NCBI GenBank assembly: GCA_001913845.2
Contig: MKGP02000069.1
Span: 1-63,738, forward strand
Length of the DNA: 63,738 bases
Direction of reading: 5' to 3'
Origin: Limnothrix sp. CACIAM 69d
Lineage (GTDB): Bacteria > Cyanobacteriota > Cyanobacteriia > CACIAM-69d
The notes under the pieces were generated by a model, which saw only the letters and a program-made list of their open reading frames with translations, ran no database searches and was not told the origin of the DNA. This document shows positions 1 to 63,738 of this stretch, piece by piece (positions within the stretch are counted from its first letter, which is position 1; each line of letters begins with the position of its first letter). The position numbers and the translations under genes were made by a program.

Positions 1-85
1 TGAAGGGATGATAGCGAGATACGTTAAGAACCAGGGTAATGAGTATCTGAAATTGCACAGAGATGAGCAGCTTACTCTTTTTTGA
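1..85 (+). mobile_element. tnpA: IS200-type Y1 transposase (tnpA), 3' end only
   Basis: The window opens inside a reading frame that ends at the TGA at 83-85. It reads EGMIARYVKNQGNEYLKLHR followed by DEQLTLF, which resembles the C-terminus of IS200-group TnpA, a single-tyrosine HUH transposase that moves single-stranded DNA. The strand and family match the TnpA N-terminus at the other end of the window (63663 onward), so the two may be copies of the same element. A hairpin follows directly, as expected at the right end of this IS group. The catalytic part lies outside the window. The family call rests on recognising the tail, not on catalytic residues. Confidence 0.65.
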
Positions 86-92
86 TTCTGAT

Positions 93-115
93 ACCCCGTC
101 CGCTTGCGGCGGGGT
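93..115 (+). repeat. IS200 right-end hairpin
   Basis: ACCCCG, an unpaired T, then CCGC pair across a TT loop with GCGG and CGGGGT. The hairpin begins 8 bases after the transposase stop codon. Subterminal hairpins like this are the recognition structures of IS200/IS605 transposases. The element boundary should fall a few bases further on, near 116-122, just before nuclease-like coding sequence resumes. Confidence 0.6.
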
Positions 116-116
116 A

Positions 117-490
117 GTTCATTTAATCAATGGCTCATCAAGCGCAATTATTCCGAGGTTTCCGTAACGCGAAATGTTCGTGATGGCGGTGTTGATGTTG
201 TCGCCTATCATCAGGGAGGCGTAACTAATAAACGGTATAAAGTAATCGTGCAATGCAAACGCTATGCGACAAAACAGGTTGATATAGATGTTGTCGAAGA
301 ACTGGTTGAGAGTGTAAAAAAACAGCAAGCAAAGGAAGGAATGCTTGTTACAACCTCAACATTTTCTCGACGAGCAAAAGAATTTGCTAAAAGTCATCGA
401 TACCTTGATTTAATTGACCGTGATGAATTACAACAACAATTAAATATGGCATTTGGTGCAAACTATTATTGCATCACTAATCATAGTTAA
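117..490 (+). pseudogene. Mrr-like restriction endonuclease fragment, 5' end lost to IS200
   Basis: About 124 codons encode the core of a Mrr_cat/restriction-endonuclease-like domain. Visible motifs are RDGGVDVVAY (active-site Asp) and VIVQCKRYA (the QxK arm), then GMLVTTSTFSRRAKEFA and a final LIDRDELQQQL. The family normally has an N-terminal helix around 'FE.LV..LL...GY' plus other domains, and here only 'FNQWLIKRNYSEVSVTRN' remains. An open frame can be extended to a TTG at 104, but that codon lies inside the IS200 hairpin, so it is not a true start. The gene was most likely interrupted by IS200 insertion and is non-functional unless translated from within the IS. In the family the domain cleaves modified or foreign DNA. 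Confidence 0.7.
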
Positions 491-583
491 ATTCTTGAGA
501 TTTTCGATTAGCTTTTTCAATTGACTAATGTTATAGCAATATGAAAAGCCAGCTCCAGAATCTGCAATCGCGGTTGGATTAAT

Positions 584-858
584 AGTCAAACTTTAGGTCG
601 TTTACTGAAGCGCCTATTGCAGTGGAGGGTGATGGTATATTGCGCCGATGACTGAAAACCCTATCAACAGCTCTTGGACAAATATCAAGAGACTTTTCAT
701 GTTATCAGCGAGAAAGAACCGACAGCAGTTGAGAGGAATAACTCAGACAATCGTTACTAGCTTTCTTAGTTTCATCGAAGGACAAAGGTTGTCTCTAAGT
801 CATTACGTATGGTTGGCTTGACTATGGACTTGTTGGCCAAGTTCAGGGTGAACAGCAG
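584..858 (+). pseudogene. Decayed IS1-family transposase (InsB-like) remnant
   Basis: Read in the frame beginning TGC at 641, the DNA gives CADD-stop-KPYQQLLDKYQ, then HVISEKEPTAVERNNSDNRY, stop, LS, stop, then FHRRTKVVSKSLRMVGLTMD. This matches the IS1 transposase pattern 'DDW..Y..L ... IE..N...RH.L.RF.R.TKVVSKS'. The stops at 653 (TGA) and the TAG after NRY both stand where a Trp codon (TGG) is expected. Upstream, SNSLGRLLKRLLQWRVMVY continues the domain to a further stop at 581-583. The N-terminal DNA-binding half is missing. This is a dead relic. Confidence 0.75.
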
Positions 859-1092
859 GCTTGATCTGCTACGCAATTGGCGACTGGCATTACTTTCTTG
901 AAACTTTCCTGCTTTATAGCACCTGCCTCTACCTCCAAGGGGTTTCCGGTCTTACGGTCGTGACCCAGATTGAAACCGCTAGCCCAGCGGCCATCCGTAC
1001 TTTACGCGCCCTAAAGAGCAGGATTGTCGTTCCTACTTTCCGATAAGCTAGTAGACTGCAATTCAGTCCCAGCCACCCCGCCCGATCGACCC
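859..1092. other. Non-coding gap before ychF
   Basis: No convincing gene. A 61-codon open frame (861-1046) shows nothing recognisable. The stretch CGCCCTAAAGAGCAGGAT at about 1007-1024 loosely resembles the IS605-type end at 20030-20050, so this may be a further decayed transposon end, but the match is weak. No clear promoter for ychF was identified. Confidence 0.4.
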
Positions 1093-2184
1093 ATGCTCCG
1101 AGCCGGAATCGTCGGACTGCCCAACGTGGGCAAGTCCACCCTGTTTAATGCCCTGGTTGCCAACGCCAAAGCGGAAGCCGCCAACTTTCCCTTCTGCACC
1201 ATTGAACCCAACGTCGGCGTGGTCTCCGTGCCCGATGAGCGGTTGCAAGTGCTGAGTGACTTGGCCAAGTCCAAGCAAATTGTCCCCACGCGGGTGGAAT
1301 TTGTGGACATTGCCGGTCTGGTGAAGGGAGCCAGCAAGGGCGAAGGGCTGGGGAACCAGTTTTTGGCCAACATTCGGGAAGTGGACGCGATCGTCCATGT
1401 GGTGCGCTGCTTCGAGAACGACGACATCATTCACGTCTCCGGCTCGATCGACCCGATCCGCGACATTGAAATCATCAATCTGGAGTTGATCCTCTCGGAT
1501 TTGGCCCAGGTGGAGCGCCGGGCCGATCGCGTCCGTAAGCAAGCCCGCGCCAACAAAGAGGCCCAAGCCGAGCTGGTCGTGCTCGAAAAGATCCTGGCCG
1601 TCCTTGAAGATGGCCGCCCCGCCCGCCAAGTCAGCCTGAGCGAGGAAGAAGAACCCCTGATCGCCACCTTGGGCCTGCTGACCCGCAAGCGGATGATCTA
1701 CGCCACCAACGTTTCGGAAGATGACCTAGCCACCGGCAACCAATGGGTGGAGCAGGTGCGGGAGCTGGCCAAAACCGAAAACGCCCAAACGGTGATTATT
1801 TCCGCCCAGGTGGAAGCGGAACTGATTGAACTCTCCGATGAGGAACGGGCGGACTTCCTCGATTCATTGGGTGTGACCGAAGGGGGGCTGAAGTCCCTGA
1901 TCCGCGCCACCTATGACCTATTGGGCCTGCGCACCTACTTCACCTCTGGCGAAAAGGAAACCCGCGCTTGGACGATCCATGCGGGCATGACAGCTCCCCA
2001 AGCGGCCGGCGTGATTCACTCGGACTTTGAGCGGGGCTTCATTCGGGCCGAAACCGTGGCCTACGCGGATTTGGTGACGGCCGGTTCCCTACCCGCCGCC
2101 AAGGAAAAGGGACTCGTCCGCAGTGAAGGCAAAGAATATGTGGTGCAAGAGGGCGATGTTATGCTGTTTAGATTTAACGTCTAG
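1093..2184 (+). CDS. ychF: Redox-regulated ATPase YchF (Obg-family P-loop protein)
   Basis: A 363-residue protein, the usual length of YchF. It starts [20 protein letters not shown], so the P-loop is at about residues 8-16. [20 protein letters not shown] is the G3/switch region. The base-specificity motif reads NVSE instead of NKxD, which in this family marks ATP rather than GTP preference. The C-terminal TGS-like domain ends [11 protein letters not shown]. YchF binds ribosomes and is implicated in translation and oxidative-stress responses. An in-frame upstream extension to 1024 exists, but homologues begin at MLRAGIVG, so 1093 is preferred. It is transcribed alone, away from the relics on its left, and is followed by palindromic repeats. 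Confidence 0.95.
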
Positions 2185-2208
2185 CCCTGTCGATCGCATC
2201 GATCCAGA

Positions 2209-2228
2209 CAAGGGGCTTAAGCCCCTTG
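2209..2228. repeat. CAAGGGGCTTAAGCCCCTTG palindrome, copy 1 (with partial copy at 2282-2300)
   Basis: A perfect 20-bp palindrome 25 bases after the ychF stop, followed by CCCCCACACGATCC. About 55 bases further on, GCCCCTAAGCCCCTTGCCCCC repeats the right half. The pair suggests a tandem duplication that later decayed. It could act as a transcription terminator hairpin, but no T-tract follows. Confidence 0.9.
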
Positions 2229-2375
2229 CCCCCACACGATCCCGTAACGCAAGAATCAGGGTTTCGGGGATTTGATGACAGCCCCTAAGCCCCTTGCCCC
2301 CGACGAATCCGTTCATCACTGCTTGCCCGTTCGATCGCCTGGTTTTTGTTGATTTCGATTCCGCAGCAACCCGCC

Positions 2376-3290
2376 ATGCACCAAAATTTCATGCCGATCG
2401 CCTATTACAAAGGCGAATTTATTCCCTTCGAGAATGCCAACCTGTCGATCGCAACCCACGCGCTGCACTACGGCACGGGGGCCTTTGGCGGTTTGCGCGG
2501 GATTCCTGACCCGGCGGATCCGAACACGATTTTGCTGTTCCGGCTCGATCGCCACAGCAAGCGCCTTAGCCAAAGCGCCAAATTCCTGCATTACGATTTG
2601 CCCGCCGATAAAATTCTTTGGGCGATCGAAGAATTTGTCCGCCAAAACAAACCGACCAAATCGTTTTATATTCGCCCCTTTGTTTACACCTCTGACCTAG
2701 GGATTGCGCCCCGTTTGCACAGCGTCGAAAAGAGCTTCTTTATCTACGGTTTGGAAATGGGCGATTACCTGTCCCAAGAGGGAGTCGCTTGCCGGATTAG
2801 CTCCTGGGTGCGCCAAGAAGATCGCAGCTTGCCGTTGCGCGGCAAAATCGCGGGCGCTTACATCACTTCGTCGCTAGCCAAAACCGAAGCAGTCGAATCA
2901 GGTTTTGATGAAGCGATCATGATGAATTCCCAGGGCAAGGTGAGCGAAGCCTCGGGGATGAACGTGTTTTTGGTGCGCAATGGCACGTTGATCACGCCCG
3001 GTTTTGAGCAAGACATTCTGGAAGGGATCACCCGCGACAGCATTTTGACGATCGCCCGCGATCGGGGCATCCCGATCGAAATTCGCCCGGTGGATAAAAC
3101 CGAATTGTTCATCGCGGATGAGGTGTTCCTCAGCGGCACGGCGGCCAAAATCGCCCCGGTGAGCAAGATCGAAAACTACACCCTCGGGAGCGATCGCCCG
3201 GTGACGAATTTGTTGCGAGAAACTCTCACGGCGATCGTCGAAAATCGCGAACCGACCTACGCCGATTGGGTCCACAAAATCGCGCTGTAA
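2376..3290 (+). CDS. ilvE: Branched-chain amino acid aminotransferase (class IV PLP enzyme)
   Basis: 304 residues of fold-type IV aminotransferase. It starts MHQNFMPIAYYKGEFIPFEN, then has SIATHALHYGTGAFGGLRGI, which is typical of BCAT N-termini. The PLP-lysine region is ITSSLAKTEAVESGFDEAIM at about residue 170, and the PLP phosphate-binding segment is ILEGITRDSIL, followed by FLSGTAAKIAPV. The enzyme transfers amino groups between glutamate and the keto acids of Leu, Ile and Val. The ATG at 2376 matches family N-termini better than the upstream in-frame codon at 2346. It converges on prfB, with a long palindrome between them. No other ilv gene is nearby. Confidence 0.92.
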   Translation: MHQNFMPIAYYKGEFIPFENANLSIATHALHYGTGAFGGLRGIPDPADPNTILLFRLDRHSKRLSQSAKFLHYDLPADKILWAIEEFVRQNKPTKSFYIRPFVYTSDLGIAPRLHSVEKSFFIYGLEMGDYLSQEGVACRISSWVRQEDRSLPLRGKIAGAYITSSLAKTEAVESGFDEAIMMNSQGKVSEASGMNVFLVRNGTLITPGFEQDILEGITRDSILTIARDRGIPIEIRPVDKTELFIADEVFLSGTAAKIAPVSKIENYTLGSDRPVTNLLRETLTAIVENREPTYADWVHKIAL

Positions 3291-3323
3291 TTCCCCACGG
3301 TTTCGGTAAAGTCTGTCAACCCC

Positions 3324-3351
3324 GTAGGGGCGTACGGCCGTACGCCCCTAC
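3324..3351. terminator. 28-bp perfect palindrome between convergent ilvE and prfB
   Basis: The sequence GTAGGGGCGTACGG and its exact reverse complement form a 28-bp palindrome. It sits 33 bases after ilvE and 16 bases after the prfB stop on the opposite strand, where a bidirectional terminator would be expected. There is no flanking T-run. Its ends (GTAGGGG/CCCCTAC) match the repeat at 6749-6853, so it is also a member of a dispersed repeat family. Confidence 0.6.
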
Positions 3352-3367
3352 TCGAATGCCTCGACTA

Positions 3368-4493
3368 TTACAAACCAACCGCATCGGCGGCTTGGCTTTC
3401 CTGGCGCAAATAGCTTTCGATAAATTGCCCCAAATCACCGTTCATCACCGACTGAATATCGGTGGTTTCCAATTCTGTGCGCAGGTCTTTCACCAACTGA
3501 TAGGGGTGAAACACATAGTTGCGGATTTGGGTTCCCCAGGCCGCTTCCACCATGTCGCCGCGAATATCCGCGATTTCCTTGGCCCGCTGTTCTTGAGCAA
3601 TGACCAACAGTTTGGCCTTCAACAGAACCATCGCTTTTTCTTTGTTTTGCAGTTGCGATCGCTCCTCAGTGCAGCGCACCGCCAGCCCCGTGGGTAAGTG
3701 GGTGATTCGCACGGCCGTTTCCACTTTGTTCACGTTTTGGCCGCCTTTGCCGCCGGCCCGCGAGGTGGTAATTTCTAAATCTTTGTCCGGGATATCCAGT
3801 TGAATGGAATGATCTAAAATCGGCATCACTTCCACACCCGCAAAGCTAGTTTGGCGCTTCCCGTTGGCGTTAAACGGTGAAATTCGCACGAGACGATGGG
3901 TGCCCTTTTCCGATCGCAAATAGCCATAGGCATAGCGGCCTTGAATTTCCAAGGTGACGGATTTAATCCCCGCTTCATCCCCTTCGGAAAGCTCGCTGAT
4001 CGCCACTTTATATTGCTGCTTTTCTGCCCAACGGGTATACATCCGCATGAGCTGCTCGGCCCAATCTTGGGCATCGGTTCCCCCAGCCCCAGCGTTAATG
4101 CTTAAAACGGCTCCTTTGCTGTCGTAGGGGCCAGATAATAAGCGTTGAAGCTCCCAAGCATCCAGTTCCGCCGCCAATTGATTTAAGGAGGTGAAGGCTT
4201 CCTGAAGGAGACCATCATCGGGTTCTAAGTCCAGTAGCTCCAGGGCGGCGCGGCTGTCGTTGAGGGTGTTTTGCCAGCGATCGATCTGTTGTAGATCTCC
4301 TTTGGCATCGTTTAAATCTTGCAAAACTTGCTGGGCCTGGCTTTGGTCATCCCAAAAGTCTGGCTGGGCGGCTAGGTTTTCCAAGTCGGCTACTTTGGCG
4401 TTCAAAGCAGCTTGGTCAAAGGCAGTCCTGAGCGTTGCCCAGGCGATCGCACAGCAAATCAATTTGGCGTTTCAGGTCTGAGGCATCAAGCAT
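3368..4493 (-). CDS. prfB: Peptide chain release factor 2, expressed by +1 programmed frameshift
   Basis: Two frames join into one 374-residue protein. Frame one starts at the ATG 4493-4491 and encodes [20 protein letters not shown] then AQDCL (25 codons) before an in-frame UGA (4418-4416). Reading resumes in +1 as [20 protein letters not shown] and runs to 3368. RF2 features are visible: the GGQ peptidyl-hydrolysis loop ([19 protein letters not shown]) and an anticodon-like region with SPF (VRISPFN). RF2 terminates at UGA and UAA. A conventional single-frame annotation would miss the first 25 codons and start falsely at MICCAIAW. It converges on ilvE. Confidence 0.95.
4415..4429 (-). promoter_or_regulatory. 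RF2 programmed +1 frameshift site (CTTTGAC with upstream SD-like AGGAC)
   Basis: On the minus strand the sequence reads CAGGACTGCCTTTGACC. CTT is codon 25, TGA is codon 26, and C follows. This is the classic slippery context, with UGA at codon 26 as in E. coli prfB. An AGGA internal Shine-Dalgarno-like motif lies just upstream. When RF2 is scarce the ribosome slips from CTT to TTT and continues, which makes RF2 autoregulatory (established knowledge). Confidence 0.93.
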
Positions 4494-4769
4494 AGGGTCA
4501 AATTAGCAATTAAGGCGATGAAACAAGGCGATGAAACAAGGCAATGAATGAAACGGACTAAGCGCTGAAATTTGCGCTGCTCATTTCTGTACATTTTCGT
4601 ACAGATTTGTGCGTTTCCATCGGTCTTTGTTCGTGCTTATACATCTTGTTGTTTTGTACGTCTTTGCAGGCCGCTGTCATCAGCGCAATCCGCAAAGCAC
4701 CCTTAGCAAACCGTTGGTGAAAGCACAGCCTAAAGACTATAGCAATCCTGTGGCATTCTGCCTCTCTGC

Positions 4770-4814
4770 TTTGTCTGATGCGGTTTTGTCTGATGCGGCT
4801 TTGTCTGATGCGGA
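4770..4814. repeat. Three tandem 15-bp units TTTGTCTGATGCGGN
   Basis: Units at 4770-4784, 4785-4799 and 4800-4814 differ only in the last base (T, C, A). In one frame the repeat reads LSDAx, but no convincing gene surrounds it. Confidence 0.85.
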
Positions 4815-5148
4815 AGTGGAACCGCGATCGAATTGCGATCGATTGGCCTGGGCTGCAGCGACAATCTAGCCGCTCCTGTAAGTTCTAGACGAGCTGTGGG
4901 CACAATAAGGCTGGGTCGTGGCCGTTTCAGAGGAGACGATCTCCAAACGATCTCCAAAATTGATGCCGCGCCTCGACCGATTGCAGGGACTCTATGACCA
5001 CCGAGCGATCGCTCACTGATGGGTTTCATCCCCTGTGGGGTGCTTGGGTGTTTCTGATAAGCTATCTGCCCAAATGGGTTTGTTTCTGAATGGCGATCGT
5101 TTTGAGTTCCATGCTTCAGAAAGGTGGCAGATTCGATCGCCAAATCTT

Positions 5149-5280
5149 AGAGGATGTCTGAAAAGTGCCCTTAGGGACTTGCCGAATCCCGATGAGGACG
5201 AGGGTAAGGGGCTTAAGCCTCTGGTTTCGTTGATCGGCAGGGCAAGGAGCGTCTCAATTCTGGCTTTTCAGACATCTTCT
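5149..5280. mobile_element. MITE-like element, copy 1 (132 bp)
   Basis: It begins AGAGGATGTCTGAAAAGTGCC and ends with the inverse of AGAAGATGTCTGAAAAGCC, giving inverted terminal repeats of about 17 bp with one mismatch. A decayed version of the CAAGGGGCTTAAGCC palindrome lies in the interior near 5204-5222. Two further elements with the same ends and length sit at 34892-35025 and 43718-43850. There is no coding content, so any transposition would need an enzyme encoded elsewhere. Confidence 0.75.
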
Positions 5281-5512
5281 CAGGAGACAGTGACAGGTTC
5301 AAAGTTGCAATTCAGTGTGGTTGGTGCGCGATCGCTCCTAGGAGCTTGCAAACGCACTTTTCTGACCCAACGTATAATGAAACCGTTTAGGAATCATCAG
5401 TGGGCATTGGTCAAACTTGCTCCTGATATGGCCTAATGGGTGGGCTGATTAATGGTTCAAGGGTAACGACCGAGCGGTTATTCCTAACGAGGCGATCGGG
5501 AACTTGAGAGAT

Positions 5513-6679
5513 ATGGAAGTGCAAATCCAAGATCGTGGTTGGTTTGCTAACCGTCATTTCTCGACATCGCCTATGTCGAATCCTGCCGGAGACTCTGGGG
5601 ACGATATGGATTCGGATGAAACAATCACGACCAATGCCGACTTGCGAGAAGCGGAAACCACCATGGCAAAGCTGCTCCATGACGGTTTTGAAGCCTATCG
5701 AGAACGACAGTTCAATCAGGCAGAACAGTTATTTGAAGCGTTGTTGACCTTGGCGATCTCGGTGAAGGATCACCATCGCGAGGAACGGGCCTATAACGGC
5801 TTGTTTTTGGGCTACTACGCTCGCCATCAGTACGAGCAAGCCCTGGACTGTGCGCGCCGCTGGCTGGCCACCACCCGCGCCCATGGCAATTGGCAAGGTC
5901 AAACCCACGCTTTGGCCCACTGGGGCAATGCTTGCCGTCACTTGGGCCAGTTTGATCGCGCCATTGTTTATCAACAGGAAGCCTTGGCGATCGCCCGAGA
6001 CATGGGGGAGCTAGATAGCCAAATTGCCATCCTGAATAATTTAGGCTTGACTTACAAGGCCGCCGGAGATTATCCCAGCGCGATCATCTATCAGCGCCAA
6101 AGCCTGGATGCAGTGCGGCAGGTGGGCGATCGGGAAGCCGAGCGGCAAGTGCTCAAAAATTTGGGCAATAGTTACTATGCCTGTGGCGATTACAGCAGCG
6201 CGGTGGAATATTATGACCAACTGCTGCGGCTGTCCTACGCCAATGATGACTATGCAACGGCGAACCAAGTTTTACGCAGCTTGGCGAGCGCCTGTCGGCA
6301 TCTGGGCAATATGCAGCAGGCCATCCATTACTGCAAGCAGCGGCTAACGGTGACGCGGGCCCTCAAGGATTTGCGAGGTGAAGAGCAAACCCTAGGAGCG
6401 TTGGGCGTGGCCTACGATGCCCAGGCTGACTATGGCACGGCGATCGAGTATTACCAGCAACGGTTGACCGTTTCGCGCTTGATTCCTGACTTAGATGTGG
6501 AGTTACAGGCGCTAGCCAGTTTGCGAGTGGCCTATTACTCGTTGGGAAATTATGCCAAAGCCAATGAGTATGCTCGGCAGCGGGAGGCGTTGGTGGGTCA
6601 CGCGCCCGACGATTCGGAGGTGGATAGCAGTGCGGTGGAAACCACGATCGGGATGCTGAGTGATGAGGCGAAGAGCTAG
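5513..6679 (+). CDS. Tetratricopeptide repeat protein
   Basis: 388 residues built mainly of TPRs. From about residue 60 onward it shows repeated units such as AYNGLFLGYYARHQYEQALD, LAHWGNACRHLGQFDRAIVY and NNLGLTYKAAGDYPSAIIYQ, spaced about 40 residues apart, with the long-helix style of LGN/Kinesin-light-chain TPRs. There is no signal peptide, transmembrane segment or catalytic domain, so a cytoplasmic scaffold role is likely but the partner is unknown. The acidic N-terminal 50 residues (MSNPAGDSGDDMDSDE...) look disordered. ATGs at 5513, 5573 and 5606 are all possible starts, and 5513 is a guess. It stands alone and converges on the ABC exporter. Confidence 0.8.
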   Translation: MEVQIQDRGWFANRHFSTSPMSNPAGDSGDDMDSDETITTNADLREAETTMAKLLHDGFEAYRERQFNQAEQLFEALLTLAISVKDHHREERAYNGLFLGYYARHQYEQALDCARRWLATTRAHGNWQGQTHALAHWGNACRHLGQFDRAIVYQQEALAIARDMGELDSQIAILNNLGLTYKAAGDYPSAIIYQRQSLDAVRQVGDREAERQVLKNLGNSYYACGDYSSAVEYYDQLLRLSYANDDYATANQVLRSLASACRHLGNMQQAIHYCKQRLTVTRALKDLRGEEQTLGALGVAYDAQADYGTAIEYYQQRLTVSRLIPDLDVELQALASLRVAYYSLGNYAKANEYARQREALVGHAPDDSEVDSSAVETTIGMLSDEAKS

Positions 6680-6748
6680 GGTCAATCGTCGTTTCCCGGA
6701 ATCAATCGCCTGAAACCCTGATGACCTCGTTCTGCAAACCAATCAGCC

Positions 6749-6853
6749 GTAGGGGCGAGGTCTCCTCGCCCATCCCCGTGCTCTTGGGGGTTCCCAGGGA
6801 CGGACAGGGTTGTAGCGATCGCCCGGGTTAGGGTTGGGAGACCCAACCCCTAC
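6749..6853. repeat. 105-bp two-hairpin repeat with GTAGGGG...CCCCTAC ends
   Basis: It starts GTAGGGG and ends CCCCTAC. Inside are hairpin GGGCGAGG-TCT-CCTCGCCC (6753-6771) and hairpin GGGTTGGG-AGA-CCCAACCC (6831-6849). It lies between two convergent genes (TPR protein and ABC exporter), so it may also stop transcription. The ends match those of the palindrome at 3324-3351. Confidence 0.75.
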
Positions 6854-6875
6854 GACGATGAAAACGACGACAGCC

Positions 6876-8663
6876 CTAAGCCGCCTGATCGCCGGTTTGC
6901 AATCGCCACAGCTCGGCATAGATTCCGTTGCGATCGAGCAGGTTTTCATGGCGGCCCGATTCCACCAATTGCCCCCGATCCATCACATAGATACAGTCCG
7001 CATTGCGGATGGTTGAGAGGCGATGGGCGATCGCGATCGTGGTGCGATTTTGGGTGATTTTATCAAGTGATCGTTGAATCGCCGCTTCGGTTTCGTTGTC
7101 CACCGCCGAAGTCGCTTCGTCCAACACTAAAATGGGGGGATTTTTCAACACCGCTCGGGCGATCGCGATTCGTTGCCGCTGCCCGCCCGACAGTTTTTGA
7201 CCCCGCTCACCCACAATGGTTTCGTAGCCCTGGGGAAGTTGCTGAATGAAATCATCAGCCTCCGCAATTTTGGCCGCCGCTAGAATTTCATCTTGGCTGG
7301 CATGAAATGTGCCATAGGCGATGTTTTCCGCCACGGTTCCATGGAATAGAAAAACATCTTGGCTCACCAAGCCAATGGCTCCGCGCAAGCTTTCTAAGTC
7401 GATTTCACGGGTATCAATTCCATCGAGAAAAATAGCACCATCGTTAATTTCATAAAGACGCAGCAGCAGCTTCACCAAAGTGCTTTTTCCGGAGCCAGTG
7501 GCCCCCACAATTGCAATCGTTTGGCCAGCGGGGATCGTGAGAGACAGATCTTGCACCACGGGCGATCGACCTCGATAGGCAAAGGCCACGCGATCGAGCA
7601 CAATTTCGCCGCGAATCTCCGAAGGGGCAAAGGTTTTGGTGCCTGAATGGGCATCAATGGGCGTATCTAACAAGTTAAAAATTCGCCGAATAGAAGCCAT
7701 GGCTCGCTGATAGTTATCCAGGGTTTGGCCCAAAGTGGTGAGGGGCCACAAAAGCCGCTGAATGATGAAAATCGAGGTGCTGTAAACCCCGATCGACATG
7801 CGCCCCGCCGCCGCTTCCAAACCGCCCACCACCAAAGTGGCCGTGAACCCACAAAGGATCACCATCCGAATTAAGGGCACAAAGGCAGCGCTATAGGCGA
7901 TTGCCCTTCGGTTAGAACGACGGTAGGCATTGCTATCGATCATCACCCGATCGTGTTCGTAGCGCTCCGCCGTGAAACTTTTGATGGTTAAAATGCCACC
8001 CAAATTATTCGCCAACCGAGCACTGAGCAATCCCACGGTTTCTCGCATTTCGGAATAGCGAGGGGCCAAATTTTTCTGAAAGGCGATCGATCCCCACAAA
8101 ATAAATGGCATGGGCAACATAGACAGCCAGGCCACCTGAGGCGCAACCGCAAAAAAGCTACCCCCAATGATCAAAACTGTTGTGGTCACCTGCAAAACAT
8201 CATTTGCACCCGTGTCTAAAAATCGCTCCAACTGATTAACATCATCATTCAAAATTGAGAGCAATTCTCCGGTGCTGCGCTCTTCAAAATAAGCCAGCTC
8301 CAAGGATTGTAAATGGTCGTATACCTCTAATCGCAAATCGTGCTGAATGGATTGGGCTAAATTGCGCCAAACGCGCTTGTAGGCATATTCAAAGACAGAC
8401 TCCAAAATCCAAATCAGCCAGGTTAAAACCGCCAGAACCAAAAATTGCTCGGTGATTCCCTGAAGCCCCCAGGAAGCCAACCAGGAATCCTGCCGCTGAA
8501 CCAATGTGTCAACAGCTAGGCCCAGCAAAGCTGGTGGAGCCAGATCAAAAACCTTATTCAGAACCGAATAGGCTGTCGCTTGCCAAAGCTGACTGCGATA
8601 TTGCGGCAAATAAAGAAATAAACGACGAAGGGGATGCAAGGCCTGAGTCATGGGAAGGGGCAA
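6876..8663 (-). CDS. ABC exporter, fused permease and ATPase (MsbA/HlyB-like half transporter)
   Basis: A 595-residue half transporter. The N-terminal type-I exporter membrane domain (about residues 10-310) has hydrophobic helices such as FLVLAVLTWLIWILESVF and MVILCGFTATLVVGGLEAAA. The ATPase domain has Walker A GATGSGKST, the Q-loop in GLVSQDVFLFHGTVAENIAY, signature LSGGQRQRIAIARA, Walker B ILVLDEATSA and the H-loop IAIAHRLST. It would work as a homodimer in the plasma membrane. It lies 18 bases downstream of the Wzz-like gene and on the same strand as the SLBB exporter gene, which suggests one polysaccharide or lipid export operon. The substrate cannot be read from the sequence. ATG 8651 is an alternative start. 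Confidence 0.9.
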   Translation of the reverse strand: MPLPMTQALHPLRRLFLYLPQYRSQLWQATAYSVLNKVFDLAPPALLGLAVDTLVQRQDSWLASWGLQGITEQFLVLAVLTWLIWILESVFEYAYKRVWRNLAQSIQHDLRLEVYDHLQSLELAYFEERSTGELLSILNDDVNQLERFLDTGANDVLQVTTTVLIIGGSFFAVAPQVAWLSMLPMPFILWGSIAFQKNLAPRYSEMRETVGLLSARLANNLGGILTIKSFTAERYEHDRVMIDSNAYRRSNRRAIAYSAAFVPLIRMVILCGFTATLVVGGLEAAAGRMSIGVYSTSIFIIQRLLWPLTTLGQTLDNYQRAMASIRRIFNLLDTPIDAHSGTKTFAPSEIRGEIVLDRVAFAYRGRSPVVQDLSLTIPAGQTIAIVGATGSGKSTLVKLLLRLYEINDGAIFLDGIDTREIDLESLRGAIGLVSQDVFLFHGTVAENIAYGTFHASQDEILAAAKIAEADDFIQQLPQGYETIVGERGQKLSGGQRQRIAIARAVLKNPPILVLDEATSAVDNETEAAIQRSLDKITQNRTTIAIAHRLSTIRNADCIYVMDRGQLVESGRHENLLDRNGIYAELWRLQTGDQAA

Positions 8664-8681
8664 CGTAAAAACAGGAATTAA

Positions 8682-10091
8682 TTAGCTCATCTTTTTTTCA
8701 GAGCGCGATCGAGAACTCCAAACTTCCGCAATGATGATAATTGCAGAAGCCATTAGAGTGCTGCCAAATAACCCTAGGGCTAAAACCTTGACCTTACCAC
8801 CAGAAGATGGCTTACGAGGCACAGTCGCTGGCTCCAAAATTCTGGTGCTGTTGTTGCGCTGTTCTTCCTTGACCAGGAGCGTTTGCAAATTGGAAAGTAG
8901 GGTTTCATAGGTTCCTTGGGCGGCCTTTAGCTTGCGTTCCAGATAGCGCTGCTCTTGTTCAATTTTGGGCAAGCTGCGGCTTCGTCGGAGATACATCGAT
9001 CGGCTGTCTTCAAAGGACTTGAGTTTATTGACCGCGCTCACTCGCTCCGTTTCGGAGTTGAGGTATTGCTGAATTAAAGTCACCCGCAATTCCCCAGCCT
9101 GTAAGAAGCTGGGTGGAATCACTTGCCGATCGCCCAAAGTTTCTTGAATTCGCTTTTGCAGAATATCTTGTAACTGTCGCTCCCGTTCCATTAACCGGGA
9201 AACCGTGGGGCTGCTGTCTGTAAAGCGCGATCGTTGCTCTGCGAGTTCTTTTTGGGTGTCTTGCAAATCCACCAAAACTTTCTGAACGCTGGGGGACTGG
9301 CTCACGGCCGCCACCACCACAGCTTCCTGGGGAGAAAGATTGAGTTGACGGCGCAAGACTGTAGCTTTGGCAGCCGCTTCCATCGCTGCGGCTTCTGTGT
9401 TGGTAATTTGCTCGTCGAGCAACCGCAGAGCCAGCACCGAAGTTCGGGCTTCCTCTTCTAAATTAATCACCTGATTTTGTTCTTTAAATCGCTGAAGTCT
9501 CAGTTCTAAATTTCGCAGTTGCTTTTCCACCTGGGGCAACTCGCGGGACAGAAAAATGCGAGCCTGAACGGTGTCTTCTCGGGCGATCGCCACGTTGTTA
9601 TTGCGATAGACCTCAATCACGGAATTCACAACCGCTGCCGCCAACTCTGGAGACTCATTGACATACGTAATGCTGACCACATCCGTTGCGCCAATGATCT
9701 TGACTTCCAGCGCTGTCTTCAGCTCCGCTGGCCCTAAGGGTTCGCCTTTTTTATCTCGCAAATCCAGCTTTTTGATAGTGCGCTCTAGTAATGGTTCCGA
9801 GAGCAAAATTTCCATCTGATTACTGATGGGACTCTGGTCAACCAACAGCGATCGCAGCGGATTATCCGACTCATCCCGCGCAAGACCCGTCAGCTCTTGA
9901 GTGGAGTCAATTCTGAAGAGAATCTTGGCTCCAGCCTCATACACAGGCTTCACGCGCCGGGCCGCCAAAACAGAACCACCCATGCCCAAAATAAAAACAC
10001 AAGCAGCCGGTAGCCAGGCCCGTTGACAAGCCTTAAGGATAAGCCCTAGGGGATTGAAGTCGATCGCCTCGCGGGATGTCTGGGACTGCAT
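8682..10091 (-). CDS. Wzz/GumC-type polysaccharide chain-length determinant without kinase domain
   Basis: 469 residues. An N-terminal membrane segment (WLPAACVFILGMGGSVLAAR, about residues 30-49) and a C-terminal one (VLALGLFGSTLMASAIIIIA) bracket a long periplasmic region rich in coiled coil (about 180-400, with QVEKQLRNLELRLQRFKEQN and LDDTQKEL-like heptads). The Wzz Pro-rich motif precedes the second membrane segment (TVPRKPSSGGKVKVLA). No Walker motif follows the second helix, so the bacterial tyrosine kinase domain often fused in this family is absent. It is 49 bases downstream of the SLBB outer-membrane exporter gene and probably sets polymer length or gates export. Confidence 0.88.
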   Translation of the reverse strand: MQSQTSREAIDFNPLGLILKACQRAWLPAACVFILGMGGSVLAARRVKPVYEAGAKILFRIDSTQELTGLARDESDNPLRSLLVDQSPISNQMEILLSEPLLERTIKKLDLRDKKGEPLGPAELKTALEVKIIGATDVVSITYVNESPELAAAVVNSVIEVYRNNNVAIAREDTVQARIFLSRELPQVEKQLRNLELRLQRFKEQNQVINLEEEARTSVLALRLLDEQITNTEAAAMEAAAKATVLRRQLNLSPQEAVVVAAVSQSPSVQKVLVDLQDTQKELAEQRSRFTDSSPTVSRLMERERQLQDILQKRIQETLGDRQVIPPSFLQAGELRVTLIQQYLNSETERVSAVNKLKSFEDSRSMYLRRSRSLPKIEQEQRYLERKLKAAQGTYETLLSNLQTLLVKEEQRNNSTRILEPATVPRKPSSGGKVKVLALGLFGSTLMASAIIIIAEVWSSRSRSEKKMS

Positions 10092-10140
10092 AGGGTTCAG
10101 GTAATGAAATCGAAGGCCGAGGGCTAGGCAGTTTATTGAA

Positions 10141-11430
10141 TTACTGAAAATTAGGAACGCTGGGGGCCAACAGGCGGCGCAGGTTCGAGAGATTATCCAC
10201 AGGCGACAGCAACACCCGCAGGAAGTCCGTAATTCGGGTCACGCCATTGGTGTTAATCACCACAATGTCGTTGTTCAGCAACAGGGGATTGGTTTCCTCA
10301 TTCAGGCCGGCTTGCAGGTCAAGGGAGATGCGGCGGGCAGTGGCTGACCCATCGGGATTAATCCGAATCAGGTCAACTTGGCTGGAGATGGCGCGGGGGC
10401 GCAGGAATCCGCCGGCTGCCAAGACGGCCTGATTGAGGGTGGCGTTGGGTGGCAGCTTAATCAGACCGGGGGCTTTCACTTCGCCAACCACGTTCACCCC
10501 GATCGTTTCGGGGGCAAAGCTAGCCCGGGCCACGCGCGAAACCTCCTCAGAAGAAAAGGTGCTGGCCTTTGGAATCATCAGCATGTCTCCATCCCGCAGC
10601 AGGATATTTTGGCTAAGGTCGCCACTTTCCAGCAGTTGCCAAAGGTTAAGGGTTTGGTCTTGGGGATTGCCGCCCGGATCTGAGCGCCGGAGGCGGATGT
10701 TGCGAATATCGGCGAGGGGGGTGATGCCGCCGGCCGCCACAATCGCCCGGGTCACGTCTGGCCATTGAAGGGGTAACTGATTGGGCACCACGTCCCGATT
10801 GCTGACCTCGATCGCGTAGGAGCCGGGTCGATTCACTTCCCCAGAAACACCAATCCGAACCGGGCGGGGCGTTAAAACATTGACGGTGATGATTGGGGTC
10901 TTTACGAAGGGGCGATAGGCCTGGCTGAGGGCACTGGCCAATTGCTGAGGAGTTAAGCCTCGGGCCCGCACAGAACCAATCCAGGGTACGGAAATCGTGC
11001 CATCAACCAGCACCAGGTAGATACGGTTGCTGAATTCGGGCACATCAAAAATTTCCACCTGTAGCCGATCGCCCGTATCCAGTTGATACCCATCGATCGG
11101 GGGTTGCAGCGTCGGATCAAGCATGGAACCCGCCGAGGTGGACGCGGGAGCCAGAAGCAACCGAGGCAAAGGCTGAAGGGTTGCAGAATTCGGCGCGGAG
11201 TCTGGCGTGGAATTGCTGGAGGTGGAGTTAGCCGACGGATTGAGGGCGGAATCGGGTGCTGCAATGTTGGAGGGGCTGTCGGGCGCACTGAGGGCCGGTT
11301 CATCAAAAGGGCCAAGGGATTGGGCCGCCACGGGCAGGGCGATCGATCCCCAACAGCAACCACCCAAAATGCTAACAAGCAGTGCAGTTATTCGACTCGA
11401 CGGCCGAGGGCTTTGAAGCAGGGCTGACAT
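10141..11430 (-). CDS. Polysaccharide export protein (Wza-like, SLBB domains)
   Basis: 429 residues starting MSALLQSPRPSSRITALLVS with a signal sequence running to PVAAQS. A Ser/Pro/Asn-rich linker (about 45-110) precedes the polysaccharide export domain (YQLDTGDRLQVEIFDVPEFS). Two SLBB-type regions follow: VRIGVSGEVNRPGSYAIEV and IGVNVVGEVKAPGLIKLPPN, each with the GEVxxPG motif. The family forms the outer-membrane channel for capsule or exopolysaccharide. The upstream in-frame start at 11505 would bury the signal peptide, so 11430 is chosen. It is first in the minus-strand cassette with the Wzz-like protein and ABC exporter. Confidence 0.9.
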   Translation of the reverse strand: MSALLQSPRPSSRITALLVSILGGCCWGSIALPVAAQSLGPFDEPALSAPDSPSNIAAPDSALNPSANSTSSNSTPDSAPNSATLQPLPRLLLAPASTSAGSMLDPTLQPPIDGYQLDTGDRLQVEIFDVPEFSNRIYLVLVDGTISVPWIGSVRARGLTPQQLASALSQAYRPFVKTPIITVNVLTPRPVRIGVSGEVNRPGSYAIEVSNRDVVPNQLPLQWPDVTRAIVAAGGITPLADIRNIRLRRSDPGGNPQDQTLNLWQLLESGDLSQNILLRDGDMLMIPKASTFSSEEVSRVARASFAPETIGVNVVGEVKAPGLIKLPPNATLNQAVLAAGGFLRPRAISSQVDLIRINPDGSATARRISLDLQAGLNEETNPLLLNNDIVVINTNGVTRITDFLRVLLSPVDNLSNLRRLLAPSVPNFQ

Positions 11431-13720
<2,290 letters not shown>

Positions 13721-13745
13721 TTGGCTAATTGATTAACGCAACAGA

Positions 13746-13765
13746 CAAGGGGCTTAAGCCCCTTG
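13746..13765. repeat. CAAGGGGCTTAAGCCCCTTG palindrome
   Basis: A perfect copy 25 bases after the gap1 stop, flanked by GA...TC so that the symmetry extends to AGACAAGG...CCTTGTCT. The position fits a 3'-end hairpin for gap1. Confidence 0.9.
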
Positions 13766-13875
13766 TCTCCATGATTTGGTGGCGGTAGGACGGCTAATTT
13801 AACCGACCCTTGAAACCTGTCATCCTGCCCAGAACTTGCATCCCAAAACACTCTGAAGGCACTGTGGAGGAAAAA

Positions 13876-14484
13876 ATGGAAAAACCCTACAGCACCGATG
13901 AGTTATTACAAATTTTGGCGGAAGAACAGCGGGCCTGTATGCAAGGTCAACGCTTACATTTGACGGCAAAAGTATCAGGAATTGCGCCGCTCGATCGCCT
14001 GATTGACCCCAAAGGAATTCAGAAATTTACGGCTTATCAAAACTTCCGGGCCCAAATTCATGTCTACCAGCGCGAACAGGGGGTGTCGGGCTTGGTGTGG
14101 CGATCGATCGCCCTGGGCCCCCATCGGCTGAACTATCCCGAATTACATGATCAATTAATTGCGCTGCCGGAGGATATTCATACCCTCCAGCGCTTTAAAG
14201 ATGACGCGATCGAATTTTGGCGATCGGTCACGCGGGGGTTCGATCGCCACCTGAGCGTGGCCGGGGGGCGAGACTTTTGCACCCTCACCCCCAATGATGA
14301 GCAGCGCTTGATCGATCGCGCTGAATGGGTCAGTTTGGATCCGCGTGGCCAAGCCTTGCCCTGCGAGGTGGTGTTGCAGTTGGGTTGGGGCGATCCGGCC
14401 GGCGCACGCTACCGACGCGACTGGCCCCAATCGGGCAGCGAGTTGGTTCATGCCGTGCCGCCCGGGGGTTGCCCCATGCCCTAG
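13876..14484 (+). CDS. Conserved cyanobacterial hypothetical protein
   Basis: 202 residues starting MEKPYSTDELLQILAEEQRA. No enzymatic motif is recognised. The protein is soluble, with no signal peptide or membrane segment. Segments such as LIDPKGIQKFTAYQNFRAQI, GVSGLVWRSIAL and HDQLIALPEDIHTLQRFKDD look like a family I recall as widespread in cyanobacteria, but that is memory, not a search. GGAGG lies 6 bases before the ATG at 13876, which decides this start over an in-frame ATG at 13810. Its stop codon overlaps, on the opposite strand, the stop of the 31-codon gene at 14481-14576. Confidence 0.7.
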   Translation: MEKPYSTDELLQILAEEQRACMQGQRLHLTAKVSGIAPLDRLIDPKGIQKFTAYQNFRAQIHVYQREQGVSGLVWRSIALGPHRLNYPELHDQLIALPEDIHTLQRFKDDAIEFWRSVTRGFDRHLSVAGGRDFCTLTPNDEQRLIDRAEWVSLDPRGQALPCEVVLQLGWGDPAGARYRRDWPQSGSELVHAVPPGGCPMP

Positions 14485-14576
14485 CCGCCGGCCGCAAAAA
14501 TGCCCATCACAATGGCCGACAGCAACAGCCCGGGACTCAGTAGCAATACCAACGTGCCTAGATCATGCCAATTCAT
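14481..14576 (-). CDS. Small single-pass membrane peptide, 31 residues
   Basis: The minus strand encodes MNWHDLGTLVLLLSPGLLLS then AIVMGIFAAGG and a TAG. Residues 7-28 make one hydrophobic helix, ending in a small-residue tail AAGG. GAGGATTAAGACT precedes the ATG, which is a good Shine-Dalgarno at suitable spacing. It is about the size of small photosystem or NDH subunits, but I cannot match it to PsaM, PsaI, PsbX, Psb30, PetN or any other known one. The gene converges with the hypothetical gene at 13876-14484, the two stop codons sharing CTAG. It is short enough to be skipped by gene callers. Confidence 0.55.
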   Translation of the reverse strand: MNWHDLGTLVLLLSPGLLLSAIVMGIFAAGG

Positions 14577-14765
14577 AGTCTTAATCCTCGTTTCAGTCCT
14601 CGATCGCGACGATCCTTCAACACCACCCTTCAAAAACCGAACCATTCCAGAATGGTTTGAAAGTCTTTGGGGCTTTGGAAGTTTTTGGGGCCAAACCTTG
14701 GCCTGATCCCGATCGTAGTGGCTTTTTTTGATCCCGTCCCGGAAGATCAGCTTTGACTTCAGGTT

Positions 14766-17420
14766 TCATAGCCAATTGCCCACCAGAATGTAAGGGGCCC
14801 AAAAGAAGGGATGGCGAAAGTTGGGGTTTTTGAGCAAGGCAAGCTGAGCCTGGCGCAGGGATTCGGCTTTGGTGGCTCCGGTGCGTAGGCTTTGGTAAAA
14901 GTCTCCCATCAGCAAAGCGGTGGATTCGTCGCTAACCTGCCACAGCGTTCCCAACACGCTGCGAGTGCCGGCCTGGATGGCGATGCCCGTGAGACCCAGG
15001 GTGGCGCGCTCGTCCCCTCGGGCTGTTTCGCAGGCACTCAACACCAAGAGTTCGATCGGGGGGCGGCTAGCTGGTCGGCGCAACAGTTGGTCAAAATCCG
15101 CTAACTCAATGCGGCGATCCCAAGCCAGCAGAAAGGTGCGATCGGCTCGGGAACTGAACTGGGCATGGGTGGCCACATGGACGATCGGGGCGTTGTTTTG
15201 TTGCAAGGCTTGGCGCAGGGCCTGCTCCGTCAGGGCCTGATCGCGCAGGACGGCCGCCGGTAACTCTTGGGCCAAAATATCTAGCTCATCGGCCACAAAG
15301 GGCAAGGCTCCCAATTTTTCCGCCTGGAAACTGGGGGCCACTTCCGAAACACCCGCCGCCAAGACGTTGAGCGATCGCGGGTTCAGGGCTTTGGGGGCAA
15401 AAAGCTGCAAACCCAAGGCCCTGGTGGTGTTGTAGCGTTCCAAGAGGTATTGCTCTCCGTCATGGAGGGCGGCGATCGGGATATTGGCCAAGGGCCCATC
15501 CAGCACAAACACCAGGGTTTTGACTCCCGATTGGGCTAATTCTGGGGCAATCGGAGCCACTAACCAGTCATAAACCTGCTTAGACAGGCGCAAGCGCTCC
15601 CGGTTGGGAATGGTTGGGTCTTGGACGGCCTGTTGCACCCGTTGCAAGGTTTGGAGAACGGTGGCTCGGGGCACAGGAACCACGGCATAGCGCAATGGTT
15701 GGCCCGGTAATTTGGTGAGGGTGGCCACGCGATCGCTTAAAACAATCGCCTCCACGGCGGCCGTGTCCGATCGCCCGTCAATGGCCTGATCGAGCGGTTC
15801 CGGTTTGGCATCCAAACAAGCTTGGCGAAAGAAGTTTTCCAACTCCACCAACTGCAAGGCCTCGATCGCCGATCGGGCCGCTTGCAAGTCGTCTTGGCTG
15901 GGGTTGCCCCGCAACAACTGATCCACAAACTCCCGATATACCGGCTCCACCCGATCGCGGAAGGAAAACTGCACCACGGAATCCATCCCGGCCAGATCAT
16001 TGCGCAATTGCCCGATCGCTTGGGTGGCCAGGCGATAGGCCGCCAGGGAACCGGTGCGATCGCCCCCTTGGGCCCGCAACTGCCCGAGGGAACGAGCCGT
16101 GCGATAGGTCACCTCCGGAGCCGCCAACCCTTCCACCAGCGCCAAGGATTGCTCCAGCCAACGCGCCGCCAGGGCCGTTTCCCCCCGTTGCCGATAGGTT
16201 TCGCCCAACTGACCCCAAACCGCCGCTGTCAAACGCTGATCGCCCAGGGCTTGGGCCGCTTGGGCCGCCTGTTGCAACCCTGCTAAGGCCAAGGCCGGTT
16301 CATCCACGGTTGACCACCAGCGGGCCAGGCGCATTTGGGCCGCAATCCGATCTCGCCCGATCGGGAGTTGTGCCACCTGGTTCGCTAAATCTTGCAGTTG
16401 TGCCTTGCTAACGGTTTCTGTGGGCGGGTTGCCCGTTTCCAGACCCAGAAACACCATCTCCCAACGTTCCAACTGGCCCCACAGTCGATCGCGATCGCTC
16501 CCGGCTGCCGCTGCTGCCACCCTTGCCCGATCGAAGGCCGCCATGGCCTGTTGTCGGAGGGTCATCCATTGGGGATCATTGCGGTCTAACCCTTGGCGAG
16601 CCAACAGGGCCCGAGTGCGGGCCAGGGCCAGCGCTGCGGTGCTGCGATCGGCCAGGGTTCCCGACTGTTCCAACACCGTTGCCGCTTGGCTCAACCAAGT
16701 TTCCGCTCGGGTCAACTGCCCCAGCGATCGCAAAGCCTCCCCGGCCGACAGCAGGCCCAACCCTTGCAGGCGCGTGGGTTCGCGGGGGGCCTCCGGGGCA
16801 GTGCCAATTTGCCCTTCAATCACCATCAGGGCACGCCCATAGAGTCCCAAGGCTTGCAGGGCCTGGGCCCGATTCAAGCTGGCTCCCAATTGCCCATCCT
16901 GATCGCCCGTTGATCGATACAGGGATTCCGCCTGCTCCAAAAGTTGAATCGCTCGGGCCGCCTGCCCGGCCATCAGTTCCAACCGGGCTTGCTGGTTCAA
17001 GGCCGCCGCCCGCAACCGCACGGCTCCCTCGCCGCGCAACGCTGCCAGCAAGCCCAAACTCTGTTGCACCGCTTGCAGGGCTGCTGCTCGATCGCCCAAT
17101 TGCCCCCAAGCCAAGCTGATGCCATGCCAGGCGGCTCCTTGGACCGCGCGATCATCCCGCTGGGCCGCCTGTTGGGCCGCCCGTTGCCAATGGTCGATCG
17201 CCTCCGTAAACCGGCCCGCTTCGTAGGCCTGGCGTGCTTGTGCAAACTCCGGAGCGCCGGCCGGGGCGGCCAGGGGGGCTGGGGCTGGCCCTTGGGCGAT
17301 CGCGGGGAACGCAGCGAAGGAAACTGTTCCCAACACCAACCCACAACCCACCCAGCCCAACCATCGGGGCGATCGGCCCCATTGCCCCCACGCCCGCTCG
17401 TTACCTTGCCCCATGCCCAT
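14766..17420 (-). CDS. Secreted TPR-CHAT protein (caspase-like fold)
   Basis: 884 residues. A signal peptide is visible near residues 20-45 (WVGCGLVLGTVSFAAFPAIA, then AQG). An Ala/Gln-rich array of TPRs fills about 55-480, with units such as QARQAYEAGRFTEAIDHWQR. The C-terminal CHAT domain (about 600-884) has the likely catalytic dyad: His in IVHVATHAQFSS and Cys in LLVLSACETARGDERATLGL. It ends in FRHPFFWAPYILVGNWL, typical of CHAT proteins. CHAT domains are relatives of caspases and separases, some of which are proteases in defence or cell death. With a signal peptide this one is probably periplasmic. It is monocistronic. A second CHAT protein is encoded at 49040-52087. Confidence 0.9.
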   Translation of the reverse strand: MGMGQGNERAWGQWGRSPRWLGWVGCGLVLGTVSFAAFPAIAQGPAPAPLAAPAGAPEFAQARQAYEAGRFTEAIDHWQRAAQQAAQRDDRAVQGAAWHGISLAWGQLGDRAAALQAVQQSLGLLAALRGEGAVRLRAAALNQQARLELMAGQAARAIQLLEQAESLYRSTGDQDGQLGASLNRAQALQALGLYGRALMVIEGQIGTAPEAPREPTRLQGLGLLSAGEALRSLGQLTRAETWLSQAATVLEQSGTLADRSTAALALARTRALLARQGLDRNDPQWMTLRQQAMAAFDRARVAAAAAGSDRDRLWGQLERWEMVFLGLETGNPPTETVSKAQLQDLANQVAQLPIGRDRIAAQMRLARWWSTVDEPALALAGLQQAAQAAQALGDQRLTAAVWGQLGETYRQRGETALAARWLEQSLALVEGLAAPEVTYRTARSLGQLRAQGGDRTGSLAAYRLATQAIGQLRNDLAGMDSVVQFSFRDRVEPVYREFVDQLLRGNPSQDDLQAARSAIEALQLVELENFFRQACLDAKPEPLDQAIDGRSDTAAVEAIVLSDRVATLTKLPGQPLRYAVVPVPRATVLQTLQRVQQAVQDPTIPNRERLRLSKQVYDWLVAPIAPELAQSGVKTLVFVLDGPLANIPIAALHDGEQYLLERYNTTRALGLQLFAPKALNPRSLNVLAAGVSEVAPSFQAEKLGALPFVADELDILAQELPAAVLRDQALTEQALRQALQQNNAPIVHVATHAQFSSRADRTFLLAWDRRIELADFDQLLRRPASRPPIELLVLSACETARGDERATLGLTGIAIQAGTRSVLGTLWQVSDESTALLMGDFYQSLRTGATKAESLRQAQLALLKNPNFRHPFFWAPYILVGNWL

Positions 17421-17580
17421 CAATCACGCTCGCTGTTGTGGATCAATTTCCTTTCTCCACTATTACCGACCGATCCAAAATTTCCGGTCTCTTCTCCGGT
17501 CTTTTAACGGTGCTTTGAGCGTGATTTTGATTGTTTTGACCGGTTTTGACTCGTTTTCAACTGGTTTGATGGCCAGTCAT

Positions 17581-17862
17581 TCAAAACCGATAGCGATGGT
17601 GCGCTTCGAGCCAACTCCGAAGTTCCCGCTCAGCCGGGCTAGAGAATCGATCGCCCGTGCGTGGATCCCAACCATAAAAAATTTCCTCACCGGTTGGCAG
17701 CGTCCGCGACCAAACTCGAATTTGATCGGGCGTGCTGAGCCGCATCACTGCTCGATGACCCCAATGGGCCAGCCGTTGCCCAAAATTGCCTAGGATGGTG
17801 TTTTCAGCACAGCAGTCCGCCAACCACCGCAGGGGCGATCGGGTTGCAGAGGTAAAGTGCAT
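17581..17862 (-). CDS. Small hypothetical protein
   Basis: 93 residues starting MHFTSATRSPLRWLADCCAE. AGGAGA lies at suitable distance before the ATG, which supports 17862 over the upstream codon at 17886. The C-terminal half (RVWSRTLPTGEEIFYGWDPR, then TGDRFSSPAERELRSWLE) looks like a compact folded domain rich in aromatics and charge. No function is recognised. It is upstream of, and on the same strand as, the TPR-CHAT gene, 160 bases away. Confidence 0.55.
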   Translation of the reverse strand: MHFTSATRSPLRWLADCCAENTILGNFGQRLAHWGHRAVMRLSTPDQIRVWSRTLPTGEEIFYGWDPRTGDRFSSPAERELRSWLEAHHRYRF

Positions 17863-18184
17863 GACTCGGTTCTCCTGAAGAAACAAATCTCCTGGCCATC
17901 GTTGTGGAAGGCGGTAGCCAGGAGATTTGCTGTGCCTTCACCCTATCAAGGGTCGGCGGTTCGATCGACCGATAGCTTGCATGGGAGGTATGAATGAAAT
18001 CGATGGATGCCTGGGTTGATCCTCCAAAGTGCCGGTATAGCATGGAGAGCAATTCAGCCCCGCTTGCTCACGGCACTTGTCTCAAGTTTGCCGAGTTTGG
18101 TCTGCCAAATTGAATCCGCTGAATTTGCTAAATCAGTTGCTGAATCTTTGATCGCTTTCCAGTCGATGAGATATCGACTCAGCC
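17863..18184. other. Intergenic region between small hypothetical and LysR gene
   Basis: 322 bases separating divergent genes. GAAGAAACAAATCTCCTGGC and GCCAGGAGATTTGCTG (about 17877-17934) form an imperfect inverted repeat around CAAATCTCCTGGC / GCCAGGAGATTTG, 13 bases each and perfectly complementary. It could be a terminator or operator. Nothing else is recognised. Confidence 0.5.
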
Positions 18185-19150
18185 ATGGGCGAAATTGCTG
18201 CAAAACTCAAGTTGTCTCAACTCCGAACCCTGGTGGCGATCGCCGATCGGGGAAATTTCAGCCAAGCCGCCCTGGATCTGGACATTTCCCAATCCGCCGT
18301 CAGCCACGCGATCGCCACCCTCGAAGACGAACTGGGAGCCATTTTGCTAAATCGCGGCCGCCACGGCGCAACCCTCACCGACACCGGGCGCGAAATTGCT
18401 GACAGTGCCCGCCAAATTTTGGAGCTGCTCAACAACATTGAGCGCCAGGCCAAAAGCGCCCGCGGCCTCGATTCGGGCCATGTGCGCGTGGCCTGTTTCC
18501 GCAGCGTGGCCACCCACCTGTTGCCTAAGGCGATCGAGCACTTGCGCCACCGCTACCCCGGCATCGCGATCGCCATTGATGAATATGACACCAGCCAGGA
18601 CATTGAAGAAGAACTCCGCGCCGGCCGGGCGGATGTTGGTTTTGTGCTGTTGCCCGCAGGCAGTGAGTTTGAAACCTGGAACGTGATGATGGATGAATAT
18701 TGGGCGATCGTCCCCGGCAGCGATCGGTACGCCACGGAGGTGATTGCCTGGGAAGATTTGTTTTCTCGCCCGCTGATTTTGCCGCCTCGGCGATTTTTGT
18801 GTGCGCAAATTGTGCTCGATCGCTTTGCCAAGCTGGGCCTGAACGTGGAACCCAGCTACGAAGTCCGGGAAGATTCCACCATCCTGAGCATGGTGGCCCA
18901 AGGATTGGGTGCAACAGTGATGGCCCGGCTGGCCGCAGAACCGATCCCCGCCCAGGTGCGGGCCTATCGGCTGCCCGTGCCCTTTCACCGACATATCGGT
19001 CTGGCCATCTTGGCCAATGCGCTGCATTTGCCGCCCGTGTTTGCGGTGCGTGATGCGCTGAAGGAAACGATCGCCCATTTAACGCTGCCGGGCCAGCCCC
19101 GACCAGAACAACCCTGGCCCAATCTCAAGCGATCGGGACGGTCTGCCTAA
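18185..19150 (+). CDS. LysR-family transcriptional regulator
   Basis: 321 residues. The N-terminal winged helix is clear: LKLSQLRTLVAIADRGNFSQ, then AALDLDISQSAVSHAIATLE and LTDTGREIADSARQIL. A type-2 periplasmic-binding-fold effector domain follows (about 95-300), with GHVRVACFRSVATHLLPKAI and ILSMVAQGLGATVMARLA. The ligand is unknown. The 1-Cys peroxiredoxin gene lies downstream on the opposite strand, but the effector domain shows no OxyR-style redox cysteine pair (single Cys in RFLCAQIV), so a redox role is speculative. It ends just before a strong hairpin. Confidence 0.9.
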   Translation: MGEIAAKLKLSQLRTLVAIADRGNFSQAALDLDISQSAVSHAIATLEDELGAILLNRGRHGATLTDTGREIADSARQILELLNNIERQAKSARGLDSGHVRVACFRSVATHLLPKAIEHLRHRYPGIAIAIDEYDTSQDIEEELRAGRADVGFVLLPAGSEFETWNVMMDEYWAIVPGSDRYATEVIAWEDLFSRPLILPPRRFLCAQIVLDRFAKLGLNVEPSYEVREDSTILSMVAQGLGATVMARLAAEPIPAQVRAYRLPVPFHRHIGLAILANALHLPPVFAVRDALKETIAHLTLPGQPRPEQPWPNLKRSGRSA

Positions 19151-19203
19151 TCAGCGTTCCATTAATACAGCCCAATACACCAAACCAATACACCAGGCTA
19201 ATA

Positions 19204-19245
19204 AAATAGACCCCCAATCACACCAGGGCGATCGGGGGTCTATTT
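19204..19245. terminator. Bidirectional terminator hairpin between lysR and peroxiredoxin
   Basis: AAATAGACCCCC (19204-19215) pairs perfectly with GGGGGTCTATTT (19234-19245) across an 18-base loop. The A-rich and T-rich arms make it usable from both strands. It sits between two convergent genes. Confidence 0.85.
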
Positions 19246-19346
19246 GTTGATGTTGTTGATGTCGCTAACCGCCAGGTGGCCCTAACCCCAAGCTCAAAGA
19301 TTCAGCTTGAAATTAAAAGCCACTGGAGATTAAAAACTGATTGAAA

Positions 19347-19988
19347 TTACTTGTTGGGCTGGGGAGTCAGGCGCAGGTAAGGCTTGATTTCCGTCACGCC
19401 CTTGGGGAATTTCTGACGGGCTTCCTCGGTCGGGATCGAGGGAACCACCACGCAATCGCCGCCATCTTTCCAGTCAGCGGGCGTAGCCACACTGTAGTTA
19501 TCGGTCAGTTGCAGCGAGTCAATCACACGCAACAGCTCATCAAAGTTGCGGCCGGTGCTGGCGGGATAGGTGATCGTCAAACGCAGCTTTTTGTTGGGAT
19601 CGATGATGAAGACCGATCGCACCGTCAGGGTGTTACCGGTGCTGGAATTGGGGTGAATCATCCCGTACAGTTCCGACACCTTCTTGTCTTCGTCGGCCAG
19701 AATCGGATAATTCAGCGTCGTGCTTTGGGTTTCTTCAATGTCGGTTGTCCAGCCATGGTGCGAATCCACGCTGTCAACGCTCAGGGCCAACGCCTTCACA
19801 TTGCGCTTGTCAAATTCATCCTTCAGTTGGGCAACGCGGCCCAGCTCGGTGGTGCAAACGGGGGTATAGTCTGCCGGGTGCGAAAACAGCACCACCCAGC
19901 TATCACCAGCCCAAGTGTAGAAGTCGATCGAGCCGTGGGTGGAAGCCTGCGTGAAATCGGGGACGGTATCGCCAAGTCTGAGAGTCAT
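19347..19988 (-). CDS. 1-Cys peroxiredoxin (Prx6 type)
   Basis: 213 residues starting MTLRLGDTVPDFTQASTHGS. The peroxidatic cysteine is in HPADYTPVCTTELG (about residue 46), the conserved PxxxTxxC motif. The Prx6-type C-terminal extension is present (TGRNFDELLRVIDSLQLTDN, then VATPADWKDGGDCVVVPSIP). It reduces hydroperoxides in the cytoplasm. An open frame continues upstream to 20150, but that part is transposon-end sequence, and the ATG at 19988 fits family N-termini. The transposon relic begins only about 25 bases upstream of the ATG, so the promoter may lie within or be altered by it. Confidence 0.93.
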   Translation of the reverse strand: MTLRLGDTVPDFTQASTHGSIDFYTWAGDSWVVLFSHPADYTPVCTTELGRVAQLKDEFDKRNVKALALSVDSVDSHHGWTTDIEETQSTTLNYPILADEDKKVSELYGMIHPNSSTGNTLTVRSVFIIDPNKKLRLTITYPASTGRNFDELLRVIDSLQLTDNYSVATPADWKDGGDCVVVPSIPTEEARQKFPKGVTEIKPYLRLTPQPNK

Positions 19989-20017
19989 GATTCTTCGTTG
20001 GTCAATGATTATATTGA

Positions 20018-20190
20018 TTGACATCCTCCTCGCCCCAAAGGGTGAGGATTCCTCACCGCGCCTGAACCCAGCGAATCGGGCCGAGGTCGCTGAATGGGGT
20101 TGACGCTTCACAGGCCACCACTGGCGAACCAGTCTGACGCTGGCCTCCACGTCCGTTTAAAGTCTCGGACTGCCCGCCCGCGACGATGCA
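20018..20190 (-). mobile_element. IS605-type relic: tnpB 3' end and right-end hairpin, no transposase gene
   Basis: On the minus strand, 20184 to about 20050 reads VAGGQSETLNGRGGQRQTGS, then PVVACEASTP and a stop, which resembles the tail of cyanobacterial TnpB. It is followed by the hairpin GGTGAGG/CCTCGCCCC region (20031-20050) and GAGGATGTCAAT, typical of IS605-group right ends. The frame is closed immediately upstream by a stop, and none of the RuvC or zinc-finger parts remain. In such elements this 3' segment encodes the omega (guide) RNA scaffold. 20097-20184 matches 33521-33608 in 76 of 88 positions. Confidence 0.55.
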
Positions 20191-20639
20191 TCAAACCAGT
20201 CAGGAGTGAATTTGCGGGCTGATGGGTCTGGGGGGCTAGAGGGGAGAGCGCCCGCAGATCATGATGCCACGAAACCCCAGTTTTCCGACCGGATTTTCGA
20301 TCTTTTTCACCCAACAGGCCCGCCAGCGAAATTCCAGGCGACAAATGCGGTTGATTCGGCTTGGCAGTTCCGCTGTAGCTGGGGCTTGTACTGCTGGAAA
20401 AATTAATGAAGCGCTTTAACGATTAGGCGTTCGGGTCATCCTAATCACGGCCCGGAGTAACGATCAGGCGTTCAGGTCATCCTAATCACGGCCCGGGATG
20501 CGAATCTTGCGATCTGGATGTTCAGGATAGCAGGACTCTGTAGCGAAATTATCAGTCTTCGTAAATCTGCAATCCTTCCGGGGACAAACCGTAAAGTTCC
20601 GCAATGATCCTGAAATGTTCGTCATGCTTGCTTAAACCA
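20191..20639. other. Intergenic region with a 41-bp tandem duplication
   Basis: No gene. A minus-strand open frame covering 20108-20344 is not supported. 20419-20459 and 20460-20500 are tandem 41-bp copies containing TCATCCTAATCACGGCCCGG. On the minus strand, 20553-20655 reads in one frame ARNDGLSKHDEHFRIIAELY then GLSPEGLQIYED and a stop, which looks protein-like but has no start codon. Confidence 0.6.
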
Positions 20640-21275
20640 TCATTTCGGGCAAGATGCTGAAATGCAGGCGAGGGAGAAGGTGCGCAGGGCGGAAATTTGG
20701 CTCATTTGGATTTCATGGCCCCCATCGAGTTCCAAATAGGTGACGGTGGCATCGCGGCCTTGGAGATCGTCGCGCACTTGCCAGGCGGCTTGGATCGGAA
20801 CGACGAGATCTTGGCGGCCGTGGGTCACCAGCACTTGGGGCCCCTGTTTGAGGGAGCTGACTTGCGGCAGGGCGTGAAAATAGCCGCTGAGGGAAGCAAC
20901 GCCGGCCAGGGGTAGCGCTAACCCCACGTCTAGGGCCATGGCTCCACCTTGGGAAAATCCACAAAGGATGGTTCGATCGAGCGGTATGCCCGATCGCTCC
21001 GTGGTGGCCAACAGCCAGTTTTGGAGCTGGTCTCGGCTGGCCTGCAAGCCTGGATAATCGGACGATTCCAAGTCGTACCACATGCGCCCTTCGTTGGAGT
21101 AGGGATAGGCCATGGGGGCTTGGGGAAATTCCATTTGCCAGTCCGGCAAGTTCAGCAACGGAGCCAACGCGGCCACATCATTTGCATTTGCCCCCCAACC
21201 ATGAAGCGCGACCAGCAAGGCTGCTGGTGTGCGGTTCGCCTCGGGGGAAATCGCGATCGCCTCTAATAAAGCCAC
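20640..21275 (-). CDS. Phospholipase/carboxylesterase-type alpha/beta hydrolase
   Basis: 211 residues. The nucleophile elbow is CGFSQGGAMALD (Ser about 111), with Asp in THGRQDLVVPI and His in LDGGHEIQMSQ completing the triad. The oxyanion region is LLVALHGWGANANDVAALAP. The family (YpfH/acyl-protein thioesterase-like) hydrolyses short acyl esters, and the exact substrate is unknown. The start is placed at a GTG (21275) because GAGGAG lies 8 bases upstream and homologues begin at LEAI. A longer frame to a TTG at 21314 lacks a ribosome site. It is divergent from purH, with 56 bases between start codons. Confidence 0.85.
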   Translation of the reverse strand: MALLEAIAISPEANRTPAALLVALHGWGANANDVAALAPLLNLPDWQMEFPQAPMAYPYSNEGRMWYDLESSDYPGLQASRDQLQNWLLATTERSGIPLDRTILCGFSQGGAMALDVGLALPLAGVASLSGYFHALPQVSSLKQGPQVLVTHGRQDLVVPIQAAWQVRDDLQGRDATVTYLELDGGHEIQMSQISALRTFSLACISASCPK

Positions 21276-21331
21276 GCGACAACTCCTCGGTAGAATGAAC
21301 CCGTTAAGCCTCAATCCTAACGGACTCTTCC

Positions 21332-22915
21332 ATGACGCGGACAGCCCTGCTTAGTGTTTCTGACAAAACTGGTCTAATCGAACTGGCTCGCCAACTGGTG
21401 GAACGGTTCGGCTTTACCCTGGTCAGCAGCGGTGGCACGGCTAATGCCATCAAAGCCGCAGGACTCCCCGTGACCAAGGTTTCGGACTATACAGGCTTCC
21501 CGGAAATTTTGGGCGGCCGGGTCAAGACACTCCACCCGCGCGTGCATGGGGGAATTTTGGCCCGCACCGATTTGGAGGGCGATCGCGCTGATTTGGCTGC
21601 CAATGCGATCCCCGCGATCGATTTGGTGGTGGTGAATCTTTATCCCTTTGAGCAAACGATCGCCCGGGAAGGGGTGACGCTGCCGGAGGCGATCGAACAA
21701 ATTGATATCGGTGGCCCCGCCATGATCCGTGCCGCTGCCAAAAACCACAGCCGCGTAACGGTGCTGTGCAACCCTGCTCAATACGATTGCTACTTACATG
21801 AGTTGAGCAGCAATGGCACGCCGTCCTTGGAATTCCGGTTGCAGTGTGCCCGCGAAGCCTTTTGGCACACGTCCACCTATGACAGCGCGATCGCCACTTA
21901 CCTGAGCCAACAGGCTGACAATCCCGCCGATTTGGATCGCCCGGCCTTGGCAACGCCAGTGGAATGGGCGATCGCGGGTAAGCGGGTGCAAAGCCTGCGC
22001 TATGGCGAAAATCCCCACCAAAGCGCCGCTTGGTATCGCAGCGGCTCCACCCCCAGCGGTTGGGCGGCGGCGGAACAACTCCAAGGCAAAGAACTGAGTT
22101 ATAACAACTTGGTGGATTTGGAGTCGGCCCGGAGCCTGATTGCGGAATTTGTGGCCGCCGATGCTCCCCCGGCGGCGGCCATTCTGAAGCACAACAATCC
22201 CTGTGGTGTGGCGCTGGGATCGTCGGCCGATGCGCCCCTGCTGGAGGCCTATCGCAAGGCCCTGGAAGCGGATTCGATGTCAGCCTTTGGCGGCATCGTG
22301 GCCCTGAACCGCCCGATCGACGCGGAAACGGCCGCCGCGCTCACGGAAACCTTCCTGGAATGCATTGTGGCTCCTGGCTGTGATGAAGCAGCCCGCACCT
22401 TGTTGCAGAAAAAACAAAACCTGCGAGTCTTGGTGCTGCCGGATCTGTTGGCGGGGCCGGCGGCCACGGTGAAGACGATCGCGGGCGGCTTTTTGCTGCA
22501 AGCGGCCGACGACGAACCCAGCGACCCGAACACCTGGCGCGTGGTGACGGAGAAGCAACCAACAGCGGATCAACTCGCGGAGTTGGCCTTTGCCTGGCGC
22601 GTGGTGAAGCATGTGAAGTCCAATGCGATCGTGGTGACCAGCAACCGATCGACCCTGGGGATCGGTGCGGGCCAAATGAATCGCGTGGGTTCCGTGGCGA
22701 TCGCCCTCAACCAAGCAGGCGACCAAGCCCCGGGCGCTGTTTTGGCCAGCGATGGGTTCTTCCCCTTTGATGACTCGGTGCGGACGGCGGCGGCGGCGGG
22801 CATCGGGGCGATCGTCCAGCCCGGTGGCAGTGTGCGCGATGAAGACTCGATCAAAGCGGCCAATGAACTGGGTTTGGTGATGCTGATGACCGATCGCCGC
22901 CACTTCCTGCACTAA
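21332..22915 (+). CDS. purH: Bifunctional AICAR transformylase / IMP cyclohydrolase
   Basis: 527 residues, the usual PurH length. The N-terminal IMP cyclohydrolase domain (about 1-200) starts MTRTALLSVSDKTGLIELAR and contains SGGTANAIKAAGLPVTKVSD and GGRVKTLHPRVHGGILAR. The transformylase domain follows with RYGENPHQSAAWY, AILKHNNPCGVALG (catalytic Lys-His) and SDGFFPFDDSVRTAAAAGIG. It catalyses the last two steps of IMP synthesis, using 10-formyl-THF. It is monocistronic, and a palindrome sits about 80 bases after the stop. Confidence 0.96.
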   Translation: MTRTALLSVSDKTGLIELARQLVERFGFTLVSSGGTANAIKAAGLPVTKVSDYTGFPEILGGRVKTLHPRVHGGILARTDLEGDRADLAANAIPAIDLVVVNLYPFEQTIAREGVTLPEAIEQIDIGGPAMIRAAAKNHSRVTVLCNPAQYDCYLHELSSNGTPSLEFRLQCAREAFWHTSTYDSAIATYLSQQADNPADLDRPALATPVEWAIAGKRVQSLRYGENPHQSAAWYRSGSTPSGWAAAEQLQGKELSYNNLVDLESARSLIAEFVAADAPPAAAILKHNNPCGVALGSSADAPLLEAYRKALEADSMSAFGGIVALNRPIDAETAAALTETFLECIVAPGCDEAARTLLQKKQNLRVLVLPDLLAGPAATVKTIAGGFLLQAADDEPSDPNTWRVVTEKQPTADQLAELAFAWRVVKHVKSNAIVVTSNRSTLGIGAGQMNRVGSVAIALNQAGDQAPGAVLASDGFFPFDDSVRTAAAAGIGAIVQPGGSVRDEDSIKAANELGLVMLMTDRRHFLH

Positions 22916-22996
22916 TGGTTGTGCAGTCTGCTCCGAAGCCATCCCCAAGTCCGGCCGATCGCTGACCGCACCACTCGCTGACTACATCATCGGAGG

Positions 22997-23016
22997 CAAG
23001 GGGCTTAAGCCCCTTG
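22997..23016. repeat. CAAGGGGCTTAAGCCCCTTG palindrome
   Basis: A perfect copy between the convergent purH and C-terminal protease genes, 82 bases from the former and 52 from the latter. Confidence 0.9.
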
Positions 23017-23068
23017 TCTAGTCGTGGTTAGCGTTGATTGATGGGTTCAGGTTTGGTGTATTTGATCC

Positions 23069-24427
23069 CTACTGGGGCAGCGGGGCCACATTGTTATTGG
23101 CCGCAATCCGGTTCCGAAGCATGGTCACAGCCCGCGTGTATTGGGGATCGCTCTCGGTGGCCAACAGCCGCCCGCCATTGGAGAACAGATAATATTCCTG
23201 CTCGTCCGATAGCTTGATTTCCACGTCGGGGCTAATGCCGGTTTTGTTAATGTCCGTGCCAGCGGGGGTGTAGTAATGGGCGATCGTGACGGCTAAACCC
23301 GAACCATCACCCAAACTATGCACCGATTGAACCAGGGCCTTACCAAAGGTTTGGCTTCCCACCACGAGCGCCCGGCGATTATCCTTCAGCGCCCCGGTCA
23401 GAATTTCGCTGGCACTGGCGGAATTGCCATCCACCAACACCGCCAGCGGCAAGCTAGTGAGGGATGTGCGGTTAGCCCGGGCGGCTTGGCTGTTTCCTGC
23501 GCGATCGGTTGTGCTGACAATGCTGCCGGCATCGAGCCACATGCGTGCAATCTCAATGCTGGCGTTCAAGAGACCGCCCGGATTGCCGCGCAGATCCAAG
23601 ACAAACGCTTCGGCCTGCTTACCCTTTAAATCCTCGATCGCCCGCTCCATCTGTTCGGCCGCATGGGCGCTGAACTCATTGAGGCGGATATAGCCTACCC
23701 GAATGCCCGATTCCGTTTGCAGGCTCGATCGGACGATCGGCACTTCAATCCGGGCGCGAGTTAAGGACACCGAAAACGGCGCACCCCCCGCCCGCTGAAT
23801 TTCCAGCTTCACCGCCGTGCCCGCCTGGCCCCGAATCAAGCTGGAAGCCTTTTCGGGAGACATGTCCTTGGTGGCTTGCCCATCGATCGTCAAGATCAGA
23901 TCTCCTGTCTTCAAACCGGCCCGAGCGGCCGGTGAGTTGGGCATTGGCTCCACCACTTGCAAGTGCTTCGTCTTGTCATCTACCCCCATCCGAATCCCAA
24001 TCCCAGACAGCTCGCCGGCCGTTTGATTGGTCAGCTCCTCAAACTGCTCAGGAGTCATGAAGCGTGTATAGGGATCGTTCAGCAGCTTAATCGCCTTGCG
24101 TAGGGCTTCGTAGGCTTCATCCCGCGACGTATATTGGCGACTCAGGAGGTCTTGGCGGATGGCTTGCCAATCATTTTGGTTAAACTGCCCATCCACATAT
24201 TCACGGTTGATGATTTGCCAAGCTTCATCCACGATTTGCTTGGGGCTGTCTTGGAATTGGCCGGGTTCCGGGGCGGGTGGTTCCCGGTCTTGGCTGAAGG
24301 CTGGCAAACTCAGGGCCGGATGAAGCAAGGCAACGCTGGCCGCCGCGATCGCCACCTTTACGCCCAGGCTCTTGGGCGATCGCCGCCAATCAAACCAATG
24401 ACGCGAAACCGACGAGACAGCGGGCAT
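23069..24427 (-). CDS. ctp: Carboxyl-terminal processing protease (S41, PDZ-containing)
   Basis: 452 residues from the ATG at 24427, which gives MPAVSSVSRHWFDWRRSPKS and a signal-like hydrophobic stretch ending ALSLPAFSQ. A PDZ domain spans about 135-215 (GIGIRMGVDDKTKHLQVVEP, then AGLKTGDLILTIDGQATKDM). The S41 protease domain has the catalytic Ser in DGNSASASEILTGALKD and Lys in VVGSQTFGKALVQS. Cyanobacterial Ctp proteins act in the lumen or periplasm, and CtpA matures the D1 protein of photosystem II. Which paralogue this is cannot be settled here. An alternative ATG at 24451 exists. Confidence 0.9.
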   Translation of the reverse strand: MPAVSSVSRHWFDWRRSPKSLGVKVAIAAASVALLHPALSLPAFSQDREPPAPEPGQFQDSPKQIVDEAWQIINREYVDGQFNQNDWQAIRQDLLSRQYTSRDEAYEALRKAIKLLNDPYTRFMTPEQFEELTNQTAGELSGIGIRMGVDDKTKHLQVVEPMPNSPAARAGLKTGDLILTIDGQATKDMSPEKASSLIRGQAGTAVKLEIQRAGGAPFSVSLTRARIEVPIVRSSLQTESGIRVGYIRLNEFSAHAAEQMERAIEDLKGKQAEAFVLDLRGNPGGLLNASIEIARMWLDAGSIVSTTDRAGNSQAARANRTSLTSLPLAVLVDGNSASASEILTGALKDNRRALVVGSQTFGKALVQSVHSLGDGSGLAVTIAHYYTPAGTDINKTGISPDVEIKLSDEQEYYLFSNGGRLLATESDPQYTRAVTMLRNRIAANNNVAPLPQ

Positions 24428-24642
24428 AGATTTGGGATCAACCTGGGGCATACGGCCAACGTTTTTGAATGAAATCAAGGGAATACAAAACCAGCACCCA
24501 GCAATATTGGGGAGTTATGGCAGGATGGCTGATAGATGATTGCTATTCATCATAGAGCGCCGATCGGGAACCGTGGGTGACTCCAGACACCGATCGAATC
24601 GCCACATTCAATCCCGAATGGATCTCTAACGGGCAGTTGATC

Positions 24643-25545
24643 ATGATTTGGAAACGTACTCAGCCCCCCGAATCGCCATCTCCCCAGGTTGCTCGATCGA
24701 CCCCATCCCCTTCATCGCCCCTATCCGGTTCGCCTGCATCAACCGCCGCCCTGAGCCGATCGCTCCGGCGGCTGCAATGGTTAGGCCACTTCACCAATGG
24801 GGCGATCGCCCTGATCGCGATCGGGGGCATCGTCCTCCTGCAACAAGCCACCATCAAACGCGCTCCCCAGGGGTTGGAAGATCCCGTTTTGGCTCAGGAT
24901 CGCACCCGCACACAATTGCAATTGGCGGCCCGAATGCCCAGCCTCGGGTTTGATAATTTGCTGGCCAATTGGGCGTTTTTAAGCTACTTGCAATATTTCG
25001 GAGACACGGAAGTTCGCCAGGCCACGGGCTACACCGCCAATGAAGACTACTTTGAGCTAATGACCCTGCGGGATCCCCGATTCACCACGTTGGCCCCTTT
25101 CATTTCGGCGGGCGTGGCGTACTATGCTGGCAAGCCGGAAAAGTCCGTGGCTCTCATGAACCGGATGACCGATGTGTTGGATCCCAAGCACCAACCCGAT
25201 GCCTTTTGGGTTTGGCGCTTCAAGGCGTTTGATCAATACCTGTTGCTGAATGACATTCCGGCCACCGTGGCTTCCCTGGAGATGGCGGGTCGCTGGGCGG
25301 CCATGACCCCCAAATATCGGCGAGTGGCTCCGTTTTTCCAGGAAACAGCGGACTTTTTGCGCCGGGATCCCAACACGTTGGCGGTGCGGTTTTACTCCTG
25401 GAATGAGGTGTATCAAGCGGCGGTCGATCGCCTAGTGATTCAGCGGGCTGAGCAGGAATTGTTAGCCATGGGAGCTAAGCGGGGCCCACGGCTGCCCAAT
25501 GGTCGATCGCAGTTTTTGCCGCCGCCCGGTGTCATTGCGCGTTAA
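24643..25545 (+). CDS. Conserved cyanobacterial membrane-anchored hypothetical protein
   Basis: 300 residues starting MIWKRTQPPESPSPQVARST. A Ser/Pro-rich first 35 residues lead to one membrane segment (NGAIALIAIGGIVLLQQATI, about 52-71). A soluble helical region follows, with the distinctive LGFDNLLANWAFLSYLQYFG, DPRFTTLAPFISAGVAYYAG and DAFWVWRFKAFDQYLLLND, reminiscent of helical-repeat folds. No catalytic motif is recognised. The start at 24643 is preferred over an upstream ATG at 24577 because of its position before the conserved part, though no strong ribosome site is seen. DUF218 gene 25759-26478 follows on the same strand. Confidence 0.75.
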   Translation: MIWKRTQPPESPSPQVARSTPSPSSPLSGSPASTAALSRSLRRLQWLGHFTNGAIALIAIGGIVLLQQATIKRAPQGLEDPVLAQDRTRTQLQLAARMPSLGFDNLLANWAFLSYLQYFGDTEVRQATGYTANEDYFELMTLRDPRFTTLAPFISAGVAYYAGKPEKSVALMNRMTDVLDPKHQPDAFWVWRFKAFDQYLLLNDIPATVASLEMAGRWAAMTPKYRRVAPFFQETADFLRRDPNTLAVRFYSWNEVYQAAVDRLVIQRAEQELLAMGAKRGPRLPNGRSQFLPPPGVIAR

Positions 25546-25579
25546 AACGAGCCGTAGGGCTTGTCGTCAATCGTGGGGA

Positions 25580-25638
25580 CAAGGGGCTTAAGCCCCTTGT
25601 CGCGGTTGGTTGTGGGAGCAAGGGGCTTAAGCCCCTTG
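25580..25638. repeat. Two palindrome copies in a 39-bp tandem duplication
   Basis: Perfect CAAGGGGCTTAAGCCCCTTG copies at 25580-25599 and 25619-25638, each followed by TCGCGGTTGGTT. The 39-bp period shows the palindrome plus flank was duplicated as a unit. It lies 35 bases after the preceding gene's stop. Confidence 0.92.
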
Positions 25639-25758
25639 TCGCGGTTGGTTAGGGTATGGAAAATCAACCGTTTTCACTGGATCCTAGGAAATGACGACCA
25701 GCCCTGGTCTATTAATCGTCTCAATCGCCTCAATCACCCGATCAACCTAGATCGCCCT

Positions 25759-26478
25759 ATGCAGCCATTTCGTCGAAAAATTGGGCTGATTACCGCTGGC
25801 CTGTTGGCCTTGGGGGGCCTGTGGTGGGGCGGGCGGCTGTTGGTGGCGGCTTCGGGCCCGCCGGAAGTCCTGTGGGTGCTGGGGGGCAGCATTCGGCGTG
25901 AAATGGCGGCGGTTCAATGGGCGGCGGCCCATCCCCAACAGCGGGTGCTAATTTCCGGGGGTTCCAAGCCTCCCTGTGTCAAGGCGCTGTTCGATCGCGC
26001 TGGTGTGAAGGGCGATCGCGTTTGGCTGGAGCAATGCGCCCAATCCACGTTTGGGAACTGCTATTGGAGTCTGCCAATTTTGCAGCGTTGGGGCACCAAA
26101 CGGGTAATTCTGATGACCTCCGGTTCTCACCAATGGCGAGCCGGAGCCATGGCCCGTCTCATTCTGGGCAGCCACGGCATTTGGGTAGATGTGGTGACCG
26201 TGCCGGAAACCGGTGTGCCTGCCAACCAAGAAAACCCGCTGAAAACCGTTTTGGATGTGGGACGCGCGGGCGCTTGGGCGATCGGCAGCCAGTGGAATAG
26301 TCCCCAATGCCAACAGGTGGGGCGTTTAGAGCAGGTGAATATGGCCGCTTGGTGTCAGCGAGCGTTTCGCTGTGAATATCAAGCGGGGCTATCTAAAATT
26401 TGTGCGCGATCGAGCCAGGGATTGCCCCAGCCCGATCGCGCACCTTCAACGACTCCTCAGTCACCATCAACTCGCTAG
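25759..26478 (+). CDS. YdcF-like DUF218 family membrane-anchored protein
   Basis: 239 residues starting MQPFRRKIGLITAGLLALGG, with an N-terminal membrane anchor (about 8-32). The DUF218 fold follows: EVLWVLGGSIRREMAAVQWA, RVLISGGSKPPCVKALF, ERVW-like DRVWLEQCAQSTFGN and VILMTSGSHQWRAGAMARLI. This family (YdcF, SanA) has been tied to envelope functions, but its biochemical role is poorly known. The open frame extends upstream through the tandem palindromes to 25561, which is spurious. ATG 25759 gives a proper anchor. Confidence 0.85.
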   Translation: MQPFRRKIGLITAGLLALGGLWWGGRLLVAASGPPEVLWVLGGSIRREMAAVQWAAAHPQQRVLISGGSKPPCVKALFDRAGVKGDRVWLEQCAQSTFGNCYWSLPILQRWGTKRVILMTSGSHQWRAGAMARLILGSHGIWVDVVTVPETGVPANQENPLKTVLDVGRAGAWAIGSQWNSPQCQQVGRLEQVNMAAWCQRAFRCEYQAGLSKICARSSQGLPQPDRAPSTTPQSPSTR

Positions 26479-26564
26479 GGATTCGCGCGGCTCAACAACC
26501 GATCGATTGAAGCTTGTTGAGGCTTGCTGAATCCAGCCGATCGAGATCGGATCGAGATCAGTGG

Positions 26565-28520
26565 TTAGTTGGACTGCTGATTCAAGTAAGCGGCGATCGC
26601 CTCATTGATCAACGCGGTGGCTGACTGTCCCCGATCGGCGGCCAGGGCCTGCACCGACTTGTACAACTCATCGCGAATGCCAATGCGATGGCGGGGAGCG
26701 GCGCTGCCGTTGCTGGCTCGCTGGCCGTCCTTCTCCGTCTTGGCATCGATCGGGCGATAGGCCTGCATAAAGTGCCGCAGCGTATCAAACCCGACCCGAT
26801 GGCAGAAATCGCCAAAGCTTTCGCCCGGTTCGCGCGATCGCTTGAAGTAAACCAAAATCGGCTCCAGGAACGATTCCAGATCCGTATCCTTCATTCGTTC
26901 CGTAAACGTTTGGGCCAAGCGGGTTTGGCTAGGAGAACCCCCGAGCCACACTTGGTAGGCATTGGGTGCGCTACCCACAAAACCCAACTCAGCCATGTAG
27001 GGCCGAGCACAGCCGTTGGGGCAACCGGTCATCCGAATCACGAAGGACTCATCACCCAAGCCCAAGCGCTCCATCAGCGATCGAATGCGCTCCACAAAGC
27101 CCGGCAGGGCCCGCTCCGATTCGGTGATCGCCAGGCCGCAGGTGGGCATGGCCGGGCAAGCCATTGCCAGCCGCTCTAGGGGATCAATTTGCTCGATCGC
27201 CCAAACCCCGCAGTCGGTCAGGATTTTTTCAATGGCGGCGCGATCGCCCGGCTTGATGTCATAGAACAGCACATTCTGATGGGGAGTCAGCAGCATCGGC
27301 AACTGGAACTGTTCCACAATTTGCCGCAGGGCCGATCGCAGCTTGAAATCACCTTGGTCATGCACCCGCCCGTTTTGGATCGACAGGCCCAAGAACAACT
27401 GGCCATCGCCCTGTTCGTGCCAGCCCAAGAAGTCCTCATAGCGCCAAGCGGGCAGGGGGCGTGCCGGTTCCAGCTTCTTGCCCAAGTAATCTTCCACGTG
27501 GTCGCGGAACTTGGCCACCCCCCAATCGTGTAGCAGATACTTCATCCGGGAGTGACGACGATCGAAGCGATCGCCATAGTCCCGTTGCACCGCCACGATC
27601 GCCTTCACCAGGCCATAGACATCCGCCGCCGCCACAAAGCCAATTTCGTCGGCAATGCGGGCGAAGGTTTCTTCCTTGTTGTGGGTGCGGCCCAAACCGC
27701 CACCGGCATAGACGTTGAACCCTTCCAGCTCCCCTTGCTCATTGGTGATTACCACCAAGCTCAAGTCCTGGGAAAACAGATCCACGGAGTTATCCCCCGG
27801 AACCGTCACCGCACATTTGAACTTGCGGGGCATGTAGGTTGCGCCATAGACCGGCTCTTCCGTGTCCAGGCGCATGGGCGTGGAGCCGTTGCCTTGGCGG
27901 GCCGCCTTCACGGCCGGGTCTTCTTCGGCGGAAATGGCCTTTTCCCCATCCAGCCAAATTTCGTAGTAGGCCCCCGTTTGCGGTGTGAGCAAGTCCGCAA
28001 TGTTGTTGGCGTAGGTCAGCGCCAGTTGATACTCGGGGCGGTTTTTGTAGGGCGCGGGCGGGGCCATCACGTTGCGGTTCAGGTCGCCGCAAGCGCCGAG
28101 GGTTGACCCCATGCTGTTAACGATCGCGGCGATCGTGGCTTTCAGGTTCTTTTTCAGAATCCCGTGCAACTGAAAGCCCTGACGGGTTGTGGCGCGCAGG
28201 GTTTCGTTGCCATATTCACTGGCCAGGCGATCGAGCGTCAGATACAGTTGCGGTGGGATGAACCCTCCCGGACTGCGGGTGCGCAACATCATCTGATAGG
28301 GTTTTTCCTGGCCCGGCTTTTGCAGGTCTCGATCGACCTGTTGATAGGAGCCGTGGAATTTCAGGATTTGAATCGCATCATTGGAAAAATAATTGGTGTC
28401 CAGCAACAGTTCCGACGCAACGGGTTCCCGGAGAAAGTTGCTTCGTTCTTTGAGTCCTTCAACTTTCGAGAGACGAGTTTCGGTGGGTGCAGCAACCGGC
28501 GAGCTAGCAGATTTGGCCAT
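26565..28520 (-). CDS. sir: Ferredoxin-sulfite reductase with C-terminal helix tail
   Basis: 651 residues. The duplicated sulfite/nitrite reductase architecture is clear: ferredoxin-like half domains ([20 protein letters not shown]) and siroheme-4Fe4S ligands [10 protein letters not shown] and [11 protein letters not shown]. It reduces sulfite to sulfide with ferredoxin in assimilatory sulfur metabolism. After the core, about 50 residues ([20 protein letters not shown], then [20 protein letters not shown]) look like a ribbon-helix-helix DNA-binding unit. I recall related tails on other cyanobacterial and plastid sulfite reductases, some of which bind DNA. The start at 28520 gives [20 protein letters not shown]. 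The longer frame to 28622 is unlikely. Confidence 0.94.
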
Positions 28521-28672
28521 GAGTCCAGCAGTGGCAAATAAGGGGGGATTGAATGCCCCGTAAGTCGATCGAGATATCGGAGAATCGGTACTCCATCCTA
28601 CCATTGGCTCGGTAGGATCCACGATCCATCACTATTCACTGTAGGGCTTAGGCGGGTTGAGTTGCGCGGATG

Positions 28673-29866
28673 TTAACGGAAAAACTCAGTTGGGGTCTGT
28701 CGATCGCGCTGAAACTCCTGCCAACACCAGTTCACAAACCCAAAGTAACGATCTCGAAACACATCGGGACTGAAGGACTGGGCATGGCGGTGAATCGCCT
28801 CAGTACTCAAGCGCGATCGATAGCCTTCAAAGGCCGTCACCGCCGCCGCGATCGCCTCGCTGGTTTGTTGCTCAAACAGCAGCCCTGTGCCCGTTTTGGG
28901 ATCCTGGCGACAGTCGCGCACCGTTTCGCCGGTTCCCCCTTGGGCAAAGGCAATTACGGGCGTACCGCAGGCCTGGGCTTCCACGGGCGCAATCCCAAAA
29001 TCCTCAAACGCCGCATAAACAAAGGCCCGCGCCTGGGCCATGGCTTGGGCCACCACTGCGTCCGGCTGCTCGCCCAACAGTTGCACGTTGGCCTGAGCCT
29101 GTTCGCGCAAGGAGTCCAGCATCGGCCCGCCCCCAATCACCATCAGGGGCAATCCCAACTGATTGAACGCCTCCACGATCAAATCCACCCGCTTATAGGG
29201 CACTAGCCTGGTAACGCAGAGGTAATAGTCATCCTTGGTGGTTTGCAGGGAAAATCGATCAACCTGTACCGGCGGGTAGATTACCTCCGCCCGTCGTCGA
29301 TAGCAGCGCCAAATTCGATTGGCCGTGGTGCGGGAGTTGGCCGCAAAAAAATCGACCCGATTCGCCGCCAGCACATCCCACAACCGCAACCGATGCAGCA
29401 AATAGCGGGTGAGCCAGCCGATCGGGCCACGACCCGATCGACTGCCCGCCAAATAATCATGGGTCAAGTCCCAGGCATAGCGCATGGGCGCATGGCAATA
29501 GCAAACATGCAACTGATGGGCCGCCACCAGCGCCCCCTTCGCCACCGCATGGGAGGAGGACAGGATGATGTCATAGGCCCGCAGGTCTAATTGCTCGATC
29601 GCCAAGGGCCAGAGGGGCAAATAGCGCTGCACCCCACGAATGGCTCCCGGAAAGCGCTGCAAAAAGGTATGGCCGATCGCTCGGCCATACAAGTAACTTT
29701 CAGAATTGCTAGACTCGAAATCGATCAGCGCGTGCAAAGCCACCGGTTCCGGCAACCAGCGATCGAGCTGGGTCACGATTTCCCGCACCACCAACTCAGA
29801 CCCCCCCGTGGCCAGCGGAGTTAACCATTCATGCACCAGGGCATAGCGGCGATCGCATGGAATCAT
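28673..29866 (-). CDS. Glycosyltransferase family 4 protein
   Basis: 397 residues. It starts MIPCDRRYALVHEWLTPLAT with a GT4-type N-domain (GGSELVVREIVTQL). HVCYCHAPMRYAWDLTHDYL is typical of cyanobacterial GT4 enzymes. The C-domain has YYLCVTRLVPYKRVDLIVEA and the donor-binding E-x7-E motif in FVYAAFEDFGIAPVEAQACG. It is a soluble or membrane-peripheral enzyme transferring a sugar from a nucleotide donor, probably to a glycolipid or envelope polysaccharide. Donor and acceptor are unknown. ATG 29866 has an AGGA upstream, and 29878 is an alternative. It stands alone between sir and murB. Confidence 0.88.
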   Translation of the reverse strand: MIPCDRRYALVHEWLTPLATGGSELVVREIVTQLDRWLPEPVALHALIDFESSNSESYLYGRAIGHTFLQRFPGAIRGVQRYLPLWPLAIEQLDLRAYDIILSSSHAVAKGALVAAHQLHVCYCHAPMRYAWDLTHDYLAGSRSGRGPIGWLTRYLLHRLRLWDVLAANRVDFFAANSRTTANRIWRCYRRRAEVIYPPVQVDRFSLQTTKDDYYLCVTRLVPYKRVDLIVEAFNQLGLPLMVIGGGPMLDSLREQAQANVQLLGEQPDAVVAQAMAQARAFVYAAFEDFGIAPVEAQACGTPVIAFAQGGTGETVRDCRQDPKTGTGLLFEQQTSEAIAAAVTAFEGYRSRLSTEAIHRHAQSFSPDVFRDRYFGFVNWCWQEFQRDRQTPTEFFR

Positions 29867-30113
29867 GGGGTGATGCATCCTGACAGGGGCTGAGTTGATG
29901 GGTTGACGGGGCGGAAATCATGCCCGTTGCTGCCTAGGGGCGCTGGTTTTGGTTGATCGACCACGCCGCCCAAGAGCCGATCGAATGCCGATCCAACGCT
30001 GATCGATCGAGCCTTGACCCCGTGACGCGAAGCCCCGCAACAGGCGATCGCGTCAACACCCACTCAAGGGCGCTGGGGCGGTGCTGACCAGTGTGAAACA
30101 GTACCAGACAGCG

Positions 30114-31037
30114 TTAAACGGCGCAAAATGGCCCCAACATCCGCACCTCCGGCTCCAGGAGCACATCCCAACGGCTGTACACCTCATTACGGACACAATC
30201 AATCAGATTAAAAATGTCCGTGGCTGTGGCGTTATCGCGGTTCAAGATGAAGTTCGCGTGCATTTGGGCCACTTCCGCGCCCCCAATGCGATGCCCCTTC
30301 AAGCCCGACTGCTCAATCAGCCAACCGGCCTTGCGGGGTTCCGGATTGCGAAACACACTGCCGCAACTGGGCAGATGGTAGGGCTGGGTAGCGTGGCGGC
30401 GCTCCAGGTGCTCGCGAGTTTGGGCTTGCAGGGCTTGGGAGTCATGGCCGGGCTGGAGTTGGAAGGTGGCTTCCGTGACCAGTTGGCTGTCTCCTTGCAG
30501 GCTGGAGGTGCGATAGCTGTAGCCCAAATCCGCTGCCGATCGGTGTTGGATTTGACCCGTTTGGGGAGCCAAAACGGTGGCCTGCAACAACACATCACGA
30601 ATTTCACTGCCATGGGCCCCAGCGTTCATGACGATGCTGCCGCCGATGCTGCCGGGAATGCCCACCGACCATTCCAGACCGCCCCAGCCCAGATAGGCCG
30701 CTTTCCAGGCCAAGGCGGCCATGGATACGCCAGCGCCGGCCGTGATCCTTGTGTTTTCTCGATCGATCTGAATCCGCCGTAGATAGCGTGTGCCGATGGT
30801 TAAACCCGAAATGCCTCGATCGCTGATTAAAAGGTTGGATCCCGCCCCCAAGAGGGTCACGGGAACACTATTGCGATCGGCCCACTCAAAGCACTCGTAT
30901 AAATCGTCAAGGGTTTTGGGAGCGGCATACCATTCGGCTGGCCCCCCAACCCGAAAAGAGGTAAACCGCGCTAGGGAGACATTGGACTGAATCAGGCTAC
31001 CCGTCTTTGTGGCGGGTGAGTGCAGTTGAGTCACCAT
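30114..31037 (-). CDS. murB: UDP-N-acetylenolpyruvoylglucosamine reductase
   Basis: 307 residues starting MVTQLHSPATKTGSLIQSNV. FAD-binding PCMH features are FTSFRVGGPAEWYAAPKTLD and VTLLGAGSNLLISDRGISGL. The catalytic segment has Ser in LPSCGSVFRNPEPRKAGWLI and Glu near the end (LEPEVRMLG). It reduces the enolpyruvyl intermediate to UDP-MurNAc with NADPH. It is the type with the catalytic Ser loop as in E. coli and other Gram-negatives. It is downstream of murC on the same strand but separated by 351 bases of repetitive sequence. A longer frame to 31229 runs through that repeat and is rejected. Confidence 0.94.
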   Translation of the reverse strand: MVTQLHSPATKTGSLIQSNVSLARFTSFRVGGPAEWYAAPKTLDDLYECFEWADRNSVPVTLLGAGSNLLISDRGISGLTIGTRYLRRIQIDRENTRITAGAGVSMAALAWKAAYLGWGGLEWSVGIPGSIGGSIVMNAGAHGSEIRDVLLQATVLAPQTGQIQHRSAADLGYSYRTSSLQGDSQLVTEATFQLQPGHDSQALQAQTREHLERRHATQPYHLPSCGSVFRNPEPRKAGWLIEQSGLKGHRIGGAEVAQMHANFILNRDNATATDIFNLIDCVRNEVYSRWDVLLEPEVRMLGPFCAV

Positions 31038-31388
31038 AGGTTCAAAATTGCAACAAACAGATTGCGACAAGGGATTGCAACAAACGAATTGCGAATTGCG
31101 ATTAGAAACTGCAACTAGGGAGGATGCAGTGAACTGGTGCAACGAAGCCGAGAGGTGGAACCGAACCAGGGAACTAGGAGCTGCAACCAAGACCCGCAAC
31201 CCAGATCCAAAATCGAAATCCAGAATCAAGATCCAGAATCGAAATTCAAAGCCGAGATCCAGAGCCTAGATGAGCCTAGATATGGAGAACTGGAATGCGA
31301 TGGAGCGCATCCAAACTCTAAAGGTCGATTCAAAACGGTTCAGTCAGCGAAGTAGCAACAGCACCCGATCGGGCAATGCACCCGTAGA
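31038..31388. repeat. Low-complexity purine-rich repeats between murC and murB
   Basis: 31045-31115 repeats TGCAACAAACRNATTGCGA-like units (three partial copies). 31200-31265 repeats ATCCAGAATC(A/G)A-like units (AATCGAAATCCAGAATCAAG, ATCCAGAATCGAAATTC). There is no gene. Spacing between murC and murB in an operon is usually short, so this looks like expanded simple sequence. Confidence 0.7.
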
Positions 31389-32930
31389 TTAGAGAGCGCT
31401 GCTGGTTTTGCCATCATCTGTGGCCCGATCGGCCCGGGCTGCCAAATCCTTCAGCACCGAAGGCACGATTTGATTGAGATTCCCTGCACCCAAAAAGAGG
31501 GCCAGGTCACCCGGTTGAAGAGCCGCAGACAGAAATTGGTGTGTGTTGTCGAGCGAGCCGCAATAGGACACTTCGGGATGGTAGGCCGCCACCCGATCGG
31601 CCAAGGTTTGGCCGCTGAGTCCTGGAACCTGTTTCTCACCAGCGGCATAGATATCCGCAATGGCCACTAAATCTGCATCCTGAAATGATTGGGCAAACTC
31701 CTCAAGAAAGGTTTGGGTGCGACTGTAGCGGTGGGGCTGAAAAATTGCCACTACTCGCGATTGCCCTGCTTGGGCGCTCAACCGTTGGCGAGCCGCGGCC
31801 AAGGTGGCGCGAATTTCGCTCGGATGGTGTGCGTAGTCGTCATACAGGGCGATTCCCCCCTCGGTGCCCCGATGCTCGAAGCGACGCTGGGCCCCCTGAA
31901 AGCCCGCCAATCCTTCGGCAATTTGGGCAAAGTCCAACCCCAAGTCCCGACCCACGGCCACGGCAGCCAGGGCATTGCTGAGGTTGTGCTGGCCCATCAG
32001 TTGCAGTTGAATTTCCCCGAGCACCTCCCCACGTTCTAGCACTGTGGCTGTCACGCCCTGGGCCGTATATTGGGGGTTCAGCACGGTGTAATCGGCCACG
32101 CGATCGGGATTGAGGCTGTAGGAAATATCGGGTTTCAGGCGATCTCGCAGCGTGGGACAGTCCAAACACCCCACCCAGCGTTGGCAGTTGTGGGTAAACT
32201 GCTCAAAGATTTCGACCACCCCATCAAGCGACTGGTAGTGATCGGGGTGGTCGAGTTCAATGTTGGTGATAACGCCGAGTTCCGCAGAAAGCTTAATCAG
32301 TGAGCCATCGGACTCATCCGCCTCCGCCACCAGGTAAGGGCCCTGACCTAGGCGCGCATTCCCCTCCCAAGCGCCCACCTCGCCGCCCACAATGATGGTG
32401 GGATCAACGCCTGCCTGGAGCAGCATGTAACCGATCAGGCTGCTGGTGGTGGTTTTGCCGTGGGTCCCGGCAACGGCGATCCCGCGCGATCGGGTCATCA
32501 GCGCCGCCAGCAGGTCTGAACGATGCAAAATTGGACAACCCAGCTCCACAGCCGCTTGATATTCCGGGTTTTCTGCCTGAATCGCCGTTGAACAGACAAC
32601 CTGCGGCAGGGCTTGCGGTGCGGTGGAATGCGCTTCGGCTTCGGGAACCGTGGCTAGGGCCGTTGCCGCCAAGGGAGCATCAGAGGCCAGCGCGGGAGGA
32701 GTTGCAAAAGGCACACCGGAACGAAAGGCATCGAAGTTCGTTGCGGATTGTTGCCAAAAAATCTGAGCACCTAGTTGTTCCAGGCGTTGGGTAATATGGC
32801 TCGATCGCGCGTCCGATCCAGAAACGGGGATCTGCTGCTTGACCAGAATATACGCGAGAGCCGACATGCCGATGCCACCGATGCCAATAAAGTGGAAAGG
32901 CCTTCCGCTAAAATCCACAAGATTCGGCAT
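31389..32930 (-). CDS. murC: UDP-N-acetylmuramate-L-alanine ligase
   Basis: 513 residues, longer than most MurC. The N-domain starts MPNLVDFSGRPFHFIGIGGI, then GMSALAYILV. The ATP P-loop is VAGTHGKTTTSSLIGYML. Substrate-binding segments are EADESDGSLIKL, TNIELDHPDHY and YDDYAHHPSEIRATL, and the C-domain has FQPHRYSRTQTFLEEFAQSF. The extra length is an Ala/Pro/Thr-rich insert of about 45 residues (roughly 66-110, FRSGVPFATPPALASDAPLA and on) between the Rossmann strand and LPQVVCSTAIQAENPEY. It adds L-Ala to UDP-MurNAc. murB follows on the same strand. Confidence 0.95.
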   Translation of the reverse strand: MPNLVDFSGRPFHFIGIGGIGMSALAYILVKQQIPVSGSDARSSHITQRLEQLGAQIFWQQSATNFDAFRSGVPFATPPALASDAPLAATALATVPEAEAHSTAPQALPQVVCSTAIQAENPEYQAAVELGCPILHRSDLLAALMTRSRGIAVAGTHGKTTTSSLIGYMLLQAGVDPTIIVGGEVGAWEGNARLGQGPYLVAEADESDGSLIKLSAELGVITNIELDHPDHYQSLDGVVEIFEQFTHNCQRWVGCLDCPTLRDRLKPDISYSLNPDRVADYTVLNPQYTAQGVTATVLERGEVLGEIQLQLMGQHNLSNALAAVAVGRDLGLDFAQIAEGLAGFQGAQRRFEHRGTEGGIALYDDYAHHPSEIRATLAAARQRLSAQAGQSRVVAIFQPHRYSRTQTFLEEFAQSFQDADLVAIADIYAAGEKQVPGLSGQTLADRVAAYHPEVSYCGSLDNTHQFLSAALQPGDLALFLGAGNLNQIVPSVLKDLAARADRATDDGKTSSAL

Positions 32931-33520
32931 TGCCGCTCCTCAAAACACCACACCAACAATCACGCCATATCATATCAGCAACGGTCAAATTGCCGCAGAG
33001 AAGCGTTGATCCTCCTGAAACCAGCCTGGGCTGTGGGTTTCGGCGAATGATTGTGGCCTGAAATCTGACGAATTTCTTGCGAATTTAACCTATTTTGGTG
33101 GGCAACAGCCCAATTAGTCCGATCGACCCAGAAGGGTGTTTGAAGGGGCCCAGCCAAGCCTCCAGCAGACCTTAACCAAGCCCAAACCCAGCGTTTTGCG
33201 ATCGCCCCACCGGGTCTCATTTCCAACGGCCATCACTCACTTCGAGGCCAAACAGCAACTAGCGATCATGATCCCCGCAAAAATTCTGCAAAATCCGTTG
33301 CGATTAGTTTGGGATTGGGCCGGGATCGATGGTTAAATGTGGGCACATTGCTGGCATGATGACTTGGCACTTGTCAGGCGATCGCTTGGGGCAGCTTTTC
33401 GTGTGCTCGCCCTCTGTTTTGGGGGGATCGATCGACCCGATCAACCCCGCCTCAGTTCCCAGAATCAGATCGTGCAGTTAGCCTGTACCATATGATTTTG
33501 GGTACAATCAACGCCTTCAA
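32931..33520. other. Intergenic region upstream of tnpB relic and gap2
   Basis: No gene recognised in about 590 bases. A possible -10 element, TACAAT, is at 33503-33508, just before the tnpB-like relic. It could drive a short RNA from the relic or form part of a gap2 promoter. There is no palindrome-family repeat here. Confidence 0.4.
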
Positions 33521-33709
33521 GTCGCGGGCGGGCAGTCCGAGACTCAAAACAGACGCGGAGGCCAGCATCAGCCTGGTTCGCCAGCAGCAGCCGATGAAGC
33601 GTCAACCCGTGGTCTAGTTGAGCAACTTATTGAAGTTGCTGAATTAGGGCTGGCATTCCCGCTCCGAAAATGTGGGAAAAACGTCAACTATTTCCTTAAT
33701 ACACCCTAA
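33521..33709 (+). pseudogene. Orphan tnpB 3' end (omega-RNA-like block) upstream of gap2
   Basis: The frame from 33521 reads VAGGQSETQNRRGGQHQPGS, then PAAADEASTRGLVEQL and so on to a TAA at 33707. The first 88 bases match the minus-strand relic at 20097-20184 at 76 positions, and both matches begin exactly at GTCGCGGGCGGGCAGTCC. A hairpin CTGG-TTCG-CCAG is conserved in both. No upstream TnpB coding sequence or right-end hairpin is present. It ends 21 bases before the gap2 start codon, so it forms or overlaps the gap2 leader. Confidence 0.5.
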
Positions 33710-33729
33710 GCACGCGAGGGCATAGCATA

Positions 33730-34743
33730 GTGATTAGAGTCGCCATTAACGGTTTTGGCCGAATCGGTCGTAACTTCTTAAGATGCTGGTTGACCCGCCA
33801 AGATAGCCAGCTCGAACTGGTGGGCATTAACGATACGTCCGACCCCAAGACGAATGCCCACTTGCTCAAGTACGACACGATGCTCGGCAAGCTAAATGCC
33901 GACATTCAGGCTGACGAAAATTCGATTACCGTCAACGGCAAAACGATCAAATGCGTGTCCGATCGGGATCCGCTCAAGCTGCCCTGGGCCGAGTGGGGCA
34001 TTGACCTGATCATTGAATCGACAGGCGTATTTGTTAGCGAAGAAGGCGCTTCTAAGCACATCCAAGCCGGTGCCAAGAAAGTCCTGATCACCGCTCCGGG
34101 CAAGGGTGACGGTGTTGGCACGTTCGTGATGGGCGTGAACGACAGCGACTACGACCACGACAAATTCAACATCGTTAGTAACGCGAGCTGCACCACCAAC
34201 TGCTTGGCTCCCGTGGTGAAGGTGTTGCATGAGAACTTTGGCATCATCAAAGGCACCATGACCACCACCCACAGCTACACCGGCGACCAACGGTTGCTGG
34301 ATGCGAGCCACCGGGATGTGCGTCGGGCCCGTGCTGCGGCCATGAACATTGTGCCTACTTCCACGGGTGCTGCCAAGGCTGTGGCCCTGGTGTTGCCGGA
34401 AATGAAGGGCAAACTGAACGGGATCGCCATGCGCGTGCCGACCCCGAACGTTTCGGTGGTGGACTTTGTGGCCCAGGTGGAAAAGAGCACGATCGCCGAG
34501 CAGGTGAACGAAGTGCTGAAGGCCGCCGCTGAAAACGGTCTGAAGGGCATTTTGGAATACAGCGATCTGCCCTTGGTTTCGTCGGACTATAAGGGAACCG
34601 ATGCTTCCTCGATCGTGGACGCTAGCCTGACCTTGGTGCTGGGCGGCGACATGGTGAAGGTGATCGCTTGGTACGACAACGAGTGGGGCTACAGCCAGCG
34701 CGTTGTGGACTTGGCGGAACTGGTTGCCCGCAAGTGGAAGTAG
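33730..34743 (+). CDS. gap2: NAD(P)-dependent glyceraldehyde-3-phosphate dehydrogenase, Calvin-cycle type (Gap2)
   Basis: 337 residues starting at a [23 protein letters not shown]. The catalytic Cys is in SNASCTTNC (about 154), and the C-terminus [20 protein letters not shown] is typical. [20 protein letters not shown], then [10 protein letters not shown], marks the Gap2/GapA class that works in photosynthetic carbon fixation with NADPH. It differs clearly from Gap1 at 12698. The leader contains the tnpB-like relic. A strong intrinsic terminator follows at 34823-34857. Confidence 0.95.
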
Positions 34744-34822
34744 TTTCCAAATGCTTCAGCTAGCTACTCGATCTTGCAATGTTCTGTAGCTAGTCTTCGC
34801 TAGTAGTTTTTTGGATCATGCG

Positions 34823-34857
34823 GGAGGCGGGATGTCATATTCCGCCTCCATTTTTTT
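34823..34857 (+). terminator. Intrinsic terminator of gap2
   Basis: GGAGGCGG (34823-34830) pairs with CCGCCTCC (34842-34849) across an 11-base loop and is followed by ATTTTTTT. This is a textbook rho-independent terminator 80 bases after the gap2 stop. Confidence 0.93.
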
Positions 34858-34891
34858 ATTGTTGATGGATCTATTTTGGAGTCTTGACTGA

Positions 34892-35025
34892 CGAAGATGT
34901 CTGAAAAGCATTTTTTGGCGCAGATCAAGCAATAGTCATCATCGGGGCAAGGGGCTTAAGCCCCTTGTCTTCGCTGGCTTGCAAGATCTGAAAGGTTAGC
35001 CATTTAGGCTTTTCAGAGATCCTCT
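34892..35025. mobile_element. MITE-like element, copy 2 (134 bp)
   Basis: It starts CGAAGATGTCTGAAAAGC and ends with the inverse of AGAGGATCTCTGAAAAGCC. A perfect CAAGGGGCTTAAGCCCCTTG palindrome is near the centre (34948-34967). Same length and ends as the elements at 5149-5280 and 43718-43850. It ends only 6 bases beyond the stop codon of the minus-strand gene at 35032. Confidence 0.75.
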
Positions 35026-35031
35026 TAACTG

Positions 35032-35706
35032 TCACGACTTAGCCTGAAGAATACCCAGCAAAATGGCGATCAGGTCGTCTAGATTTCCAGGAATTGTATA
35101 GGCATTTAGGTCTTTATAAACCGCTTGACTGGCGCGATCGAGTTGGCCAAAAACCCAAACATTCCCGATTGTCACGGCTCCGTATAACCAGGATTGGCCA
35201 GGGGCGATCGCCCGATCTAAGGCAATTAATTCAACGGCTAATTGGTTAAAACCGCGCTCTAAATCGCCCTTTTTCGCTTCAATAATCAGCATTTGATCCG
35301 CTGCCTTCAGGCAATAGTCTACGGTTCCACTGAGGTTTTCACCACCATTGAGGCTATATTCCACTTCAATTTCGATCGGGGCGTAGTCGAGTAATTCCAA
35401 CAACAGGGGTGCAATATAAAATTCTCGTTTGGCCGTTTCCGAAGTCAACGAAATGAAGGGCAGTTTTTGGGTGTAGGTGGCACGGAGGCGAGATTGCTCC
35501 GTCAGGCTTACGCCATCACTCGGCCGGAGGGTTTGCGTCGCAGCCGCACCGCTGGATTGCGGCCAGCGGGGGAGATTGAGGGGCTGAAGATGGTAGGAAC
35601 AGCCAAAATATTCAACTAGCTCGCGGGTAGAAATATTGAGGTCGAAGTAGTCGGAAAAGGTATATCGACGATCGGGGTTTAAGAGAGGGGCTAGGCGATT
35701 GGGCAT
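35032..35706 (-). CDS. PD-(D/E)XK nuclease-like hypothetical protein
   Basis: 224 residues starting MPNRLAPLLNPDRRYTFSDY. The second half has the restriction-endonuclease-like signature: Glu in IEVEYSLNGGENLSGTVDYC (Asp in GTVDY), then LIIEAKKGDLERGFNQLAVE (E-x-K), followed by a helix. This order matches PD-(D/E)XK folds. No methyltransferase or other restriction partner is adjacent, so it is not clearly a restriction enzyme, and such stand-alone proteins are common in cyanobacteria. The MITE-like element directly abuts its 3' end. It is soluble, with no signal peptide. Confidence 0.65.
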   Translation of the reverse strand: MPNRLAPLLNPDRRYTFSDYFDLNISTRELVEYFGCSYHLQPLNLPRWPQSSGAAATQTLRPSDGVSLTEQSRLRATYTQKLPFISLTSETAKREFYIAPLLLELLDYAPIEIEVEYSLNGGENLSGTVDYCLKAADQMLIIEAKKGDLERGFNQLAVELIALDRAIAPGQSWLYGAVTIGNVWVFGQLDRASQAVYKDLNAYTIPGNLDDLIAILLGILQAKS

Positions 35707-35772
35707 GGCGTTTTGGCAACCAAGTTAGGAGTGATCCAATAGCCCGATCGTCGCACGACCGACGAAGGACAA

Positions 35773-36048
35773 TTACTGTTCAACCATTGAGGTCTCATTG
35801 GATTGGGGTTGAGGAATATTCAACAAGGGCAACCGATCGCCCCGAAAGATTTCTTCCGCTAATTCTCCCAATTCTGCCGTTGCCGTTGCCAACATCCGAA
35901 CACCCACAAAACCCGTCAAAACGGGCAAGACGGCCAAACTCAACATCCATTCCGGTGTTGGCAAATAGCGGCTCAGGGACTGGCTGTTCCAAGTGGGGCG
36001 ATCGGGCGTTGGTGGAGAACCGGGGGGATTGGGATTGGTTGCAGGCAT
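35773..36048 (-). CDS. Small single-pass membrane protein, conserved hypothetical
   Basis: 91 residues starting MPATNPNPPGSPPTPDRPTW. A Pro-rich N-terminus leads to YLPTPEWMLSLAVLPVLTGF, then VGVRMLATAT (one membrane segment about 34-55), then LGELAEEIFRGDRLPLLNIP. The family looks familiar from cyanobacteria, but I cannot name a function. The upstream frame to 36090 adds residues without a better start. It lies between the nuclease-like and methyltransferase genes on the same strand. Confidence 0.6.
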   Translation of the reverse strand: MPATNPNPPGSPPTPDRPTWNSQSLSRYLPTPEWMLSLAVLPVLTGFVGVRMLATATAELGELAEEIFRGDRLPLLNIPQPQSNETSMVEQ

Positions 36049-36134
36049 AGGACAATATCTCGGAATCTCGGAGTTCAAATCAACCGTCAAACAAGCCAGA
36101 AACGCTGAAAATCGAGCAATTTCAACCGGAAGTG

Positions 36135-37265
36135 CTAGGGAGTGACCCGCTCATACACCAGCCATCGCAGAGAAACTGGGGGCCGTTGTTGCTCCCCCAG
36201 GGGAAAGAGTCGATCGCCCGTGGCCCAGGGATCCAACCACGCTCGGGCCGCCAAGGCTTCCGGGGGCAAGTGTTCCCGCTCATAGGCCAAGGCCGGCTCG
36301 TCGGACACCACCCGCAGGGGCAACGAGGCGATCGCCCGGATTAGCTCCGTTGGTTGCAACAGGAAACTATCGGTTACGTAGGATAGTTGCCGCGCCAGCG
36401 GCGTGGGGTCATAGCCATCGGTGGTGACAAAGCAGTCCATCACGATTTTGCCGCCGAGCCGCAATGCCGGAGCCAGCTTGGCCAACAGGTGTGCCAGTTG
36501 AGCTGGATCGCTGAAATATTGCACCACCCCGGTTAGAACAATCAGACCGTAGCGATCGGGCTTGGGAGTGAACGCTGGATCGCGAATATCTTGCTCAATC
36601 AGGTCGATCGCCACGCCTGCATCCTTGGCCAGTTGGCGAATAGTGTCGAGCATTTCGGGGGTGAACTCGATCGCATCCACCAGGTGGCCTTGTTGGGCCA
36701 GGGCGATCGCGTTGCGCCCCGTCCCGGCTCCCACATCTAATACTGGAATTGTGGCGGCGGGGGCTTGGACCCTGAGGGCCGCCGCCAAATCCAACACCTT
36801 GGCATCGGGATAGCGATCACTATCCTTAGGCGGGCGGTATTGCAAAAACAATTTGGCTCGATCGCTGTAGGAAATGGCCACCGGCCGAATGTCCCAAACC
36901 AGACCTCGATGGGGGGGCGGAGCCGGTGAATAGCGCACCAGCAACTGCGAATAGGGAGAAGCCGCGAACCCCTCCTCCACGTTTTGGGCCACCGTGGCTC
37001 GCACCCGTGCCATTTCTTCCGGTGAGAAGGGATAGCCCAACACGGCGGCCAACATCTCCAGCCGCCGCACATGCAAATCGATCATCCCCGGCACACAAAG
37101 CAGGGCCAGCTCCCCACGGGAGGCCTCCCAGGCGTGGGCCCCTTGCAGCAGGGCGCGATCGAGTCGATCGGGATCCGTAACCACAGTCGGCTCGATCGGC
37201 TCTTCAGGAGCGCTGGTTTCTGCCGAATTCGGGAGCAAGGGTGAGTTAGGAGATGAATCAATCAC
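36135..37265 (-). CDS. Class I SAM-dependent methyltransferase
   Basis: About 376 residues. The Rossmann SAM site is IPVLDVGAGTGRNAIALAQQ, then AIEFTPEMLDTIRQLA, with motif II/III regions LIEQDIRDPAF and YGLIVLTGVVQYFSDPAQLA. An N-terminal region of about 150 residues (LALLCVPGMIDLHVRRLEML, SPYSQLLVRYSPAPPPHRGL) is unique to this cyanobacterial type. The substrate is unknown. The start is uncertain: a GTG at 37265 is used here, and the open frame continues to a TTG at 37340. Confidence 0.75.
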   Translation of the reverse strand: MIDSSPNSPLLPNSAETSAPEEPIEPTVVTDPDRLDRALLQGAHAWEASRGELALLCVPGMIDLHVRRLEMLAAVLGYPFSPEEMARVRATVAQNVEEGFAASPYSQLLVRYSPAPPPHRGLVWDIRPVAISYSDRAKLFLQYRPPKDSDRYPDAKVLDLAAALRVQAPAATIPVLDVGAGTGRNAIALAQQGHLVDAIEFTPEMLDTIRQLAKDAGVAIDLIEQDIRDPAFTPKPDRYGLIVLTGVVQYFSDPAQLAHLLAKLAPALRLGGKIVMDCFVTTDGYDPTPLARQLSYVTDSFLLQPTELIRAIASLPLRVVSDEPALAYEREHLPPEALAARAWLDPWATGDRLFPLGEQQRPPVSLRWLVYERVTP

Positions 37266-37703
37266 GCAGCCAGATTCCAAAAATTGTGCAAATGCAACCC
37301 GTCGGTTCCCAGGATGCCCTGATTGTTCTAACCAGATCAACAGAACTAGGCCGAATTGGGTTGCCGTAGCCTCGGTTGATTGCGATTGTACTGTTGATCA
37401 ACCCTTGTCAGGAAAGCTGACGGGGCAATCTTTTGGCGCAATCTTGGGGGCGCGATCGGGCCCGGGCCACCGAAGAGCAATTGGCTTGCGATCGCGATCG
37501 CACCACTCACCCCCACTCGATCGCATCTCGCCTAGGGCAATTTCACAACTGGCTACGGATGGCGATCGCCGCAAAACCATCTGAAAACCACGATTCTTTA
37601 GACGAACCGGTCGCGACAATTGCTAACCCCGCTGCTTTTGGGGTGAATTTCGCGGTTCGGTGAAATGATTTTTGGTTGCATCACACAGGTTGGAGTTGCC
37701 GTC
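37266..37703. other. Intergenic region, 438 bases
   Basis: It separates the divergent methyltransferase and the 67-residue gene. No gene is supported. Dense GATCG/HIP1 sites occur around 37452-37530. No repeat-family member is seen. Confidence 0.5.
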
Positions 37704-37907
37704 ATGACTGAAGTTCGCATGGGTAAACGCATTCAGTACACTTTGACTGAAGTGGAACGAGAAATTTTGGCCCTGGTGCAAATGCTGGCCCACAACTCCA
37801 CCGTCATCAGCTCCGCCACCATTTCCGCCTGCTCTCGATACACACGCCCGGAAGTGGAGCAAGCACTCTCTAGCTTGATGGCCGCTGGCTTGATTTGTCA
37901 GCGTTAG
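37704..37907 (+). CDS. Small winged-helix-like protein
   Basis: 67 residues starting MTEVRMGKRIQYTLTEVERE. Helical spacing and the final ALSSLMAAGLICQR resemble a winged-helix DNA-binding unit (helix, helix, recognition helix SACSRYTRPEVEQAL, then a wing truncated at the end). It could be a tiny regulator or an adaptor. An in-frame ATG at 37665 exists, but the 37704 start fits better. There is no partner in the immediate context. Confidence 0.5.
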   Translation: MTEVRMGKRIQYTLTEVEREILALVQMLAHNSTVISSATISACSRYTRPEVEQALSSLMAAGLICQR

Positions 37908-38285
37908 GGATTGGGGGTTCGCGGGCCTTGGCTGGGCCCTGTTATTGAACCTCGGTTATTTTGCTGCCAATCATTTTGCCCCTGTGCTTCTGTTCTTGCT
38001 TTTAACAAACCGATCGTCACGAACTATGGGTCAGCTCACCCCTTATTCACTGATTTGAAGCTGCAATTGTTTAGCAATGGGTTTTAGAATGCAGACTTTA
38101 GTTTATGAAGACAAGCTGAGGCTCAATTTCAGATCAGAATAGTTAATTTCAGAACGGTTAATTTTCCATACCCTAACCGCCCTAGACAAGGGGCTTAAGC
38201 CCCTTGCCCACCCACGATCCGCCCTAGACAAGGGGCTTAAGCCCCTTGCCCACCCACGATTTGCTAAAGGATTTTCATCCTGAGT
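37908..38285. other. Intergenic region between the winged-helix gene and hemN
   Basis: No gene. It contains the tandem 42-bp palindrome units at 38177-38260 (separate entry), 25 bases after which lies the hemN stop. The remainder is AT-rich. Confidence 0.6.
38177..38260. repeat. Two exact 42-bp tandem units, each with the 20-bp palindrome
   Basis: CCGCCCTAGA followed by CAAGGGGCTTAAGCCCCTTG and CCCACCCACGAT is repeated exactly at 38177-38218 and 38219-38260. The identity points to a recent duplication. It lies between the convergent winged-helix gene and hemN. Confidence 0.95.
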
Positions 38286-39690
38286 CTAAACTGCTTTTGA
38301 GAAACCGTTATAGGTCTGGGCACGCAGATAACGATCGAACACAGAAGCAATATTACGCACCAACAACCGACCGATCGGGGTGATAGTAATGCGGTTCGGA
38401 TTGAGGGTCAACAGTCCATCGCTTTCCAGATTCCGCAAATCCAAATATTCCTGCGAAAAATGGGCTTCTAAACTGTGCTTAAAAGATAGCCCATACTTTT
38501 TGACCAGCGCATCCCGATCGACCTGAAATTGACACATCAGCTCCATGATGATGGAACGCCGCACAATATCATCAGCGTCCAGAGTAACCCCACGCTCGAT
38601 CGGGAGCGTTTGATAGTCAATGGCTCGGTAATAATCCCGCAGACGCTTTTGATTTTGGGTATACACATCATTCAGCATTCCGATCGAAGTCATGCCAAAC
38701 CCAATCAGATCAGAATCGGGCTGTGTTGTATAGCCTTGAAAGTTGCGGTGAAGCTGTCCCTGGCGCTGGGCGATCGCCAATTCATCATTGGGTTTTGCAA
38801 AGTGATCCATGCCAATGAAGGTGTAGCCCGCTTCCGTGAGGGTGGCGATCGTCATTTGCAAAATGTCTAGCTTTTCTTCCGCCGATGGCAATGCATCGTA
38901 GGGAATCCGCCGCTGAATTGGTTTCATCCAAGGCACATAGGGCAAAGTTAAACACTGCAATTCGATCGGGATTCAAGGCCAGGGTTTTATGCAGCGTTTC
39001 TCGGAAGGTGTTGAGATCTTGGAAAGGCAACCCATAGATCAAATCTACATTGATGCTTTCAAACTCAGCCGATCGCATCCAATCCATCGCTTGGAAGAGC
39101 ATTTCTTCCGGTTGAATGCGGTTAATGGCTTCTTGAACAACAGGATTGAAGTCTTGAATGCCAAAGCTAATGCGATTGAAGCCGAGCGATCGCAAGGCCG
39201 AAACATAGCTTTCCGTGAGAGGACGCGGATTCACCTCGATCGACAGTTCTGCATCGTCAGTAAATTGAAAATGTTGACGCAGAATTTTCCAGAGATGTTG
39301 CACCTGCTCGATCGATAAATAATTTGGAGTGCCGCCTCCCCAATGCATCTGATTGACCAATCGGTCATCTGATAAATACCTTGAGACTTGCTCAATATGA
39401 CGTTGCAGATAATCCAAATAGGTTTCTGTGACGGCCTTGTGTTGCGTAATGACTGTGTTGCAACCACAAAAATAGCAAGCCGATTCGCAAAAAGGAATGT
39501 GGCAATACAGCGAAAGGGGCGTTTTGCGATCGTTGCCACGCTGAATGGATTGGATCCAGTCCTGTTCTGGAAACTGAGTCGAAAGTTCTGTGGCTGGCGG
39601 ATAGCTGGTATAGCGAGGTAAAGAGCAATTATATTTTTGAATCAAATCTGCATCAAAGGCCAAATTTAAAGCTTGATCTAAAACTTGCAT
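38286..39690 (-). pseudogene. hemN: Oxygen-independent coproporphyrinogen III oxidase, single-base frameshift
   Basis: Two overlapping frames make one HemN. Frame one starts MQVLDQALNLAFDADLIQKY and carries the radical-SAM cluster CHIPFCESACYFCGCN and MHWGGGTPNYLS, then breaks after AVFNFA (residue 250). The rest, YVPWMKPIQRRIPYDALPSA to the stop at 38286, lies in the next frame. Removing one G of the GGG at 38940-38942 restores a continuous 467-residue protein of normal HemN size with no other lesion. HemN oxidatively decarboxylates coproporphyrinogen III without oxygen. Either the gene is newly dead, or the extra base is a sequencing error or a slippage site. It is downstream of the heme oxygenase gene on the same strand (207-base gap). 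Confidence 0.9.
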
Positions 39691-39897
39691 GGGTGGAGTT
39701 CCTAGCGAGATTCAAAAACACCAAAAGGCAAAATACAAACAATCAAGGAAAAGAGCGATCGCCCAGAAAATCAATAAATTAACTCACCGAGCGATCGCCC
39801 GAGCAATGGTTGTTGTGGGATAAACGGTTGATTGGCTGAGAATTCACCAGCCATTGCGAGTGAACGGCAGATGAATGGCGAACATGGCGGGTGATCG

Positions 39898-40662
39898 CTA
39901 ACTCACACTCACCAATTCAGTGCTGCCCTTGCGAGATTGCAAAACCACTTCTTCAAAAATGGCAGGATTCACGGCCGCTTGAATCACGGGTTCCAAACTT
40001 TCCACCAACTGGCGATTCAAACGAAAGGCGAGGTTTGCCTCTTCAACGATGCCCGCCACTTGCGCTTCACTCAAGGGTAGTGCGTTTAAAAGATCCCGAT
40101 AGCGCATCTTGAAATCCCGTTTGGCTTCGGGCGTTGGCAATGAGTCAAATTCATGCAAACGGGTTCCCTGATCGGCTGGCAAATTCAACGCCGATCGCGC
40201 GATCGTCCGTAGGCCTTGACCACCCGACAAATCACCCAAATAGCGCACATAGGCATGGGCGATCAACCGTTCGGGCTGCTCTGAAGCTGCCCAGTGAATC
40301 CGCATCAAATAGTTCAAGGTGATGCTGCTGGGATTAATTTTCGTTTCCCAATCTTCCCCGTAATAAAAGGCAAGATCGCGGGCTAGTTGATCGCGCCGCA
40401 GCAACTCTGGAAAGTAGATTTGTCCAACGATCGGGTGATCTTTCAGCCGATCGAGTTCCGTTTCCAGGGCATCATAAACCCAATACAAATTCGCCAAAAG
40501 TTTCTGAAAAGCCTCGCGCACCACAATGCCCTTCAGAAAGCACTTCATGTAGGCCGTGTTCTCGGCGCTGGTGTGGGATTGCTGGGTTCCCTCCCGCAGG
40601 CGCGCGGCGAGTTGATGTCCGGGGGCGAGGGGTTGGGGACTGTGGCTCAGGTCGTGGCTCAT
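39898..40662 (-). CDS. ho: Heme oxygenase (biliverdin-producing)
   Basis: 254 residues. The proximal heme ligand His is in LREGTQQSHTSAENTAYMKC. The distal helix GDLSGGQGLRTIARSAL is intact, as is ELLRRDQLARDLAFYYG. It cleaves heme to biliverdin, CO and iron, using ferredoxin, for phycobilin synthesis. Its neighbours, hemN and the divergent acsF, match the cyanobacterial low-oxygen set (chlAII-ho2-hemN), so this is probably the HO2-type paralogue, but sequence alone does not prove it. GGAG precedes the ATG by 10 bases. Confidence 0.93.
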   Translation of the reverse strand: MSHDLSHSPQPLAPGHQLAARLREGTQQSHTSAENTAYMKCFLKGIVVREAFQKLLANLYWVYDALETELDRLKDHPIVGQIYFPELLRRDQLARDLAFYYGEDWETKINPSSITLNYLMRIHWAASEQPERLIAHAYVRYLGDLSGGQGLRTIARSALNLPADQGTRLHEFDSLPTPEAKRDFKMRYRDLLNALPLSEAQVAGIVEEANLAFRLNRQLVESLEPVIQAAVNPAIFEEVVLQSRKGSTELVSVS

Positions 40663-40958
40663 GGTGGCCCGCTCCTAGGCTGCGTAAAATTCTGTTAACG
40701 ATAAATAACCATATAGCGATTAAATGATTCAATAGTAGGAAATTCTCATAACTTAACAAACCAGTCCCCCGGCAGGCGGTCACCACCGACGATTTGGCTC
40801 TCCCAGCACCGCCAGCAGACCCACTTCCCGCCCCATCCCAGCGCTCGGCGCTGACAGTTGGGGGTTTCCAAGCGCCAGCGCAAACTCAACTTGAGCTTTT
40901 GTTTAGTCTTCGTTCCGTGTTGGTTCAGTCCTTAATTTCTGATCTTCGATCTTTAACC
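40663..40958. promoter_or_regulatory. Divergent promoter region between heme oxygenase and acsF
   Basis: 296 bases separate the two divergent start codons. 40690-40755 is AT-rich, with GTTAACGATAAATAACCATA and TATAGCGATTAAATG. In other cyanobacteria the equivalent operon is activated by the MarR-type regulator ChlR under low oxygen (established knowledge). I cannot identify a ChlR site here, and no ChlR gene is in the window. In-frame codons upstream of acsF (from 40794) are not thought to be translated. Confidence 0.5.
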
Positions 40959-42020
40959 ATGGTTGATTCATTGGCAAAACCCGCGATCGCCAAGCAGGTT
41001 GCAATTCAAGAAAATCTTCTGACACCGCGCTTTTACACCACAAATTTTGAGGTGGCCGCGGGCCTAGATTTGTCAGCCCAAGCCACGGAACTAGAAGCGA
41101 TGTTGGCGGAAATGCGCGCGGACTACAATCGCGATCACTTTGTGCGCGATCAATCGTTCAATCAGTCCTGGGATCACATTACGGGCGAGGCTCGGCAGGC
41201 GTTTATTGACTACCTGGAGCGATCGTGCGTTTCTGAATTTTCGGGATTTTTACTCTTTAAGGAACTGTCGCGCCGCGTGAAGCAACGCAGCCCGTTGTTG
41301 GCGGAAATGTTCCAATTAATGGCGCGGGATGAGGCTCGCCACGCGGGATTTCTGAACAAGGCCATGGGAGATTTTGGCCGTACTTTGGATTTGGGACATT
41401 TAACCAAGAATCGTCAGTACACCTTCTTCCCGATCGAGTGGGTGATCTACACGGTTTATTTGTCCGAAAAAATTGGCTACTGGCGCTATATTCTGATTCA
41501 TCGCCACTTGGCTGCTCATCCCGAAAATCAGTTTTATCCACTGTTCAAATACTTTGAACCTTGGTGCCAGGATGAAAATCGCCATGGAGATATTTTCAAG
41601 GCCCTCCTGCGATCGCAGCCCAGCCTGTGGCAAACCTGGCAATCGCGCCTCTGGAGCCGCTTTTTCCTGCTGACGGTGTTCGCAACCCACACCTTAACGG
41701 TTCATGAGCGTGCGAATTTTTATCACACCCTTGGCATCGATCCCACGGATTTTGATGCGGAAGTGATTCGCAAAACCAACGAAACGGCGGCGCGGGCTTT
41801 CCCCTCCGTTTTAAATGTGGATCATCCAGAATTTCTCGATCGGCTCCATCAATGTTCTGATCTGAATCAGCAGATGAGCACGATCGAGAAGTCACCACAG
41901 CCCAAGTGGTTGAAATCCCTGAAGAAGCTCCCGATTCAGGTGCAAATTTTTGGGCATTTGCTGCGTCTGTTCCTGTTACCAGGAGTGGATGCAGAGGCGC
42001 TACGGGGAACCGTTCGCTAA
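40959..42020 (+). CDS. acsF: Mg-protoporphyrin IX monomethyl ester oxidative cyclase (AcsF)
   Basis: 353 residues starting MVDSLAKPAIAKQVAIQENL. The diiron ligands are spread over conserved E/ExxH motifs: VSEFSGFLLFKELSRR, LMARDEARHAGFLNKAM, and FKYFEPWCQDENRHGDIFKA. It forms the isocyclic ring of chlorophyll in an oxygen-dependent reaction. Its position divergent from heme oxygenase and hemN suggests the ChlAII-type, microaerobic paralogue. The long upstream in-frame extension is rejected because family members begin at MVDSLAKP-like sequence. A terminator lies 190 bases downstream. Confidence 0.94.
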   Translation: MVDSLAKPAIAKQVAIQENLLTPRFYTTNFEVAAGLDLSAQATELEAMLAEMRADYNRDHFVRDQSFNQSWDHITGEARQAFIDYLERSCVSEFSGFLLFKELSRRVKQRSPLLAEMFQLMARDEARHAGFLNKAMGDFGRTLDLGHLTKNRQYTFFPIEWVIYTVYLSEKIGYWRYILIHRHLAAHPENQFYPLFKYFEPWCQDENRHGDIFKALLRSQPSLWQTWQSRLWSRFFLLTVFATHTLTVHERANFYHTLGIDPTDFDAEVIRKTNETAARAFPSVLNVDHPEFLDRLHQCSDLNQQMSTIEKSPQPKWLKSLKKLPIQVQIFGHLLRLFLLPGVDAEALRGTVR

Positions 42021-42213
42021 CTGAGGTGCTAGCTGAGTTGCTAACTAGGTTTTTAACTCAGTGACCCACGCTGAATTGTCTGCAATTGAGTGCTTTCCTC
42101 GGCCGGTGTTGCGATTGACTTTGGTGCTTGATGGCTAGTTCTGAGTCATGAAGCATGAGGGCGATCGTTAACTGGTCAAGTTCTCTAAATTTTTGGTGGA
42201 ATTTTGGTGGTTG

Positions 42214-42235
42214 AGGGGTTTCGGCCCCTTTTTTT
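42214..42235 (+). terminator. Intrinsic terminator downstream of acsF
   Basis: AGGGG (42214-42218) pairs with CCCCT (42225-42229) across TTTCGG, followed by a run of seven T. It sits about 190 bases after the acsF stop, so the transcript has a long 3' UTR or an intervening short RNA. Confidence 0.85.
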
Positions 42236-42287
42236 ATGGAAGAATTTGAAATTGCTGCATGAGAATAGTAAATAAAACGATCAATTT

Positions 42288-42312
42288 AGGGCGCACATCA
42301 GTGCGCCCCTAC
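42288..42312. repeat. Hairpin of the GTAGGGG family
   Basis: GGGCGCAC and GTGCGCCC flank ATCA, and the right side ends CCCCTAC. It resembles the palindrome at 3324-3351 with a degenerate left end (TTTAGGG). It is 74 bases from the carA stop. Confidence 0.6.
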
Positions 42313-42385
42313 CTTAAATTTGTTGGGTTAGCGTGCTTGAGTTCCTGTCGATTGGGATTGATTGCCCAAACACGATCCCAGTTGC

Positions 42386-43567
42386 CTAGGCCGGAACGGT
42401 CGATCGAGTGCGGCGGGCATCTTGCATCGATCGCACGAATTTTTCAAACAGATAATCGGCATCGTGGGGGCCGGGGCTGGCTTCTGGGTGATATTGCACC
42501 GAAAACAGCGGTAATTGGCGGTGGCGCAAACCCGCGATCGTTCGATCGTTCAGGTTCAAATGCGTCACTTCCACCTCTCCTTCCGTCAGGGAACCGTCAG
42601 AAATGGCGAAACTGTGGTTTTGGCTGGTGATTTCCACCTGTTGCCCCGCAAAGCCGGCCGGCTGGTTCAGGCCGCGGTGACCAAACTTGAGCTTAAAGGT
42701 TTCGGCTCCCAGGGCCAAACCCAAAATTTGGTGACCCATGCAAATGCCAAACATGGGCTTGTTGGCATTCACCAGTTGTTGCACGGTTTCAATGCCCTCG
42801 GTGACAGCAGACGGATCGCCGGGGCCGTTGGAGAGAAAAATCCCATCGGGATTGAATCCCAAAATGGTGTCGATCGGGGTGCTGGCGGGCACCACAATGA
42901 TGCGGCAACCGAAACTCGCCAACCGGCGCAGAATATTCCGCTTCACACCAAAATCCAGCGCCACCACCGTCAACGGCTGATCACCCGTGGTGGCCTTGGC
43001 CGCCTCCGTCGCCGGGTTAAATTCCCATTCCGGTTGGGTTCCTTCCGTCCACTCGTAAATTTCCGCCGTGGTGACTTCCTTCACCAGGTTCAAGCCCGCC
43101 ATGCTCGGGGTTTGTTGCACCAATCGCAGCAGATCTGCTGGATCCAAAATTTCCGTGGAAATTGCCCCGTTCATGGCCCCCACGGCCCGAATTTTGCGGA
43201 CGATCGCCCGAGTATCAACCCCGTAGATCCCTGGAATATCATGGCGGCCCATGTAGTCCGGCAGGGCCTCGGTCGATCGCCAGTTGCTCGGCCGGCGAGA
43301 CACGTTGCGGGCGATCGCCCCGCACACATAGGGGCGATCGGACTCTTCATCTTCTGGGTTGATGCCAACGTTGCCCAACTCCGGATAGGTGAACAGCACA
43401 ATCTGGCCGCAATAGCTCGGATCGGTCAGCACCTCCTGATAGCCAGTCATGCCGGTGTTAAAGACGACTTCGCCAACGGTTGTGCCGGTGGCTCCGAAGC
43501 TGCGACCCAAATAGGCGCTGCCATCGGCCAAGACTAAAAGCGCTGGGCGATCGGAAGTTGAAGACAT
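42386..43567 (-). CDS. carA: Carbamoyl-phosphate synthase small subunit (glutaminase)
   Basis: 393 residues starting [20 protein letters not shown]. The class I amidotransferase triad is present: Cys in [16 protein letters not shown], His and Glu in [15 protein letters not shown]. The N-domain has [20 protein letters not shown]. It hydrolyses glutamine and passes ammonia to CarB for arginine and pyrimidine synthesis. carB is not in the window. The start at 43567 matches homologues. An upstream frame to 43630 is not supported. Confidence 0.94.
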
Positions 43568-43973
43568 GGTGAGCAATGCCTGTGCAGCAGTCGATGAAGT
43601 GAGCATAAAATCAAGTCTATATAGAATCATTTCTGGCCCGCGAGTGCTATCAAATTCGACAGTTTTCTATAGGATTTTGGGAAACCTAGGAAAAAATATT
43701 GGGGAAAGGTCAGTCTCAGAGGATGTCTGAAAAGCCAAAATCAATACTCTGCACGCCTCATCGATCGACGAAGACAAGATGCTCAAGCCCCTTGCCCCCA
43801 CGACTATTGGTGCATTGCCCGTGCCAAAAGACACTTTTCAGACATCCTCTCAGGGGTTGTTGCCTGTTCGATCCATCAAGATGTCAAGGGCTGATTTTCC
43901 CGACCCACCCCCCAAACAAGGGGCTTCTTTGCAGTCAACGTTGCCGTTAACCTTCAAGCCAAAAATCAAAGCC
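43568..43973. other. Intergenic region with MITE-like element
   Basis: It lies between the divergent carA and retropepsin-like gene. It contains the third MITE-like element (43718-43850). No other gene. Open frames running through the element into the downstream gene are spurious. Confidence 0.6.
43718..43850. mobile_element. MITE-like element, copy 3 (133 bp)
   Basis: It starts AGAGGATGTCTGAAAAGCC and ends with the exact inverse AGAGGATGTCTGAAAAGTG, the best-preserved ends of the three copies (17 bp perfect). The internal palindrome is decayed (CAAGATGCTCAAGCCCCTTG near 43774-43793). It sits upstream of the lipoprotein gene. Confidence 0.8.
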
Positions 43974-44951
43974 ATGTGGAAGCAACTGTGGGCAACCTGG
44001 ATTGGGCTAGGGGCGATCGCCCTGGCTGGTTGTGAGGCGCTGCCCCTTGGCTCTGCCCCGACCGCCGCGCCCGTCGAAACCAACGAAAGCGCCCCCGTCC
44101 CGATCGCCGCTAAGCCCCAAGCGCCCACCGCGCCCACCCCGGCGATCGACGGAGCCGTTACCTTCCAAAAAGCCCTGGACTTGGGCTATGGCGCAGCGAA
44201 GCTCACCCAATCGGCCTACATTCCAGCGGATTGGCAATATGTCATGTCCCGTTGGCAAGAGGCGATCGTGGTGCTGCAATCAGTACCGCCCCAAAGTGCC
44301 CAATACGCCCAAGCCCAAGCCAAAATCCAGGAATACCGCAGCAACTTGGCCTATGCCCGGGAGCGATCGCGCCAGCCGATCGCCCAACCCCCCGCCACCA
44401 TTGCCGCCCAACCCCTAAGCGCCCCCGCCAGCAACACCACCCCAAGCAACAACGGCGGAACCCAGCCCGGAGCCGCCGCCACCCCCATTCCCGCCAGCAG
44501 CCCCAGCCCTGACACCAGCTCCAACCTGCCCGCTCCGGAAACCGGCAGCGACAGCCCAAACAGCACCGCCGCCAGTTCCGGGCCCGTCATCGCCACCATC
44601 CCCATCATTCAGCGGGTCAGTGGCATTCCCGTCATTGAAGTGACCTTCAACGGGCGCAAGTTTCCCATGATGTTGGACACCGGAGCCAGCGCCACCGTGA
44701 TCACCAGCAAAATGCTGTCAGCCCTCGGCATTCGGCCCCACGACAAGATCTTGGTTTCAACCCCGAGCGATCGCCGCGTCACCATGGACTTGGCCCGCAT
44801 TGACACCGTGCAAGTGGAAGGCCTGTCGGTCAGCAACCTAGAAGTGGGCGTTGCGCCGGCCTTGGAAATTGGGCTGTTGGGTCAAAACTTTTTCGGTGGC
44901 TATGACCTGATTATTCGGGGCAATCAAATCGAGTTCCACAGTCGCGGCTAA
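43974..44951 (+). CDS. Retropepsin-like aspartic protease, predicted lipoprotein
   Basis: 325 residues starting MWKQLWATWIGLGAIALAGC, a lipobox with Cys at residue 20. After a Pro/Ala/Ser-rich spacer (about 25-205) comes a clan-AA aspartic protease domain: VIEVTFNGRKFPMMLDTGAS (catalytic Asp in DTGA), VITSKMLSALGI, then IGLLGQNFFGGYDLIIRGN with the C-terminal hydrophobic-Gly signature. One active-site half is present, so it would work as a dimer. An N-terminal helical segment (about 65-125, FQKALDLGYGAAKLTQSAYI) resembles the TPR-like start of related cyanobacterial proteins. It is anchored in the membrane, facing the periplasm. The longer frame to 43779 runs through the MITE and is rejected. 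Confidence 0.85.
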   Translation: MWKQLWATWIGLGAIALAGCEALPLGSAPTAAPVETNESAPVPIAAKPQAPTAPTPAIDGAVTFQKALDLGYGAAKLTQSAYIPADWQYVMSRWQEAIVVLQSVPPQSAQYAQAQAKIQEYRSNLAYARERSRQPIAQPPATIAAQPLSAPASNTTPSNNGGTQPGAAATPIPASSPSPDTSSNLPAPETGSDSPNSTAASSGPVIATIPIIQRVSGIPVIEVTFNGRKFPMMLDTGASATVITSKMLSALGIRPHDKILVSTPSDRRVTMDLARIDTVQVEGLSVSNLEVGVAPALEIGLLGQNFFGGYDLIIRGNQIEFHSRG

Positions 44952-45071
44952 AAGACCAAAAATCAACGGTAGTAGCTGTGAGGTGATGACTTGCGACGAG
45001 TGATCGCTGACGCTGCAAGGCTTTCACAAGCTGATCATGCCTGAATTGCGGCACTACCGAATCAACAAAGA

Positions 45072-45091
45072 CAAGGGGCTTCAGCCCCTTG
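45072..45091. repeat. CAAGGGGCTTCAGCCCCTTG palindrome variant
   Basis: One base off perfect symmetry (A to C at the centre). It lies between the convergent protease and ndk genes, 120 bases from the first and 147 from the second. Confidence 0.9.
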
Positions 45092-45238
45092 CCCAAGATC
45101 ATGGGGCTGAGCAGATCTACCTTGAGCAGATCCACAGTATCCCAGCCCCAACGAATCAAATTTTCATGAATCGAATTTGAGGACGCGCCCCAATCTCGCG
45201 AGTGGCGAGGGTTAGTGAACGATCCTAAGTGAACGATC

Positions 45239-45688
45239 CTATTCGTACAGCCACTTGCTGATCGTCGGAGACCAGTTGGCCAGCTCCTCATCCTTGAACC
45301 ACAACGCAATTTCACGTTGGGCCGTTTCCACTGCGTCGGAACCATGGATCAGGTTGCGGCCAATGTTGACCCCAAAGTCACCCCGGATCGTGCCTGGATT
45401 GGCGGTCAGGGGGTTGGTGGCCCCAATGATTTGGCGGGCCGATGCCACCACGCCGTCACCTTCCCACACCATCGCCACCACGGGGCCGGAGGTGATGAAT
45501 TCCACCAAACCAGCAAAGAAGGGGCGCTCGCGGTGTACCGAGTAGTGCTCTTCGGCTAGCTCGCGGCTCACGTTCAGCAGCTTGAGACCCACGAGGGTGA
45601 AGCCTTTGACTTCAAAACGCTTGATGATTTCACCAATCAGACCGCGCTGCACGCCATCGGGCTTGATGGCAATAAACGTACGTTCCAC
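45239..45688 (-). CDS. ndk: Nucleoside diphosphate kinase
   Basis: 149 residues starting [20 protein letters not shown] from GTG. GAGGAG lies 8 bases before this GTG. A second GTG at 45697 overlaps that ribosome site and is rejected. The active-site His is in [16 protein letters not shown], with ATP-binding [11 protein letters not shown] and [16 protein letters not shown]. It exchanges the terminal phosphate among nucleotides. It is divergent from speA. Confidence 0.95.
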
Positions 45689-46026
45689 GACTTGCACTCC
45701 TCAAGAAAGGGAAAAATAATAGGGGCGGGAAATTTTTGCCCTTCTAATAGTGCAAAAAAATGGGCCAGTTTGGTCAGGATCGATCGCCGGGACTGTCGAT
45801 TAGGGCTTCGCGGACGACTTCACCGGTCGTTCTAGGGCTGCGGGGGGATAACCAAAGGGGGTATAACCAAAAGTTAACCGAATCCTTACCCCACCGGGAT
45901 TGCCGCCCTTTTGATTGGAATTAGGATACACTGAGAAGCTGGTTTATCTTAGTCCGGTCATTGCCGGTCATTATCAATCAAGCAGACCCGCTGCTAGCTG
46001 GACTGTCGTCTGGAGGTTGACGAAAA
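45689..46026. other. Divergent regulatory region between ndk and speA
   Basis: 338 bases with no gene. GGGGGATAACCAAAGGGGG followed by GTATAACCAAAAGTTAACCG (45842-45878) has an imperfect direct repeat, GTATAACCAAA. No firm promoter assignment is possible. Confidence 0.4.
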
Positions 46027-48174
46027 ATGGGGATCGATTTGACGGTCGAGACTGCCACGGCGGAATCGACGATCGCCCAGGCCGAAAGTCCAATGGTGGA
46101 CGGGTCGGTTACTGCAAAGGAAACTGAAGAATCAGCCCGCAGTGACCGGGGCGGACGACGCAAGCGCGGAATGCGGGCCGATGCACGCACGGCAATTCAG
46201 GGTTTAACGGAATTGGCACAAAAAACAAATAGCGTGACCGGGGAACGTCCCTGGACGATCGAGGACAGCGAAGCCACCTATCGCATTCGGGCATGGGGTG
46301 AGCCGTATTTTTCGATTAATGCGGCGGGTCACGTGACAGTTTCGCCAAAAGCGGAGCGCGGCGGGGCGATCGACTTGCACGAACTCGTTGAAGCGCTCAA
46401 GCAGCGAAATTTGGGTCTGCCTCTGTTGATTCGGTTCACGGATATTTTGGCCGATCGCATTGAACGGCTCACGGCGGTTTTTGCTAAGGCGATCGCCAAG
46501 TACAAATACGCCGGGGGCTATAAGGGTGTGTTCCCCGTCAAGTGCAACCAGCAGCGCCACTTGATTGAAGACCTGGTGGAATTTGGCCAGCCCTATCAAT
46601 TTGGCCTGGAGGCCGGGTCAAAACCAGAATTGATGATCGCCCTGGCGATGTTGACCACCCCGGGAGCCATGCTGATTTGCAATGGCTACAAGGATCGGGA
46701 ATATATCGAAACGGCGATCTTGGCCCAGCGCTTGGGCAAAACGCCCGTCATTGTGCTGGAGCAGGTGGAAGAGGTGAAACTGGCCATCTCCGCCAGTCAA
46801 CGGTTAGGCATCAAGCCAATTTTGGGTGTCCGGGCCAAGCTGAATGCGAAGGGCGTGGGCCGCTGGGGAGATTCGGCGGGCGATCGGGCAAAATTTGGCC
46901 TGACGATTCCGGAAATTCTGGGCGCGGTGGATCAACTGCGCCAAGCGGATATGCTCGACTGTTTGCAGTTGCTGCACTTCCACATCGGTTCTCAGATCTC
47001 CTCAATCAGTGTGATTAAGGATGCGATCCGTGAAGCCAGCCAGATTTATGTGGAACTGCATGAACTGGGCGCGGGGATGCAATACCTGGATGTGGGAGGC
47101 GGCTTGGGGATCGACTATGACGGTTCCAAGACGAATTTTCACGCTTCCACCAACTACACGCTGCAAAACTACGCCGATGACATTGTGGCGGCGGTGAATG
47201 ATACCTGTTCGTCGCGAGGGGTGAAGGTTCCCACTCTCATTAGCGAGAGCGGGCGGGCGGTAGCTTCGCACCAGTCGGTGTTGGTGTTTGATGTGTTGAG
47301 TGTGAGCCAAATGGCTTTCACGGAGCCGCAACCCTCGGAACCGGAAGACCACGCAGCCCTCAAGAGCCTTTACGAAACCTATTCGTTGATCGATCGGGAC
47401 AACTATCAAGAGATGTTCCACGATGCAACGCAAACTCGGGATGAGGCCTTGAGCCTGTTTAGTTTTGGTTATTTGAGCCTGACCGATCGCGCCAAAATTG
47501 AGCGGTTGTATTGGGCTTGCTGCACCAAGATTCGGGAAATTGTCCGCAAGGAAGATTACGTGCCCGATGATTTGGAATACCTAGAACAGATGATGTCGTC
47601 GATCTACTACATCAATATGTCGGTGTTCCAGTCGGCCCCGGATACTTGGGCGATCGGGCAGCTTTTCCCGATCGCGCCGATCCACCGCCTCGATGAGGAA
47701 CCCACCGAGCGGGGCATTTTGGCGGATCTCACCTGCGACAGCGACGGCAAAATCGATCAATTCATCGATTTACGCGACGTGAAAAACGTCTTGGAACTGC
47801 ACGCCCTGAAGCCGGTTGATCCCAGTCAACAGGAGGCCTATGGCGATCGGGAATATGAACCCTATTACCTGGGCATGTTCCTGAATGGCGCTTATCAGGA
47901 AATTATGGGCAGTCTGCACAATCTGTTTGGCGACACCAACACGGTTCATATCCACCTCACCCCCAAGGGCTATCGGATTGAGCATGTGGTGAAGGGCGAC
48001 ACCATGAAGGAAGCCCTCAGCTACGTGCAATACGAGCCGGATGATTTGGTGGAAAGTATTCGTCGGCAAGCGGAGCAGGCCATGCAGGAAAAACACATTT
48101 CCTTGCGGGAGTCGCAACTGCTGCTACAAAACTATGAGCGCAGCCTTCAGGGTTATACCTACCTCGCGCCTTAG
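46027..48174 (+). CDS. speA: Biosynthetic arginine decarboxylase
   Basis: 715 residues. The PLP-binding lysine is in GVFPVKCNQQRHLIEDLVEF (about residue 167), with the alanine-racemase-like barrel. The PLP phosphate-binding segment is MQYLDVGGGLGIDYDGS, and HFHIGSQISSISVIKDAIRE lies before it. Residues 1-90 are a long, charged, probably disordered N-terminus (RSDRGGRRKRGMR). The C-terminus ends ERSLQGYTYLA. It converts arginine to agmatine, the first step of polyamine synthesis from arginine. It is monocistronic, with a strong hairpin 117 bases downstream. Confidence 0.95.
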   Translation: MGIDLTVETATAESTIAQAESPMVDGSVTAKETEESARSDRGGRRKRGMRADARTAIQGLTELAQKTNSVTGERPWTIEDSEATYRIRAWGEPYFSINAAGHVTVSPKAERGGAIDLHELVEALKQRNLGLPLLIRFTDILADRIERLTAVFAKAIAKYKYAGGYKGVFPVKCNQQRHLIEDLVEFGQPYQFGLEAGSKPELMIALAMLTTPGAMLICNGYKDREYIETAILAQRLGKTPVIVLEQVEEVKLAISASQRLGIKPILGVRAKLNAKGVGRWGDSAGDRAKFGLTIPEILGAVDQLRQADMLDCLQLLHFHIGSQISSISVIKDAIREASQIYVELHELGAGMQYLDVGGGLGIDYDGSKTNFHASTNYTLQNYADDIVAAVNDTCSSRGVKVPTLISESGRAVASHQSVLVFDVLSVSQMAFTEPQPSEPEDHAALKSLYETYSLIDRDNYQEMFHDATQTRDEALSLFSFGYLSLTDRAKIERLYWACCTKIREIVRKEDYVPDDLEYLEQMMSSIYYINMSVFQSAPDTWAIGQLFPIAPIHRLDEEPTERGILADLTCDSDGKIDQFIDLRDVKNVLELHALKPVDPSQQEAYGDREYEPYYLGMFLNGAYQEIMGSLHNLFGDTNTVHIHLTPKGYRIEHVVKGDTMKEALSYVQYEPDDLVESIRRQAEQAMQEKHISLRESQLLLQNYERSLQGYTYLAP

Positions 48175-48291
48175 GCTGGTCGGAGTTCGCAGGGGTGGCA
48201 TTGCCGGGAGCTGAACTCGATCGGGTTTTGGCTTTTCGGTTAATGCCCTGTGAGTGCCCCTGGTTTACGTGAATCAGGACGGTACTGATCA

Positions 48292-48332
48292 AACAGTGGC
48301 CAAGCAGCAGGACAAGCTGCTTGGCCACTGTT
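48292..48332 (+). terminator. Strong 17-bp hairpin downstream of speA
   Basis: AACAGTGGCCAAGCAGC (48292-48308) is perfectly complementary to GCTGCTTGGCCACTGTT (48316-48332) across a 7-base loop. There is only a weak T content after it. It is likely a terminator or RNA-stability hairpin. Confidence 0.85.
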
Positions 48333-48399
48333 CTGTTCGGAAATTTCAGCCGAAAATCTTGGCCGGAATCGAATCACTGGCCCTACCAAGTCTTGGGGG

Positions 48400-48511
48400 C
48401 AAGGGGTTTAAACCCCTTGTCTGGGATGGTTGCGCCTCTAGATCGCCCACCAGGGCATCAACTCGCCAATCCCAAGTTTAAACCCCTTGTCTGGGATGGT
48501 TGCGCCTCTAG
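48400..48511. repeat. Palindrome variant CAAGGGGTTTAAACCCCTTG with 36-bp direct repeat
   Basis: The 20-bp palindrome at 48400-48419 has compensating changes that preserve symmetry (GGGGTTTAAACCCC). The 36-bp segment GTTTAAACCCCTTGTCTGGG... is repeated exactly 70 bases on (48476-48511). The second copy lacks the left arm, so it is a duplicated half. Confidence 0.9.
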
Positions 48512-48604
48512 GGCAGTGGCCTCTAAACGAATGATCTAGTGATCTAGGCGGATTACGTCTGGGGTGAATGAGTCGCGGCAAAATGCAAGCGCTTGGCTGT
48601 GCGC

Positions 48605-48850
48605 CTAAGCCGCTTCGCAGACGATCGGGCCCATTTGCGATCGAGCAATCACCATTTCGCCATGGCCAGGAATCCAGACCGTCCAGGCTTCATCCTCATG
48701 CTCACAAAGCAACAGCGCCCGATCGTGGCAAGTGTCATTCGGCAACCAGAGCAGATTAACCCAGCAGCGCTCCTGAGGGCGGGCAAGGTTAGCCGTGGCC
48801 GTCCAAGTTGTGGGGCTGTAGGAACGGGTGACGCGATCGCTCAGTTGCAT
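48605..48850 (-). CDS. Small conserved hypothetical protein
   Basis: 81 residues starting MQLSDRVTRSYSPTTWTATA. AAGGAG stands at good distance before the ATG, which supports 48850 over an upstream codon at 48874. ERCWVNLLWLPNDTCHDRAL, LLCEHEDEAWTVWIPGHGEM and VIARSQ look like a compact beta-rich domain I recall in other cyanobacteria, without a known role. It is upstream of nothing on its strand and isolated between speA and the CHAT gene. Confidence 0.6.
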   Translation of the reverse strand: MQLSDRVTRSYSPTTWTATANLARPQERCWVNLLWLPNDTCHDRALLLCEHEDEAWTVWIPGHGEMVIARSQMGPIVCEAA

Positions 48851-48949
48851 GGCCTCAACTCCTTTGGACATCAACGCCCAGCTTAAAAGACCAGTCTTTT
48901 TCTGTATCTAAAGCTACGGAATGATCATCAAGCCTGTCAATGCTCCGTT

Positions 48950-49033
48950 GAAGAACGTTACAGATTCAAGCGCGATCGCCTGCTTTCCCATGAAGAACGT
49001 TACAAATTCAAGCGAGATCGCCTGTTTTCCCGT
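48950..49033. repeat. Tandem 42-bp repeat, two copies
   Basis: GAAGAACGTTACARATTCAAG followed by CGMGATCGCCTGYTTTCCCRT occurs at 48950-48991 and 48992-49033 with a few differences. The second copy ends 6 bases before the stop codon of the minus-strand CHAT gene. Confidence 0.9.
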
Positions 49034-49039
49034 CGATCC

Positions 49040-52000
49040 CTAACGAGCTGCCCCCACCAGGGAAAAGGCCGCCCAATTCACCGGATCGGGGTGACGCTGT
49101 TGAGTGTCCAGCATGGCCGCCCGCAAAGCCGCTGCCCGATCGCCCGACTTCAAAAATTCCCGGTAGAACGTCAACATCAACTCCGAAGTGGGCTGATCTG
49201 GCACTGCCCAAAGGGAAACAACCGTGCTGGGCGCACCCGCTACAATGAACGCCCGCGACAGCCCGATCGCCCCATCGCTGGTGAGTCGGCCCCGTCCCGT
49301 ATCGCAGGCACTCAGCACTACTAACTGCGCCTTTAGCTTCAGGTTCAAGATTTCCTCGGTGGTCAGAAATCCGTCTTGGTCATCCCCTTCCGGATTGGGG
49401 CTGGGAGCCAACGCCAAAGCCCCCGGAACCGCCGGAATGACCCCCTCACCGAAGTAGTCATCCAGCAGGCCATGGGTGGCAAGGTGAATAATTTGGGATT
49501 CTTCCATTCGGGCGGTGACGGCGGTTTCGGTGGCCGCTGCGCCTTCCAGGGGCTGAGTGTTCAGCAATTGGGCGATCGCCCGGGCCTCCAAGCTGGCTCC
49601 CGGCAAGGGGGCCAAGGAGCGTTCCTGGTCACCCAAGTTGCGATCGGGAATTTGGGGCATGGTGGGGTTACCCACCACCAAAGCCGGGCCGCGCGGGGGT
49701 TGGGCTTGTCCCGCCGATAGCGGGGGCAGTTGGCTGCTAGCCAAGGCCAACACGCGAATGGAAGGAGAGACCGACAGGGTGTGATTTTGGATCAGGTATT
49801 GGCCATCGGGATTGCGCAGGGCCGCAAAGGGTACCAGAAATAGCGTGCCTTGGGGAATAAACACCACCCGATCGCTCGGCTCCTTGGGCAATAGATCGGC
49901 GATCGGCTCAATCAACAGGCTGTGGAGTTGGCGCAGGCTGGGCAATTGTTGAAAGGTCACCTTGCTGCGGCTGCGGCCCACCAGATCATTCAAAGGAAGC
50001 GGGTGCGGCTGGTTTTCGGCCTGGGGTAACTGGCCGCGCCGAAAGTGAATTTGCCCCTCGGGCGACACCACCCAAATATTCACCTTGTCCGGTGGCGGCG
50101 GATTGAGGGCGCTGGTTTGGGGCTTGGCGGTGGTTAATTGGCAGGACTTGCTGTAGATGCTGCAATAGGTCGTGCTGTCCTCTTGCTGAACCGCGTAGAT
50201 CACCAGGGTGGCCCGCTGCGATCGGGCAGTGGCCTGGATGCTTTCCACCGACACAGCGGAATCGGGGTTAGCCAAACGACCTTGGGCGGCCAATTTCCCC
50301 ATCATCAAGTCCAAAAACACGCGCGATCGCCCCTGTTCTGACACCACCAGGGCCTGTTCCGGGCGGTTTTGAGCCAAGTACACATCCTGAAGCCGTTGAT
50401 TGACTTGAGTTTGCAGCTCAATAAAGCCCACTTTGAAATAATCTTCGCCAATGAAGGTTTTCACCAGCTCATCCCAACCCTCGCTCGCTTGGGTCAGGAC
50501 GCTGGCGGCTCGGTTCAAATCGCCGGATTGGTGCAGAGCCAAGCCCAAATCACTGAGCACCTCCACTTGGCCCCGTCGATCGTTCACCGTTTGGGCAATG
50601 TTCAGCGCCGCTTCATAGGATTTGATGGCCGCGCCCCAGTTGCCTTGGGCCGCTTGGGCCAGGCCAATCGAGCGTTGGGCCGCATATTTCAATCGGGGGC
50701 TGGGGGCAATTTCCCAGGCTTTTTCTGCCGCTGCGATCGCCGCCGCAAAGTTGCCTTGGTTCAGGTCAAGGGCGCTGCTCAGTTGCCAAAACTCCGGCTC
50801 CCACAGCCGATTGCTGACCCCTTTCAGGTTTTGGCGAGCTTCGTTCAGGTAGCGGCGAGCCTGGGCATAGTCTCCTGCGCCGATCAGGCCCTGCACCATG
50901 GTGATTAAGGCTCCTAAGCGCCGAACGGGCGTGGCCGTTTGCAGCGGATCGTTGAGCACCTCCAAGCTGTCGATCATGCCGGTGGCATAGTCGCCAATGG
51001 CGATCGCCCCCTTGGCGCGATCGATCAAAGCCGCATGGTAAAAGGGGCCACCAGCGGAAGCCTGTAACCGTTGTTGATAAAACTCCAGGGCTTTCAGATA
51101 ATCCGCCCGTTCGTAGTGAACATTGCCAATGATCCCCAAGGCTACCGATTCGGCACTGGCCGATCGCTCCTGCCGCGCCAGATTCAGCGCCTGGAATCCC
51201 CAATCGATCGCCTGATCCAGTTGCCCCCGCTGAAAGGTGACCATGGCCAACTGAGCCATGGTCACCGCCGCGCCCGCCCCATCCCGATCGCGCCGATAAA
51301 TTCCCAGGGCCTGTTCCCAGGTGGCCTGGGCCTCCGGCAACCGACCTTGGCCCAACAGGTTCACGCCCTGCTCCAACAGGCGATCGCCCTCTGCCGAATT
51401 TTGTTGCTCCTGAATCAGAATTGCCGGCCCTTCCTTGGGCAGTGGGCCGCCGTAGCCGATCACCCCCGCCATTTCGGCCCCATCGATGTTGGCTCCGTCC
51501 AGCTTGGCCCCGGTCAAATTCGCTCCATTCAAATCGGCCCCAAACAGAATCGCCCCCGTTAGATCAGCATTGGTCAAATTCGCCTGGTTTAACTCCGCCC
51601 AGGACAAATCGGCCCCCATCAACTTGGCCTCCGTCAGGTTCGCTCCGTTGAAACTGACTTTGGACAAGTCCACGCCGCTGAGGTCAACTCCCGCCAAATC
51701 CGTGCCATCTAGATCGCAATCCTCCAGGGTGGCCGATCGCAAATTCACCCCCTGCAAATTCGCCCTCGACAGGGTGGCATCTTCCAAATTGGCTCCCGTC
51801 AAGTTAGCCCCAGCCAAGTTGGCACGCCAAGCCAAAACCGACTCCAGATTCGCCCCCGATAAGTTCGCGCCTCGCAAATCGGCCCCGCTCAGGTTGGCAT
51901 AGCTCATCCGTTGGCCACTGAGATCCGCCCCCGACAGGTCGCAGCCCTCGCATTGATTGGTGGCAAACAGTTGGCGCAAATGCTCAGGATTAAAGCCCCA

Positions 52001-52087
52001 GGCGCGATCGCCCCCAATGCCCCAACAACTGCCCCACAACAGCAGCACCAACAACCGATTACCAGAGCGATCGAGCCAAGTTGCCAT
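49040..52087 (-). CDS. Secreted pentapeptide-TPR-CHAT protein
   Basis: 1015 residues in three parts. A signal peptide (RLLVLLLWGSCWGIGGDRAW, about 11-30) leads to LRQLFATNQCEGCDLSGADL and about 30 pentapeptide repeats (A(D/N)LxG style) from about 46 to 210, which fold as a right-handed beta helix. TPRs follow to about 620 (GLGQAAQGNWGAAIKSYEAA-like units). The C-terminal CHAT domain has dyad-like His in QIIHLATHGLLDDYF and Cys in LVVLSACDTGRGRLTSDGAI, ending HPDPVNWAAFSLVGAAR. Pentapeptide plus CHAT in one chain suggests a scaffolded protease or sensor outside the plasma membrane. The function is unknown. The start at 52087 has CAGGAC upstream. A longer frame to 52195 would hide the signal peptide. 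Confidence 0.88.
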   Translation of the reverse strand: MATWLDRSGNRLLVLLLWGSCWGIGGDRAWGFNPEHLRQLFATNQCEGCDLSGADLSGQRMSYANLSGADLRGANLSGANLESVLAWRANLAGANLTGANLEDATLSRANLQGVNLRSATLEDCDLDGTDLAGVDLSGVDLSKVSFNGANLTEAKLMGADLSWAELNQANLTNADLTGAILFGADLNGANLTGAKLDGANIDGAEMAGVIGYGGPLPKEGPAILIQEQQNSAEGDRLLEQGVNLLGQGRLPEAQATWEQALGIYRRDRDGAGAAVTMAQLAMVTFQRGQLDQAIDWGFQALNLARQERSASAESVALGIIGNVHYERADYLKALEFYQQRLQASAGGPFYHAALIDRAKGAIAIGDYATGMIDSLEVLNDPLQTATPVRRLGALITMVQGLIGAGDYAQARRYLNEARQNLKGVSNRLWEPEFWQLSSALDLNQGNFAAAIAAAEKAWEIAPSPRLKYAAQRSIGLAQAAQGNWGAAIKSYEAALNIAQTVNDRRGQVEVLSDLGLALHQSGDLNRAASVLTQASEGWDELVKTFIGEDYFKVGFIELQTQVNQRLQDVYLAQNRPEQALVVSEQGRSRVFLDLMMGKLAAQGRLANPDSAVSVESIQATARSQRATLVIYAVQQEDSTTYCSIYSKSCQLTTAKPQTSALNPPPPDKVNIWVVSPEGQIHFRRGQLPQAENQPHPLPLNDLVGRSRSKVTFQQLPSLRQLHSLLIEPIADLLPKEPSDRVVFIPQGTLFLVPFAALRNPDGQYLIQNHTLSVSPSIRVLALASSQLPPLSAGQAQPPRGPALVVGNPTMPQIPDRNLGDQERSLAPLPGASLEARAIAQLLNTQPLEGAAATETAVTARMEESQIIHLATHGLLDDYFGEGVIPAVPGALALAPSPNPEGDDQDGFLTTEEILNLKLKAQLVVLSACDTGRGRLTSDGAIGLSRAFIVAGAPSTVVSLWAVPDQPTSELMLTFYREFLKSGDRAAALRAAMLDTQQRHPDPVNWAAFSLVGAAR

Positions 52088-52741
52088 GTGAAATTGTCCT
52101 GAAGTGGGGAGGAGGAGTGCTGAGGACGCAGTTAAACGGCAAATCGCAGGCGAGACTGAATCAGCCCCCGGACGAACGATTAGGGCCAGCGCCATTCAGC
52201 ACAGTCTTAATTCAAAAAACAGCGGCAATTCAAGAGCAGCAATTCAAGAGCGGCAATTCAAGACAACAACCTTGCGTTCCAGCCGCCCAAGATAGGCTTC
52301 CGACCCTGGCAAAGCACTGCATCCCAATGGGCAATCGTTTGGCCAATCAGTGACCAATCAGCAGCCAGGGTCACTTGGCATGATGTAGTTTTGTATAAGG
52401 TTACACAGTTTTGGCGAAGTACCGAGAATTAGACCCCAAAACCCATCTAGGATAGGAATAGGTATTCGATCAGCAATGGATCAGCAATGACTGCTCATTG
52501 ACTTTTCAATCGTTTCTTTAATTATTTTTTCAATCATTATTGATCGGTTCTCAATCGTTGGTTTTTGGCTATTGCTTCAACGCTGTTTTGGCATGATTAG
52601 ATCATCACTAATTGACTTTTAACAAACACTTCAATCAATCTTTAACTCAGAACAGAATTGGTACTTGATCAATCCTTAAGCGATTTTGGGTCAGTGCAGA
52701 ATCGGTTCTGATGGGACATGGACAAATCTAGGAGGTGTCCA
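52088..52741. other. Intergenic region between divergent CHAT and SSADH genes
   Basis: 654 bases without a gene. Three short tandem units of GCAATTCAAGAGC type occur at 52222-52265. 52490-52640 is AT-rich, with repeated TCAATC and TTGACTTTT motifs, and probably holds the promoters. Confidence 0.5.
52222..52265. repeat. Three tandem 14-15-bp GGCAATTCAAGAG units
   Basis: GCGGCAATTCAAGAG, CAGCAATTCAAGAG and CGGCAATTCAAGACA follow each other. Simple repeat with no coding role seen. Confidence 0.8.
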
Positions 52742-54133
52742 GTGGCCATTGCAACTGTCAATCCTACAACTGGGCAATGGGTTCAACGTTTTGAACCGCT
52801 CACGGATCAGGCATTAGCCGCCAAACTAGAGTTAGCCGATCGCGCCTTTCAGGCTTATCAAACTGTGCCGATCGCCCAACGAGCAGCCTGGTTAAATCAA
52901 GTGGCCGATCGCCTGGAAACGGACTGCGAAGCCCTTGCCCGGTTGGCTGTTTTGGAAATGGGAAAACCCCTAACCGCAGCGATCGGGGAAGTGCAAAAAT
53001 GCGCCGCCGTTTGTCGTTTTTATGCCGATCGAGCAGCCGAGTTTTTAGCGGATGAAATGGTTGAAACCGATGCTCACCGCAGCTTTATTCGGTATCAACC
53101 CTTGGGCCTCATTTTGGCCGTCATGCCTTGGAATTTTCCCTATTGGCAAGTGTTTCGCTTTGCTGCTCCGGCCCTGATGGCCGGCAATGGGGCCCTGCTG
53201 AAACATGCGTCCAATGTGCCGCAGGTGGCCCAAAAGCTAGAGGACTTATTTTTGGCGGGAGGGTTTCCGGCGGGCATCTTCCAAACCTTGCTGATCGGGA
53301 GCGATCGGGTGGCGGCTTTGGTGGCGGATCCGCGAATCGCGGCGGCCACCCTCACCGGCAGCGAAGGGGCAGGCAGCGCCCTGGCGAGCCATTGCGGAAC
53401 CCATCTCAAAAAAACCCTGTTGGAGTTGGGCGGCAGCGATCCGCTGATTGTTTGCCCCAGTGCCGATTTTGAGCAAGCGGTGGCCACGGCCGTCGCGTCT
53501 CGAATGCTGAACAACGGCCAAACCTGCATCGCCGCCAAACGATTCATCACCGTGGGATCGATCGGGCCGGCCTTTGAAGCGGCCGTTGCCCAGGCCTTTG
53601 CTCAGTTGGTGGTTGGCGATCCGGGCGATCGCGCAACCCAGTTGGGGCCCCTGGCCACGGCCCAAATTCTGGAGGAGTTGGCAGACCAGGTGAACCGGGC
53701 GATCGCTGCCGGGGCCCGGGTGGTGGTTGGGGGCGATCGGGCGGCCCTGCTCGATCGTCTGCCGTCCTCCCTGCAAGGTGGGCACTTCTATCCCCCAACC
53801 CTGCTGGCGGACTTGCCCCCCAACGCCCCGATCGCCCAAGAGGAATTCTTTGGCCCCGTTGCCCTCCTTTTCCACACCGAAACCCTCGACCAGGCGATCG
53901 CCCTAGCCAACAACACGCCTTTCGGCTTGGGGGCCAGCATTTGGACTACGGATTCTTCAGAAATTGAGCAAGGAATTCAACAACTACAAGCGGGTGCTGT
54001 GTTTGTCAATAGCCTGGTGAAATCGGATCCGCGATTGCCCTTTGGCGGCATCAAACGTTCCGGCTATGGTCGCGAACTGGCTCGTCAGGGCATGTTGGAA
54101 TTTATGAACGCCAAAACCGTTTGGGTTCACTAG
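52742..54133 (+). CDS. Succinate-semialdehyde dehydrogenase
   Basis: 463 residues starting at a GTG. A perfect AGGAGGT (52730-52736) lies 5 bases upstream, which makes 52742 the start and not the ATG at 52718. Aldehyde dehydrogenase motifs are PLGLILAVMPWNFPYWQVFR, Glu in KTLLELGGSDPLIV, and the catalytic Cys in MLNNGQTCIAAKRFI. It oxidises succinic semialdehyde to succinate with NAD(P). The TPP enzyme 219 bases downstream is the partner that makes its substrate, as in Synechococcus 7002 (A2771 and A2770). Together they replace 2-oxoglutarate dehydrogenase in the TCA cycle. Confidence 0.92.
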   Translation: MAIATVNPTTGQWVQRFEPLTDQALAAKLELADRAFQAYQTVPIAQRAAWLNQVADRLETDCEALARLAVLEMGKPLTAAIGEVQKCAAVCRFYADRAAEFLADEMVETDAHRSFIRYQPLGLILAVMPWNFPYWQVFRFAAPALMAGNGALLKHASNVPQVAQKLEDLFLAGGFPAGIFQTLLIGSDRVAALVADPRIAAATLTGSEGAGSALASHCGTHLKKTLLELGGSDPLIVCPSADFEQAVATAVASRMLNNGQTCIAAKRFITVGSIGPAFEAAVAQAFAQLVVGDPGDRATQLGPLATAQILEELADQVNRAIAAGARVVVGGDRAALLDRLPSSLQGGHFYPPTLLADLPPNAPIAQEEFFGPVALLFHTETLDQAIALANNTPFGLGASIWTTDSSEIEQGIQQLQAGAVFVNSLVKSDPRLPFGGIKRSGYGRELARQGMLEFMNAKTVWVH

Positions 54134-54263
54134 GCACTTAAACATTGAAGAAGACAAGGGGCTTCAGCCCCTTGCTCCTGCGACTACCTGTACCGTTTGG
54201 GTTCATTAGGCATTTGAAAATTGAAGAAGACAAGGGACTTCAGCCCCTTGCTCCCGCGACAAT
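54116..54263. repeat. 76-bp tandem duplication covering the SSADH stop codon and a palindrome variant
   Basis: ACCGTTTGGGTTCACTAGGC, which holds the last codons and stop of the dehydrogenase gene, recurs 76 bases later as ACCGTTTGGGTTCATTAGGC. Each is followed by ATTGAAGAAGACAAGGGRC then TTCAGCCCCTTGCTC. The palindrome copies are at 54155-54174 and 54231-54250, the second with one arm mismatch. The gene's end was copied along with the palindrome. Confidence 0.93.
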
Positions 54264-54352
54264 CTGCCCCTTGCTATGACCCACAGCTACCGTCGTCCTT
54301 CAGGAATTGATCCGTTTAAACAACCACCATTGACGATCCCGGAACCTAATCT

Positions 54353-55990
54353 ATGAATACCGCAGAATTATTAGTCAAATGTCTTGAAAACGAAGGTGTG
54401 CAATATATTTTTGGACTGCCTGGAGAAGAAAATCTCCATTTGCTAGAAGCCATCAGCCAATCTTCAATTCAATTCATCACCACCCGCCATGAACAGGGAG
54501 CTGCTTTCATGGCTGATGTTTATGGTCGATTAACTGGCAAAGCTGGGGTTTGTTTATCCACCTTGGGCCCCGGAGCCACCAACCTAATTACCGGTGTGGC
54601 CGATGCCAATTTGGATGGGTCACCGGTCGTGGCGATCGCGGGACAAGTGGGCACCGATCGAATGCATATTGAATCTCATCAATATCTGGATTTGGTGTCA
54701 ATTTTTGCCCCAATTACCAAGTGGAGCAGCCAAGTTGTTCGCCCCAGCAACACCCCGGAAATTATTCGTAAAGCCTTCAAACGGGCCCAAAGTGAAAAAC
54801 CCGGTGCTGTTTATATCGATTTACCAGAAAATATTGCTGCCATGGCCGTAGAAGGCAAACCCTTGGCCACGGATCAGAACGAAAAAACCTTTGCTTCTTT
54901 CAGCGCCCTCAATTCAGCAGCGAACCTGATTGCCAAAGCAAAAAATCCCCTGATTTTGGCCGGCAATGGAGCCATTCGGGCCCGGGCCGATCAAGCAGTC
55001 ACCGAGTTTGCCACCCAATTGCAGATTCCGGTGGTCAACACCTTCATGGGCAAGGGCATTATTCCCTACACCCATCCTTTAGCCCTGTGGACAACGGGAC
55101 TCCAAAAACGGGACTTTATTACCTGTGCCTTTGAAGCCGCCGACTTGATCATTGCGATCGGCTATGACTTGGTGGAATATTCCCCAAAACGCTGGAATCC
55201 TCACGGCTCAATTCCAATTATCCATGTGGGGGCAATGCCCGCTGAAATTGATAGTAGTTACATCCCCCAAGTGGAAGTCGTTGGCGATATTTCTGACTCA
55301 CTGTTGGAGTTGTTGCGACGCACCGATCGCTCCCATCAGCCGGAACCCTTCGCGGTGCAATTGCGGGCTGAAATTCGCGAAGATTATGAACAATATGCGG
55401 GCGATCGGGCGTTTCCGATTAAGCCCCAAAAAATTGTTTATGACATTCGGCAAGTGCTGGCCCCCGAAGATATTTTGATTTCCGATGTGGGGGCCCACAA
55501 GATGTGGATTGCGCGGAATTACCACTGCGATCGCCCCAACACTTGCCTCATTTCCAATGGGTTTGCAGCCATGGGCATTGCGATTCCAGGGGCCGTGGCG
55601 GCCAAACTGGTTTATCCCGATCGCAAGGTTTTGGCCGTGACTGGCGATGGTGGATTTTTGATGAATTGCCAGGAGTTAGAAACAGCCCTGCGCATTGGTA
55701 CACCCTTTGTCACGTTGATTTTCAATGACGGTGGCTATGGACTCATTGAATGGAAACAACAGGATGCTTTTGGGCGATCGCGCTACATCAAATTTGGCAA
55801 TCCTGATTTTGTGAAGTTTGCCGAAAGTATGGGACTAAAAGGCTATCGGGTGGAGTCCAATGAAGACTTGATTCCTATTTTGAAACAGGCCTTAGGGGAT
55901 TCTGTACCTGCTGTGATTGATTGCCCCGTGGACTATCAGGAAAATTTCAAGTTTTCCCAAAAATCCGGCAATTTACATTGTTCGATCTAA
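54353..55990 (+). CDS. 2-oxoglutarate decarboxylase (TPP-dependent, acetolactate-synthase-like)
   Basis: 545 residues. The N-domain has the TPP-activating Glu in IFGLPGEENLHLLEAISQ and HEQGAAFMADVYGRLTGKAG. The TPP-binding domain has the GDG...NN-type motif TGDGGFLMNCQELETALRIG, then LIFNDGGYGLIEWKQQD. It looks like acetolactate synthase large subunit, but its place directly after succinate-semialdehyde dehydrogenase matches the cyanobacterial 2-oxoglutarate decarboxylase/SSADH pair. It would decarboxylate 2-oxoglutarate to succinic semialdehyde. No regulatory small subunit is adjacent. Sequence alone does not exclude acetolactate synthase. Confidence 0.85.
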   Translation: MNTAELLVKCLENEGVQYIFGLPGEENLHLLEAISQSSIQFITTRHEQGAAFMADVYGRLTGKAGVCLSTLGPGATNLITGVADANLDGSPVVAIAGQVGTDRMHIESHQYLDLVSIFAPITKWSSQVVRPSNTPEIIRKAFKRAQSEKPGAVYIDLPENIAAMAVEGKPLATDQNEKTFASFSALNSAANLIAKAKNPLILAGNGAIRARADQAVTEFATQLQIPVVNTFMGKGIIPYTHPLALWTTGLQKRDFITCAFEAADLIIAIGYDLVEYSPKRWNPHGSIPIIHVGAMPAEIDSSYIPQVEVVGDISDSLLELLRRTDRSHQPEPFAVQLRAEIREDYEQYAGDRAFPIKPQKIVYDIRQVLAPEDILISDVGAHKMWIARNYHCDRPNTCLISNGFAAMGIAIPGAVAAKLVYPDRKVLAVTGDGGFLMNCQELETALRIGTPFVTLIFNDGGYGLIEWKQQDAFGRSRYIKFGNPDFVKFAESMGLKGYRVESNEDLIPILKQALGDSVPAVIDCPVDYQENFKFSQKSGNLHCSI

Positions 55991-56111
55991 CCTGTAATTT
56001 CGTCTCCACTCTTTGACTTAATCTTTAACTCAAGACAATCACTATGATCAGAATCCAGTAGTGTGACAGGCTTAATGCGTTGGGTCAAAGTTGCGGAGTC
56101 AGTCGTGGTAA

Positions 56112-56131
56112 CAAGGGGCTTAAGCCCCTTG
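56112..56131. repeat. CAAGGGGCTTAAGCCCCTTG palindrome
   Basis: A perfect copy in the 208-base gap between the convergent 2-oxoglutarate decarboxylase and TPR-glycosyltransferase genes. Confidence 0.9.
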
Positions 56132-56198
56132 CTGCTTAACGATCAGGTGACGGTAATAGTCATGTAATTTGATCCAGTGAATTAAGGCATCCGCGCTA

Positions 56199-57965
56199 TT
56201 AGGATGTGGTGAGCCAATTGCTCAGGGCCGATCGCGCCTGCTGCAAGGGTTCTGACCAATCGCCCGGTTTCGCTTGTCGAAACAGCCGCATGGTGGGATA
56301 CCAAGGAGAATCGGGGCGATCGAGCAGCCACCGCCAATCACAGCGGGCCGGCAGCAACACCCAAGTGGGCTTGCCCAACCCACCCGCTAAATGCACCACC
56401 GAAGTGTCCACCGAGATCAACAAATCGAGCTGTTGGCAAATAGCCGCCGTATCCGCAAAGTCCTGAATCCAAGGGCTACAATCCACTAAATTGAGATCTG
56501 GAAATTGACCCATCAAGGGTTGATAGTCTTGGGCATTTTTCCCAACTTGTAAGCTATAAAGCATCACTGGAAATTCCTGCAAAGCCTTCAGCAAAAGTTC
56601 GCAAGATAGGGACTTATCAAGATAGATATCATGCAGTTCATCTTCCACTCGATAGCCACTCGCCCAAACGATGCCAATCTTTTTGGGTTTTGCGGGTAAT
56701 TCCTTGAAAGGTGGCGGCAGTGGCCAGGCAGGATCAACGGTTAGATAGGGAATTTGGTTGGGAATGGTTGCCCAATCAGTCTTGCATTGGTGGGGCAAGC
56801 TCAAGAGGGGCGATCGATAGTCTACGCCGGGAAGAATTTGCCCTGGTTCCAATACCGGCAAGACCCGATCGATAGCGGGCAATTGGGCAAAAAGTCGATG
56901 CAAAACGGCAGGGCCACTAAACCAGACGCTTGCTCCCGAGCTTGCTAACAAATCCGCATAGCGAATGAATTGCAAAGAATCTCCTAACCCTTGTTCTGCT
57001 TGCAAGAGAATGGTTCGGCCATGTAGTGATTCTCCTTGCCATTGGGGATGGGGTAATTCTGGGGGTGGTTGCACCGTTGCCCAGCGCCACTCATATTCGC
57101 GAAATCCTTCGGTGAGTCGTCCCAACGCCAAGAGAATATGACTTAGATTCCAATGACTTTTAGCATCGTGAATATTGCATTGAATCGCATTCTGAAAGGC
57201 TGAAATTGCTTGAAAATAATCAGCCTTTTTCCAATAGAAATTTCCTAGATTGTAATGATAATTGGCAGCTTGAGGATCGAGAGCGATTGCTTTTTGGTGC
57301 GCTGTTTCTGCCTCAGACCATTGCCCCACTGCGGTTAAAGCACAACCCAAATCACTCCAGTAGCTGGCTTGTTGGGAATTCAGGCTCAGGGCATTTTGAT
57401 AGGCCTGAATTGATGGTTTATAGGCTCGATCGAGATAGGCCGCTTTGCCGAACCGGGCCCAGGCTTGGGCTAAGCGATCGGGCAGTCTTGCATCGGGACA
57501 ACCCTGAGCGATCGCCCGTTGATAGGCTTGAACTTCTGCCGCAAAATCCTGGCTTTTTTGGGCAACCCAACCCCAGTTAAAATAGGCTTCCCAGCATTGG
57601 TGATCTTGGGCGATCGCCCATTCATAGCATTGTCGTGCTTGGGCTAATTTTCCCTGCTGAGCCAGTTGATTGCCCAATTGCAAATGGTCACGACTGCTCA
57701 CCAATTGCGGGTTCAGTTCCAGGGCCCGCCACTGATCGGTTTCGGCTCGTTGAATGTTTCCCAATTGGTGAGCCAGGGCCGATCGCTGCACCCAAAAACT
57801 GGCGCGATCGGGGGCTAATTTCAGTGCTTGGGCCAAGGCGCGATCGGCTGCGGCCAGTTGACCGGCGGCCCACAAATCCATCGCTAATTGCTGATAGAAC
57901 TCAGCAGCATTCGGTGTGTGGCACAACCGATCGCGCCATTTCGCAATGATCGAACTCAAAATCAC
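56199..57965 (-). CDS. TPR protein with C-terminal GT9-like glycosyltransferase fold
   Basis: 588 residues. About 8 TPRs fill residues 20-300, with units such as FWVQRSALAHQLGNIQRAET and YWSDLGCALTAVGQWSEAET. The C-terminal half resembles the family that combines TPRs with a heptosyl/GT9-type domain: ILLQAEQGLGDSLQFIRYAD, KIGIVWASGYRVEDELHDIY and LLISVDTSVVHLAGGLGKPT, then WVLLPARCDWRWLLDR. Similar architectures glycosylate proteins or glycolipids. The acceptor is unknown. It starts at a GTG (57965), and the start is not well supported. Confidence 0.82.
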   Translation of the reverse strand: MILSSIIAKWRDRLCHTPNAAEFYQQLAMDLWAAGQLAAADRALAQALKLAPDRASFWVQRSALAHQLGNIQRAETDQWRALELNPQLVSSRDHLQLGNQLAQQGKLAQARQCYEWAIAQDHQCWEAYFNWGWVAQKSQDFAAEVQAYQRAIAQGCPDARLPDRLAQAWARFGKAAYLDRAYKPSIQAYQNALSLNSQQASYWSDLGCALTAVGQWSEAETAHQKAIALDPQAANYHYNLGNFYWKKADYFQAISAFQNAIQCNIHDAKSHWNLSHILLALGRLTEGFREYEWRWATVQPPPELPHPQWQGESLHGRTILLQAEQGLGDSLQFIRYADLLASSGASVWFSGPAVLHRLFAQLPAIDRVLPVLEPGQILPGVDYRSPLLSLPHQCKTDWATIPNQIPYLTVDPAWPLPPPFKELPAKPKKIGIVWASGYRVEDELHDIYLDKSLSCELLLKALQEFPVMLYSLQVGKNAQDYQPLMGQFPDLNLVDCSPWIQDFADTAAICQQLDLLISVDTSVVHLAGGLGKPTWVLLPARCDWRWLLDRPDSPWYPTMRLFRQAKPGDWSEPLQQARSALSNWLTTS

Positions 57966-58077
57966 CCCAAAACCAACCCAAAACAGATTTTAGTCTAGGA
58001 TGGCCGGGGCGCTGAAAATCAGTCATTTGGGCTGATCTGAGAGGCCCCAGCTTCAACCGGTGCGATCGCCCCCGGCC

Positions 58078-61000
58078 CTAGCCCTTCGTTTCTGGCAGCA
58101 GGCACTTGTCCGAATCGCAGCCCGCCGGGCCCGCTTCCGCCATTTCGCCCTTGTCATAGCGCCGCAGGGCCTCGTGGAAACTGCTGATCCGCCGCCGCTG
58201 GAGCGCCGCATCGTACATTTCCTGATAGGTTTCCCGCGAAATTGGCTCGAAGGGCAAGCGGGGGAAGGTTTGTAGATCGTCAAACCGGGCCAGCAACGCC
58301 GCCGAGATGTAGCCCTCATCGTTTTGGATCGCCTGGTGAATCCGGCGGCCCAAGGGTTCGATTTCCGGCTCCCGCAGTTCGATCGTGGCGCTGGTGTTGT
58401 GGGTGGTGTAGTGGGTTTGTACCTGCATGTAGAAGTCAAACTGAGCCAGGGCGCTGAACTGCTCGATCGCGATCGTGTCCGCCCCCGGCAAGTCTGCCCA
58501 AGACACCGCCACCGGAATTTCCACCAGCCACTCCGTGCAGCGCGGATCAAACGGATCATTCAGCAAGTTGCCATTTTCATCCTTATCGGACTGGGACGGT
58601 ACAATACTGTAGCCATAGTCCAGACAAGCCAACGCCACCGGATCGTTTTTGCGGAACGTGATCCGCCGAATGAACCGCGCGGCCTTGGGTGGATGCCAAC
58701 CGGGTGAAGCCCCCGTCAACAGCGATTTTGTGCCCGAGGGTTGCACCGTCGTGCAGCGATTGGGCCGGCGCAAACCGTGGCGATCGCAGTAATCCCAAAC
58801 CGTTTGGTGGACAATTTCCCGCCAACGGCTGAGGTATTGCCGCTCCTGGTCTTTAAACTCCAAACCTTGCACGCTGTCCGGGCGACCCGCTTCCCACCAG
58901 CGCAACCAATCGACCCCAAAGGCTTGCACAAAGAAATCGAACAAACCGGTGAAGGAAACGCCCACGATCGGGTCAATCGATCGGCTGTATTGGTAGCGCT
59001 CTTCTTGGAACCGATGGTTGAGCAAACCCGCTACCGACAAGGCCCCAGCCTTGAAAGCATCCTCTTGGGTTTGGTGATCTTTCGGATCGATTTGATTGAG
59101 GTGAATTTCGCTCAGGTTGCACTGGCCAGTCAAAGTACCACCAAAAACGCCCTTGTGGAACTCTGGCTCATTGAAACAGAAGGTGTCGTGGCGACCATCC
59201 AACGGTTCGATCGAGCGAATCACCTGCCATTTCCCCTTAGCGGCCGGTTGATGACCACGGCTGGTATCTACTCGCTGGCAAGGAATGGCGGCACAGTCGG
59301 TGATTTGCAAATACCACAAATCTTTCTGACGAATACCTAGGTTAGTCGTTTCTTCCGCCCGGGCCATCAGGTTAATGGAAGAGCGAACGCCACATTTCAG
59401 CAACAACAGATAGATCCGATAGGCGCGATCGTAGCCCGAGAGGTAGAGGCGAACGCCACCGGTCGCCGTTAGGGAACCATCCGCATCAATCAAACCTGCA
59501 ATGAAGTGCAGAATGGCCTCACGATTCCAGCGGGCGATCGCCTCAAAGGGTTCAGCGGTCTGCTTCAGGTTCCGCACCTGCTCCGGATCAAATTCTCGAT
59601 CAAAGCCGGTGTAGAGCAAGCAGGGGGTGTCGGGGTTTTCCGCATAGAACCGAGGTTGACCCGATGTGCGACCCGCGATCGCCAATTCCTGCTGGTAGCT
59701 CTTGACTCCATAGAGCCGCAGTTGCAGTTGGGGCTTGCCATGGGATTGGCACAGAGAACCATCCCCAACCAATTGCCCGAGGGTGTAGGCCCAAATCGGA
59801 TCGATCGCCTCGCCATCGCGGTGGTCAATTTGGAAGGGTTCCGTATGGATGGCGTATTTCAGGTTCGGCAACTGGTCAATCAATTCGGCCGTTGTCCGTT
59901 CTTGATAGGCCTGACCAAAGCGATCTTTAACAAAGAATCGGTGGCCTTCCGTCACATCCAAATGCGTGCCATCGGCAAAATTCACGCGGAAGAGCGCCCG
60001 ATCGCGACCGGTCAAAATCGGCGTGACAGAACTCCAGCGCCGTCCATTCCAAACTTCCACGGATTGTCCCACCAAGGACTGAATTTCATGCAGTCCATCC
60101 CGGGTAATCAGCAGCGTATTCCCGGCAACACAGTGGAAATCAGCGCCTAGGATTTCACCACAGTTGTGAGCCACGAAGCCATTCGCATCAAATCGTGATG
60201 GGCCAGGAACTGTACAGTCATAAACTGCTTCAATTCCGCCAGGTGCGATTTCAGCGATCGTGACACTGAAGCGATCGCGATTCAGCTTGCGCTTGTAGTT
60301 ACTTAATAGCTCGTTGAGCTTGGCTTGTTTCTCAGGTTGCTGGAAACCGACCCGATCGCGAAACTCCGTGAGGTTGTCATTGGCAATCACCAATTCATGT
60401 TGCGCTTGGCAGAAGTAAGGAGCCAAGTTGCGATCAGAATCGGGCATCAAACGGACACCGGCTGGCCGACGATTTTGATAGATCGTTGAAACAATGCCAA
60501 TCCGCAGCAACATCCGCTGAACGGCTTCTAGGGTTGCCAAGTTACTTTGGGCTAAGCGGACGCTAATGCCTTTTTGCTGAGTGCCTTGAACACTGCCATC
60601 AGCATCAAATAGTCCCCGCAAGAAGCCGCAGTGAAACTCATAGCTCGATCGCTCAATTTCACCGGTCACCCATTTCTCGCGGCGGTGGATACCGAAGCGA
60701 TCGGCTAGGGCCGCCAAGCCACTCGAAGCAATTTGATGTAGGTGATGATGGGGATGATAGGAACCAGCCAAGTTCGCGCCACAGGCAACCGTTTTCTGGA
60801 GCGTTGCCACAGCATACTCAGCCATTTCCTGTTGCGAATCACCCCAAAAACGCAGAATTCCTTGATCGCTCCAGCTTGTTTCTGCGAGGGAGCCATCGCC
60901 AACCAGGTTTCCGAGCAACCAGCCTTCATCAGAAGTCCCGTGACCCGACCAGGGTTGAATGTCACGGTGATTATGAATAGAGAGGCGATCGCCCGGTTGC

Positions 61001-62487
61001 AAATCTTCAACAGCAGTCCATTCCAAATACTGCCGTTTTTGAGTTTGAGCACTCACGCGCAGGAGTTGGTGGTTTGCAGTCAGTCGCAGCGACAACCCTT
61101 CGCGAGTGGTTACTTTGAAGACTGGTTTATCGCCTGTGTAGAAAAAGCCTTCTGCCGTCGTGCTGAAAAGCTCGCCATTGACATAGGTTCCATGCTGTTG
61201 ACCAATCAGCTCCTTAACCTGGCGCGGGCCAAATTCTGTATGTACCCAGGTATCAGCCGTGATGCAAGGATTCAAGCCATAGCGTTGCAGACGATGAGCA
61301 GATTCTCGCTCATCAATTTCTGGTGACTTTGCTTTCAGCCACTCTGCACCCTTCTGTTCCTGAAAAGCAGCAATAAACGCTCTCTTTTCATCATCTCCAG
61401 AAATCAAATCGGCATTGCTGCGAGCGATCGCTTCGCCAGCCCATTGAATGGCACCTTCGCCGGAATAGAACTGCTTGCGAACTGCGTCAATGCACTCCGT
61501 TTCCGTGGGTTTGTGATGAAAAACTCGCGAGTGATTCGCCATCCGCAGGGAGTCGCGATCGGGATCAATTCGCCAATTACCAGACTCATCTTGCTGCCAC
61601 AAATTGTCTTTGGCAGTCGCTCCCAGCTCGTCGTTACTGTCAAATTGGCGGATTCCGGCACTGCGGCGAATATTTCCGGCTACAATTGTGACAGCAGCTT
61701 CGTCGATAAGTAAGCAGCATTCCACCGAGGTGAGTTGCCGACCGATCGCCCGGTTCAAGATGCGAGTCACCCGATCGTAGAGTTCCGGCAGCTTGATCGG
61801 GTTAGCCACGCCGCCGAAGCCCCGGAGCGTTTCCCCAGCCGGCCGCACGTTGCTGAGGTCGATCGCCACTTGCACTTCGCCATCAAAGCGCTCATCGCTG
61901 CACAGATCCAGCAAGGTTTGGTACGACTTCACCCAGCCCTGGCGACTGTCGCCCACCACCACACGCACCGCATTGCCAACGATATCCACCGTTGTTTCCT
62001 GCAAGCGTTGACCCACCGGAACCGTACCCAGCTCGCCCGTCACCGTCACGGTGATTGAGTTGCGCACTGGCGGGAGTTGTTCAATGTAGCGCGGTTCCAG
62101 CACGCCGCCCGTGCCACAGCCCATCATTGCCAAGTCCATCATCAGCCCGAAGGCTTTCCAGTCGATGACATTGGTGCTGGTGCAGTTGTAGGCTCCTGAA
62201 AAGTTTTGCGGGTTTTCGAGCCAGTCCGTGCCCCCAACCCACAGCCAACGCCCCGACGGCAGCGCCACAATCCGCTTCTGCATTCGATCGAGCAGGCTTG
62301 CTTCTTGATCGGAAAGATTGCCTAACTTGACCAAGCCGCGCAGGGTGCGATCGGTCGTTTGCTGCCACGATTCCCGCTCCCCGTCCATCCGACGGCTGTA
62401 GGTGCGGTAAAACACCGGGTAGGCGGTGGGGGCGTGGTCAGGGAAATCGACGGGTTGCTGCTGAGCGCGGTTCAGTTCTTGCACCAT
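58078..62487 (-). CDS. nrdJ: Adenosylcobalamin-dependent (class II) ribonucleotide reductase with two inteins
   Basis: 1469 codons, of which 705 are two inteins and 764 form the enzyme. It starts MVQELNRAQQQPVDFPDHAP. Catalytic cysteines are in GAYNCTSTNV, NP-CGEILG (thiyl radical site) and DFH-CNLSEI, and the C-terminal redox pair is GCDSDKCLLPE (C-x4-C). This pattern matches monomeric RTPR, which reduces nucleotides to deoxynucleotides with B12. Inteins at codons 408-775 and 786-1122 must splice to give a working enzyme, with only 10 extein residues between them. An upstream frame to 62592 runs through an inverted repeat, so 62487 is the better start. No cobalamin riboswitch was recognised. 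Confidence 0.95.
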   Translation of the reverse strand: MVQELNRAQQQPVDFPDHAPTAYPVFYRTYSRRMDGERESWQQTTDRTLRGLVKLGNLSDQEASLLDRMQKRIVALPSGRWLWVGGTDWLENPQNFSGAYNCTSTNVIDWKAFGLMMDLAMMGCGTGGVLEPRYIEQLPPVRNSITVTVTGELGTVPVGQRLQETTVDIVGNAVRVVVGDSRQGWVKSYQTLLDLCSDERFDGEVQVAIDLSNVRPAGETLRGFGGVANPIKLPELYDRVTRILNRAIGRQLTSVECCLLIDEAAVTIVAGNIRRSAGIRQFDSNDELGATAKDNLWQQDESGNWRIDPDRDSLRMANHSRVFHHKPTETECIDAVRKQFYSGEGAIQWAGEAIARSNADLISGDDEKRAFIAAFQEQKGAEWLKAKSPEIDERESAHRLQRYGLNPCITADTWVHTEFGPRQVKELIGQQHGTYVNGELFSTTAEGFFYTGDKPVFKVTTREGLSLRLTANHQLLRVSAQTQKRQYLEWTAVEDLQPGDRLSIHNHRDIQPWSGHGTSDEGWLLGNLVGDGSLAETSWSDQGILRFWGDSQQEMAEYAVATLQKTVACGANLAGSYHPHHHLHQIASSGLAALADRFGIHRREKWVTGEIERSSYEFHCGFLRGLFDADGSVQGTQQKGISVRLAQSNLATLEAVQRMLLRIGIVSTIYQNRRPAGVRLMPDSDRNLAPYFCQAQHELVIANDNLTEFRDRVGFQQPEKQAKLNELLSNYKRKLNRDRFSVTIAEIAPGGIEAVYDCTVPGPSRFDANGFVAHNCGEILGADFHCVAGNTLLITRDGLHEIQSLVGQSVEVWNGRRWSSVTPILTGRDRALFRVNFADGTHLDVTEGHRFFVKDRFGQAYQERTTAELIDQLPNLKYAIHTEPFQIDHRDGEAIDPIWAYTLGQLVGDGSLCQSHGKPQLQLRLYGVKSYQQELAIAGRTSGQPRFYAENPDTPCLLYTGFDREFDPEQVRNLKQTAEPFEAIARWNREAILHFIAGLIDADGSLTATGGVRLYLSGYDRAYRIYLLLLKCGVRSSINLMARAEETTNLGIRQKDLWYLQITDCAAIPCQRVDTSRGHQPAAKGKWQVIRSIEPLDGRHDTFCFNEPEFHKGVFGGTLTGQCNLSEIHLNQIDPKDHQTQEDAFKAGALSVAGLLNHRFQEERYQYSRSIDPIVGVSFTGLFDFFVQAFGVDWLRWWEAGRPDSVQGLEFKDQERQYLSRWREIVHQTVWDYCDRHGLRRPNRCTTVQPSGTKSLLTGASPGWHPPKAARFIRRITFRKNDPVALACLDYGYSIVPSQSDKDENGNLLNDPFDPRCTEWLVEIPVAVSWADLPGADTIAIEQFSALAQFDFYMQVQTHYTTHNTSATIELREPEIEPLGRRIHQAIQNDEGYISAALLARFDDLQTFPRLPFEPISRETYQEMYDAALQRRRISSFHEALRRYDKGEMAEAGPAGCDSDKCLLPETKG
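59122..60132 (-). mobile_element. Intein 2 of nrdJ with LAGLIDADG homing endonuclease
   Basis: 337 residues beginning CVAGNTLLITRDGLHEIQSL (block A), with block B GTHLDVTEGHRFFVKDR. The homing endonuclease motifs are TLGQLVGDGSL and FIAGLIDADGSL. It ends FHKGVFGGTLTGQ directly before Cys of CNLSEI. The terminal residues are Gly-Gln instead of the usual His-Asn. Gln-ending inteins are known to splice in some cases. It sits at the cysteine equivalent to the second active-site cysteine of RTPR. Confidence 0.93.
60163..61266 (-). mobile_element. Intein 1 of nrdJ with LAGLIDADG homing endonuclease
   Basis: 368 residues beginning CITADTWVHTEFGPRQVKEL (block A), with block B TREGLSLRLTANHQLL. The endonuclease motifs are WLLGNLVGDGSL and FLRGLFDADGSVQ. 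Blocks F and G are GGIEAVYDCTVPGPSRFDAN and GFVAHN, and the next extein residue is Cys of CGEILG. This is a canonical intein with all splicing residues. The insertion splits the NPCGE motif that carries the catalytic radical cysteine. Confidence 0.95.
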
Positions 62488-62529
62488 GGGATTGGCTGTG
62501 AACAACAGTTGAGACGACACGAAAGGCCG

Positions 62530-62573
62530 CTGGTCATCGATCAACGCAAGATGTAGCGTTGATCGATGACCAG
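62530..62573. promoter_or_regulatory. 18-bp perfect inverted repeat in the nrdJ leader
   Basis: CTGGTCATCGATCAACGC (62530-62547) pairs with GCGTTGATCGATGACCAG (62556-62573) across an 8-base loop, 43 bases upstream of the nrdJ start. It could be an operator, an attenuator stem or an RNA-stability hairpin. No T-tract follows on the nrdJ strand. It does not fit the NrdR box I know. Confidence 0.85.
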
Positions 62574-62652
62574 CCGATCCAATAAACACCAAATCTGGGT
62601 GACTTGCAAATGATTGTTACCGGAATGACGGCGAATCCGCAATCAAAATGGG

Positions 62653-63216
62653 CTAGGTAGGATGCACAGCACGATAAATCAACCACCCGATCGCCAATCC
62701 AACCGCAGCCGCCAACGTTAGCCAAACAACCGTCAATGCTTTGCGGCCTCCCAGGTCATCAGCCGCGAATCCCGGGAGCATACCCAAGCTTAGGGGCCAA
62801 CTCCCCCACCACAGCACCGCGAACAGCAATTCATAACCACTCACTAACTCCCACGATCCGCGCCATAGAACCACCCCAGCCCCAGCGATCGTCCAGGCAA
62901 CGGCCACTGCACCCACAGCCAGCATCAAAGCCGCCATCAAGATGTCGTATATAGCTTTCGAGGTTCGATCGCCAGGAACAAATGTAAGACCCGGCGAGAA
63001 TCTGGCTGCAAGCCTAAATAGATAGCCGAACACATCGCCAACCACCTTCGTTCCCGTCACAGATCCAGCCCAAGACCAAGCCCCAGCCCAGGCCATAACT
63101 GCTACAAAAGCCAACCAACCAAGCCATGTTAGTTGGGTCGCTGAGGCGCTAACACCAATGCCAATAATGGTGTACGAAATCACGCAACCCAATAGCCATT
63201 TTGTAGCGATCGCCAT
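62653..63216 (-). CDS. Polytopic membrane protein of unknown function
   Basis: 187 residues with about five hydrophobic segments: WLLGCVISYTIIGIGVSASA, LGWLAFVAVMAWAGAWSWAG, MAALMLAVGAVAVAWTIAGA, LLFAVLWWGSWPLSLGMLPG and VWLTLAAAVGLAIGWLIYRA. A cytoplasmic loop (GYLFRLAARFSPGLTFVPGD) separates segments two and three. No family is recognised. It lies upstream of nrdJ on the same strand, between it and the IS630 fragment, and may have come in with nearby mobile DNA. Confidence 0.6.
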   Translation of the reverse strand: MAIATKWLLGCVISYTIIGIGVSASATQLTWLGWLAFVAVMAWAGAWSWAGSVTGTKVVGDVFGYLFRLAARFSPGLTFVPGDRTSKAIYDILMAALMLAVGAVAVAWTIAGAGVVLWRGSWELVSGYELLFAVLWWGSWPLSLGMLPGFAADDLGGRKALTVVWLTLAAAVGLAIGWLIYRAVHPT

Positions 63217-63263
63217 CTAACTGTGAACCGTGAACAATGGAGATACAGCCCTTACCTTGATCA

Positions 63264-63630
63264 TTAAGTACAATAACAACACTTGGTAAGCCAGTTTCTC
63301 AGGCACCGTAAATCCACTAGTCGGGCTGCCAGTCTAGTTAATTGTTCCAACACCTCTATGGTTTCTGTTCTAAATTTCCACAAAAAGATTTCTAACTGTG
63401 ACCACATCATTTCTATAGGGTTAAAGTCTGGTGAATATACTGGCAGATATTCTACTCTTGCCCCTACTGCTTCTATCATTTCTCTCACCTCTGGGTGATG
63501 ATGAGAATTCAAGTTATCCATAACAACCACATCACCTACTTTTAATTGCGATGCCAAGTTTACTTTGACAAACTCTAGAAAATCTTCCTTTTTCATTGAG
63601 CCTTTCAAACCTTTAATCTCTAAGGGTCAA
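63264..63630 (-). pseudogene. IS630-family transposase, C-terminal part, interrupted by IS200
   Basis: The minus strand encodes LEIKGLKGSMKKEDFLEFVK, then VGDVVVMDNLNSHHHPEVRE and LPVYSPDFNPIEMMWSQLEI, the last two Asp and Glu motifs of the DDE domain, and ends LRNWLTKCCYCT, a typical IS630 tail. Coding stops at about 63630, where the left hairpin of an IS200 element begins on the plus strand. The N-terminal half is not in the window and may lie beyond the IS200. Confidence 0.85.
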
Positions 63631-63635
63631 TTCCC

Positions 63636-63650
63636 CGCCGCTCTGCGGCG
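63636..63650 (+). repeat. IS200 left-end hairpin
   Basis: CGCCGC (63636-63641), loop TCT, GCGGCG (63645-63650), with AATTCC upstream. It resembles the hairpin at 93-115 and stands 13 bases before the TnpA start codon, as in IS200 left ends. Confidence 0.7.
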
Positions 63651-63662
63651 TAAAAATCAGAG

Positions 63663-63738
63663 ATGAGCGAATATATCCACAAAAGTCATAACGTCACAAT
63701 TTTGCTTTACCACTTAGTGTTCCCAGCAAAGTATCGAC
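63663..63738 (+). mobile_element. tnpA: IS200-type Y1 transposase (tnpA), 5' end, cut by window
   Basis: ATG at 63663 starts MSEYIHKSHNVTILLYHLVF, then PAKYR, and runs off the window. This is the N-terminal strand region of the IS200 TnpA HUH fold, including the HLVFPAKYR motif. The orientation matches the 3' end of tnpA at 1-85, so the region between could be flanked by two copies of one element. The hairpin at 63636 is its left end. Confidence 0.8.

Follow-up and report, generated by a model that had tools for sequence, protein, structure and literature searches.

Self-splicing elements in ribonucleotide reductase (RNR) genes are a long-known subject, and by 2009 RNRdb held about 80 curated RNR inteins and over 100 group I introns (PMC2795772). 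In cyanobacteria, group I introns in the RNR genes of Nostoc punctiforme are cited to Meng 2007 in PMC12702839, and the title of another cited paper names a multi-intein cyanobacterial RNR gene. The NrdB intein of Aquifex aeolicus splits active-site residues, as do the inteins described here, and the Aquifex enzyme functions after splicing; unlike them, it is a single intein in the R2 subunit, between di-iron ligands (PMC8772380). A cysteine of the finger loop carries the thiyl radical in RNRs generally (PMC9531940), and homing endonucleases are established to target active sites and to bring about co-conversion (PMC2988022).

We analyzed contig MKGP02000069.1 of Limnothrix sp. CACIAM 69d, positions 1 to 63,738 (63,738 nucleotides; the window), in which the initial annotation had noted two inteins in nrdJ, each directly before a catalytic cysteine. 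We confirmed that this two-intein arrangement is real; the inserts belong to the well-known class of mobile elements outlined above. The arrangement is not unusual, however, since the same pairing recurs across many cyanobacteria.

The gene lies on the minus strand (62487-58078) and encodes a precursor of a monomeric class II, AdoCbl-dependent ribonucleoside-triphosphate reductase carrying two inteins. Its frame (62592-58078) is open for 1504 codons without stop or frameshift, and counted from the likely start, the ATG at 62487, the spliced NrdJ extein has 764 aa. NrdJ scores 755.2 bits against the TIGR02505 RTPR equivalog (cut-off 340) and matches Lactobacillus leichmannii RTPR (1L1L) with an E value of 7.9e-32. 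In this alignment the finger-loop NPCGE and the second active-site cysteine fall opposite those of the L. leichmannii enzyme, C408 facing RTPR C408 and C418 facing RTPR C419. The RTPR counterparts of C408 and C418 we take, from established RTPR biochemistry, to be the radical cysteine and one reducing cysteine. Also present in the extein are C102, whose placement in the 1L1L alignment is loose, and the pair C752/C757, which lies outside that alignment. By position and by RTPR biochemistry, C102 is presumably the partner of C418, and the roles of the C-terminal pair are likewise assumed from RTPR. A DDE_3 transposase fragment (69 bits; 63264-63608, minus strand) lies upstream of nrdJ.

Features of the nrdJ precursor gene, in window coordinates.
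Feature	Coordinates	Strand	Evidence
nrdJ precursor with two inteins	58078..62487	-	Open frame, TIGR02505, 1L1L match
N-extein, residues 1-407, includes C102	61267..62487	-	Translation and 1L1L alignment; C102 role by position
Intein 1 (site B), 368 aa, C1...HN, before C408	60163..61266	-	Intein_splicing 45.5 bits, LAGLIDADG_3 82.2 bits
Intein 1, first LAGLIDADG motif LLGNLVGDG	60892..60918	-	Alignment
Intein 1, second LAGLIDADG motif LRGLFDADG	60595..60621	-	Alignment
Extein spacer CGEILGADFH, 10 residues	60133..60162	-	Translation and 1L1L alignment
C408 codon (+1 nucleophile of intein 1; radical cysteine by alignment)	60162-60160	-	
Intein 2 (site C), 337 aa, C1...TGQ, before C418	59122..60132	-	LAGLIDADG_3 25.3 bits, AlphaFold model, fold matches
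Intein 2, first LAGLIDADG motif TLGQLVGDG	59758..59784	-	Alignment
Intein 2, second LAGLIDADG motif IAGLIDADG	59476..59502	-	Alignment
C418 codon (+1 nucleophile of intein 2; counterpart of RTPR C419)	59121-59119	-	
C-extein, residues 418-764, C-terminal C752/C757 pair	58081..59121	-	Translation and 1L1L alignment

On the minus strand, the first base of intein 1 and the last base of intein 2 are exactly the limits of the interval first assigned to the two inteins, 59122-61266. The proposed splits NP/CGEILG and DFH/CNLSEI are borne out by the translated frame, where the junctions read RYGLNP/CITADTW...FDANGFVAHN/CGEILG for intein 1 and ADFH/CVAGNTL...GGTLTGQ/CNLSEI for intein 2, and the spacer between them (60162-60133) has the 10 residues originally counted. 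Both inteins have the marks of class 1 (Hint-domain) inteins: Cys1, a block B T-x-x-H (TANH or TEGH), a C-terminal N or Q and a +1 Cys. Each also carries the LAGLIDADG endonuclease motifs that had been reported, two per intein with acidic residues in each, and LAGLIDADG_3 scores above its Pfam cut-off for both, Intein_splicing for intein 1. An AlphaFold model of intein 2 from a 43-sequence alignment (pLDDT 88.9, superseding a first run with 12 sequences at pLDDT 57) matches TliVMA (Z 24.8, rmsd 3.6, 302 aligned) and PI-PfuI (Z 23.9, rmsd 3.8, 310 aligned), and matches mini-inteins besides these endonuclease-bearing ones. PI-PfuI derives from an RNR gene, as the Pfu RIR1 intein (PDB 1DQ3). This is a LAGLIDADG RNR intein like intein 2, whose model matches it over the whole length with a profile match of 7.3e-5, but it is archaeal, longer (454 aa) and only 16% identical. 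Given the Pfam profile scores and the fold match of intein 2 to whole endonuclease-bearing inteins, the inserts are not chance open sequence.

The two inteins differ at their C-termini. Intein 1 has the penultimate His (AHN); intein 2 (TGQ) lacks it and has Gln in place of Asn as its last residue, a point absent from the initial annotation. Site-C alleles from other cyanobacteria in the alignment are likewise without the His, their final residue being Gln or Asn. This ending is a known variant: inteins without the penultimate His can splice, so its absence is no bar to intein membership, and splicing with a C-terminal Gln is known, including in the RNR intein of Chilo iridescent virus, which has a viral host and shares its C-terminal residue with intein 2 (PMC4031507). 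The terminal Gln and missing His of intein 2 may nevertheless slow splicing, as may the Pro at position -1 of intein 1. The Mth RIR1 intein presumably sits at the same NP/C site, also with Pro at -1; it was left out of the evidence.

We are highly confident that these are two unrelated homing inteins at adjacent, highly conserved sites within the part of a cyanobacterial class II RNR gene that codes for the active site. Each consists of a LAGLIDADG endonuclease and a Hint domain for splicing. Cys1 of the intein would form a thioester to be attacked by the +1 cysteine (C408 or C418), and cyclisation of the C-terminal residue, Asn in intein 1 and Gln in intein 2, would free the intein. The predicted product has NP-C408-GEILGADFH-C418-NL rebuilt and the enzyme active. 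That the splice nucleophile and the catalytic residue are one and the same amino acid at both sites, as first proposed, agrees with the 1L1L alignment (C408, C419). The companion proposal, an enzyme inactive until splicing, is also supported, since the finger-loop cysteine would be displaced in the unspliced form. For both inteins we infer splicing, the order of splicing and current endonuclease activity. Such sites are probably used because an endonuclease target covering invariant catalytic codons would be common and imprecise loss lethal, and a homing cycle would consist of gain with co-converted flanks and loss through replacement by an empty allele.

An extein search gave a match in 144 of 386 cyanobacterial genomes, some of whose assemblies are split into numerous contigs. 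We classed 86 nrdJ genes, all outside the picocyanobacterial family f19, whose genes among the matches listed were uninterrupted; classes were taken from match boundaries and fetched loci, or from boundaries alone where a locus was not fetched. Site A (after residue 275) is occupied in 33 of the 86, site B (before C408) in 26 and site C (before C418) in 24; 21 have an intron-like insert between codons 409 and 410, and 17 are uninterrupted. B and C occur together in 12, counting the window, so the initially suggested survey of relatives for one, both or no inteins, now run, finds all three states. Among named genomes, 68 loci have a relative of the site-B intein and 16 of these 68 also have C, with Microcoleus sp. 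EPA2, Okeania sp. SIO2F4 and Laspinema palackyanum D2a as B+C examples. A viral-collection contig (L162) whose nrdJ has B, C and further interruptions was excluded, being full of frameshifts.

On a 95-row extein tree, built with codons 246-445 left out, the minimum is at least 21 changes for site B, at least 24 for site C and at least 19 for the B+C pair, and thus the pairing has been gained or lost many times. B and C are positively associated over the 86 genes at a nominal, uncorrected p of 0.019; the association is not significant on phylogenetically independent pairs, and we make no claim of it. Intein B and the 409/410 insert are never found together (0 of 86, Fisher p 2e-4), but here too independent pairs were not significant and mutual exclusion was dropped.

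Within the genus three allele states are found: B+C in the window, A+B in one relative (G002) and both B and C empty in another (G001). Intein 1 is 95% identical to the G002 intein at the same site; against the remaining full-length alleles of its type the identity is 57-65%. The alleles closest to intein 2 share 72-82% identity with it, the 82% being to the same site in a genome of the same family (G005). For intein 1, dS between window and G002 is 0.58, close to the extein dS of 0.71, in keeping with descent from the ancestor of the genus. Its endonuclease domain has dN 0.018 and dS 0.59 (dN/dS about 0.03), and intein 1 is under strong purifying selection. The dS of intein 2 to its closest allele (1.6) is about that of the extein (1.53), both near saturation, so a recent horizontal gain of intein 2 is unsupported.

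The flanks of the sites are mosaic. Between the window and G001 nrdJ genes, dS is 0.08-0.13 at codons 1-250 and 441-764, 0.76 or saturated at codons 251-300 and 1.55 or saturated at codons 356-440, and differences peak at 59 in 60 codons against a maximum of 34 in 3000 shuffles. In each of the three genus members GC3 drops from 0.74 in the rest of the gene to 0.44-0.49 within codons 251-440, whereas 17 picocyanobacterial control genes have no dip (-0.015, sd 0.04). At codons 381-407 the window goes with G002 (88%) and G001 stands apart (57% to the window); at codons 408-440 G001 goes with G002 (90%) and the window stands apart (81-82%). We read this mosaic as foreign, probably co-converted flanks, with intein 1 perhaps lost from G001 by replacement and intein 2 perhaps having arrived in the window together with its downstream flank; these directions are tentative, the segments being short. 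The mosaic fits the homing cycle, with single events harder to orient, and together with the conserved endonuclease domain of intein 1 it is an indirect sign that the empty allele may be cut. The intein-free G001 gene (L043) has the largest GC3 dip among the compared alleles (0.74 to 0.44), around sites A, B and C, as if co-converted flanks had been kept after intein loss.

NrdJ is not the only RNR of its cell. Contig C93 of the same genome carries an operon (L083:2797-9043) with a second RNR alpha of 465 aa; among solved structures its best relative is the class Ø alpha of phage S-CBP4 (7URG, E 4.8e-130). A predicted cobalamin riboswitch (RF00174, 61.5 bits) precedes metE, with the alpha further downstream, and the 239-aa ORF that follows the alpha, which had no Pfam, NCBIfam or PDB sequence match, is by position probably its beta subunit. 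The operon is likely a B12-independent backup for NrdJ and methionine synthesis. The alpha is present in G001 (97%) and absent from G002, and a class III RNR was not found in the window's genome. Eight other B+C genomes (G032, G131, G192, G329, G301, G309, G123 and G160) gave no PF02867, PF00268 or NrdD match. PF02867 is weak on RTPR-type NrdJ, scoring 13 bits on that of the window, and this absence concerns other RNR types rather than a second RTPR; no second nrdJ place in these eight was among the extein matches listed. NrdJ is thus seemingly their sole RNR, and both inteins presumably splice in vivo there. The initial annotation had counted another intact RNR carrying the dNTP supply against its reading, and the second RNR of the window's genome goes part of the way towards this.

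A tandem duplication of one intein onto the neighbouring site would account for the adjacent sites, the shared Hint-LAGLIDADG architecture and the homology of the two inteins (26% identity over 280 aa, E about 4e-12). That identity is far below the 95% and 82% to same-site alleles, and each site is often occupied alone. Since each intein has closer relatives at its own site in other genomes than in the adjacent intein, the insertions were independent, and we regard duplication as ruled out for practical purposes. It is also most unlikely that splicing fails in one intein or in both and leaves nrdJ effectively dead, with dNTPs coming from the class Ø-type RNR. The second RNR behind a cobalamin riboswitch and the unusual ending of intein 2 would suit this, and in principle nrdJ could fail without killing the cell. 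Extein and inteins are intact, however, with dN far below dS, as long as B12 is available the riboswitch would normally silence the backup, and inteins of the same types occur in genomes where no other RNR was found, G032 among them with a Gln-terminated intein 2.

The two inteins might instead form a functional module in which slow, redox-sensitive splicing brakes dNTP synthesis post-translationally, with NrdJ kept off during oxidative or metal stress. In favour are the catalytic role of both nucleophilic cysteines, the atypical splicing residues of intein 2 and the strong purifying selection on intein 1; in addition, the presence of its intein raised metal loading of the Aquifex R2 (PMC8772380). 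Against a brake stand the patchy presence of the inteins on the tree, the near-identical gene of a genus member that has no inteins, the strong conservation of the endonuclease domain, which points to homing, and the association of B with C, nominal before correction and not significant on independent pairs; we think it very unlikely. A broader version makes the NPC-GEI-x7-C stretch an arena of 30 bp that two inteins and an intron share or contest, with intein occupancy of the radical and redox cysteines acting as a redox- or metal-controlled dNTP brake with the B12-regulated class Ø-type RNR as backup in this genome; this seems improbable as well.

As two homing inteins, the pair in the window is a clean added case of a known pattern, in which the active-site codons of RNR genes serve as a hot spot for self-splicing elements. 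The value of the case is comparative: with B+C, A+B and empty alleles in one genus, amid foreign-looking flanks, intein gain, co-conversion and loss become traceable, and the B+C genomes with no other detected RNR provide natural evidence that two inteins separated by 10 residues can both splice in vivo.

Further elements were seen in the surveyed genes. An intein at a site D, near codon about 547 (TTVQPSG/TKS), is present in L182, L181, L177 and L175. In G321, sites A, B, C and D of nrdJ are all occupied, and interruptions lie within its first 245 codons; this layout, with its non-coding interruptions in the 5' half, resembles the multi-intein cyanobacterial RNR gene as far as the title of that paper describes it, whereas the window has only B and C occupied and no introns. 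In L069-L073 and L077, codons 409 and 410 are separated by conserved non-coding inserts, two codons past the radical cysteine. Their 5' exon ends in T and the insert apparently in G, as in group I introns, and no Rfam model matched them; we call them intron-like from these ends and from the literature on Nostoc punctiforme. Like the Nostoc introns they would be mobile elements of a cyanobacterial RNR gene, inserted two codons from site B; unlike inteins, the Nostoc introns are RNA elements, and none is in the window.

In two genomes of one genus, G087 (L176/L177) and G242 (L178/L179), nrdJ is two unlinked genes broken at about residue 375-395; no split intein was found at the break, and the halves carry ordinary inteins of their own. 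A Kaiserbacteria record and viral contigs also have the intein 1 type before the NPC cysteine, there in RNRs with another finger-loop context (CGEIxLPPNSACNL). Viral RNRs in contigs L165, L166, L170-L172 and L174 carry Gln-terminated relatives of intein 2 ahead of their second finger-loop cysteine, and L174 has one intein 2 relative at ENVH/SETY, which resembles the metal site of an RNR small subunit.
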